Assembly (NCBI GenBank): GCA_027450225.1
Contig: DAIDJK010000100.1
Span: forward strand, 1 to 37,059
Length of the DNA stretch: 37,059 bases
DNA from: Bryobacterales bacterium
GTDB lineage: Bacteria; Acidobacteriota; Terriglobia; Bryobacterales; Bryobacteraceae
Reading direction: 5' to 3'
Part shown: one piece after another, positions 1 through 37,059 of the stretch
How the letters are laid out: each line of letters starts with the position of its first letter
Numbering within the stretch: the first letter of the stretch is position 1
The notes under the pieces: model-generated
What the model saw: the letters and a program-made list of their open reading frames with translations, nothing else
Database searches by the model: none
What the model was told of the DNA's origin: nothing
Made by a program: the position numbers and the translations under genes

Positions 1-665
1 GAATGAAGGTAAGAGCCTGGCGGCCGCATCCGATGGACGATGTGGAGATGGTTGGGGTGGTTCGCAAGGCCGTGGGGCCGGATTTCAAGATCATGCTGGG
101 CAGGACTGCGGTGCGGCCGGGATGGGTCTGGGACTATCGTACGGCGCTGAAGGTTTGCCGCGGCCTTGAACGCTACAACGCTTACTGGCTGGAAGAGCCG
201 TTCGACGGGCACGACATACAAGGTCCGGCAAGGCTGGCGGCGGAGGTAGACATTCTGATTACCGGCGGTGAACTGGCGAAGAGCACCTATGAGTTCCTCG
301 AGTTCCTGCTGAACAGGACTTATGACATTCTTCAGCCGGATACGAGAATCTGCGGCGGCATCCTGATGGCGAGAAAGATATCGATGCTGGCGGAAGCGTT
401 CGGCGTGCCGTGCATCCAGCATGGGACGGCATCGCTGGCGCTGGCGGGCTACATCCAGGCGGGCTGCGCGATGCCGAACTGCGAATGGCAGGAGATCATC
501 GGCAACGCCAATCTGCCGCAGGAGCAATGGGAGCCCGCGCGAAAGCTGGTGAAGACGCCGGATGTGTTTCGCATCGAGAACGGCTATGTGTACCTGCCTG
601 AGTTGCCGGGATTAGGTCTGGATCTGAATGAGGACGCCATGAGGGAATACCGTGTCCGGGCATAA
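1..665 (+). CDS. Enolase-superfamily protein (mandelate racemase/muconate lactonizing type), 5' truncated by window edge
   Basis: This is the C-terminal half of an enolase-superfamily barrel enzyme; the frame is open to the left edge, so the ATG at position 3 is not the true start. It closely resembles the next gene: shared blocks include WRPxPMDDV, YWLEEPF, VDILITGGE and a QHG/PHG motif. Family knowledge predicts abstraction of a proton alpha to a carboxylate, often sugar-acid dehydration or racemisation, with Mg2+ held by an Asp and two Glu. Both Glu ligands are visible (LEEPF and TGGE), and the His of QHG could be the general acid/base. The Asp is missing: the neighbour has LMVDRTA, this one has IMLGRTA, with a GGC codon at 99-101. 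It may therefore be altered or inactive. The substrate cannot be told. Its end overlaps the start of the next gene by 14 bases, implying co-transcription. Confidence 0.85.
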   Translation, partial: MKVRAWRPHPMDDVEMVGVVRKAVGPDFKIMLGRTAVRPGWVWDYRTALKVCRGLERYNAYWLEEPFDGHDIQGPARLAAEVDILITGGELAKSTYEFLEFLLNRTYDILQPDTRICGGILMARKISMLAEAFGVPCIQHGTASLALAGYIQAGCAMPNCEWQEIIGNANLPQEQWEPARKLVKTPDVFRIENGYVYLPELPGLGLDLNEDAMREYRVRA

Positions 666-1875
666 GATGCGGCGGCGCGAGTGGATAGGCGCAGCGCCGG
701 CAATGGCCGCGGCACTGGCGATGGCCGCGGTTCGAAGGCTGTCCGCGGCGGTGAAGCCGGTGAAGATTTCGGGCGTGGATCTGTTCACGATCGAGATCCC
801 GGTTTCCGATGCGGAGAAGAAAGCCGGCGTGCAATACCGCTTCGCGGTGGCGAAGGTGACGACGGATGCCGGAATCAGCGGGTATTCGTTCGCGGGGCCG
901 CCCGCATCCGCGCTGAGCGAGATTCGGCCCATGCTGATCGGCGCCGATGTGTTCGATGTGGAAGGCATGCTGCGGCGCGGGCTGAATCGATATGGGGGCG
1001 TGGAGCATGCGGTGTGGGATGCGATTGGCCGTATCGCGAATCAGCCGGTGTACAAGCTGCTGGCGGGACCGCGGGACCGGCTGAAGGCCTATCTGACGTG
1101 CGTGTGGTCCGGTCCGGCGGATCAATCGCATGTGCCCGCGAAGGATCAGGTGGCGATGGCGCTGAAGATTCAGAAGGCGGGCTTCGGCGCGATGAAGATG
1201 CGGATCTGGCGGCCGAATCCGATGGACGATGTCGCCGTTTGCCTGCAGATTCTGGAAGCGACCGGGCCGGATTTCCGGCTGATGGTGGACCGGACGGCGC
1301 AGATGCCGGTCAGCATGGCCAACCAGCAGGTCTGGAACTTCGAGACGGGATTGAAGGTGGCGAGAGCGCTCGAGCAGGCCGGGGTGTACTGGCTGGAAGA
1401 GCCGTTCCATCGCGATGACTATGCGTCGCCCGCGAAACTGGCCGGCATGGTGGACATTCTGATCACGGGCGGCGAAGGTTACAGCTCGCTTGAACCCTAC
1501 AAGCAGTGTCTGATGGAGCGGAGCTACGACATTGTGCAGCCGGACCCGCGGCAGGCCGGCGGAATATTGATGTGCAGGAAGGTAGCGACGCTGGCCGAAT
1601 CCTTCCACGTGCCCGCGATACCGCACGGCTATATCGGGCTGCCTCTGGCGGGATGGTTTCAGGCGGCGCTGGCCATGGGCTCGGAGTATCAGGAAGTGAC
1701 GATGGTGTCGCCGCCGCTGTTGCCCGAAGAGCAATGGGCGCCGGGGATGAAGGTGCTGAAGAGCAGGAACATGTTCACGTTCGAGAACGGCGAGATTCTC
1801 GCGCCGCAACTGCCAGGGCTGGGGCTGGATGTGGACGAAGAAGCCGTGGAGAGATATCGCGTTGGGCGGGCGTGA
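652..1875 (+). CDS. Tat-exported enolase-superfamily protein (mandelate racemase/muconate lactonizing type)
   Basis: A full-length enolase-superfamily protein of 407 residues. The N-terminus MRRREWIGAAPAMAAALAMA looks like a twin-arginine signal, so export of the folded metalloenzyme is inferred. An alpha/beta cap domain is followed by a barrel with a KMR motif (base strand), LMVDRTA (first metal ligand), YWLEEPF (second), ITGGE (third) and IPHG (acid/base His). The GTG at 652 is preceded at 5 bases by GAGGGA; an in-frame ATG at 667 is an alternative without a clear ribosome site. It follows its paralogue with overlap and precedes a carboxylesterase at short distance, so the three probably form one operon, perhaps for ester-linked or sugar-acid substrates from plant matter; that role is inference. 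The exact reaction cannot be assigned from motifs. Confidence 0.88.
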   Translation: MSGHKMRRREWIGAAPAMAAALAMAAVRRLSAAVKPVKISGVDLFTIEIPVSDAEKKAGVQYRFAVAKVTTDAGISGYSFAGPPASALSEIRPMLIGADVFDVEGMLRRGLNRYGGVEHAVWDAIGRIANQPVYKLLAGPRDRLKAYLTCVWSGPADQSHVPAKDQVAMALKIQKAGFGAMKMRIWRPNPMDDVAVCLQILEATGPDFRLMVDRTAQMPVSMANQQVWNFETGLKVARALEQAGVYWLEEPFHRDDYASPAKLAGMVDILITGGEGYSSLEPYKQCLMERSYDIVQPDPRQAGGILMCRKVATLAESFHVPAIPHGYIGLPLAGWFQAALAMGSEYQEVTMVSPPLLPEEQWAPGMKVLKSRNMFTFENGEILAPQLPGLGLDVDEEAVERYRVGRA

Positions 1876-1899
1876 CGAGATTTGCCAGGAGAGGATGCG

Positions 1900-3612
1900 A
1901 TGAACGGGATGCGATTCACGATCGGGCGCCGGGCGGCGCTGCAGGCCGCGGCGGGCGCGGCGGGACTTGCCGCTTTCGGGCGCGCGGAAGAGCCAAAGAC
2001 GGTTTCAAAGAAACCGGCGTCCGGCATGCCGCCGAATCCCGTGGTGGAAACGGCGGCGGGCAAGGTGCGCGGGTTCAGCAGCGCCGGGGTGGGCGTCTTT
2101 TTGGGCATTCCGTACGGCGCATCGACAACGGGCGCGAATCGATTCATGCCGCCGGTAAAGCCCGAGCCGTGGGCGGGCGTGCGGAACTGTTTGAACTACG
2201 GGCATTCGTGTCCGCAGGCGGGAACGGGCGTGATCGAGAACGATGCGCACGGGCGCAATACGGACGAAGACGCGTTTCTGCTGTATCGCACGGGCGGCTG
2301 GGTGCGCGGCGAAGACTGCCTGCGCGTGAACGTGTGGACGCCCGCGGCGAGCGCTGCCGGACGTGGACGGCCGGTGATGGTGTTCATGCACGGCGGCGGC
2401 TACGTGGGGGGAAGCGGCAACGATCTGCTGTGCTACAACGGCGAAAATCTCGCCCGGCATCATGACGCCGTGGTGGTGACGCACAACCACAGACTGAACC
2501 TGTTCGGTTATCTGAATCTGGCCGATGTGGGCGGCGAGCGCTATGCATCGTCCGCGAATGTGGGGATGCTGGATATCGTCGCGGTGCTCGAGTGGGTGCG
2601 GGACAACATCCGGAACTTCGGCGGAGACCCGGGGAAGGTGATGATCTACGGGCAATCGGGCGGCGGCGGGAAGGTGAGCCACCTGATGGTGATGCCGGAG
2701 GCGAAGGGGCTTTTCCATCGCGCGGTGGTGGAAAGCGGGTCGACGATTCGCTCGGGCGCGGCGGAAGCATCGGCCGAACGGGCGGCCGTGGTGCTGGAGG
2801 AACTCGGAATCTCGAGGGGCGATCTCGACAAACTGCATTCGCTGCCGACCAGCGCGCTGATGCGGGTACAGACGGAAGTGCAGCGCAAAATTGCGCAGGC
2901 CGGGCGATCGTCCGCCGGTGGAGCGATGGCGGCCTGGGGACCGGTGGTGGACGGGAAAGCCATCCCGGCGCATCCGTTCGACCCAGGCGCTCCGGCGGTT
3001 TCGGCGGGCGTACCCATGCTGATCGGGACGTGTCTGAACGAATTCGTGAACGGGACCGACAATCCGGAACGTGAAACGCTTACGAGCGACGAGGCGCTGA
3101 AGCGCGCCACCGCGCAATACGGCGACAAGGCGGCGGAGATCGTGGCGGCGTACAAGCGCGAATACCCGAAAGCATCGCCGTTCGGAATCTGGGCGGCGAT
3201 ATCGGCGTCCGGCATGCGGTTGAACGCGATCACCCAGGCGGAGCGGAAAGCGGCGCAGGGCGGCGCGCCGGCCTACATGTATTTGTACGCCTGGCGGACG
3301 CCGGCGCTGGGCGGCCAGATCGGCACGTTCCATTCGAGCGAGATCACGTTCGCATTCGACAATGCGGCGCTGTGCACGCACTATTCGGCGAACGATCCGG
3401 GCGGCCTGGCGCTCTCGCGGAATATGGGCGAGGCGTGGGCGACGTTCGCGCGAACGGGCAAGCCCGGCCACAGCGGACTGCCGGCGTGGCCCGAGTACAC
3501 GGCCGAAAAACGGGCGACGATGACGTTCAACGCGCCATCGCACGTGAAGGACAACCCCGAAGGCGAAGGGCTTGCTCTGATTCGCGAGGCCGCGATCCGG
3601 CAGCAGGCGTGA
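1900..3612 (+). CDS. Tat-exported type B carboxylesterase
   Basis: An alpha/beta-hydrolase of the carboxylesterase type B (para-nitrobenzyl esterase) family, about 570 residues, a usual length for the family. The N-terminus has a twin-arginine-like signal ([19 protein letters not shown]), so periplasmic location is inferred. The oxyanion-hole motif MHGGGYVGG is followed by the nucleophile elbow YGQSGGG (Ser253). The acid of the triad is probably Glu381 in CLNEF and the base His478 in [12 protein letters not shown] place the start at ATG 1900 because AGGAGAGGA lies 5 bases upstream; the ORF track begins at a TTG 18 bases earlier. It hydrolyses carboxylic esters, but the substrate is unknown. 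Two enolase-superfamily genes precede it, and the 24-base gap suggests the same transcript. Confidence 0.9.
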
Positions 3613-3992
3613 GTCCGGGCGTTTGCCCGATTCTCCTCTGAATACCCGCACAGCCGTTCGCGATCTCCCGCCGAGCGGGCGCATGAACCCTGGCCGAACG
3701 CAGCGCCGGGTGGTGGCGCTCCGCGCGCGTGAAGGCTGGCGCGGAGGCGCGGCAAATACATTGAATCTACTAAATTGATGCGCGAAAATCACTTTCAATT
3801 CCGTGAAATCACGCAGATGGCCTGGTGTGATTGCGGCGCTTGGCGCACAATGCTTTAAACGCTTTCGTTCCGTATTTTTCTGATGATATTTTCCTGAGAA
3901 ATTTCCGAGCTGGGGTTTACATTAATTGTGTAATTTAAATCTCAAGCGATAGGGAAGAAAATCCCTGTCGTTTCCAGCGAGGCCAAAAGAAA
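3613..3992. other. Intergenic region with weak hairpin and AT-rich inverted repeat
   Basis: There is no convincing gene here. Just after the esterase stop is a short hairpin, CGGGC-GTTT-GCCCG (3616-3629), without a T-run, so it is at best a weak terminator. The second half is clearly AT-rich against a GC-rich background. It contains the inverted repeat TTACA-N7-TGTAA (3917-3933), which could be an operator or part of the promoter of the downstream molybdopterin-binding gene. A 26-codon open frame at 3778-3858 encodes a WCDCGAW motif but lacks a ribosome-binding site and is not called. Confidence 0.5.
3917..3933. promoter_or_regulatory. Candidate operator: TTACA-N7-TGTAA inverted repeat
   Basis: A perfect 5-base inverted repeat with a 7-base AT-rich spacer lies about 60 bases upstream of the start codon of the molybdopterin-binding gene. 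It resembles a generic helix-turn-helix dimer site and sits where a promoter would be expected. No matching regulator can be named. Confidence 0.3.
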
Positions 3993-4964
3993 ATGCGTGC
4001 GCAAACGGTTGATATTCAGGCAGGCATGGGTCGCATCCTTTCCTCCCCGATTTTCCGGCCAGGCGGCAAGAAACTACTTGCCAAGGGCCATCTACTCCGC
4101 GAAGAGGACATCCGAATCCTTCAATCCGAAGGGCTGAGCTCCGTCTGGGTAGCGGAACTGGAGGAAGGAGAAATCGCTGAAGACGACGCGGTTTGCGGCG
4201 TCGCGGGTGAAATCGCCTGCGGCTGCTATGAAGCCCAACTCGCTCCCGGCGGACGCGCCAACCTGGTGGCAACGGAAAACTGTTGCGTACTGGTGGATGA
4301 CGATCTTCTTCGTCAGGTGAACTGCACATCGGGTCTGGTGGTAGCGACGTCTCTCAATTTCAGCTTCGCGGTACCCGGCCAGCGAATCGCAACCATCAAG
4401 AGCGCGCCGTTCGCGGTTGGCCGCGACGAATACGACGGTTCTCTGAATATGCTCCGCGAGCGCGGACCGCTGATGCAGGCGCGTCCGGTGCGGCAGGCAT
4501 CCGTAGCGGTGCTGTATTGCGATCCGTTGAACGGAGACCGCGCGCGGACGCTGTTCGAGCCGGTACTGCGCCAGAAGCTGGAGCGGTTCGGGGTGCGGAC
4601 GCACGCGAGCGTAGCGGTCCTGGAAAATGAGGAGCATATTTCGCGGGGATTGCAGCATCTGCTGCGGCTGAAACCGGCGGTGATTCTCGTCGCTTCGACG
4701 ACGGCTCCGGCGGGTCCGGACGACGCGGTGGGCCTTGCGATGGAAAAGATCGGGTGCCAGATCGAGCGCTTTCTGGCGCCGGTGGAACCCGGGAATCTGC
4801 TGTTGATGGGCTATCGGGACGAGACGCCGGTACTTTCGGCGCCGGGATGCTACCGGTCGCTCAAGCTGAACGTGATCGATCTGCTGCTGCCGCCGATGAT
4901 GGCGCGGTATCGGGTGTCGAAGTGGGAAGTCGCGTGCCTTGGGCACGGCGGACTGCTTGCCTGA
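3993..4964 (+). CDS. Molybdopterin-binding-domain protein (MoeA/Mog-like), no nucleotidyltransferase domain
   Basis: A 323-residue protein resembling the N-terminal part of bacterial proteins annotated as molybdopterin-binding/glycosyltransferase family 2. Residues about 10-70 match their opening (GGKKLLAKGHLLREEDI, then AELEEGEIAEDDA). Residues about 165-300 look like the MoaB/Mog/MoeA molybdopterin-binding fold (ASVAVLYCDPL, then ILVASTTAPAGPDDAVGLA, and a final substrate-loop-like stretch around PGNLLLMGY and SAPGCYRS). In the longer relatives a MobA-like cytidylyl- or guanylyltransferase domain follows; here the protein stops after the binding domain. It may therefore act in molybdenum cofactor handling without the transfer step. 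The ATG has GAGG 10 bases upstream. No other molybdenum genes are nearby. Its stop abuts the stop of the convergent HAD gene. Confidence 0.68.
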   Translation: MRAQTVDIQAGMGRILSSPIFRPGGKKLLAKGHLLREEDIRILQSEGLSSVWVAELEEGEIAEDDAVCGVAGEIACGCYEAQLAPGGRANLVATENCCVLVDDDLLRQVNCTSGLVVATSLNFSFAVPGQRIATIKSAPFAVGRDEYDGSLNMLRERGPLMQARPVRQASVAVLYCDPLNGDRARTLFEPVLRQKLERFGVRTHASVAVLENEEHISRGLQHLLRLKPAVILVASTTAPAGPDDAVGLAMEKIGCQIERFLAPVEPGNLLLMGYRDETPVLSAPGCYRSLKLNVIDLLLPPMMARYRVSKWEVACLGHGGLLA

Positions 4965-5573
4965 TCAGGCGGTTTCGATTCCCCGGCGGCGCAGTTCTTC
5001 GCGAATCTGCGCAGCGGACTGGAACTGAACCGCGTCGATCCCCTGCTGCCGCGCGCCGAGCACGTATTCCTCGATATCGTCCGTGAAAAAGCATTCTTCG
5101 GGGCGGCAACCGGCCGCCTCGATTGCTTTCTGGTAAATGAGCGGCGAGGGTTTCATGGCGCCGACCTCATAGGACAATACGAAATCCCGGAAATGGCGCA
5201 AAATCGGATAGTTTTCGCGAATCATTTCAAAGTGAATGGCATTGGTGTTCGACAACAGTACCAGAGGCCGCTGCTGCGCGAGCGCCGCCATCATCGGTTC
5301 GGGTATGAGGGTTTCGGGCAGGAAGATGGAACTCCAGATGTCGCAGAATTCCTCATAGCTGGCCCGCAGATTCAAGTGTCCGCACAGTTGCGAAAAGAAA
5401 TCGCGAGGCTCGACGCCGCCCGATTCGAAGCGCTGGACCAGGCCGGTGGGACGCAGCCGGGCCGGAATTTCGGCGGCCGGAAAATCGCAGAGTTTCTCGA
5501 GCCGGTTGTAACCGCGCTGAAAGTCGAAGGGCACGATGACGCGCCCGAGATCAAAGATAATGACTTTGGTCAT
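4965..5573 (-). CDS. HAD-superfamily hydrolase, YihX-like (HAD-IA)
   Basis: A 202-residue HAD phosphatase-type protein. Motif I is IIFDLGRVIVPFD with Asp8 as likely nucleophile; the second Asp of the usual DxD is replaced by Gly, as in YihX-type DLGNV enzymes. Motif II is LLSNTN, motif III is the Lys in GAMKPSPLIYQ, and motif IV is FFTDDIEEYV. An alpha-helical cap sits between motifs I and II. YihX dephosphorylates alpha-glucose-1-phosphate in E. coli, but the substrate here is only a guess. I prefer the ATG at 5573 because it aligns with the family start; the track starts at an upstream TTG at 5603. The gene converges on the molybdopterin-binding gene, and the two stop codons together form TGATCA. 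Confidence 0.85.
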   Translation of the reverse strand: MTKVIIFDLGRVIVPFDFQRGYNRLEKLCDFPAAEIPARLRPTGLVQRFESGGVEPRDFFSQLCGHLNLRASYEEFCDIWSSIFLPETLIPEPMMAALAQQRPLVLLSNTNAIHFEMIRENYPILRHFRDFVLSYEVGAMKPSPLIYQKAIEAAGCRPEECFFTDDIEEYVLGARQQGIDAVQFQSAAQIREELRRRGIETA

Positions 5574-5649
5574 TTTCGCCTGGCCAGGATTTACCTCGAA
5601 CAAGCTTAGCGGAATGGCGCGGACGGGCCGCTTCAGCGAACCTTCAGCT

Positions 5650-5658
5650 TGCGATAAT
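5650..5658 (+). promoter_or_regulatory. Candidate extended -10 promoter for the YncE-like gene
   Basis: TGC followed by GATAAT gives an extended -10 element (TGn plus a five-of-six match to TATAAT) 22 bases upstream of the ATG at 5681. No good -35 is seen, which fits an extended -10 promoter. The placement implies a short leader. Confidence 0.4.
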
Positions 5659-5680
5659 ATCCTCGCCTAAACCAACGATC

Positions 5681-6682
5681 ATGCGAAATACGCCCAAACT
5701 CTGTTTGCTGGCCGCGACCGCCCTTGCGCTCGCCGCGCCGCCTTCGTACCACGTGATCACGAAAATCAAGATCGGCGGCGCGGGCCGCTGGGATTACGCC
5801 TATGCCGACAGCGCGAACCACCGGCTGTATGTGTCGCACGCCACGCAGACGGAAGTTGTGGACACGGCGTCCGACAAACTGGTGGGAACCATTCCGAATA
5901 CGCCCGGCGTGCACGGAATCGCAGTCGCGAACGACCTCGGAAAGGGGTTCACCAGCAACGGGCAGGCGAACAACGTCACGATCTTCGATTTGAAATCGAT
6001 GAAGCCGACCGGAACCGTGAATACCGGCCAGAATCCGGATGCGATCATCTACGAGCCGGTGACGCACCATGTCTTTACGATGAACGGACGCAGCAGCGAT
6101 TCGACCGCTTTCGATGCGAAGACCGGCGAAGTGGTGACCGCGTCGATTGCGCTTGGCGGCAAGCCGGAGTTCGCGCAGGTGGATGGCAAGGGGCACGTTT
6201 TCGTCAACCTGGAGGACAAAAACGAGATCATTACGATTGACGCGAAGGCGAATACGGTGACGAACCGGTACTCGATTGCGCCGTGCGACAGTCCAAGCGG
6301 CCTCGCGATCGACGGGAAGAAGGCGCGGCTCTATTCGGTGTGCGAGAACAAGCTGATGATCGTGAGCGAGCCGGCGGCGGGCAAGGTGCTGGCGTCGGTC
6401 CCGATCGGCGCGGGCGACGATGGCGTGGCGTTCGACGACGGCTACGCCTTTGCGGCGAACGGGCGCGACGGCACGATCACGATGGTGGGGGAAACGTCGC
6501 CCGGGAAATTCGAGGCGGTGGCGACCATCACGACGCAGACCAGCGCACGCACGATTACCGCCGACCAGAAGGCGCACAAGTTGTACCTGCCGGCCGCGCA
6601 GATCGCGCAGTCCGGAGGGGAAAAGAAGGGCCGGCCGCAGCCGGTTCCCGACAGCTTCGAGATCCTGGTGCTGGGGGGATAA
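5681..6682 (+). CDS. Secreted YncE-like beta-propeller protein
   Basis: A 333-residue protein with a signal peptide (KLCLLAATALALAAPP) followed by repeated beta-propeller blades of the YVTN/YncE type. Recognisable blade phrases include NHRLYVSH, VDTASDKLVGTIP, HGIAVANDLGKGF and KLYLPAAQI. Such proteins are exported and usually act as binding scaffolds; no catalytic site is visible and the ligand is unknown. Two Cys (APCDSPSG and SVCENK) lie in neighbouring blades and could form a disulfide. It is transcribed alone: the HAD gene lies upstream on the opposite strand and the Kdo hydroxylase converges on it with 6 bases between stops. Confidence 0.85.
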   Translation: MRNTPKLCLLAATALALAAPPSYHVITKIKIGGAGRWDYAYADSANHRLYVSHATQTEVVDTASDKLVGTIPNTPGVHGIAVANDLGKGFTSNGQANNVTIFDLKSMKPTGTVNTGQNPDAIIYEPVTHHVFTMNGRSSDSTAFDAKTGEVVTASIALGGKPEFAQVDGKGHVFVNLEDKNEIITIDAKANTVTNRYSIAPCDSPSGLAIDGKKARLYSVCENKLMIVSEPAAGKVLASVPIGAGDDGVAFDDGYAFAANGRDGTITMVGETSPGKFEAVATITTQTSARTITADQKAHKLYLPAAQIAQSGGEKKGRPQPVPDSFEILVLGG

Positions 6683-6688
6683 GCGCCG

Positions 6689-7573
6689 CTAATTCGTGAG
6701 ATCCGCGCCGGTCATTTTTTCAAGAATGGATGCCGGCGCGCGGCCGGGATCGGCCAGGCTCGAGCGCGAGACGATCACGGTCTGCTCAAGCGCAAGACGG
6801 CCGCCGAGTACCGCGTGTGGAACGACGTCGGTGAAAACCAGCCAGGTGGAGCCGGGCGGCAAATCGAAACGGTATTTCGGACAATTCTCCTGATAAGTCC
6901 CATTCGCCTTCATCCAGGCGTGCAGATGCAGCATGAATGCGTCGTACGGTGAGCGATCCACCACCGGCAGGCCGGCGGAGCGAAATGCCCGTTTCACGCC
7001 TCGCGCCAGGGAGTGAAACGGAGAGCGGGCGAGACGCACATAGTCCTCAAGACCCGCGTGATGCGCTTCGCGGCCGGCGAACTGCGCAAAAGGATCGCTG
7101 GTGAGCCATTCGCGCGCCTGTTCCGGATTCACGTTGGTAAAGCATCGCAGGATGAGATCGCCGAAAACGGGCCGGGTGGGAAACGCGTCCAGATGAAGCA
7201 GATCGTTGCGCTTGTTCAGCGGAAGCGCGCGGCCGCGCTCTTCAATGGACCGGAAGCTGGAATAATCCACCTTCCAGCCACGCGCGTAATCAGGAAGGAT
7301 GCGGGCCATGAAAGAAAGGGCCAGTTTCGAATATTCGCGCATGGCCTCGCGGACGCGGTCCGCACTGTCCCCGCCGGCGAGCCCGGACACATTGTCGGCA
7401 TTCGTTTTGTATGCGATGTTCTTGTGAATGCTTCGCGCGTCCTGGGTTGCGCCCGTGAGAACGTCGAGCACCGAAGCAGGGACGGAAAACTCACCGGGCG
7501 GAAAAAACAGAATGCCGCCATTCTCCAAAACAGTGCGAAAATCCGCGTCCGGACTGGCGGTAACGAAGTTCAA
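6689..7573 (-). CDS. kdoO: Kdo hydroxylase (Fe(II)/2-oxoglutarate dioxygenase)
   Basis: A 294-residue protein of the Kdo 3-hydroxylase family. Characterised members (Burkholderia, Yersinia) are Fe(II), 2-oxoglutarate and O2 dependent and convert the outer Kdo sugar of lipopolysaccharide to Ko. The diagnostic block is HLDAFPTRPVFGDLILR followed by FTNVNP. The likely iron ligands are His127 and Asp129 of HLD and His253 of VVPHAVLGG, with downstream Arg candidates for 2-oxoglutarate. The start is a TTG at 7573; an in-frame stop lies 15 bases upstream and no ATG is near, so TTG is the best choice although the ribosome site is weak. No other lipopolysaccharide genes are adjacent. It is divergent from the PP2C gene across a very short gap and convergent with the YncE-like gene. 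Confidence 0.85.
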   Translation of the reverse strand: MNFVTASPDADFRTVLENGGILFFPPGEFSVPASVLDVLTGATQDARSIHKNIAYKTNADNVSGLAGGDSADRVREAMREYSKLALSFMARILPDYARGWKVDYSSFRSIEERGRALPLNKRNDLLHLDAFPTRPVFGDLILRCFTNVNPEQAREWLTSDPFAQFAGREAHHAGLEDYVRLARSPFHSLARGVKRAFRSAGLPVVDRSPYDAFMLHLHAWMKANGTYQENCPKYRFDLPPGSTWLVFTDVVPHAVLGGRLALEQTVIVSRSSLADPGRAPASILEKMTGADLTN

Positions 7574-7618
7574 TAGCCCAGTTTATCGCTTGTATTCTAT
7601 AGTGGACATTTGCTTGAA

Positions 7619-8359
7619 ATGCTCGAAGCCTCCGCGTTGAGCGATCCCGGCCAGATACGGCAGACGAACCAGGACACCTATCGGATTGTCCCTGAACTCG
7701 GATTGTATCTGCTTGCCGACGGCATGGGGGGAGCGCGCGGCGGCGAACGGGCGAGCCAGCTTGCGGTGGATTCGGTTGTGGAAATCCTCTCGGGATCGAA
7801 CCATCGCGACGCCGCGGCTCTGCTGGGAGCGGTGGAGGAGGCGAACGAGCGCGTGCTGAGCGAGTCCATGCGGGACCCCCGGCTGGAGGGCATGGGCACG
7901 ACGCTGGTGGCTGCGCTCGAAACCGGCGCGCATGATGTGGCGATCGCGAGCGTGGGAGACAGCCGGGCGTACCTGCTAAGCAACAACAGGCTGCGCGCGA
8001 TTACCGAGGACCAGACGTGGGTGCAGGAAGTGGGGCGGAATCTCGGCCTCGATGAAGAAGCGCTGAAGAACCATCCGATGCGCCACGTACTGACCATGGC
8101 GGTGGGCGTGGGGACCGCGATTCGAATCCGGTATTATGCGGTGGAACTGGAGCAGAACGATCTGATGATGCTCTCGAGCGACGGCCTGCACGGCGTAGTA
8201 CAGACCGAAGTGATCGAGAGAATACTGAACGACGATTCCAGTCTCGCCTCAAAATGCAAGGAACTGATAAATGCTGCTCACGCGGCCGGGAGCCCGGACA
8301 ACATCACGGTGATCCTGATCCGGGCCCGGCAGCAAAACCCGGGAAGACTGCTTCCCTGA
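7619..8359 (+). CDS. PP2C-family serine/threonine protein phosphatase
   Basis: A single-domain bacterial PP2C (Stp1/PrpC type) of about 246 residues. All family metal motifs are visible: SDPGQIRQTNQD, LLADGMGGARGGE, GMGTTLVAAL, VGDSRAYLL, TEDQTWVQ, HPMRHVLTMAVG, LSSDGLHGVV and GSPDNITV. It is cytosolic with no membrane segment and removes phosphate from Ser/Thr residues, normally opposing Hanks-type kinases; no such kinase is encoded in the window. I use the ATG at 7619; the track uses a TTG at 7610. A TATAGT hexamer at 7598-7603 could be the -10, which would make the leader extremely short. The gene converges on the Crp/Fnr gene with 4 bases between stops. Confidence 0.92.
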   Translation: MLEASALSDPGQIRQTNQDTYRIVPELGLYLLADGMGGARGGERASQLAVDSVVEILSGSNHRDAAALLGAVEEANERVLSESMRDPRLEGMGTTLVAALETGAHDVAIASVGDSRAYLLSNNRLRAITEDQTWVQEVGRNLGLDEEALKNHPMRHVLTMAVGVGTAIRIRYYAVELEQNDLMMLSSDGLHGVVQTEVIERILNDDSSLASKCKELINAAHAAGSPDNITVILIRARQQNPGRLLP

Positions 8360-8368
8360 AGCTTCAGG
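8341..8368. other. Hairpin and palindrome at convergent gene ends
   Basis: GGGAAG-ACTG-CTTCCC (8341-8356) is a perfect 6-bp hairpin at the end of the PP2C frame. It is overlapped by a perfect 14-base palindrome, CCTGAAGCTTCAGG (8355-8368), that contains both stop codons of the converging PP2C and Crp/Fnr genes. No T-run follows, so it may be a weak bidirectional terminator or simply RNA 3'-end structure. Confidence 0.4.
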
Positions 8369-9047
8369 CCGCCAGCGGTTCCTGCCGCAGCCATTCCTTG
8401 AGCGCTTCGCGGTGGAGGAGAATGCCCTTCCGTGAATACCGAAGATAGCCCTGGCGGCGGAACTGGTTCATGTAGTGCGTTACGATCTCGCGCGAAGTAC
8501 CGACGTACTGCGAAAGCAATTCGTGCGTAAACGGAATCATCTGCACCGATCCATCTTCGGTCTGGTGGCCGAGACGTTCCGAGAAGCGGATCAAAGCGCG
8601 GGCGAGGCGGCGCGCGATGTTATCGACCGAGAAACTCTCGATGCGGCTGCCAAAATCCATCGAACGCTGCACGAGAAGCTGCAGGAGGGCGATGGCGAGT
8701 TTGGGGCGGCGGGTGGCAATCTCTTCGATTTCCGCCGTCGTCCAGGTCATGACCTTCGTGTTTTCGAGTGCAACGGCGATTTCAGTGCGCTGGGGCAACC
8801 CGAGAAAAGCGGACTCGCCGAAGAACTCGTCGGGCTGGTAGATATCGACCACAACCTGGCGGCCATCGTCCGCCATCCGGCAGACTTTGACCTTGCCATC
8901 AATCACCAGATAAATGCTGGTGGACGGCTGATCCTGACTGTAAATCGTCTGCCCTTTGCGATATTCAAGAATGGTGGAGCATGGAAGATGCGCTAAGGGA
9001 TCCTCCAAGGCCTTTGGTTGCGGTGCAATTGCCGGACTAGTACCCAC
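8364..9047 (-). CDS. Crp/Fnr-family transcriptional regulator
   Basis: A 227-residue regulator with an N-terminal cyclic-nucleotide-binding-type beta-roll (about residues 20-140) and a C-terminal winged helix. The phosphate-binding cassette reads FFGESAFLGLPQRTE, keeping the Gly-Glu and Arg-Thr that bind cAMP in Crp, so a cyclic nucleotide ligand is plausible. No N-terminal Cys cluster is present, so it is not an Fnr-type oxygen sensor. The HTH is LLSQYVGTSREIVTHYMNQF with the SRE recognition-helix start typical of Crp. The GTG start at 9047 is well supported by AGGAGG placed 5 bases upstream. Targets are unknown; the long upstream gap toward the phosphoesterase gene is a possible place for its sites. 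Confidence 0.92.
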   Translation of the reverse strand: MGTSPAIAPQPKALEDPLAHLPCSTILEYRKGQTIYSQDQPSTSIYLVIDGKVKVCRMADDGRQVVVDIYQPDEFFGESAFLGLPQRTEIAVALENTKVMTWTTAEIEEIATRRPKLAIALLQLLVQRSMDFGSRIESFSVDNIARRLARALIRFSERLGHQTEDGSVQMIPFTHELLSQYVGTSREIVTHYMNQFRRQGYLRYSRKGILLHREALKEWLRQEPLAA

Positions 9048-9315
9048 GATTACCTCCTATGATGACGTATCGATTTATACGAAGTTAACACACTCACGGT
9101 TTCGGGACGGAACTAAAACTCCTGGTCCGGTGTGCTTTCGGACAGGTTCGACGGTTCACTGGGCAAGTTGCATTCCATTTTGGCGTCATGTTTAAGACCA
9201 ATGCTTAAGTCACTTCTTTTCTTTGGTTTGTACGGAGAGTCCCAGTACTCTGGAAGCGGTGAATACCTCGACCCAGGCAGGTACCTGGTAATTTCGCAAG
9301 CGTAATATCTTCCCT
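9048..9315. promoter_or_regulatory. Divergent intergenic region with candidate promoters and leader hairpins
   Basis: This region separates the Crp/Fnr gene (minus) and the phosphoesterase fusion (plus). On the minus strand an AGGAGG ribosome site and an upstream TATAAA (candidate -10) serve the regulator. On the plus strand two small hairpins lie in the probable leader: AGAGT-CCCAGT-ACTCT (9236-9251) and CCAGG-CAGGTA-CCTGG (9273-9288). They resemble no riboswitch class I can name. Two TTAAG words at 9192-9208 may be operator half sites. Confidence 0.35.
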
Positions 9316-11958
9316 ATGTCGAGGCCTCCACTACCGGTAGTAATCCCGTTACTGGCGTTCACTCTTTATGGAGCGGAATATCACGCTCCAGCGGGCCAAC
9401 GGTATGCGGTTTCCGGAATGCGCGCCTCGATTCTCCCCGGGGGCAGGGTGCTGGAACCGGCGGGCGAGCAGATTCTGGTCGGCCCGGGTCCTTTCGGGCT
9501 CGCAGTGAGCGGGCGAGGGTCCATCGCGGTCGCGAATATCGGATATGAGCGATTCGGGGTGACGATCCTCGAGCCGGACAAAAAGGGCTGGCGGCAGCGG
9601 GACGTATGGGCGCGGACGCCGGGCAGCCACGCGCCGGAGCAGGCCGACCCGGACTGGAAGGGCGTTTTTTACGGCATCGCGTTCGCGGGCGAGCATTCGA
9701 TCTGGGTGTGTGAGGGCGACTCCGGCCGGGTAAGGATGGTCGATGCGGATTCCGGCGAAACGCGGAAGGTGGTGGACCTGAACTCGGGCGGCTGGCAACA
9801 CAGCTTCACGACGGACGTCGCCTGGGATGGGACGCGCAAACTGCTGTTCGTGCTCGATCAGGCCAATTTCCGGGTCGCGGTGATCGATGCGCGCCGCGGA
9901 CGCGTGGCCGGCTCGGCGGCGGTAGGGAGAATGCCCTTTTCGATCGCGCTCTCGCCGGATGGCATGACGGCGTATGTCGCCAACGCGGGGGTCTTCCGGT
10001 ATCAGCCGATCCCCGGGGTGACGCGGGAGAACGCGCTTACCAACGGCCTGCCCTTCCCCGCGTTCGGATTTCCGTCGCCGGAGAGCCTGCGGGGGGCGAA
10101 ACGGGCGACGGCGGCGGGAATGGTGGACGCGCCGGCGCTGGGCGATCCGAACACGCGGGAATCGAATTCGCTTTGCGTGCTGGACGTGAAGGACCCGGCG
10201 CATATGGACGTTACGGCGTGGATCCGGACGGGGACGCCGTTCGGTCCGGCTGCCGCCGGGGGAAGCGCGCCCGCGGGAGTGCTCGCGACCGCCGAGCGGG
10301 TCTTCGTTTCGAACGCGCACGACGATTCGATCAGCGTGATCGACGCACACACGAACAAATTGCTGAAGGAACTTTCGCTCGCGCTGCCGGGACTCGAAAA
10401 ACTGCGCGGCATTCTGCCGGCCGGCATGGCGTGGGACCCGGTGACGAAACGGCTTCTGGTGGCCGAGGCGGGCATCAACGCGGTTGCGGTGGTGGATGTG
10501 GACAAGCCAGCGATAGACGGCCTGATCCCAACCGGCTGGTTGCCAACACGCGTAGCCCTGGCGGGCGACCGCGTGTTCGTGACGAATGCGCGCGGCCAGG
10601 GGACGGGCCCGAACATGCGGCGGCCGCTGATGGAACTGGGTGAGACGCCATATCTGCACCGCGGCACGCTCTCCACGTTCGTGATGCCTGCGGACTCCGA
10701 GATGCCAAAACTGACCCAGACCGTATTGGAGGCCGGCGGACTGCTTCCCGACCCGGCGCGAAAGCCTGCCCCGTGGCCTGCCGGGATCAAATACGTGGTG
10801 CTGATCGTGAAAGAAAACCGGACGTTCGATGAAGTATTGGGGGACATAACCCGAGCGGCGAACGGCAAGGTGCAGGCCTTTCCGGATCTGGCGCGGTTCG
10901 CCGGTGAAGACGGCCGCGCCGACGGCCATAACCAGCAGTTCAGCCTGCAGCATGTGCCGGTAACGCCCAATCATCATGCGATCGCGAAACAGTGGGCGTT
11001 CAGCGACAATTTCTATGCCGATTCGGACGTAAGCGTGGACGGACACCACTGGCTGACGGGAGCGTATCCCGACCTGCTGACCGAAAGCGGGCTGCTGGCG
11101 GCATACGGTGGCCAGCGGAAGTTCGAGCTGACGGCGGAATCGCCCGGGCGGCTGCTGTTCGCGGGCTCGGATTCCTCAACGCATCCGGAGGAGCAGCCGG
11201 AAGCGGGCACGCTATGGCATCATCTGGCGCGCCACGGCGTCACGTTCCGCAATTTCGGGGAGGGATTCGAACTGGCGGGCGTGGCGGAGGACAAGGACGA
11301 AGAGCCGACCGGGGCGCGATTCCTGACGAATGTGCCGATGCCCGAACCGCTTTATGAAAACACATCCCGGGATTATCCGGGCTTCAACATGAATATTCCG
11401 GATCAGTATCGCGCGTCGCAGTTCATCGCGGAAATCAGGCGGCTGTATGAGAACGGCGGCAAACCTTTTCCGCGCTTCCTCTATATTCATCTGCCGGACG
11501 ACCATATGGCGCCGCCGAGGCCGGAGGATGGTTATCCCTATGGAGCTTCGTATGTGGAGGACAACGATCTGGCGCTGGGGCGGATTCTGGAGTTCCTCTC
11601 GCATACGCCGTGGTGGCGCGAGATGCAGGTGTTCGTGACCGAAGACGATGCGCAGGGCGGGCTGGATCATGTGGATGCGCATCGTACCGTGCTGCTGGCG
11701 GCGGGACCGTGGGTGAATCGCGATTACTGCTCCCATACGAATACGAGCTTTCCGGGACTGCTGAAGACGATCTTCGGGTTGCTGGGCCTGCCGCCGCTGA
11801 ATCTTTTCGACGCCACCGCGACAGACCTGAGAGATCTGTTCACCAACCAGCCCGACTACACGCCTTATGTGGCAAGAATGCCCGACAGGAAGGTGTTCGA
11901 TCCGGCCACCGTTAAGTTCGGGAAGGGGAAAAGCGTGCAGATGGACCAGCCGTTTTAG
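9316..11958 (+). CDS. YncE-like beta-propeller fused to phosphoesterase (alkaline phosphatase/phospholipase C-like) domain
   Basis: An 880-residue exported protein of two parts. After a short signal peptide, about residues 20-440 form a YVTN/YncE beta-propeller (FGLAVSGRGSIAVANIGY, PFSIALSPDGMTAYVANAG). About residues 490-850 match the phosphoesterase family (PF04185-like) found in bacterial phospholipase C and acid phosphatases: VVLIVKENRTFDEVLGD holds the metal/nucleophile region, followed by NHHAIAKQWAFSDNFYADSD, GHHWLTGAYPDL, LPDDHMAPPRPEDGYP and VTEDDAQGGLDHVDAHR. It probably cleaves phosphate mono- or diesters outside the cytoplasm; the substrate is unknown. The architecture is common in Acidobacteriota as I remember it. 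A small separate YncE-like protein lies 3 kb upstream, but nothing links them functionally. The downstream kinase is on the same strand. Confidence 0.85.
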   Translation: MSRPPLPVVIPLLAFTLYGAEYHAPAGQRYAVSGMRASILPGGRVLEPAGEQILVGPGPFGLAVSGRGSIAVANIGYERFGVTILEPDKKGWRQRDVWARTPGSHAPEQADPDWKGVFYGIAFAGEHSIWVCEGDSGRVRMVDADSGETRKVVDLNSGGWQHSFTTDVAWDGTRKLLFVLDQANFRVAVIDARRGRVAGSAAVGRMPFSIALSPDGMTAYVANAGVFRYQPIPGVTRENALTNGLPFPAFGFPSPESLRGAKRATAAGMVDAPALGDPNTRESNSLCVLDVKDPAHMDVTAWIRTGTPFGPAAAGGSAPAGVLATAERVFVSNAHDDSISVIDAHTNKLLKELSLALPGLEKLRGILPAGMAWDPVTKRLLVAEAGINAVAVVDVDKPAIDGLIPTGWLPTRVALAGDRVFVTNARGQGTGPNMRRPLMELGETPYLHRGTLSTFVMPADSEMPKLTQTVLEAGGLLPDPARKPAPWPAGIKYVVLIVKENRTFDEVLGDITRAANGKVQAFPDLARFAGEDGRADGHNQQFSLQHVPVTPNHHAIAKQWAFSDNFYADSDVSVDGHHWLTGAYPDLLTESGLLAAYGGQRKFELTAESPGRLLFAGSDSSTHPEEQPEAGTLWHHLARHGVTFRNFGEGFELAGVAEDKDEEPTGARFLTNVPMPEPLYENTSRDYPGFNMNIPDQYRASQFIAEIRRLYENGGKPFPRFLYIHLPDDHMAPPRPEDGYPYGASYVEDNDLALGRILEFLSHTPWWREMQVFVTEDDAQGGLDHVDAHRTVLLAAGPWVNRDYCSHTNTSFPGLLKTIFGLLGLPPLNLFDATATDLRDLFTNQPDYTPYVARMPDRKVFDPATVKFGKGKSVQMDQPF

Positions 11959-12098
11959 CTGGCCTCCTCTCAGCACGAAGGGTACGCAGCAATCTGCACA
12001 CGTACAGCCCGTACCACTCAAACGATCGAGTGAATTGCGCCTGCGGCAAAGCACCTGGAAAACAGACGCTGGTGGGACAATTCCAACAAGGCTTGCTT

Positions 12099-14339
12099 AT
12101 GGATCATAACGGCTTCATGCCCCACGGCTATTGCCTGCACTGGGACATTCCACTCATTCTGATCTACGTTATTACCGACGGACTTGTCGCGCTCTCGTAT
12201 TATTCGATCCCGGCTGCGCTGTTTCTGGTCGCGTTCAAGAAACGCCAGACTGTGCCGCTGCAGCCACTTCTGGTTCTGTTCGGACTCTTCATCGCGTTCT
12301 GCGGTGGCGGGCACGCGATCGATATCGTATCGCTCTGGAAGCCGATCTACTGGGTAAAGGGCATCTGGAACATCGGGACGGCGAGCACGTCGATGATCAC
12401 CGCCATTGTGCTGTTCCCAAAGGTGCTCGAATTCGTTCGCATGCCGGAAACAACGGCGCGGCTGGAGCGCGAGAGAGACGAACTGCAGGAAGAGCAGACG
12501 CTGCTTCGAGCCGTGCTCGATTCGACTTTGGAAGGCATTGTCCTTGCCGATGGCGGAGGCAGGACACTGCTTCACAACACGGCTGCATCGCGCATTCTCG
12601 GCGCGGACGCGGGAGTGGCGCCGCGCGTGGACTGGCCCGGACACAAGGCGGTGGATGAGGACGTGGCGCGGCTCCCGAACGGGCGCATCGTGGAACGTTT
12701 CACACGCGAAGTCCCGCGTTATGGGCAGCTTTACGTGCTGCGTGACATCACCGAGCGGCGCGCAGCGGAAGAGCAGCGTGTGCGGCTGGAACGAATCATC
12801 CAGACGATGACGCAGGGATTCGCGATCGTATCCGCGTCCGGCGGCGCGATCATGGCCACCAATCCGAGCTTTGACGAAATGCATGGCCGGCGCGCGGGCG
12901 AGTTGATTGGCCGAAGGTTCGAAACGCTGCTCGACGGATCACGCGAAGAGGCGGCCGTGGCGGCGAAAGAGATTGTTGCGCACGCCATCCAGGAAGGCGG
13001 CTGGGAAGGCGACATCCATTCGCGGCGCGCGGACGGAGCCGCCTTTATCGGCCACGCGCGCATCAATCTGCATGAGGATGGCGAGACGGAACTGCTGAGC
13101 GTGATCGAGGTGGACGTAACCGAGCAGAAGCGCCTCGAAGAAGAAGCGAAGCGCTTCCAGACGAAAATGCTGGAAACCGCGAAACTGGAAAGCGTAGGCG
13201 TGCTGGCGGGCGGGATTGCGCACGACTTCAACAACATCCTGACGGGCATTCTGGGCAGCGCCAGTCTCGTGTACGACCAGCTTTCGCCATCGAGTCCGCT
13301 GCGCGCGCGCGTGAACGACGTGGTGAAGGCGAGCGAGCGCGCCGCTGAACTGACCCGGCAACTGCTGGCGTATGCGGGAAAGGGCAGATTCCTGATCGAG
13401 AACGTGGAAGTGAGCGCGCTGGTACGGGAGATCGCGAGGCTGGTGCGGCTGACCATTCCCAAGAATGTGCAGGTGATGGTTCAACCTTCAAACGCGATCG
13501 AAATCGAAGGCGATCGCGGACAACTGCATCAGCTGATCATGAACCTGATCATCAACGGCGCGGAGGCGATCGGAGACGCGCGGCCGGGACAAGTCACCAT
13601 TACTACGGCGGAGGAGCGCCTGGACGCCGAGAGCATTCGTGCGCTGTTCGGGCACGAACCGCTGGAACCGGGCGACTACGTGGTGATCGAAGTGGCCGAC
13701 GATGGCTCCGGCATGAGCCGGGAGACAATTTCGCATATCTTCGAGCCTTTCTTCACGACCAAGTTCACGGGACGGGGACTCGGGCTTGCGGCGGCTCTGG
13801 GAATCGTGCGGGGACATCGCGGCGGGCTGAAGGTATATAGCGAACTGGGATTGGGAACAACGTTCCGCGTCTATCTGCCGGTTGCCGCTGCGGGCGCGCA
13901 ACATACGGCGCCGCCGCGCGAATCGAGGGCGAACGATCTCAATGGCGCAGGAACGGTACTGATCGTGGACGATGAGGAAGCGGTCCGAAGCACTGCTCGA
14001 AACACGCTTGAATTCTACGGTTATCGCGTGCTCGAAGCAGAAAACGGGAGGCGCGGCGTAGAGTTGTTTTCCGAGAACCGCGGCCGAGTGTCTATGATCC
14101 TACTGGACCTGACTATGCCTGTGATGGGCGGAGAAGAAGCGCTGCGCCGGATTCGCGAAATCGATCCGCGCATTCCGGTTGTGCTGTCGAGCGGATTCAA
14201 CGAAAGCGAAGCGCTGCGGCGATTCGAAACGGCCAGCCTGGCCGGCTTTCTGCAAAAGCCTTACACGTCTTCGAAGCTGGCGGAAAAAGTACGCGACGCG
14301 ATGCCAAGGCCTTCACGCACCGGACCGCAGCCGGTCTGA
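12099..14339 (+). CDS. ETR1-like ethylene-binding-domain hybrid histidine kinase
   Basis: A 746-residue membrane sensor kinase. The first ~110 residues form three helices matching the ethylene-binding domain of plant ETR1: DGLVALSYYSIP carries the Asp and Tyr (27 and 34), and FIAFCGGGHAIDI carries the Ile, Cys68 and His72 that in ETR1 hold Cu(I) and ethylene. Two PAS-like domains follow (about 115-200 and 215-345), then a HisKA with His375 in AGGIAHDFNNIL, an HATPase domain (NLIINGAEAI, ADDGSGM, GRGLGLAAALG) and a C-terminal receiver with Asp670 in LLDLTMP and Lys in LQKPY. ATG 12099 is preferred: AAGG lies upstream and the protein then begins near MPHGYCLHW, as in bacterial relatives; the track begins at a GTG 69 bases earlier. 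The ligand may be ethylene or another small molecule. No output regulator is adjacent. Confidence 0.88.
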   Translation: MDHNGFMPHGYCLHWDIPLILIYVITDGLVALSYYSIPAALFLVAFKKRQTVPLQPLLVLFGLFIAFCGGGHAIDIVSLWKPIYWVKGIWNIGTASTSMITAIVLFPKVLEFVRMPETTARLERERDELQEEQTLLRAVLDSTLEGIVLADGGGRTLLHNTAASRILGADAGVAPRVDWPGHKAVDEDVARLPNGRIVERFTREVPRYGQLYVLRDITERRAAEEQRVRLERIIQTMTQGFAIVSASGGAIMATNPSFDEMHGRRAGELIGRRFETLLDGSREEAAVAAKEIVAHAIQEGGWEGDIHSRRADGAAFIGHARINLHEDGETELLSVIEVDVTEQKRLEEEAKRFQTKMLETAKLESVGVLAGGIAHDFNNILTGILGSASLVYDQLSPSSPLRARVNDVVKASERAAELTRQLLAYAGKGRFLIENVEVSALVREIARLVRLTIPKNVQVMVQPSNAIEIEGDRGQLHQLIMNLIINGAEAIGDARPGQVTITTAEERLDAESIRALFGHEPLEPGDYVVIEVADDGSGMSRETISHIFEPFFTTKFTGRGLGLAAALGIVRGHRGGLKVYSELGLGTTFRVYLPVAAAGAQHTAPPRESRANDLNGAGTVLIVDDEEAVRSTARNTLEFYGYRVLEAENGRRGVELFSENRGRVSMILLDLTMPVMGGEEALRRIREIDPRIPVVLSSGFNESEALRRFETASLAGFLQKPYTSSKLAEKVRDAMPRPSRTGPQPV

Positions 14340-14358
14340 GGCCGCCGGTTTGGAATGG

Positions 14359-17300
14359 CTAATTCGCCAGAACTTCGAAGCTGTCGCCGCCGCAGATGCG
14401 GACGAGTTCGGACTTGAATTCCTTGTCGGGACGCACCTTCGAAGGCACGTCAAGAATAACCGAGAAATCCCTGGAAGATTCAATGCGGAGGCGAACCTGC
14501 GTTTCGCCAGGTTTGCGGTCGAACAGGCTCCGCAGTTCGGAAGCGCGGTCGCCGCCGTTGCGCCCGACGAAGACCTTGATGCTGATAAGGCTGGGCAGAT
14601 TCACGCGTACGACGTCGAGCGGCGTAATCTCCTGAACGGAGACTTTGGTGGGGTTGCCTTCTTCAGGGAGCGCCGTGCCGCGAATGAGAACGGCTTTGTC
14701 CTCTTCGAGCGATGAGGCGAGACGTTCGTATTGCGTGGTAAAGACCATGCCGTCTATGCTGCCGCTGCGGTCTTCGATCTGAAAAGACGCCCAGGGCTTG
14801 CCTTCGCGATTTCGACGCCTCTGAATGCCGCTGATAACGCCGCAGAGCGCCACCTCGGCGCCCTTTTCGAGGCCTTCGAGCCTGCTCGAATCGTGTGTGG
14901 CGACCTCGCAGATCTTGTCCTCGTAGCTATCGAGCGGATGGCCGGTAACGTAAAAGCCGAGCATCTCCTTTTCGCCCTGGAGCTTTTCACGGAGCGTCCA
15001 GTCACTGGCCTTGGGAAGAGTGGGTTCGGGGTGCTCGCCGGCAGCCATGCCGAACAGACCGCCCTGGCCCGAAATAAGGTCGTTCTGCGCGCGCGCGCCT
15101 GCCTCCATGGCGCCATCGAGCGCGAGCAGAAGCTGCGCGCGAGTGCCTTCGAGCGAATCCATGGCGCCCGCGCGCACCAGGCTTTCCATCACCCGGCGAT
15201 TGATGGAACCGAGATCGGCGTGTTCGCAGAAATGATAAATCGACCGGAAGCGGCCGACTTCATTTCGAGCTTTGATGATGGCTTCCACCGCATTCTGGCC
15301 GACGTTCTTGACGGCGCCGAGACCGAAGCGAATGGCGTCGCCCTTGTCGTCACGGACCGGCGTGAAGTTCCACGCGCTGGCGTTCACATCGGGCGGCAGC
15401 ACGCGAATACTCATATCGCGGCATTCGTTGATGTACTTGACTACTTTCGCGACATTGCCGGTTTCCGACGTGAGCAGCGCGGCCATGAAATCGACCGGGT
15501 AATGGGCCTTGAGATAAGCCGTGACGAAGGCGAGATAGGCGTAAGCGGCGGAATGCGACTTATTGAAGCCGTAACCCGCAAACTGTTCCATCAGATCGAA
15601 TATCTTTTCGACCCTCTTCTGCGGGAAGTTGCGCGCAAGCGCTCCTTTGACGAATCGCTCGCGCTGCTTCGCCATTTCCTCCGCCTTCTTCTTGCCCATG
15701 GCGCGGCGGAGCAGGTCCGCGTCGCCGAGCGAATAGCCCGCGATGCGGCTCGAGATCTGCATCACCTGCTCCTGGTAGAGGATCACGCCGTAGGTTTCCT
15801 CGAGCAGTTCGCGAAGCTCGGGCAGGTCGTAAACGATGGCTTTGCGGCCGTGCTTGCGCTCGATGAAGTCGTCGAGCATGCCGCCCTGAATCGGCCCCGG
15901 GCGGTAGAGAGCATTGAGCGCGGTGAGGTCTTCAATGCGGCTCGGCTGGTAGCGGCGAAGAATATCGCGCATTCCGCCGGATTCGAACTGGAAAACTCCG
16001 CTCGTGTACCCCTTGCAGAAGATTTCGTAGGCGGCGGGATCGTCCAGCGGGAGTTCTTCGAGTACGAGCCGCTTCGCGTGGCGCTTCTCGATAAGATTCA
16101 GCGCATCGTCGATCAGCGTAAGGGTGGTGAGACCGAGGAAGTCCATCTTGAGAAGCTGCAGCTTCTCGAGACCGGACATATCGTACTGGGTGACGATTTC
16201 CTCCCGGTTCGTGCGGGAAAGCGGCACGAGACTCTTCAGCGGCTCAGGCGAGATGACAACGCCGGCCGCGTGCACAGATGAATTGCGCGCCAGGCCTTCC
16301 AGACGCAGCGCGACATCGAGCACTTCTTTCACGCGTGGATCCTTGCGGGAAAGTTCGTCAAACCCGGGTTCGGCGGCGATGGCGTCCTTCAGCTTGATAT
16401 TGAGAACGTTCGGCACCAGCTTGGTAATACGATCCACATCGCCGAAGCTCATATCGAGCACGCGGCCCACGTCCTTGATCGCCGCTTTTGCTCCAAGCGT
16501 ATTGAACGTGATGATCTGGGCGACCTGCTCACGCCCATATTTCTCGGTGACGTACTGAATCACTTCGCCGCGGCGGTTCATGCAGAAATCGACGTCGATA
16601 TCCGGCATGCTGACGCGTTCGGGATTGAGGAAGCGCTCGAAGAGCAGGCCGTACTGAAGCGGGTCGATGTCGGTGATGGACATTGCATAGCCGACCAGAC
16701 TTCCGGCGGCCGAACCACGGCCAGGGCCGACAGGGATGCCTTTCGATTTGGCGAAACGGATGAAGTCCCAGACGATGAGGAAATAGCCGGAGAACTTCAT
16801 CTTCTGGATCATCTCGATTTCGCGGTCGAGGCGCTCCACATAATCGGCAAGGTCGTGCTTGAGGTGGCCCGATGCCCTCAGGGCTTCGAGGCGTGGACGC
16901 CGTTTCTCGAAACCCTGACGAGCCACGTAGGCGAAGTAAGAGTCCGTGGTGTGCTCGGCCGGAATATCGAAACGCGGGAAAGGGTCCTTGATCTTGTCGA
17001 GTCTGACTTCGCAGCGCTGCGCGATCTCCCAGGGCCGATTGACGGCGTCTTCGAGTTCGCCGAACAGCGCCATCATTTCATCGCGCGTCTTGAGATAGAA
17101 CTCCGGATGATCCCAGTGCATGCGGTTGGGATCGCTCATGGTCTTGCCCGTCTGGATGCACATCAGGATCTCGTGGGCGCGGGCGTCTTCGCGGCGGAGA
17201 TAGTGGGAGTCGTTGGTGGCGACGAGTGGGATGCCGGTTTCGATCGAAAGCCGGTTTACCTGCGGCGTCAGTCTCTTGTCCTGCTCGAGACCGTGATCCT

Positions 17301-17826
17301 GAACTTCGAGGAAGAAATTATCTTTGCCAAAGATCTCACGATAGGAATAGGCGAGGCGTCTGGCGTCTTCGTACTTGTCGGCCAGTATGGTCTCGTTGAG
17401 ATCGCCGCGGAGACAGGCGGAAAGGCAGATGAGGCCTTTCGAATGCTGCGCCAGCAGATCCTTGTCGATGCGCGGCTTGTAATAGAAGCCTTCGAGAAAG
17501 GCCGTCGAGACCAGATTGATGAGGTTGCGGTAGCCGTCCTGGTTTTCGCAGAGCAGGACGAGGTGGTTGTAGCGGTCGGTATCCGAACGCGTACGCATGC
17601 CCTGCCGGGAAACGTAGACCTCACAGCCGATGACGGGTCGAATGCCTGCGGCTTTGGCGGAATTGTAAAACTGGACGGCGCCAAACAGATTGCCGTGGTC
17701 AGTCATGCCGACGGCGGGCATGTTCTGCGCCGCGGCGATTTTCATAAGCTGGTCGATCTCGCAGGCGCCATCGAGCAGCGAATAGTCGGTGTGGTTGTGG
17801 AGGTGTACGAACGGAATTTCGGCCAT
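14359..17826 (-). CDS. dnaE: DNA polymerase III subunit alpha
   Basis: The replicative polymerase catalytic subunit, about 1155 residues, normal for DnaE1. It starts with the PHP domain (FVHLHNHTDYSLLDGA, TDHGNL) and continues with the C-family polymerase core: GPGRGSAAGSLVGYA, catalytic Asp residues in MPDIDVDFCMNRR, and NALYRPGPIQGGMLDDFI. A GYGFNKSHSAAYA motif lies in the fingers/HhH region. Around residue 917 is QGGLF, at the place of the beta-clamp-binding QxxLF motif of E. coli DnaE. An OB fold follows (VALCGVISGIQRRRNREGKP). I place the start at ATG 17826 (MAEIPFVHLHNH). The longer track frame to 17913 would run into the terminator of the upstream gene. It converges with the ETR1-like kinase, 19 bases between stops. 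Confidence 0.97.
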   Translation of the reverse strand: MAEIPFVHLHNHTDYSLLDGACEIDQLMKIAAAQNMPAVGMTDHGNLFGAVQFYNSAKAAGIRPVIGCEVYVSRQGMRTRSDTDRYNHLVLLCENQDGYRNLINLVSTAFLEGFYYKPRIDKDLLAQHSKGLICLSACLRGDLNETILADKYEDARRLAYSYREIFGKDNFFLEVQDHGLEQDKRLTPQVNRLSIETGIPLVATNDSHYLRREDARAHEILMCIQTGKTMSDPNRMHWDHPEFYLKTRDEMMALFGELEDAVNRPWEIAQRCEVRLDKIKDPFPRFDIPAEHTTDSYFAYVARQGFEKRRPRLEALRASGHLKHDLADYVERLDREIEMIQKMKFSGYFLIVWDFIRFAKSKGIPVGPGRGSAAGSLVGYAMSITDIDPLQYGLLFERFLNPERVSMPDIDVDFCMNRRGEVIQYVTEKYGREQVAQIITFNTLGAKAAIKDVGRVLDMSFGDVDRITKLVPNVLNIKLKDAIAAEPGFDELSRKDPRVKEVLDVALRLEGLARNSSVHAAGVVISPEPLKSLVPLSRTNREEIVTQYDMSGLEKLQLLKMDFLGLTTLTLIDDALNLIEKRHAKRLVLEELPLDDPAAYEIFCKGYTSGVFQFESGGMRDILRRYQPSRIEDLTALNALYRPGPIQGGMLDDFIERKHGRKAIVYDLPELRELLEETYGVILYQEQVMQISSRIAGYSLGDADLLRRAMGKKKAEEMAKQRERFVKGALARNFPQKRVEKIFDLMEQFAGYGFNKSHSAAYAYLAFVTAYLKAHYPVDFMAALLTSETGNVAKVVKYINECRDMSIRVLPPDVNASAWNFTPVRDDKGDAIRFGLGAVKNVGQNAVEAIIKARNEVGRFRSIYHFCEHADLGSINRRVMESLVRAGAMDSLEGTRAQLLLALDGAMEAGARAQNDLISGQGGLFGMAAGEHPEPTLPKASDWTLREKLQGEKEMLGFYVTGHPLDSYEDKICEVATHDSSRLEGLEKGAEVALCGVISGIQRRRNREGKPWASFQIEDRSGSIDGMVFTTQYERLASSLEEDKAVLIRGTALPEEGNPTKVSVQEITPLDVVRVNLPSLISIKVFVGRNGGDRASELRSLFDRKPGETQVRLRIESSRDFSVILDVPSKVRPDKEFKSELVRICGGDSFEVLAN

Positions 17827-17875
17827 AGTACGGGCGCGCCGCGTATTGACGCAGCGCTGGTCGGGGGAGAACTTT

Positions 17876-17881
17876 ATTTTA
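17876..17881 (-). promoter_or_regulatory. Candidate -10 element of dnaE
   Basis: On the minus strand GATAAAATAAAG includes TAAAAT, an AT-rich hexamer in GC-rich surroundings, 50 bases upstream of the dnaE ATG and just downstream of the preceding operon's terminator. No convincing -35 with 16-18 base spacing is visible, so this is tentative. Confidence 0.3.
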
Positions 17882-17911
17882 TCGAAGCGAACGAGAAACG
17901 GGGGAGACAAC

Positions 17912-17945
17912 AAAAAAAGCCGGAAGGCCTTGCGGCCTCCCGGCG
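17912..17945 (-). terminator. Rho-independent terminator of the tonB-exbB-exbD-TPR operon
   Basis: On the minus strand an 11-bp stem, GCCGGGAGGCC/GGCCTTCCGGC with one G-T pair, closes on a GCAA tetraloop and is followed directly by seven T. It begins 25 bases past the stop of the TPR lipoprotein gene and ends before the dnaE promoter region. It separates the two transcripts and argues against the longer dnaE reading frame. Confidence 0.92.
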
Positions 17946-17970
17946 GATCAGGTGTTGGAGAATGGAAAAG

Positions 17971-18801
17971 CTACTCTTCTTTGGCGTTCGGATTGGCAGC
18001 CTTGCGTGCCGCCTTCATCTTGATCGTGTCCAGGTTCTTCTGCACCCAGCTGTCCGCTTCCTTGATGTCGGACTGGTATTGTTCCTTGCTGTCGTCCAGA
18101 TCGGCGCGATAACGTATCAGCAAGTTGGCGTAGGCCATGGCGTTCTCATATTCGGGATCGATCTGAAGAGCTTTCTTTTCATCGTCGATACCATCCGTGA
18201 GAGGCTGCCAAAATTTCGCTTTCAACTGCTCGCGAACCTTGGGATCCTTCAGCGGACCAGGATCTTCCGGCTTCATCCCGAGCTGATTGCGCGCTTCGCG
18301 GTCCGGCTGGATGAAATCCGTCCAAGCGATAACGCCCAGCGTGTAATAGGCTTCCTTGTTCTTCGGGTCAAGCTGAATGACTTTGTGCTCCCAGTTGGCC
18401 GCGTTGGGGAAGTCCTTTTGCTGATAATAGAGATTCGCGATCGACTGGGTCGCCAGCAGCTTATATTGCGGGTCCGGGTTGCTCGAGAGAACCGTCTCGA
18501 ACTCTTTCATGGCCGCGTCCGCGAACTTCTTGTTGTCCGGCGTATCGCTTCCCGGCACGTACTGCTGCACGTACGCGGTCGCGAGATAGACTCGCGCAGC
18601 CGGCAAATCCGGATCCTGGTCGATGGCGGTCTTGAAGTGGTCCGCCGCCTGAGAGTAGTTCCCGGCCTTGAAGGCGATGACACCCTGGTTGAGGTTGTCA
18701 CGAGCCTTCAGCTTGTTGCAGCCGGTAGCCAGGACGGCGGCGCCGATCACGCCGCCGGCGAGGAGAATCGTTCGAATGTGGCGCATCGAATTCGCCCCCA
18801 T
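17971..18801 (-). CDS. TPR-repeat lipoprotein at the end of the Ton operon
   Basis: A 276-residue protein with a lipoprotein-type signal (HIRTILLAGGVIGAAVLATGC; Cys after a slightly atypical LATG box), followed by TPR repeats, for example NQGVIAFKAGNYSQAADHF, SIANLYYQQKDFPNAANWE and AYYTLGVIAW. The C-terminal third is more charged and helical. It is probably anchored in a membrane facing the periplasm as a protein-interaction partner of the Ton system; the exact role is unknown. Its ATG overlaps the stop of the preceding exbD (TAATG), implying translational coupling; a second in-frame ATG at 18786 is possible. It is the last gene before a strong terminator. Confidence 0.85.
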   Translation of the reverse strand: MGANSMRHIRTILLAGGVIGAAVLATGCNKLKARDNLNQGVIAFKAGNYSQAADHFKTAIDQDPDLPAARVYLATAYVQQYVPGSDTPDNKKFADAAMKEFETVLSSNPDPQYKLLATQSIANLYYQQKDFPNAANWEHKVIQLDPKNKEAYYTLGVIAWTDFIQPDREARNQLGMKPEDPGPLKDPKVREQLKAKFWQPLTDGIDDEKKALQIDPEYENAMAYANLLIRYRADLDDSKEQYQSDIKEADSWVQKNLDTIKMKAARKAANPNAKEE

Positions 18802-19229
18802 TACTGGCCGGCCTCCACTTTGGGAGTCATCAGACCTACTTTGTCGATTCCAGCCGCATGCGCGATATCGATTGCGTGGGCAATCGTCTGGAATTCGAGA
18901 TCGGGATCGCCCTTCACGAATACGACTTTCTCGGCGCGCGTCTTGAAAATGTCGACGAGACGGTCTTCGAGTTTGGGCCAGCTCGAGTCTTCCTGATTGA
19001 TCTTCACGTTGCCAGCTTTATCGATGACGATGACGACGGTACGGTCATCGGCCTGATTCTGCTGCTGGTTGGGCGGAGGCGGCTGGGGCGCGAGGGTATC
19101 AAGCCCATGCGGCGTTACCGGCGAAATCGCCATGAAGATGATCAGCAGCACGAGCAGAATGTCAATCATCGGCGTCATGTTAATGCTCGCCTGCGGGCCG
19201 CTGCCAGACCCGCCCACTGCCATTGCCAT
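18801..19229 (-). CDS. exbD: ExbD/TolR-family biopolymer transport protein (second copy)
   Basis: A 142-residue ExbD-type protein with one N-terminal membrane helix, SINMTPMIDILLVLLIIFMAI, whose Asp is the proton-carrying residue of the family. A proline/glutamine-rich stretch and a small periplasmic domain follow (VVIVIDKAGNVKINQ, VFVKGDPDLEFQTIAHAI). It works with ExbB/TolQ to turn the proton gradient into force on TonB. AAGGAG lies 8 bases before the ATG. It follows another exbD by 47 bases; the pair may form a mixed dimer. Its stop overlaps the start of the TPR gene. Confidence 0.93.
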   Translation of the reverse strand: MAMAVGGSGSGPQASINMTPMIDILLVLLIIFMAISPVTPHGLDTLAPQPPPPNQQQNQADDRTVVIVIDKAGNVKINQEDSSWPKLEDRLVDIFKTRAEKVVFVKGDPDLEFQTIAHAIDIAHAAGIDKVGLMTPKVEAGQ

Positions 19230-19276
19230 AGCTGTCGCTCCTTAGCTTTCTGTCCTGATTGTCACTGCTGCTCGCC

Positions 19277-19732
19277 TTAGAGCCCGCCACCCGCCTGGCC
19301 GGGGAGCTTTCTTCCCTGTGGGATTTCCTCGGTCAGAAGGCCAAGCTCATCCACGCCACCGGCGCGGAGGTTATCAACCACGTCTTCCACCTTCGAATAC
19401 TTGGCGCGCGCGTCGGCTTTGATGTAAACCAGCTTACTCGGCCTGCCGGAAAGCAGATCTTTCACTTTCGGCGCGAGTTCACCCGCATCGACCCTCTGCA
19501 ATCCCGGGCTCAGGAATACCTGGCCATCCCGGGTAATCGCGACGATCACCGCATCTTCTTTGTCCGCGTCGGGCATCGACACCGGATTTCGCGTTTCGGC
19601 GAGCGTCACGGGGATGCTTTTCGAGAGCATCGGCGTGATGACCATGAAGATGATCAGCACGACGAGCATCACGTCCACCATCGGGGTGACGTTGATATCC
19701 GATACCGGAGGCGGAGCTTTTTTGAGCTTCAT
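19277..19732 (-). CDS. exbD: ExbD/TolR-family biopolymer transport protein (first copy)
   Basis: A 151-residue ExbD-type protein. The membrane helix SDINVTPMVDVMLVVLIIFM carries the conserved Asp, and the periplasmic part includes VSMPDADKEDAVIVAITRDG and LVYIKADARAKYSKVEDVV. I set the start at ATG 19732, preceded by AAGGAG at 7 bases; the track extends 22 codons upstream into sequence without family resemblance. It lies between the exbB-like gene and the second exbD in a tonB-exbB-exbD-exbD order. Function as a subunit of the Ton motor is inferred from family and context. Confidence 0.93.
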   Translation of the reverse strand: MKLKKAPPPVSDINVTPMVDVMLVVLIIFMVITPMLSKSIPVTLAETRNPVSMPDADKEDAVIVAITRDGQVFLSPGLQRVDAGELAPKVKDLLSGRPSKLVYIKADARAKYSKVEDVVDNLRAGGVDELGLLTEEIPQGRKLPGQAGGGL

Positions 19733-19830
19733 TCTGAATCTCCTTGGGCCGGGAGAAATCCGCTGCGGCGAACCGGGCGGCCCGCCGCGCGCGAACAATC
19801 AACTCGCCAGCTGCTTACTCTTGCCTCTGC

Positions 19831-20571
19831 TTACTTGCGAACGCCGGCTCTCGCCTGAGTGCGCTTCAGGAAGTAGTCGACCAGTTCCGAGCTCGAGTTC
19901 CCCATCTCCACGTCAAACGCATCAATGCGGCCGGTGAAGTAGTTGAACATCCAGACGGCGGGAACCGCGACGAACAGACCGATAGCCGTGGTGACGAGAG
20001 CTTCCGAAATACCGCCGGCGATCGCGCCGATACCGGGCGTCTTCTGCGCAGCCATCGTCTTGAACGCGTTAATGATGCCGACGACCGTACCGAACAGACC
20101 GACGAACGGCGCCGTGGAACCGATGGTGGCGAGGGCGCTGACGCCGCGTTTCAGTTCGGCGTGTACGATCGCTTCGGCGCGTTCGAGAGCGCGCTTGGAA
20201 GCCTCGATCTCCTCACCGGAGATTTCCGACGCGCCCTGATGGGCCTGAAATTCCTGAAGACCAGCGACAACAACCTTGGCCAAATGGCTCTTTTTGTAAC
20301 GATCGGCGATCTTGATCGCTTCATCGAGCTTGCCTTCACGCAGCGCGCCGGCGACGGCCGGAGCGAATTGCCGGCTTTGCTTGCGGGCGGCGTTGTAGGC
20401 CATGATGCGGTCGATCATGACGCCGATCGACCACGCGGACATCAGGAACATGACGATGACAACACACTTGGCGAGCGTTCCCATCTGTTCCCAGAGATGG
20501 CGGAAATCCCAGCCGGGCGCTCCGGCTTCCTGCAAAAGCATGAACGCCCATACCTGCATCTGTAAAAGCAT
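19831..20571 (-). CDS. exbB: MotA/TolQ/ExbB proton-channel family protein
   Basis: A 246-residue inner-membrane protein of the ExbB/TolQ family. The first helix is at about residues 35-55 (CVVIVMFLMSAWSIGVMIDRI). A cytoplasmic loop follows, and the diagnostic pair of helices lies at about 145-215 (LATIGSTAPFVGLFGTVVGI and ISEALVTTAIGLFVAVPAVW). The Thr/Ser/Ala-lined helices form the pore around the ExbD helix. An AGGAG is 12 bases before the ATG, a rather long spacing; a second ATG at codon 5 is closer to nothing better. It lies downstream of tonB and upstream of two exbD genes. Calling it ExbB rather than TolQ rests on the adjacent tonB. Confidence 0.92.
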   Translation of the reverse strand: MLLQMQVWAFMLLQEAGAPGWDFRHLWEQMGTLAKCVVIVMFLMSAWSIGVMIDRIMAYNAARKQSRQFAPAVAGALREGKLDEAIKIADRYKKSHLAKVVVAGLQEFQAHQGASEISGEEIEASKRALERAEAIVHAELKRGVSALATIGSTAPFVGLFGTVVGIINAFKTMAAQKTPGIGAIAGGISEALVTTAIGLFVAVPAVWMFNYFTGRIDAFDVEMGNSSSELVDYFLKRTQARAGVRK

Positions 20572-20627
20572 TTTTGTGTTCTTCTCCTGCGAGTTGATTT
20601 AAATGAGACTGACCAGGGCGCTCGACA

Positions 20628-21371
20628 CTACTGACTCAGAGTGAAGTTGACGTCGATGGTCGTGATTACTTCCACGGGGTCGCCGTTCAGAAGCGTCGGC
20701 TTGTACTGCCACTGCTTAACCGCTTCGAGCGCAGCGTTCACCAGCAATGGAGGACCGCTGATAACGTGCAAATTCTGAATGGTGCCGTCCTTGGCGATGA
20801 CTGCTTCGAACTTCACCGTACCCTGCACGCGAGCCGCTTTCGCCAGCGGCGGATAGACCGGCCGGACCTGACGGATCAGGTTCGCCTGCTGAACATTTCC
20901 GCCGACGCGAATGGACTGGGGAGCCTTCGGCTTGGGTGGCGGGGGCGGAGGAGGCGGAGCCGCGGATGGCAACCCGCCAAGGATGCCGCCAAGAACTCCA
21001 CCGGCCGTGCCGCCAGGCACGCCACCGGGTACGCCACCGACCACACCCACGTTCTGCGGAAGATCCTCTTCCTGGATCATCTTGACTTCTTTGGGAATGG
21101 TCTTCGGCGCGACAAGCTTGTCCATTACGAACTGCTTGGGAATAACCTTCACCACTTTCACCGCCTGCGCCGGCGGGGGCGGAGGCGGTGGCGGCGGCGG
21201 AGGCGGCGCCACGAGGAACGTGGACAGCTGCGCCTGCGGCAACGCGTCGAAATAGATCAAAGGAATGATGACGGCGATCGCGATCAGGATGATCTGAATC
21301 GTGAAAGACAGGAGGATCGTGTATGGCCTTTTTGTCTTTCCGACCCCGTCTACGAAAGTCTGCTCGAACAT
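20628..21371 (-). CDS. tonB: TonB-family energy transducer
   Basis: A 247-residue TonB-type protein. A single N-terminal membrane anchor (YTILLSFTIQIILIAIAVII) is followed by a periplasmic linker with a run of 12 prolines, a Gly-rich stretch with repeated GGVPGG-like units and a second run of 8 prolines before KPKAP. The C-terminal domain (about residues 165-247) has the family hallmarks RPVYPPLAKAARVQGTVKFE and AVKQWQYKPTLLNGDPV. It carries proton-motive energy from ExbB/ExbD to outer-membrane receptors, which are not in the window. GAGGG precedes the ATG at about 6 bases. It is the first gene of the minus-strand operon ending at the terminator near 17912. Confidence 0.94.
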   Translation of the reverse strand: MFEQTFVDGVGKTKRPYTILLSFTIQIILIAIAVIIPLIYFDALPQAQLSTFLVAPPPPPPPPPPPPAQAVKVVKVIPKQFVMDKLVAPKTIPKEVKMIQEEDLPQNVGVVGGVPGGVPGGTAGGVLGGILGGLPSAAPPPPPPPPKPKAPQSIRVGGNVQQANLIRQVRPVYPPLAKAARVQGTVKFEAVIAKDGTIQNLHVISGPPLLVNAALEAVKQWQYKPTLLNGDPVEVITTIDVNFTLSQ

Positions 21372-21568
21372 TTCTACCCTCTCTAAGAACCGCGCCCGTT
21401 GCCGAACGCGCCTTCGGCCTCAAGTGCCGGACCGGGCGCAAACCCGGCTTAAAACTGCGCTCCGGACTTCGAGGATCCTGAAGCGCACCATCTCGGAGCT
21501 GCCAGTTTGCGGCAGCCCGCCAAACCACCGGAGCCGCTTCGTCGCGGCCCATTCTCACGACATGCCGC

Positions 21569-22825
21569 TCAGCGAGCGACTTTTACAGACCCTCTGGAAC
21601 CCTGCTGCTTGACCCCGCCGGCTGCGGCCCTCGGTGAAGGGGCGGCCACGGCAGGAGCCGTCTTCCTGCGCTTGTCCGAAAAGTTATGCCAGAAGAGCAC
21701 GATCGGACTCGCGACGAACACGGAAGAATACGTCCCGATAATAATACCTACAACCAGCGCAAACGAAAACCCGTGCAGCACCGGCCCGCCGAACAAAAAC
21801 AGGGCCAGCACCGTCAGAAACGTCAACCCCGACGTCATCACCGTCCGGCTCAGCGTCTGGTTGACGCTGCGGTTGATTACCTCGCCGAGCGGCTCCCGCC
21901 GGTTCATCCGCAGATTCTCGCGGATGCGATCGAAGATGACGATCGTATCATTCATCGAATAGCCAACCAAAGTCAGCAGCGCGGCAATCACGGTGAGCGT
22001 GATCTCCTTGTTCAGCAGAGAGAACAAGCCTATCGTGATAATCGTGTCGTGAAACACAGCGATCACCGCGCCCACGCCATAAATCCATTCGAACCGGAAC
22101 CAGATATATACCAGCATTCCGGCGAGCGCAAGTAAAGTTGCGTTTATGGCCTGGTGGCGCAGATCGGCCCCGACCTTTGGCCCCACGCTTTCAAAGTTCC
22201 GCGACGCCGTGTAAGGCGCCGCGTAGCATTCCTGGGAGATGACACTCATCACCTGCGGGGTTACGCCGGGGACCGAACGCAGATCGTCGATGTTGCGGAC
22301 CAGACCGCCGTTCCTGTCGCGGAACGCAGCGATGGACGCGCCAAGCTGATCCACCTGCTGGTCCGAGAGTGGAACACCCGCCTTCGCCAGCGGATCCCGC
22401 AGACGATTGGCGATATCCGCAGCGCTCGCATTGTTCAGATCCAGCTTGCCGCTGCCCGGCTGTCCGTAAGCCTTTGCCAGAGTCGCAAGGATGATATCCC
22501 GGTTGCGCGCCAGCTGCGCTTCGTCCGAACCCGCGGCGCCAATTTCCACTTCGTTCGAGCCATTCTCGAGCGAGCCGTTTTCGAAATTCTCCACGCTGGG
22601 AGGCGCCGGCAAAGACTTCGACAACACCGAGCGAATCTGCTCGAGGTTCGGCGCCTGTGCGAATTTCACGGTCATCAACATGCCGCCCTTGAACTCAATG
22701 CCGTACCGCGGACCGCCCTTCGCGATGAGACTTCCAATGCCAAGCAGGCTCAGAACGAGCGAGGCGCCGATGAACGGCCATTTCCACCTGAGGAAATCGA
22801 AATTAGTGTTCTTGAATAATTCCAT
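21569..22825 (-). CDS. secF: Protein translocase subunit SecF with helix-hairpin-helix insertion
   Basis: A 418-residue SecF, about 100 residues longer than usual. Residues 1-60 hold TM1 and the start of the first periplasmic domain (YGIEFKGGMLMTVKF). TM2-6 are at the end (AINATLLALAGMLVYIWFRF, YSMNDTIVIFDRIRENLR, GTYSSVFVASPIV). Between them, about residues 127-200, is an insertion that looks like a ComEA/GspK-type helix-hairpin-helix: KLDLNNASAADIANRL, then IAAFRDRNGGL and IDDLRSVPGVTPQVMSVI. With SecD it forms a proton-driven complex that helps SecYEG complete export. It follows secD by 117 bases on the same strand. The role of the insertion is unknown. Confidence 0.95.
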   Translation of the reverse strand: MELFKNTNFDFLRWKWPFIGASLVLSLLGIGSLIAKGGPRYGIEFKGGMLMTVKFAQAPNLEQIRSVLSKSLPAPPSVENFENGSLENGSNEVEIGAAGSDEAQLARNRDIILATLAKAYGQPGSGKLDLNNASAADIANRLRDPLAKAGVPLSDQQVDQLGASIAAFRDRNGGLVRNIDDLRSVPGVTPQVMSVISQECYAAPYTASRNFESVGPKVGADLRHQAINATLLALAGMLVYIWFRFEWIYGVGAVIAVFHDTIITIGLFSLLNKEITLTVIAALLTLVGYSMNDTIVIFDRIRENLRMNRREPLGEVINRSVNQTLSRTVMTSGLTFLTVLALFLFGGPVLHGFSFALVVGIIIGTYSSVFVASPIVLFWHNFSDKRRKTAPAVAAPSPRAAAGGVKQQGSRGSVKVAR

Positions 22826-22942
22826 TGATCACTGCCCGCCCGTTTCACCGGGCTGAACGGTGCCATACGCTAAATGACACCGCTCCGTAAGAGATTGTTC
22901 CCGAGTTGCGCGTGAGAAAGCTGACATGGCGAAATTTCCCGC

Positions 22943-24568
22943 TCAGATGCTGAGGTGAACCATTTGGCGGCGCCTCGAAAGCTCCCAGTCGAAGATCACG
23001 CGCGACACCCACACTGCCGTGAAAACGTTGGCAAAAAGACCGATCACCAGCGTCACCGCGAATCCCCGTACCGGACCGGTGCCGAACAGGAAGAGAAAAA
23101 GGCACGAAACAATCGTGGTGACGTGAGTGTCCACGATGGTCCACCAGGCCTTCCCGAATCCGGCATCCACGGCGGCCGGGATGGTCTTTCCGGCGCGCAG
23201 TTCCTCGCGAATACGTTCGAATATCAGGACATTGGAATCGACCGCCATACCGACGGTCAGAATGATGCCCGCAATGCCCGGCAACGTCAGCGTTGCATGA
23301 AAATAGCAGAGCGCCGCCATCAGAATGACGGTGTTCAGAATCAGCGCCAGCACTGCGTTCACGCCCGCCGCCTTGTAGTAGACGAGCATGACTATCACTA
23401 CCGCGATCAGCCCCGCGATTGCGGCGTAGATACCTTCGCGAATCGAATCCGCGCCGAGTGATGGCCCGATCGTTCTCTCCTGCAGGTACTTGATCCCGGC
23501 CGGCAGAGCTCCGGTTTTGAGCACGATCGCCAGGTTCTCCGATTCCTGCTCGCTGCCGAGGCCATTGATCCGGCCCTGATCGCTGATCGTGTTCTGGATC
23601 GTCGCGACGCTCTGGATCTGGTTATCCAGCACCACCGCCAGCCGGTTGCCGATGTTCGCGGATGTGTACTTCTCAAAACGCCTCGCGCCGTCCTGCGACA
23701 GCGAAAAGGACGTCTCCCAGCGGCCAGGCATGTCCGGATCCGTCTCCGGGCGCGCGTTGCGCATATCCTGCCCGGTGATCACCGGCGTTCGGCCCACCAG
23801 ATACCAGCCGCCGGAACCGTTGCCGATGCCTGCCGGCCACTCGAGCACCTGCGTATTGATGGGAAGAATGCCGCCCTTCGACGCGAGCGCCTCCTCCTGC
23901 GTCTTGAACGGCCCTTCGAGCACGTTCGTGATCTTGAGCTGCGCGGTGGTGCCAATCAACTGTTTCACGCTGGCCAGATCCGAGACACCGGGCAGCTCGA
24001 CCAGAATTTCGGACTGCGTCACCGGATCGCCGTGCTCCTGAATCGTCGGCTCCGTGAGGCCCAAAGCGTTCACGCGCCGTTCGATCGTATCCACGGACTG
24101 CTGCACCGTATTGCGTTTGAGGTCCAGCAGCGCGGTCTGCGTCATGTTCATCTTGTAGTCGTTCCCGTTCACCGGACTGAGCGTCCACTCCGGGAATTTT
24201 TCGGCTACCAGATTGCGAAACTGCGATGTTTTCGACGGATCGATGCCGTGAATGTTCACCTGAATCGAATTCGTTTCCTGAATCGACTGCGGATCGTTCC
24301 GGTCCATGCCGCTGAAGCCGATGCCCGCGTTCTTCAGGTAATCGCGAAGCGCCTCGATCACCTGATCGGCCGCGGTTTTCGCCGCGTCCTGCGTTTCCAC
24401 CTGCAGCACCAGATGGCTTCCGCCCTTCAAATCGAGACCAAGACTGATATTGTGCGCGAGATTGTTTTTCAATTGCGCCGCGGAGGTGGGGAATCCGAAG
24501 ATTCCAAAGAGGCAGACCAGAACGGTCGCGACAATCACAACCGTTTTGATCATGAGATTCCGTTGCAT
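22943..24568 (-). CDS. secD: Protein translocase subunit SecD
   Basis: A 541-residue RND-type membrane protein. TM1 is at the N-terminus (VVIVATVLVCLFGIFG), followed by the SecD signature LGLDLKGGSHLVLQV and a large periplasmic domain with the P1 head and repeat (RVNALGLTEPTIQEHG, ILVELPGVSDLASVKQLIGT). The membrane half holds SLGADSIREGIYAAIAG and GMAVDSNVLIFERIREELR, the region carrying the proton-relay Asp. It pulls exported proteins from the periplasmic side. The track start is ATG 24568; an in-frame ATG at 24553 with CGGA upstream is an alternative. It lies between yajC (28 bases) and secF, probably one transcript. Confidence 0.96.
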   Translation of the reverse strand: MQRNLMIKTVVIVATVLVCLFGIFGFPTSAAQLKNNLAHNISLGLDLKGGSHLVLQVETQDAAKTAADQVIEALRDYLKNAGIGFSGMDRNDPQSIQETNSIQVNIHGIDPSKTSQFRNLVAEKFPEWTLSPVNGNDYKMNMTQTALLDLKRNTVQQSVDTIERRVNALGLTEPTIQEHGDPVTQSEILVELPGVSDLASVKQLIGTTAQLKITNVLEGPFKTQEEALASKGGILPINTQVLEWPAGIGNGSGGWYLVGRTPVITGQDMRNARPETDPDMPGRWETSFSLSQDGARRFEKYTSANIGNRLAVVLDNQIQSVATIQNTISDQGRINGLGSEQESENLAIVLKTGALPAGIKYLQERTIGPSLGADSIREGIYAAIAGLIAVVIVMLVYYKAAGVNAVLALILNTVILMAALCYFHATLTLPGIAGIILTVGMAVDSNVLIFERIREELRAGKTIPAAVDAGFGKAWWTIVDTHVTTIVSCLFLFLFGTGPVRGFAVTLVIGLFANVFTAVWVSRVIFDWELSRRRQMVHLSI

Positions 24569-24596
24569 TTCGAATTGTGCCTTCCGACGAGTAAGT

Positions 24597-24914
24597 CTAC
24601 TTCGAGCCTTCGGGGTTGACTACGGTGCTGACGGCAGAGCGGGCAAACTGCAGCTTGAGGTTATCCGGCTTGACTCTGAGAACTATTGTGTCACCATCCA
24701 CGGCAGTCACCGTGCCCATAATGCCGCCGGAGGTCAGCACCGTATCGCCTGCCTTGAGCGCACTAATCATCTGCTGCTGCCGCTTTTTCTGCCGCTGCAT
24801 GGGCATAAACAGCAGAAAATAGAAAACGACGGCGATAAGAACGTAAGGGGCGAACAGCGCGATCGGATTGGATGGCCCCTGACTCTGCTGGAGCAGAAAA
24901 AAGGATAGAAACAC
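24597..24914 (-). CDS. yajC: Preprotein translocase subunit YajC
   Basis: A small membrane protein of about 105 residues, the usual size for YajC. One helix (ALFAPYVLIAVVFYFLLFMP) is followed by the basic MQRQKKRQQQM segment and the beta-rich soluble domain with LKAGDTVLTSGGIMGTV. I place the start at GTG 24914, one base after the tgt stop codon, because it gives the family length; the track frame begins 20 codons earlier inside tgt, with no family resemblance. YajC binds the SecDF complex. The tight tgt-yajC-secD-secF order is typical and implies co-transcription from upstream of tgt. Confidence 0.93.
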   Translation of the reverse strand: MFLSFFLLQQSQGPSNPIALFAPYVLIAVVFYFLLFMPMQRQKKRQQQMISALKAGDTVLTSGGIMGTVTAVDGDTIVLRVKPDNLKLQFARSAVSTVVNPEGSK

Positions 24915-24915
24915 T

Positions 24916-26163
<1,248 letters not shown>

Positions 26164-26263
26164 TTAACGTCTGAAATACAGAGATTTTCTTCCCCTGTTG
26201 CTACTCTTTCGTTGCTTGCGCACAACGGCGCCGGAGCCGTTTTGCGCGATCACGAGGAAATTC

Positions 26264-27274
26264 ATGACCGAAGCGGACAAACGCAAAGCGATCGATCTGG
26301 CCCTGGTGGCGATGGACAAGCAGTTCGGCAAGGGAGCGGTTCTGCGGCTTGGCGCCAACAACGTCCAGCCGGTTTCCGTCATCTCATCCGGATGCCTGTC
26401 TCTCGACGCCGCACTCGGCGTCGGCGGCTTTCCCCGCGGACGCGTGGTCGAGATCTTCGGCCCGGAGTCCTCGGGAAAAACCACTCTCGCGCTGCAGGTG
26501 ATCGCCCAGGCTCAGAAAGCGGGCGGCTCGGCCGGTTTCGTCGATGCCGAGCACGCGCTCGATCCGGTTTATGCCCGCAAGCTCGGCGTCGATATCGATA
26601 ATCTTCTTGTCTCGCAGCCGGACAGCGGCGAACAGGCGCTCGAGATCACCGCGGCTCTTGTGCAATGCGCAGCGATCGATGTGATTGTCGTCGATTCCGT
26701 GGCGGCGCTCGTCCCCAAAGCCGAACTGGAAGGCGAAATGGGCGATAACCACGTCGGCCTGCATGCCCGCCTCATGTCCCAGGCGCTTCGCAAACTCACC
26801 GGCGTCACGGCCCGCACCAACACCTGTCTCATTTTCATCAACCAGGTGCGCGAAAAAATCGGCGTGATGTTCGGAAATCCCGAAACCACCACGGGCGGCC
26901 GCGCACTGAAATTCTATTCATCGATTCGCGCCGAAGTACGCCGAATTTCCGCCATCAAAGACGGCGAAACCGTCACCGGCAACCGGACACGCGTCAAAGT
27001 GGTGAAGAACAAGGTCGCTTCCCCATTCCGCGAAGCCGAATTCGATATCCTCTACGGCGAAGGCGCCTCACGGGAAGGCGATCTGATCGATCTCGGCGTC
27101 GCCAAAAATCTGCTGGAAAAATCCGGCTCCTGGTTCAGTTACAAAGGCGAGCGAGTGGGCCAGGGTCGCGAAAACGCGCGCCTGTACCTGAAGGAACACG
27201 CCGAAGTCGCCGAAAGGCTGGAAAAGGATCTCCGTGCCGCGCTCGGCATCACCGCCGCGCCGCGCGCCGCATAG
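26264..27274 (+). CDS. recA: Recombinase RecA
   Basis: A 336-residue RecA, the ATP-dependent strand-exchange protein of homologous recombination and the SOS co-protease. The Walker A is GPESSGKTT at about residues 66-74, with [24 protein letters not shown] (Walker B) and the DNA-binding loop/L2 regions around [18 protein letters not shown]. The start is ATG 26264 with GAGG 6 bases upstream; the track frame starts 22 codons earlier in sequence unlike RecA. The C-terminus is short, with less of the acidic tail seen in E. coli. I saw no clear LexA box of the known E. coli or Bacillus forms upstream, so SOS control cannot be claimed. It converges with a histidine kinase, 6 bases between stops. 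Confidence 0.97.
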
Positions 27275-27280
27275 CCGTCC

Positions 27281-29512
27281 TCAGGCTCCGGATTCGGCAA
27301 TGTCGCCTCCGAGCGTAAAGTAAAAAGCCGCGCCCTTCTCCTGCTCGCTCTCGGCCCAGACGCGGCCGCCGTGCCGTCGGATGATCCTCGCCACAGTCGC
27401 GAGACCGATCCCCGTCCCTGGAAATTCCGTGTCCCGGTGGAGGCGCTGGAACGGCGCGAACAGTCGATGTGAGTACGCCGGATCGAAGCCGGCGCCGTTA
27501 TCCCGCACCACCCACGCTGCGCCATCGGCCGCGCGCGCCCGCTCGAACTCGATCGACGCTTCGGCTTTCTTCCCCGTATACTTCCACGCATTGCCCAGCA
27601 GGTTCTCGAGCACGATGCGAATCAGCCTGGCATCGCCGAACGCCACCATCCCGGGCTCGATTCGCACTTCCGCGCTGCGCCCAGGCTCCTGGCGCCGAAG
27701 ATTCTCCACCACTTCCCGAGCAATCGATGTCAGGTCGATCTTCCGCGGTTCGATGGGCTGCCGTCCCACCCGGCTGAGTTGCAGAAGATCTTCGATCAGT
27801 TCGCCCATGCGCTGCGCATTGGCGCGGATCCGGTCGAGGCACCGCACGCCCGCTTCGCTGAGCCGCTGCGCTTCGTCTTCCAGCAGAATGCGGCTGAAGC
27901 CGTCGATCGCCCGCAACGGCGCCCGAAGATCGTGGCTCACCGAGTAGGCGAATGTCTCCAGCTCCTTATTGATATCGGCCAGTTCGCGCGTCCGCACTTC
28001 GACGCGCCGCTCCAGATCGCGATTCAGTTCGGCTATCGTCAACTCAGCCCGCTTGCGGCCGTCAATGTCCTCCGTCGTGCCGTACCAGCGAATGATCTCG
28101 CCCGTGGCGCCCCGCCGCGGAAAAGAGCGGGACCGCATCCAGCGATACGAACCATCCCGCATCCGGATCCGATGCTCCACGTCGAACGCTGTGCCGGATT
28201 CCACTGCCGCGCGCCACGCCGTCTTCGTGCTCGCCTTGTCCTCCGCGTGCAACAGATGGAACCAGCCCACTCCGAGCGATTCCTCCGGCGTGGCGCCGGT
28301 CAGCTCATAAGCCAGTTCGCTGAACGCCTCCACCGCGCCCTGAGCGTCCGCCGTCCATACGATCTGCCCGCTTAATTCGACCGTGAACCGGTAACGTTCT
28401 TCGCTCTCCCGCAGTTCCAGCTCGGCGGCGCGCCGCGCCGTCACGTCTCTGTTGCTCTCCACCACCACCCTGCGGCCGGCAAGTTCCATCACGCGCATGC
28501 GGCTCTCCACCGTCAACAGTTCGCCGCTTTTCGTGGTGTGCCGCAGTTCGCCCCGCCATTCGCCCGTCTCCGCCAGGTGCGCGTCAAACTGGTCCTGCGG
28601 CAACGGAAGCACGCTCTTCAGCAGATCGTGCGACCGGCTTCCCATCGCTTCCTCTCTCCGATATCCGTAGATTTTTTCCGCCTTCGGATTCCAGTAGATG
28701 ATTTCGCCGCCTGGAGACCACGCGAAAATCGGTTCGAGGGCATTGTCGAGCAGCGCCGCCCGAAACGCCAGATCGATCTCCGCAAATTTGCGGTTCGTCA
28801 TGTCGATCACCAGCGCGATCACGCCTCGCACCCGGCCATTCGCATCGAAGTGCGGCTGATAATGGACTTCGAAGTACCGCTCACCCGCCGGATAGAGCGC
28901 GTGCGCTTCGGTACGGCACGGCGTTCCCGCCAGTGCTCGATCGAGGCACGGCCTCAGCTGCTCCCAGTAATCACGGCCGAAACGCTCCGTAAGAACGTCC
29001 TGGGCGCGCAAGCCAATCATCCGCTCCACGTCCATGCCGAACCACGACGCATACGTCTCGTTCACCTGCGCGTAACGTCCGTCCGTATCCAGATACGAAA
29101 CCAGCGCAGGTAACCGGTCCGTGATCAGTTTCAATTCGGCCGCGCTGTGCCCCAGCGCCTGTTCGGCGGCGCGTTCGGCGGTGATGTCCTGCCCCGCGCC
29201 GTAAATCCGTTCCGGCGTGCATTCGAGCACCCATGAAATCAGCCGCCATTCGCCGGAGCGCGTCGCCCAGCGGTTCTCAATCGCAAAGGGCAGTCCAATC
29301 GCGCTCGTGCGCAGCGCCGTCTCGGTTTCGTCGCGGTCGTCCGGGTAAACAATTTCGCCGATGCGGCGCCCGGCCAGTTCGGATTCCGAAAATCCGAGCA
29401 GCGCTTCCAGTTCCCGGTTGACGGCAAGAATCCCCTGCTCCCGGGAAGCCACGAACATCACTTCGCGAGACAGTCCACAAAGGTTCTTGAGATCTTCTTC
29501 GAGAATGGCCAT
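27281..29512 (-). CDS. Multi-PAS soluble sensor histidine kinase
   Basis: A 743-residue kinase with no clear membrane helix, so probably cytosolic. Four PAS-type modules follow one another: about 15-120 (MFVASREQGILAVNRE, YPDDRDETE), 130-250 (LPALVSYLDTDGRYAQVNE), 260-375 (PIFAWSPGGEIIYWNPKAEK) and 385-500 (QIVWTADAQGAVEAFSELAY). A HisKA domain with His527 in SVSHDLRAPLRAI and an HATPase (VLENLLGNAWKYT, DNGAGFDPAYSHRLF, GTGIGLATVARIIRRHGG) complete it. The kinase part is of the phytochrome-like subfamily. The signal is unknown and no cognate response regulator is adjacent. The start is taken as ATG 29512 (MAILEEDLKNL), because the track's upstream extension is arginine-rich and unlike a PAS start, but no good ribosome site is seen. 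It lies downstream of priA on the same strand. Confidence 0.9.
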   Translation of the reverse strand: MAILEEDLKNLCGLSREVMFVASREQGILAVNRELEALLGFSESELAGRRIGEIVYPDDRDETETALRTSAIGLPFAIENRWATRSGEWRLISWVLECTPERIYGAGQDITAERAAEQALGHSAAELKLITDRLPALVSYLDTDGRYAQVNETYASWFGMDVERMIGLRAQDVLTERFGRDYWEQLRPCLDRALAGTPCRTEAHALYPAGERYFEVHYQPHFDANGRVRGVIALVIDMTNRKFAEIDLAFRAALLDNALEPIFAWSPGGEIIYWNPKAEKIYGYRREEAMGSRSHDLLKSVLPLPQDQFDAHLAETGEWRGELRHTTKSGELLTVESRMRVMELAGRRVVVESNRDVTARRAAELELRESEERYRFTVELSGQIVWTADAQGAVEAFSELAYELTGATPEESLGVGWFHLLHAEDKASTKTAWRAAVESGTAFDVEHRIRMRDGSYRWMRSRSFPRRGATGEIIRWYGTTEDIDGRKRAELTIAELNRDLERRVEVRTRELADINKELETFAYSVSHDLRAPLRAIDGFSRILLEDEAQRLSEAGVRCLDRIRANAQRMGELIEDLLQLSRVGRQPIEPRKIDLTSIAREVVENLRRQEPGRSAEVRIEPGMVAFGDARLIRIVLENLLGNAWKYTGKKAEASIEFERARAADGAAWVVRDNGAGFDPAYSHRLFAPFQRLHRDTEFPGTGIGLATVARIIRRHGGRVWAESEQEKGAAFYFTLGGDIAESGA

Positions 29513-29587
29513 TTTCAATTGCGCCCCCACCGGTGGGCAGGTGCGATGCCATTCCGCCCGCACCGATTATCTCCCCGCGCCGCCCCG

Positions 29588-32002
29588 CTACAGAAGCGTC
29601 AGCGGGTCCACGTCGATCACCAGCGCCGTCGCGTTCCACTTGTTCCCACGCGCAAATTCCTGCGCTTTCCTGAGTAGCGCGTTCAGTATTTTCCGGCTCC
29701 CGGATTTGATCAGCAGTTGATACCGGAACTCCGCTTTCAGCCGCGGCACCGGCGCTTCGGCCGGCCCCATGATCTTCATATTCTCCGGCGCGGGCGTAAG
29801 ATGCTGCGCCAGTTCCGTGCTCATCCGCAGCGCCTGTTCCTGAATCGCCGCGCGCACCAGGATATTCGCCATCGCCGCAAACGGCGGATACTTCATGAAG
29901 CGCCGAAACTGCAGTTCTTTTTCGTAGAACGCCGTGTAATTTTGTTCCGCCGCCAGCCGGATCGCGTAATGCTCCGGATTGATCGTCTGCATGTACACAA
30001 TTCCCGGCAAATCCCCGCGGCCCGCCCGTCCGGTCACCTGCGTCAGCAACTGAAACGTACGTTCCGCCGCCCGAAAATCCGGCATTCCCAGCCCCACGTC
30101 CGCCGACACCACCCCCACCAGCGTCACGTTCGGAATGTCGTGCCCCTTCGCGATCATCTGGGTGCCCACCAGAATGTCAAAATTGCGTTCGCGGAAATTG
30201 TGCAGAATATCCTCGAATTGCCGCTTGCCCGTCACCGTGTCGCGGTCCAGCCGCGCGATCCTCGCCTCCGGAAATTGTCCGTGCAATTCATCCTCGACCT
30301 TCTCCGACCCCATCCCCAGAAACTGGATATGCTCGCTCTGGCATTTCGGGCACACCGAAGGAATCTTCTCCGCATATCCGCAGTAATGGCACAGCAGACG
30401 CCGATCGCGCCGGTGAAAAGTCAGCGTCAGCGCGCAATTCACGCACTGCACGCGCTCGCCGCAGGACCGGCACGCGACGAAGTTCGAAAATCCCCGCCGG
30501 TTCAACAGCACCATCGCCTGCTCCCCGTTCTGCAGGCGCTCGCGAATCGCTTCGAGCAGCGCCCGGGAGAAGATCGCGTGCTTGCGCGTCTCCAGGAACT
30601 CCTGCCGCAGGTCGATGATCTTCACTTCCGGCATCGGCCGCCCCGCAATGCGGTCCGGCATTTCGAGCAGCGTGTACTTGCCTGAACCCGCATTGAACCG
30701 GCTCTCCAGACTCGGCGTCGCCGACCCCAGCAACACGCACGCATTCAGCGCCTGCGCCCGCACGATCGCCACATCGCGCCCGTTGTAGCGCGGATTTTCC
30801 TCCTGCTTGTAGCTCGCATCGTGCTCTTCGTCGATGATGATCAGCCCCGGATCGCGCACCGGCGCGAATACGCCCGAACGTGTCCCCACCACCACGCTCG
30901 CGCCTCCCGCGCGGATTCTGCGCCACTGGTCGGCGCGTTCGGAATCGCTGAAGGCGCTGTGCAGAATCGCCACCCGGTCGCCAAAGCGCGCGTAGAACTG
31001 GCCCGCCACCGCCGGCGTAAGCGCAATCTCCGGCACCAGCAGCAGCGCTCCCCGGCCCACCGCCAGCGCGCATTCGATCGCGTTCAGGTACACCTCGGTC
31101 TTCCCGGAGCCCGTCACTCCATGCAGCAGGAACGTGCAGAATTTTCGCGCTTCGATACCCAGACGAATCAGATCCAGCGCGCCGCGCTGCGCCGGATTCA
31201 GTTCGTGCGGCGCGCGGATCGGAGCGGATCGAATGGCCAGCGGCTCAGGCGTAAGCGACACCAGTTTCCTGCGCGCCAGCGCCCGCGCCGCCGCGCTTGC
31301 GTTGCGCACCGCAGGCTCGATCTCGGCCAGATTGTGCGAGCCCGGATGCAGCCCCAGGTACGCCAGCAGTTCCCGCTCCGCTTTCGGCAGTTTTCTCCCG
31401 CCGTCGTTTGCGTCGTTGAGCGAAATGCGCAATCGTTCCGAAGGCGCCCGCAGCGGATCGCGCTCGTGGGCCGTCTGCTCCGCCGCGATCCAGCCCTTGC
31501 GCTCCAGCGATTTCAAAACCTTGTCCGCCAGCGGTATCTTCCGCTTGAGGTGCGCCGCGGAAAGCGGCCGCGCGGCCAGCATCTGCATCGTCTGGTTCAG
31601 CGCATCGTCCCCGGAGGCTTCAATCGAGAGTTGCTTCGAAGCATCGCGGCCCGCATCGGTCAGCACGTAGATTTTGCCGGCCCGCACATCCGCCGCCAGC
31701 GGCAGCATCGACCGCAGCACTTCTCCGAGCGGCGTGCAGTAATAATTCGAGATCCAGCGCCCGAGCGACAGCAGTTCCTCATCCAGAACCGGCGCGGCGT
31801 CGATCAGCCGCATCGCTTCCTTTACCGCCATCCCCGGCGGCTCGTCATGCACCCGCAGAATCACCCCGGTCAGTTTGCGCGGCCCGAACGGAACCAGAAT
31901 CCGCGCTCCCGCCTTTGCGCGCTGCTCGAGCGAGAGCGGCAGGGAGTACGTGAACGCCTGGTCGAGCGGAACCGGCAGGCTGACGTCGCAGAATCGGGGC
32001 AA
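29588..32002 (-). CDS. priA: Primosomal protein N' (replication restart helicase PriA)
   Basis: An 804-residue superfamily 2 helicase that restarts stalled replication forks. The N-terminal 3'-DNA-binding domain starts at DVSLPVPLDQAFTYSLP. Walker A is LLHGVTGSGKTEVY near residue 295, and the DEAH-type box is LIIIDEEHDASYKQEE. Two zinc sites follow, with eight Cys in four pairs: CRSC, CVNC, CHYC and CPKC. The C-terminal helicase lobe includes ILVGTQMIAKGHDIPNVTLVGVV and LLTQVTGRAGRGDLPG. The start is a TTG at 32002; an in-frame stop lies 15 bases upstream, so it cannot be much longer. It is divergent from the VOC gene and precedes the PAS kinase on the same strand. Confidence 0.96.
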   Translation of the reverse strand: MPRFCDVSLPVPLDQAFTYSLPLSLEQRAKAGARILVPFGPRKLTGVILRVHDEPPGMAVKEAMRLIDAAPVLDEELLSLGRWISNYYCTPLGEVLRSMLPLAADVRAGKIYVLTDAGRDASKQLSIEASGDDALNQTMQMLAARPLSAAHLKRKIPLADKVLKSLERKGWIAAEQTAHERDPLRAPSERLRISLNDANDGGRKLPKAERELLAYLGLHPGSHNLAEIEPAVRNASAAARALARRKLVSLTPEPLAIRSAPIRAPHELNPAQRGALDLIRLGIEARKFCTFLLHGVTGSGKTEVYLNAIECALAVGRGALLLVPEIALTPAVAGQFYARFGDRVAILHSAFSDSERADQWRRIRAGGASVVVGTRSGVFAPVRDPGLIIIDEEHDASYKQEENPRYNGRDVAIVRAQALNACVLLGSATPSLESRFNAGSGKYTLLEMPDRIAGRPMPEVKIIDLRQEFLETRKHAIFSRALLEAIRERLQNGEQAMVLLNRRGFSNFVACRSCGERVQCVNCALTLTFHRRDRRLLCHYCGYAEKIPSVCPKCQSEHIQFLGMGSEKVEDELHGQFPEARIARLDRDTVTGKRQFEDILHNFRERNFDILVGTQMIAKGHDIPNVTLVGVVSADVGLGMPDFRAAERTFQLLTQVTGRAGRGDLPGIVYMQTINPEHYAIRLAAEQNYTAFYEKELQFRRFMKYPPFAAMANILVRAAIQEQALRMSTELAQHLTPAPENMKIMGPAEAPVPRLKAEFRYQLLIKSGSRKILNALLRKAQEFARGNKWNATALVIDVDPLTLL

Positions 32003-32077
32003 AAGTTCAGTTTAGACACCGGGTCGCAGGGGAACGCCCGTTTAGCAGGGCAACGCCCGCTTATATGATGGAGGGCA

Positions 32078-32467
32078 ATGCCGATCACCCTCGAAAAGCT
32101 CCACCACGTCTCGCGCCAGACGCGCAATGTGGAAACCACGCGCAACTTCTACGTCGATGTGCTCGGGTTCCGCGAAATCACCCGTCCGCCGTTCGATTTC
32201 AAGGGCGCGTGGCTCTTCGCCGGGGGCATTCAGCTTCACCTCATCGAAGAGCCCTTCGAGCAGCAGCCCGCAACGATCAACTCCCGCGAAAACCACATCG
32301 CCTTCGCGATCGACGACATCGACGCCGCTTCTGCCTGGCTCGATGAAAAGAAGATCCAGTACCAGCGCCGCGTGGTTCCCGAGCGTGGAACCGGGCAGAT
32401 ATTCTTCCGCGATCCCGATGGCTGGCTGATCGAGCTGGCAAAATACCCGTCCGTCATGGACAGGTGA
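32078..32467 (+). CDS. VOC-superfamily (glyoxalase/bleomycin resistance fold) protein
   Basis: A 129-residue protein with the two beta-alpha-beta-beta-beta modules of the vicinal-oxygen-chelate fold. The N-terminal half holds KLHHVSRQTRNVETTRNFY and VLGFREITRPPF; the second half holds ENHIAFAIDDIDAASAWL and the ending FFRDPDGWLIELAKY, with His and Glu in usual metal-ligand places. Substrate and activity cannot be told; members include glyoxalase I, dioxygenases and fosfomycin resistance enzymes, and most small ones like this are uncharacterised. GGAGGG sits close to the ATG. It stands alone between priA and the ISC operon, with a candidate terminator about 150 bases downstream. Confidence 0.85.
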   Translation: MPITLEKLHHVSRQTRNVETTRNFYVDVLGFREITRPPFDFKGAWLFAGGIQLHLIEEPFEQQPATINSRENHIAFAIDDIDAASAWLDEKKIQYQRRVVPERGTGQIFFRDPDGWLIELAKYPSVMDR

Positions 32468-32840
32468 GGGCGACAAGTGACGCCAGACCTCCGAAGCATG
32501 CCGCGCGGCCGGGGCGCGCCCATCCGGTCACAAACCCAAAACCACTCGATTTCCGGCGTTTTCCACCGCCCAGGATAGCTACACGTTTCGTTCGTGCTAT
32601 CTCTGAATCGGGGCCCGTCCGGGGCGTTTCAAGGCCCCGTTTGGCGTTTTTACCGAACAAAGCCAACCGGTGGCCTATGGCATTGAGCAGAATCCACTTG
32701 CTGAATGGCTCCGGACGCGAAAACCGCGCGTTCGCTGGTCCCCCGCGAGGGGATCTCGCGAATCCACCCCGCCTGCGTGACTCGGCGCTCTTCGGCAGCC
32801 GCTTCGCCGGAATTACCGAACGAACCCAACTCGCCTGCGA
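32468..32840. other. Intergenic region between the VOC gene and the ISC operon
   Basis: No convincing gene is present; the 126-codon frame in the track has no ribosome site and a low-complexity product. The region holds an interrupted hairpin, GATAG..CACG-TTTCGTT-CGTG.CTATC (32574-32601), and a candidate terminator. It also has two 18-base repeats of the form TTACCGAAC-R-AA-S-CCAAC at 32650-32667 and 32813-32830, matching at 16 positions. The second repeat lies 10 bases before the -35 of the iscR-like promoter. Confidence 0.5.
32620..32650 (+). terminator. Candidate terminator downstream of the VOC gene
   Basis: CGGGGC-GTTTCAAG-GCCCCG forms a 6-bp GC stem followed by TTTGGCGTTTT. The T-run is interrupted, and an alternative pairing of GGGGCC at 32610-32615 with the same 3' arm exists, so this is a moderate candidate for ending the VOC transcript. 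Confidence 0.4.
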
Positions 32841-32869
32841 TTGACCAGCCGAGCATCCCGCGCTATCCT
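32841..32869 (+). promoter_or_regulatory. Sigma-70-like promoter of the ISC operon
   Basis: TTGACC and TATCCT are separated by exactly 17 bases, giving five-of-six and four-of-six matches to the -35 and -10 consensus. Transcription would begin near 32876, inside the putative IscR-type operator and about 25 bases before the iscR-like start codon. Confidence 0.65.
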
Positions 32870-32871
32870 CG

Positions 32872-32896
32872 ATACAGGACTAAAAAGGTCTGAATT
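32872..32896 (+). promoter_or_regulatory. Putative IscR type 1 operator
   Basis: ATACAGGACTAAAAAGGTCTGAATT matches the remembered E. coli IscR type 1 consensus (ATASYYGACTRWWWYAGTC...) at about 17 of 25 positions, including GACT-A-AAA and GTC in the two half sites. It overlaps the expected transcription start directly upstream of the iscR-like gene, the position used for autorepression. The match is suggestive, not proof. Confidence 0.42.
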
Positions 32897-32900
32897 CAAA

Positions 32901-33371
32901 TTGCTCAAGCTGACCAAAAAAGCGGATTACGGCCTGATCGCCCTTCGCCACCTCGCGTCCGTTCCCGGCGCGACCGCCAGCACGAAGGACATCGCCGATT
33001 TGTATCATCTGCCCGTTCCGCTGCTCGCAAAGGTGCTCCAGAAGCTGAAAGCCTGCGGCATCCTCGCGTCGGTTGCCGGTACCAATGGCGGCTACAAACT
33101 CGCCCGCCGTCCGGACCGCATCAGCGCTCTCGAAGTGGTGCGCGCCATCGATGGGCCGGTCATCCTCACGCACTGCTTCACTGACCATGGCGCGTGCGAT
33201 CAGTCCGGCAACTGTACGGTCCGCGAGCCGCTGCGCCGCGTCCACGAAGCCATTCTTGAGCTGTTGAACGATTTCAAGATCACGGACCTGGCCGAGCCGG
33301 GTCCACTCAAACTGACGCAGTTGCCCGTGCCGCTGCATCCCGGGCAGGTCGGGCTGCATCCTGGAGTTTGA
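32901..33371 (+). CDS. iscR: Rrf2-family iron-sulfur cluster regulator (IscR-like)
   Basis: A 156-residue Rrf2-family winged-helix regulator. It begins LKLTKKADYGLIALRHLA, the classic start of the family, and includes STKDIADLYHLPVPLLAKVLQKL (HTH) and GTNGGYKLAR (wing). Cys92, Cys99 and Cys105 in HCFTDHGACDQSGNC occupy nearly the positions of the three cluster-binding Cys of E. coli IscR (92, 98, 104), so binding of a [2Fe-2S] cluster is likely. I set the start at TTG 32901; the track starts 20 codons upstream, across the promoter. It is the first gene of an iscS-iscU-iscA-hscB-hscA operon and probably represses it when clusters are plentiful. SufR-like regulators are an alternative. Confidence 0.87.
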   Translation: MLKLTKKADYGLIALRHLASVPGATASTKDIADLYHLPVPLLAKVLQKLKACGILASVAGTNGGYKLARRPDRISALEVVRAIDGPVILTHCFTDHGACDQSGNCTVREPLRRVHEAILELLNDFKITDLAEPGPLKLTQLPVPLHPGQVGLHPGV

Positions 33372-33399
33372 TCGCGCCAATGAGCCACAGGGGTAAGCA

Positions 33400-34614
33400 A
33401 TGAAAACGCCGATTTATCTCGATAACCACGCCACCACGCGCGTTGACCCGCGTGTGGTCGAGGCCATGCTGCCGTACTTCACCGAATATTTCGGCAATGC
33501 CGCCAGCCGCAATCACGAATTCGGATGGCGCGCCGAAGAAGCCGTAGATCGCGCCCGCAGACAGATCGCGGATCTTATCGGGGCCACGCCGCGCGAAATC
33601 ATCTTCACCAGCGGCGCCACCGAATCCGACAACCTGGCCATCAAGGGCGTGGCCGAGATGTATGCCGAAAAGGGCAACCACATCATCACCGCCGCCACCG
33701 AGCACAAGGCCGTCCTCGATACCTGCAAGAAACTCGAAAAGAACGGCTACCGCGTCACGTACCTGCCGGTCATGGGCAACGGTCTCATCGATCTCGACAT
33801 GCTGAAGGAATCGTTCACCGACAAAACGATTCTGGTCACCATCATGTACGGCAACAATGAGATCGGCGTGCTTCAGCCGGTGCGGGAAATCGGCGCGATG
33901 TGCCGTGAGCGCGGCGTTCTGTTCCACACCGACGCCGTGCAGGCCATCGGCAAGGTTCCCGTCGATGTAAACAAGGACAACATCGACCTCGCTTCCATCA
34001 CCGCCCACAAGCTTTATGGCCCCAAGGGCGTCGGCGCGCTCTATGTTCGCCGCAAGGCGCCCCGCGTGCAAATCACCGCGCAGATGGATGGCGGCGGCCA
34101 TGAACGCGGCATGCGTTCCGGCACCCTCAACGTGCCGGGCATCGTCGGCCTCGGCGAAGCTTGCGGCATCGCGCATCGCGAGATGCCGGAAGAGATGGCC
34201 CGCCTTCGCTATCTTCGCGACAAGCTCAAAGACAAGCTCGAAGCCGGTCTCGATGAGGTCTATATCAACGGCTCCTGGGAGCATCGCCTGCCCCACAACC
34301 TGAACATGAGCTTTGCTTATGTGGAAGGCGAATCGCTCCTGATGGGCATCAACGATATCGCGGTTTCGAGCGGTTCAGCCTGCACTTCGGCCACGCTCGA
34401 ACCGAGCTATGTGTTGAAAGCGCTTGGCGTAGGCGATGATATCGCGCACTCCTCCATCCGCTTCGGCATCGGCCGCTTCAACACGGAAGAAGAAATCGAC
34501 TACGTCGCGGACAAACTGATTGACGTCGTCAACAAACTCCGCGAGCTTTCGCCGCTTTATGAAATGGCGAAAGAAGGAATCGACCTGAGCAAGGTCTCCT
34601 GGGTCCGGGATTAA
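33400..34614 (+). CDS. iscS: Cysteine desulfurase IscS
   Basis: A 404-residue PLP enzyme that takes sulfur from cysteine and passes it as persulfide to IscU. It begins [16 protein letters not shown] and has TSGATESDN (PLP phosphate), the PLP Lys204 in [11 protein letters not shown], and the catalytic Cys328 on the mobile loop [19 protein letters not shown]. The long loop around Cys328 and the total length fit the IscS (class I) type rather than SufS. AGGGG lies 6 bases before the ATG. It sits 28 bases after the iscR-like gene and 21 bases before iscU. Confidence 0.97.
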
Positions 34615-34635
34615 ATAAAGAGGGAAGAGAAATCC

Positions 34636-35049
34636 ATGGCATATTCCGATAAGGTTCTCGATCACTACAACAATCCGCGCAACGTCGGCTCGCTCGACAA
34701 GAACTCGCCCAGCGTCGGCACCGGCATGGTCGGCGCGCCGGAATGCGGCGACGTCATGAAGCTGCAGATCAAGGTCAACGACCAGAGCGGCGTCATCGAA
34801 GACGCGAAGTTCAAAACGTTCGGCTGCGGCAGCGCCATCGCCAGTTCCTCGCTCGCCACCGAATGGCTGAAGGGCAAAACCGTCGATGAGGCGCTTGCCA
34901 TCAAGAACACCGACATCGTCAATGAGCTCAGCCTTCCGCCCGTGAAAATCCACTGTTCGGTGCTGGCGGAAGACGCAATCAAGGCGGCGATCAGCGACTA
35001 CCGCACCAAACAGACGAAGCGCGTCCCCGCCGCCCAGACGGTGGCGTAA
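34636..35049 (+). CDS. iscU: Iron-sulfur cluster scaffold IscU
   Basis: A 137-residue scaffold on which [2Fe-2S] clusters are built. Cluster ligands are visible at Cys37 (with Asp39) in PECGDVM, Cys64 in FGCGSAIASSS, and His106-Cys107 in LPPVKIHC. The LPPVK motif is the known HscA chaperone recognition site, which agrees with hscB and hscA following. GAGGGAAGAG upstream provides a strong ribosome site. The last ten residues form a basic and alanine-rich tail beyond the usual end. The stop TAA overlaps the ATG of iscA (TAATG), indicating coupled translation. Confidence 0.97.
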   Translation: MAYSDKVLDHYNNPRNVGSLDKNSPSVGTGMVGAPECGDVMKLQIKVNDQSGVIEDAKFKTFGCGSAIASSSLATEWLKGKTVDEALAIKNTDIVNELSLPPVKIHCSVLAEDAIKAAISDYRTKQTKRVPAAQTVA

Positions 35050-35408
35050 TGGCTCCGGTTATCGAAGCGGTGAATACGGACACGGAAATCGCGGTCACCC
35101 CGAAGGCCGTCGCGAAAATTCGCCAGACGTTCCAGAAAATGGGCGTCACCGAAGGCGGACTGCGCCTTGGAGTTCTGGGCGGCAGCTGCTCCGGCTTGAG
35201 CTATCAGTTCAAGTTCGATGCGAAGCCGCGCCCCACCGACAAGGTGTTCGAATACGACGGCGTTCGCATTTTCGTAGATCCGAAAAGCATCCTTTATCTT
35301 CGCGGCATGACGCTCGATTACAAAGAGGCGCTGCTGCAATCGGGTTTCGTCTTCGAAAACCCGAACGCGAAGAAGAGCTGCGGCTGCGGAACGTCCTTCG
35401 CGGCGTAG
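35049..35408 (+). CDS. iscA: Iron-sulfur assembly protein IscA (A-type carrier)
   Basis: A 119-residue HesB/IscA-family carrier. The three conserved Cys are present: Cys47 in GGSCSGLSY, and Cys111 and Cys113 in SCGCGTSF. The N-terminus has a 13-residue extension before the core (AVTPKAVAKIRQTF). A-type carriers take clusters from the scaffold and deliver them, especially [4Fe-4S], to target proteins. It overlaps iscU by one base and is followed after 34 bases by hscB. IscA and ErpA are hard to tell apart by motif; position in the operon favours IscA. Confidence 0.95.
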   Translation: MAPVIEAVNTDTEIAVTPKAVAKIRQTFQKMGVTEGGLRLGVLGGSCSGLSYQFKFDAKPRPTDKVFEYDGVRIFVDPKSILYLRGMTLDYKEALLQSGFVFENPNAKKSCGCGTSFAA

Positions 35409-35442
35409 TACGGGCCTTCGCCTGTCCGCACGGTACCTGACC

Positions 35443-36069
35443 ATGGCAACCTCTTGCTGGAACTGCGGCGCAGGTGTGTCCGCGCGCTTTTGTCCGGCGT
35501 GCAGAGCGCTTCAGCCGCCGCCGTCCGACTATTTCGCCATCTTCGACCTTCCCCGCAGACTGGTCATCGACGGCAAGGAACTCGAAAAGCGATTTTACGC
35601 GCTCAGCCGGCAGCTTCATCCGGACCTGTTCTCCCGCCGCGGCGCCCGCGAGCGCGAATACTCCCTCGAAGCAACGGCGGTCCTCAACGACGCATGGCGC
35701 ACTCTCCGCAACCCGGTGTCCCGCGCCATGTACGTCCTGAAACTCGAAGGCTTCGACATCGCCGAGCAGGGTTCAAAGGAAGTGCCTCCCGAACTGCTCG
35801 AGGAAGTATTTGAACTCAATATGGCGCTCGAAGAGATGAAAGCCGGCGACGATACGGTTGCGCCCCAGCTTGTCGAAGCCCGCCAGCGGTTCGAAGACAT
35901 GCGTGATGAAGTCGATCACAGTCTTGGCGACGAATTCGCCGCATGGGATACCGCCCGCAATCGCGATACGCTCACCGCGATCCGCGGTCTGCTGAACCGC
36001 CGCAAATACATAACGAACCTGATCGCACAGGCCAATGAGGCTCTAGCCAATGTTTCAGATCGAGTTTGA
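35443..36069 (+). CDS. hscB: HscB co-chaperone with N-terminal zinc module
   Basis: A 208-residue J-domain co-chaperone that brings IscU to the HscA chaperone. It begins with a four-Cys module CWNCG-x7[10 protein letters not shown] (Cys5, 8, 17, 20), a likely zinc site. The J domain follows ([20 protein letters not shown]) with His-Pro-Asp at 59-61 in [10 protein letters not shown] and [20 protein letters not shown]. The C-terminal helical IscU-binding domain starts near residue 100. E. coli HscB lacks the N-terminal module, but, as I remember it, animal mitochondrial HSCB has one with nearly the same wording. The ribosome site is weak. Its last 20 bases overlap the start of hscA. Confidence 0.93.
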
Positions 36070-37059
36070 CAACCAGCAGCCCGAACACGTGGTCGGCATC
36101 GACCTCGGTACCACCAACAGCCTCGTCGCTTACATGAACCTGACGCGGCCCGAAGTGATTCCGGGCGACGACCCCGCCGACAACAACAACAGGCTGGTTC
36201 CGAGCGTGGTTTCCGTTTCGCCCGATGGTGAAATCATCGTCGGGAACCGGGCGCGCCGCGAACTGATCGACCACCCCGACCGCACAATCTATTCGGTCAA
36301 ACGGCTGATGGGGCGCGGCGTCGCGGACGTTCAGGAAGAACTGAAGCTCTTCCCCTTTCGTATCGCCCCGGGCAGCGAATCCGTCATCCGCGTGCAACTC
36401 GGTGAGAAGACATTTACGCCGCCCGAAATCTCCGCCTTCATCCTTCGCCGTCTGAAACAGAACGCCGAAGCCTTCCTCGGCGGCCCGGTCACGAAGGCCG
36501 TCATCACCGTGCCGGCGTATTTCAACGACGCCCAGCGCCAGGCTACGCGCGACGCCGGCCGCATCGCCGGTCTCGAAGTTCTTCGGCTGGTCAATGAGCC
36601 GACGGCCGCCGCGCTCGCCTACGGTCTCGACAAACGCCGCGAAGGCATCATCGCCGTCTACGATCTGGGCGGCGGCACTTTCGATATCTCCATCCTGCGC
36701 CTGCACGAAGGCATTTTCGAAGTCCTCGCCACCAACGGCGACACGCATCTTGGCGGCGACGATATCGACAATCGTCTGCTCCGCATCGCCCTTGAAGACA
36801 TCCAGAGCGAATGGGGCGAAGATCTTTCGCACAGCGGCGAGGCGGTTCAGACTCTGCGCCGCGATGTGATCCGCGCCAAGGAAGCTCTCTCGTTCGCCCC
36901 GGCCGCCGAAATCGTATTCGACTGGCGCGGCCGGCACTACGCCCGCGAAATCAGCCGCGAGCTTTTCGAAAATCTGATCCGCGACATCGTCGATCGCACG
37001 CTCGGCCCCTGCCGCGACTGCATGCGCGATGCGAACGTCACGCCCGAACAAATCGACGA
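36050..37059 (+). CDS. hscA: Hsp70-family chaperone HscA, 3' truncated by window edge
   Basis: The frame from ATG 36050 stays open to the right edge and is absent from the ORF track for that reason. It encodes the first 336 residues of an Hsp70: [15 protein letters not shown] (phosphate 1), [34 protein letters not shown] and [16 protein letters not shown] (phosphate 2), then [13 protein letters not shown]. The N-terminus is shifted about 15 residues relative to DnaK, with MFQIEFD before the first strand, as in HscA. The gap-free arrangement after hscB, with a 20-base overlap, and the LPPVK motif in IscU support HscA rather than DnaK. It uses ATP to release clusters from IscU. The peptide-binding half lies outside the window. 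Confidence 0.94.

Follow-up and report, generated by a model that had tools for sequence, protein, structure and literature searches.

The locus described here raises the question of whether a bacterial hybrid kinase with a plant-type ethylene-receptor domain has kept the copper site of that domain, and what a displaced lysine in its third helix could mean for the ligand it senses. Direct proof of ethylene sensing in bacteria is available for very few species, and the role assigned to the Asp25-Lys91 pair of Arabidopsis ETR1 has so far been based on modelling and a few mutants. We analyzed a stretch of 37,059 nucleotides (the window), which makes up a complete contig of a draft genome of 4.7 Mb.

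A hybrid kinase with an ETR1-type sensor domain

The kinase and its domains are arranged as follows.

12099..14339, + strand: ETR1-type hybrid sensor histidine kinase, 746 aa (open reading frame; Pfam ETR1_N, PAS_8, PAS_9, HisKA, HATPase_c, Response_reg)
12153..12437, + strand: ETR1_N three-helix membrane sensor domain, residues 19-113 (PF25487, 86.7 bits, cut-off 27)
12501..13130, + strand: two PAS domains, about residues 135-344 (PF13188 on residues 135-179, PF13426 on residues 240-342)
13203..13886, + strand: kinase core of HisKA and HATPase_c, residues 369-596 (Pfam; HDFNN phospho-acceptor motif, N-box and glycine boxes intact)
13956..14294, + strand: C-terminal receiver, residues 620-732, with the DD, LLD and KP residues (PF00072, 77.6 bits)

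The frame opens with an ATG at 12099, a start supported by the N-termini of the relatives L012 and L108, which align from the first Met through the FMPHG motif. The domains follow one another in the order given for the frame, each over its Pfam cut-off, which bears out the layout of two PAS domains, HisKA, HATPase and receiver behind the sensor domain that had been proposed from the letters alone. The features of a hybrid histidine kinase are all in place, namely the phospho-acceptor His of HisKA, the N and G boxes of HATPase_c and the phospho-acceptor Asp of the receiver; motif inspection of the latter also found its acidic pocket and Lys. A scan of 11900-14500 for promoters and terminators found none.

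The profile search identified residues 19-113 as an ethylene-receptor-type domain (E 1.4e-24) at three times the curated cut-off. Searched by profile across the contigs of the source genome, 12153-12437 scored 91.5 bits and was the sole ETR1_N match. Three long helices (17-46, 54-77 and 81-113) appear in a low-confidence AlphaFold model of the sensor domain, built from a two-row alignment with a mean pLDDT of 58.2, from which no distances were read; in the hydropathy profile, helices 1 and 2 stand out clearly and helix 3 only weakly. Neither the domain by itself nor a 26-row profile matched any solved structure up to E = 10.

Predicted copper- and ethylene-binding residues

The ETR1 residues needed for ethylene binding are reportedly D25, Y32, I35, P36, I62, C65 and H69, as found by Wang et al. 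in 2006. We aligned the sensor domain with Arabidopsis ETR1, in letters that we take to be its sequence, with the homologue of Azospirillum brasilense AzoEtr1 (L038) and with more than 100 other domains. All seven residues have a counterpart in the kinase (D27, Y34, I37, P38, I65, C68 and H72), at these positions:

12177..12179, + strand: Asp27, equivalent to ETR1 Asp25 (alignment)
12198..12212, + strand: Tyr34 and Ile37-Pro38, equivalent to ETR1 Tyr32, Ile35 and Pro36 (alignment)
12291..12314, + strand: Ile65, Cys68 and His72, equivalent to ETR1 Ile62, Cys65 and His69, with Cys and His as the copper ligands (alignment)

Seven residues are needed for ethylene binding and all kept in AzoEtr1 (PMC11819568), and the copper site of ETR1 has been located at Asp25, Cys65 and His69 (PMC12643061). 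The motif D-x6-Y-x2-I-P ... I-x2-C-x3-H, which spans residues 27-72, never arose when the 130 N-terminal residues were shuffled 20,000 times. The sequence-only reading had named a mismatch of Cys and His with ETR1 as one outcome that would speak against it; at the level of sequence, Cys68 and His72 match C65 and H69 without ambiguity, so this objection does not arise. Its listing of the Asp, Tyr, Pro, Ile, Cys and His of the ETR1 site was likewise correct. The broader statement that every critical ETR1 residue is kept is true of the seven binding residues and fails at the conserved lysine of helix 3, K91, a functionally discussed position absent from that listing, where this kinase has Asn. 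The kinase is thus a member of the ETR1_N family with an intact predicted copper/ethylene site.

A lysine displaced by one helical turn

In the alignment, the conserved lysine of helix 3, which lies within IKALTA or KVLTA, corresponds to ETR1 K91. The primary paper on its bridge to the aspartate is said to be that of Azhar et al. (2023) in PNAS. The conserved transmembrane aspartate sets ethylene affinity, its exchange for Asn weakening binding about 100-fold, and Asp25 has been modelled in a salt bridge with the conserved lysine, a bridge suggested to link binding with signalling (PMC13012798). In the kinase the arrangement differs:

12357..12371, + strand: Lys87 to Asn91, the helix-3 lysine moved by one turn, where the canonical family has Lys at the position of Asn91 (alignment; K87 with N91 in 3 of 112 domains, all in one clade)

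The segment reads YWVKGIWNIGTA, compared with the usual YWLSGGIKALTA. Since both are of equal length and anchored on either side by YW..G and TA..S, Asn falls exactly at the position of the Lys, and the Lys of the kinase lies four residues earlier. Asp27 is retained although K91 has become Asn.

We surveyed the lysine in 112 ETR1_N domains that keep both C65 and H69. In 101 of them, Lys or Arg occupies position 91. K87 combined with N91 is confined to the window kinase, L012 (the same locus as L048, in genome G455) and L108 (in G663), and none of the other 109 domains has Lys at position 87. Loss of Asp25 and loss of Lys91 co-occur above expectation (96/7/5/4 over the 112 domains, Fisher p 0.005, uncorrected for relatedness), which fits the two residues acting as a functional pair. 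The AlphaFold model is too weak to place Lys87 beside Asp27, and position 87 may simply face the surface of the domain, which would count against a pairing of the two.

Two domains from the same class as the window genome, L024 and L031, carry D25N and K91N together with the Cys/His pair, a natural double loss. On the Acaryochloris plasmid pMB01, the ETR1_N domain L039 carries Gln in place of K91, with Gly preceding the copper His, and the annotation divides its kinase among several genes.

A small clade with a remodelled second shell

In a tree built without the trait columns 85-93 and 25, the window kinase, L012 and L108 form one clade (SH-aLRT 99) on a stem of 0.93 changes per column. Their sensor domains are 66% (L012/L048) and 59% (L108) identical to that of the window kinase, the three proteins have the same domain order over their full length, and all seven binding residues are intact in both relatives. 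Further changes, given in ETR1 numbering, set the clade apart: S24T adjoins D25, T68G adjoins H69, and A90W and L93G lie around position 91. All four are fixed in the three members and rare elsewhere. A further search of the order of G455 found the K87/N91 type in two of 256 genomes besides the window, and one of its carriers, G663, has both types, a canonical copy (L116) and the variant L108.

The window kinase is therefore placed in a rare variant subfamily whose predicted copper site has a remodelled second shell, a subfamily unremarked in the literature as far as we searched it. Changes lying next to the copper ligands could alter the ligand. It is possible, if somewhat unlikely, that the clade amounts to a distinct class of ETR1-type sensor, one whose copper site has re-formed its Asp-Lys pair at a distance of one helical turn, with Thr and Gly in place of S24 and T68 beside the Asp and the His, and which thereby has a different ligand or affinity range. 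If true, it would represent a natural rearrangement separating copper binding, ligand affinity and signal coupling.

Distribution of the sensor domain

ETR1_N was found in 10 of 61 relatives of the source genome and in 18 of 396 genomes across its phylum. In the order of G455, the nearest relative, 49 of the 249 sampled genomes have it, as do 39 of 241 sampled from the phylum of G456, labelled Bdellovibrionia. ETR1-type sensors are common in both samples, with a share of about 20% in the former, so the question reaches beyond one bacterium. A scan of viral contigs found no relative.

A Pfam ETR1_N match alone does not equal an ethylene site, as illustrated by L009 (G039:C28:4176-4460), which scores over the cut-off with Ala and Phe in the places of the copper ligands Cys and His. 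Two genomes of one family, G262 (L017, L032, L035, L036) and G419 (L021, L031, L034, L037), each hold a set of four ETR1_N domains that ranges from canonical to highly degenerate, which suggests expansion and divergence of the domain. The single-sequence genome scan that yielded L012 also yielded L013, which we rejected as a chance match: it lies on another contig than the real ETR1_N copy of that genome (L047), and no listed + strand open reading frame of at least 200 aa covers it.

Gene neighbourhood

Two genes lie upstream of the kinase.

9316..11958, + strand: beta-propeller/phosphoesterase gene of secreted type, immediately upstream of the kinase (PF04185; 57% identity to L012:3323-5998)
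8364..9047, - strand: Crp-family regulator, divergent from the phosphoesterase gene (cNMP_binding and HTH_Crp_2; 83% identity to the L012 regulator)

The order regulator, phosphoesterase, kinase recurs at L012, where 2449-6001 holds the first two genes and the phosphoesterase and kinase frames overlap; the kinases of the two loci are 58% identical. Across the family, the Crp-family regulator (81-84% identity) and the phosphoesterase are conserved whether or not the kinase is present. In L168 and L170 both genes are found with no kinase match in the stretch available, as if the kinase had been added to an older regulator-phosphoesterase pair. The phosphoesterase is widespread (31 of 61 relatives), and none of ten phosphoesterase loci from other genomes has a kinase match, several of these stretches ending close to the gene. 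The pair shared with L012 is thus weak evidence for a functional link between kinase and phosphoesterase.

The contig also carries recA, priA, secD, secF, tgt and dnaE. Between recA and priA lies a second PAS-rich histidine kinase (window 27281-29563, - strand), with several PAS domains, HisKA and HATPase_c and no ETR1_N.

A possible mechanism and its alternatives

Taken together, the sequence data lead us to propose, at about even confidence, that the kinase uses Cu(I) held in the membrane to sense ethylene or a related small ligand, signals through a hybrid-kinase phosphorelay and has Lys87 in place of Lys91 in the pairing. Cys68, His72 and Asp27 would hold Cu(I) within the membrane, and ethylene, as the most likely candidate, or another small pi-ligand would bind to the copper. 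The resulting conformational change could pass from helix 3 through the two PAS domains to the kinase, and phosphate could then move from His375 to the fused receiver, on to one of the HPt proteins of the genome and finally to a regulator. In the three-member clade, Lys87 would pair with Asp27 in place of Lys91, the site being retuned and not lost. Besides three proteins with an HPt domain, the source genome encodes a copper-type P-ATPase (619.6 bits, cut-off 397); next to the kinase gene we identified no response regulator dedicated to it.

The retention of all seven binding residues favours ethylene, but an intact copper site could also serve another physiological ligand, and the remodelled second shell (T68G, S24T, W90 and N91) would suit CO, acetylene, a larger alkene, or the copper or redox state itself. 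The substitutions beside the copper residues, fixed within the clade and seldom found outside it, as well as its long stem, point in this direction, and the presence of both L116 and L108 in G663 is consistent with divided functions; we nevertheless regard a ligand other than ethylene as unlikely. Less probable again is that loss of the K91 bridge simply left a low-affinity or signalling-biased ethylene receptor with Lys87 as an incidental feature. In favour of this reading, ETR1 with the D-to-N change still works as a receptor despite its lowered affinity, the Asp-Lys bridge has been suggested to convey binding to signalling (PMC13012798), and L024, L031 and L131 do without both Asp and Lys while keeping Cys and His. 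An incidental lysine, however, would hardly be expected to stay invariant in three proteins whose domains have drifted to 59-66% identity with the window kinase, nor to be absent at position 87 from every other family member.

A decayed sensor domain, kept as a mere membrane anchor for a PAS-regulated kinase, has a precedent in the family, given that L009 has preserved the fold and lost Cys and His; the seven binding residues kept in three distant homologues make such decay very improbable here. A clade that keeps Asp and the copper ligands and has its Lys moved by one turn offers a ready natural experiment on how binding is coupled to signalling.

Comparison with known receptors

Bacterial ETR1-type receptors are already known as a kind, and the idea as such has precedents. 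Ethylene receptors have been demonstrated in Synechocystis (SynEtr1) and Azospirillum (AzoEtr1), in agreement with the earlier remark that similar domains occur in cyanobacteria and other bacteria; the accompanying remark on how little the ligands outside cyanobacteria have been studied still largely holds, but has been overtaken by the 2025 report that AzoEtr1 of A. brasilense binds ethylene directly (PMC11819568).

The kinases of Terriglobia bacterium GL140_3 (L012) and of G663 (L108), true members of the clade, have the layout and the K87/N91 signature of the window kinase; L108 differs in having no phosphoesterase neighbour and a CrtC-type lipocalin gene upstream instead. The AzoEtr1 homologue L038 similarly combines a bacterial ETR1_N domain and the seven binding residues with PAS and kinase domains, but its domain is only 36% identical, has Lys at the K91 position and is followed by one PAS domain, and in place of a fused receiver there is a separate downstream response regulator. 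SynEtr1, which we liken to the window kinase from its published description, is an ethylene receptor signalling through a histidine kinase and phosphorelay, and differs in being a light sensor too (PMC11819568).

In bacterial members the N-terminal motif FMPHGxC (window 12099-12134) is near-invariant, with P, H, G and C each at 90% or more, and the His and Cys in it, immediately ahead of helix 1, could form an extra metal or disulfide site. Arabidopsis ETR1 does not have this N-terminus. It shares with the window kinase the three-helix Cu(I)/ethylene-type domain, the seven binding residues and the union of kinase and receiver in one protein, whereas its domain is 28% identical, has three extra residues between helices 2 and 3, and carries K91. 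Finally, ETR1 carries a GAF domain where the window kinase has PAS (PMC6586836).
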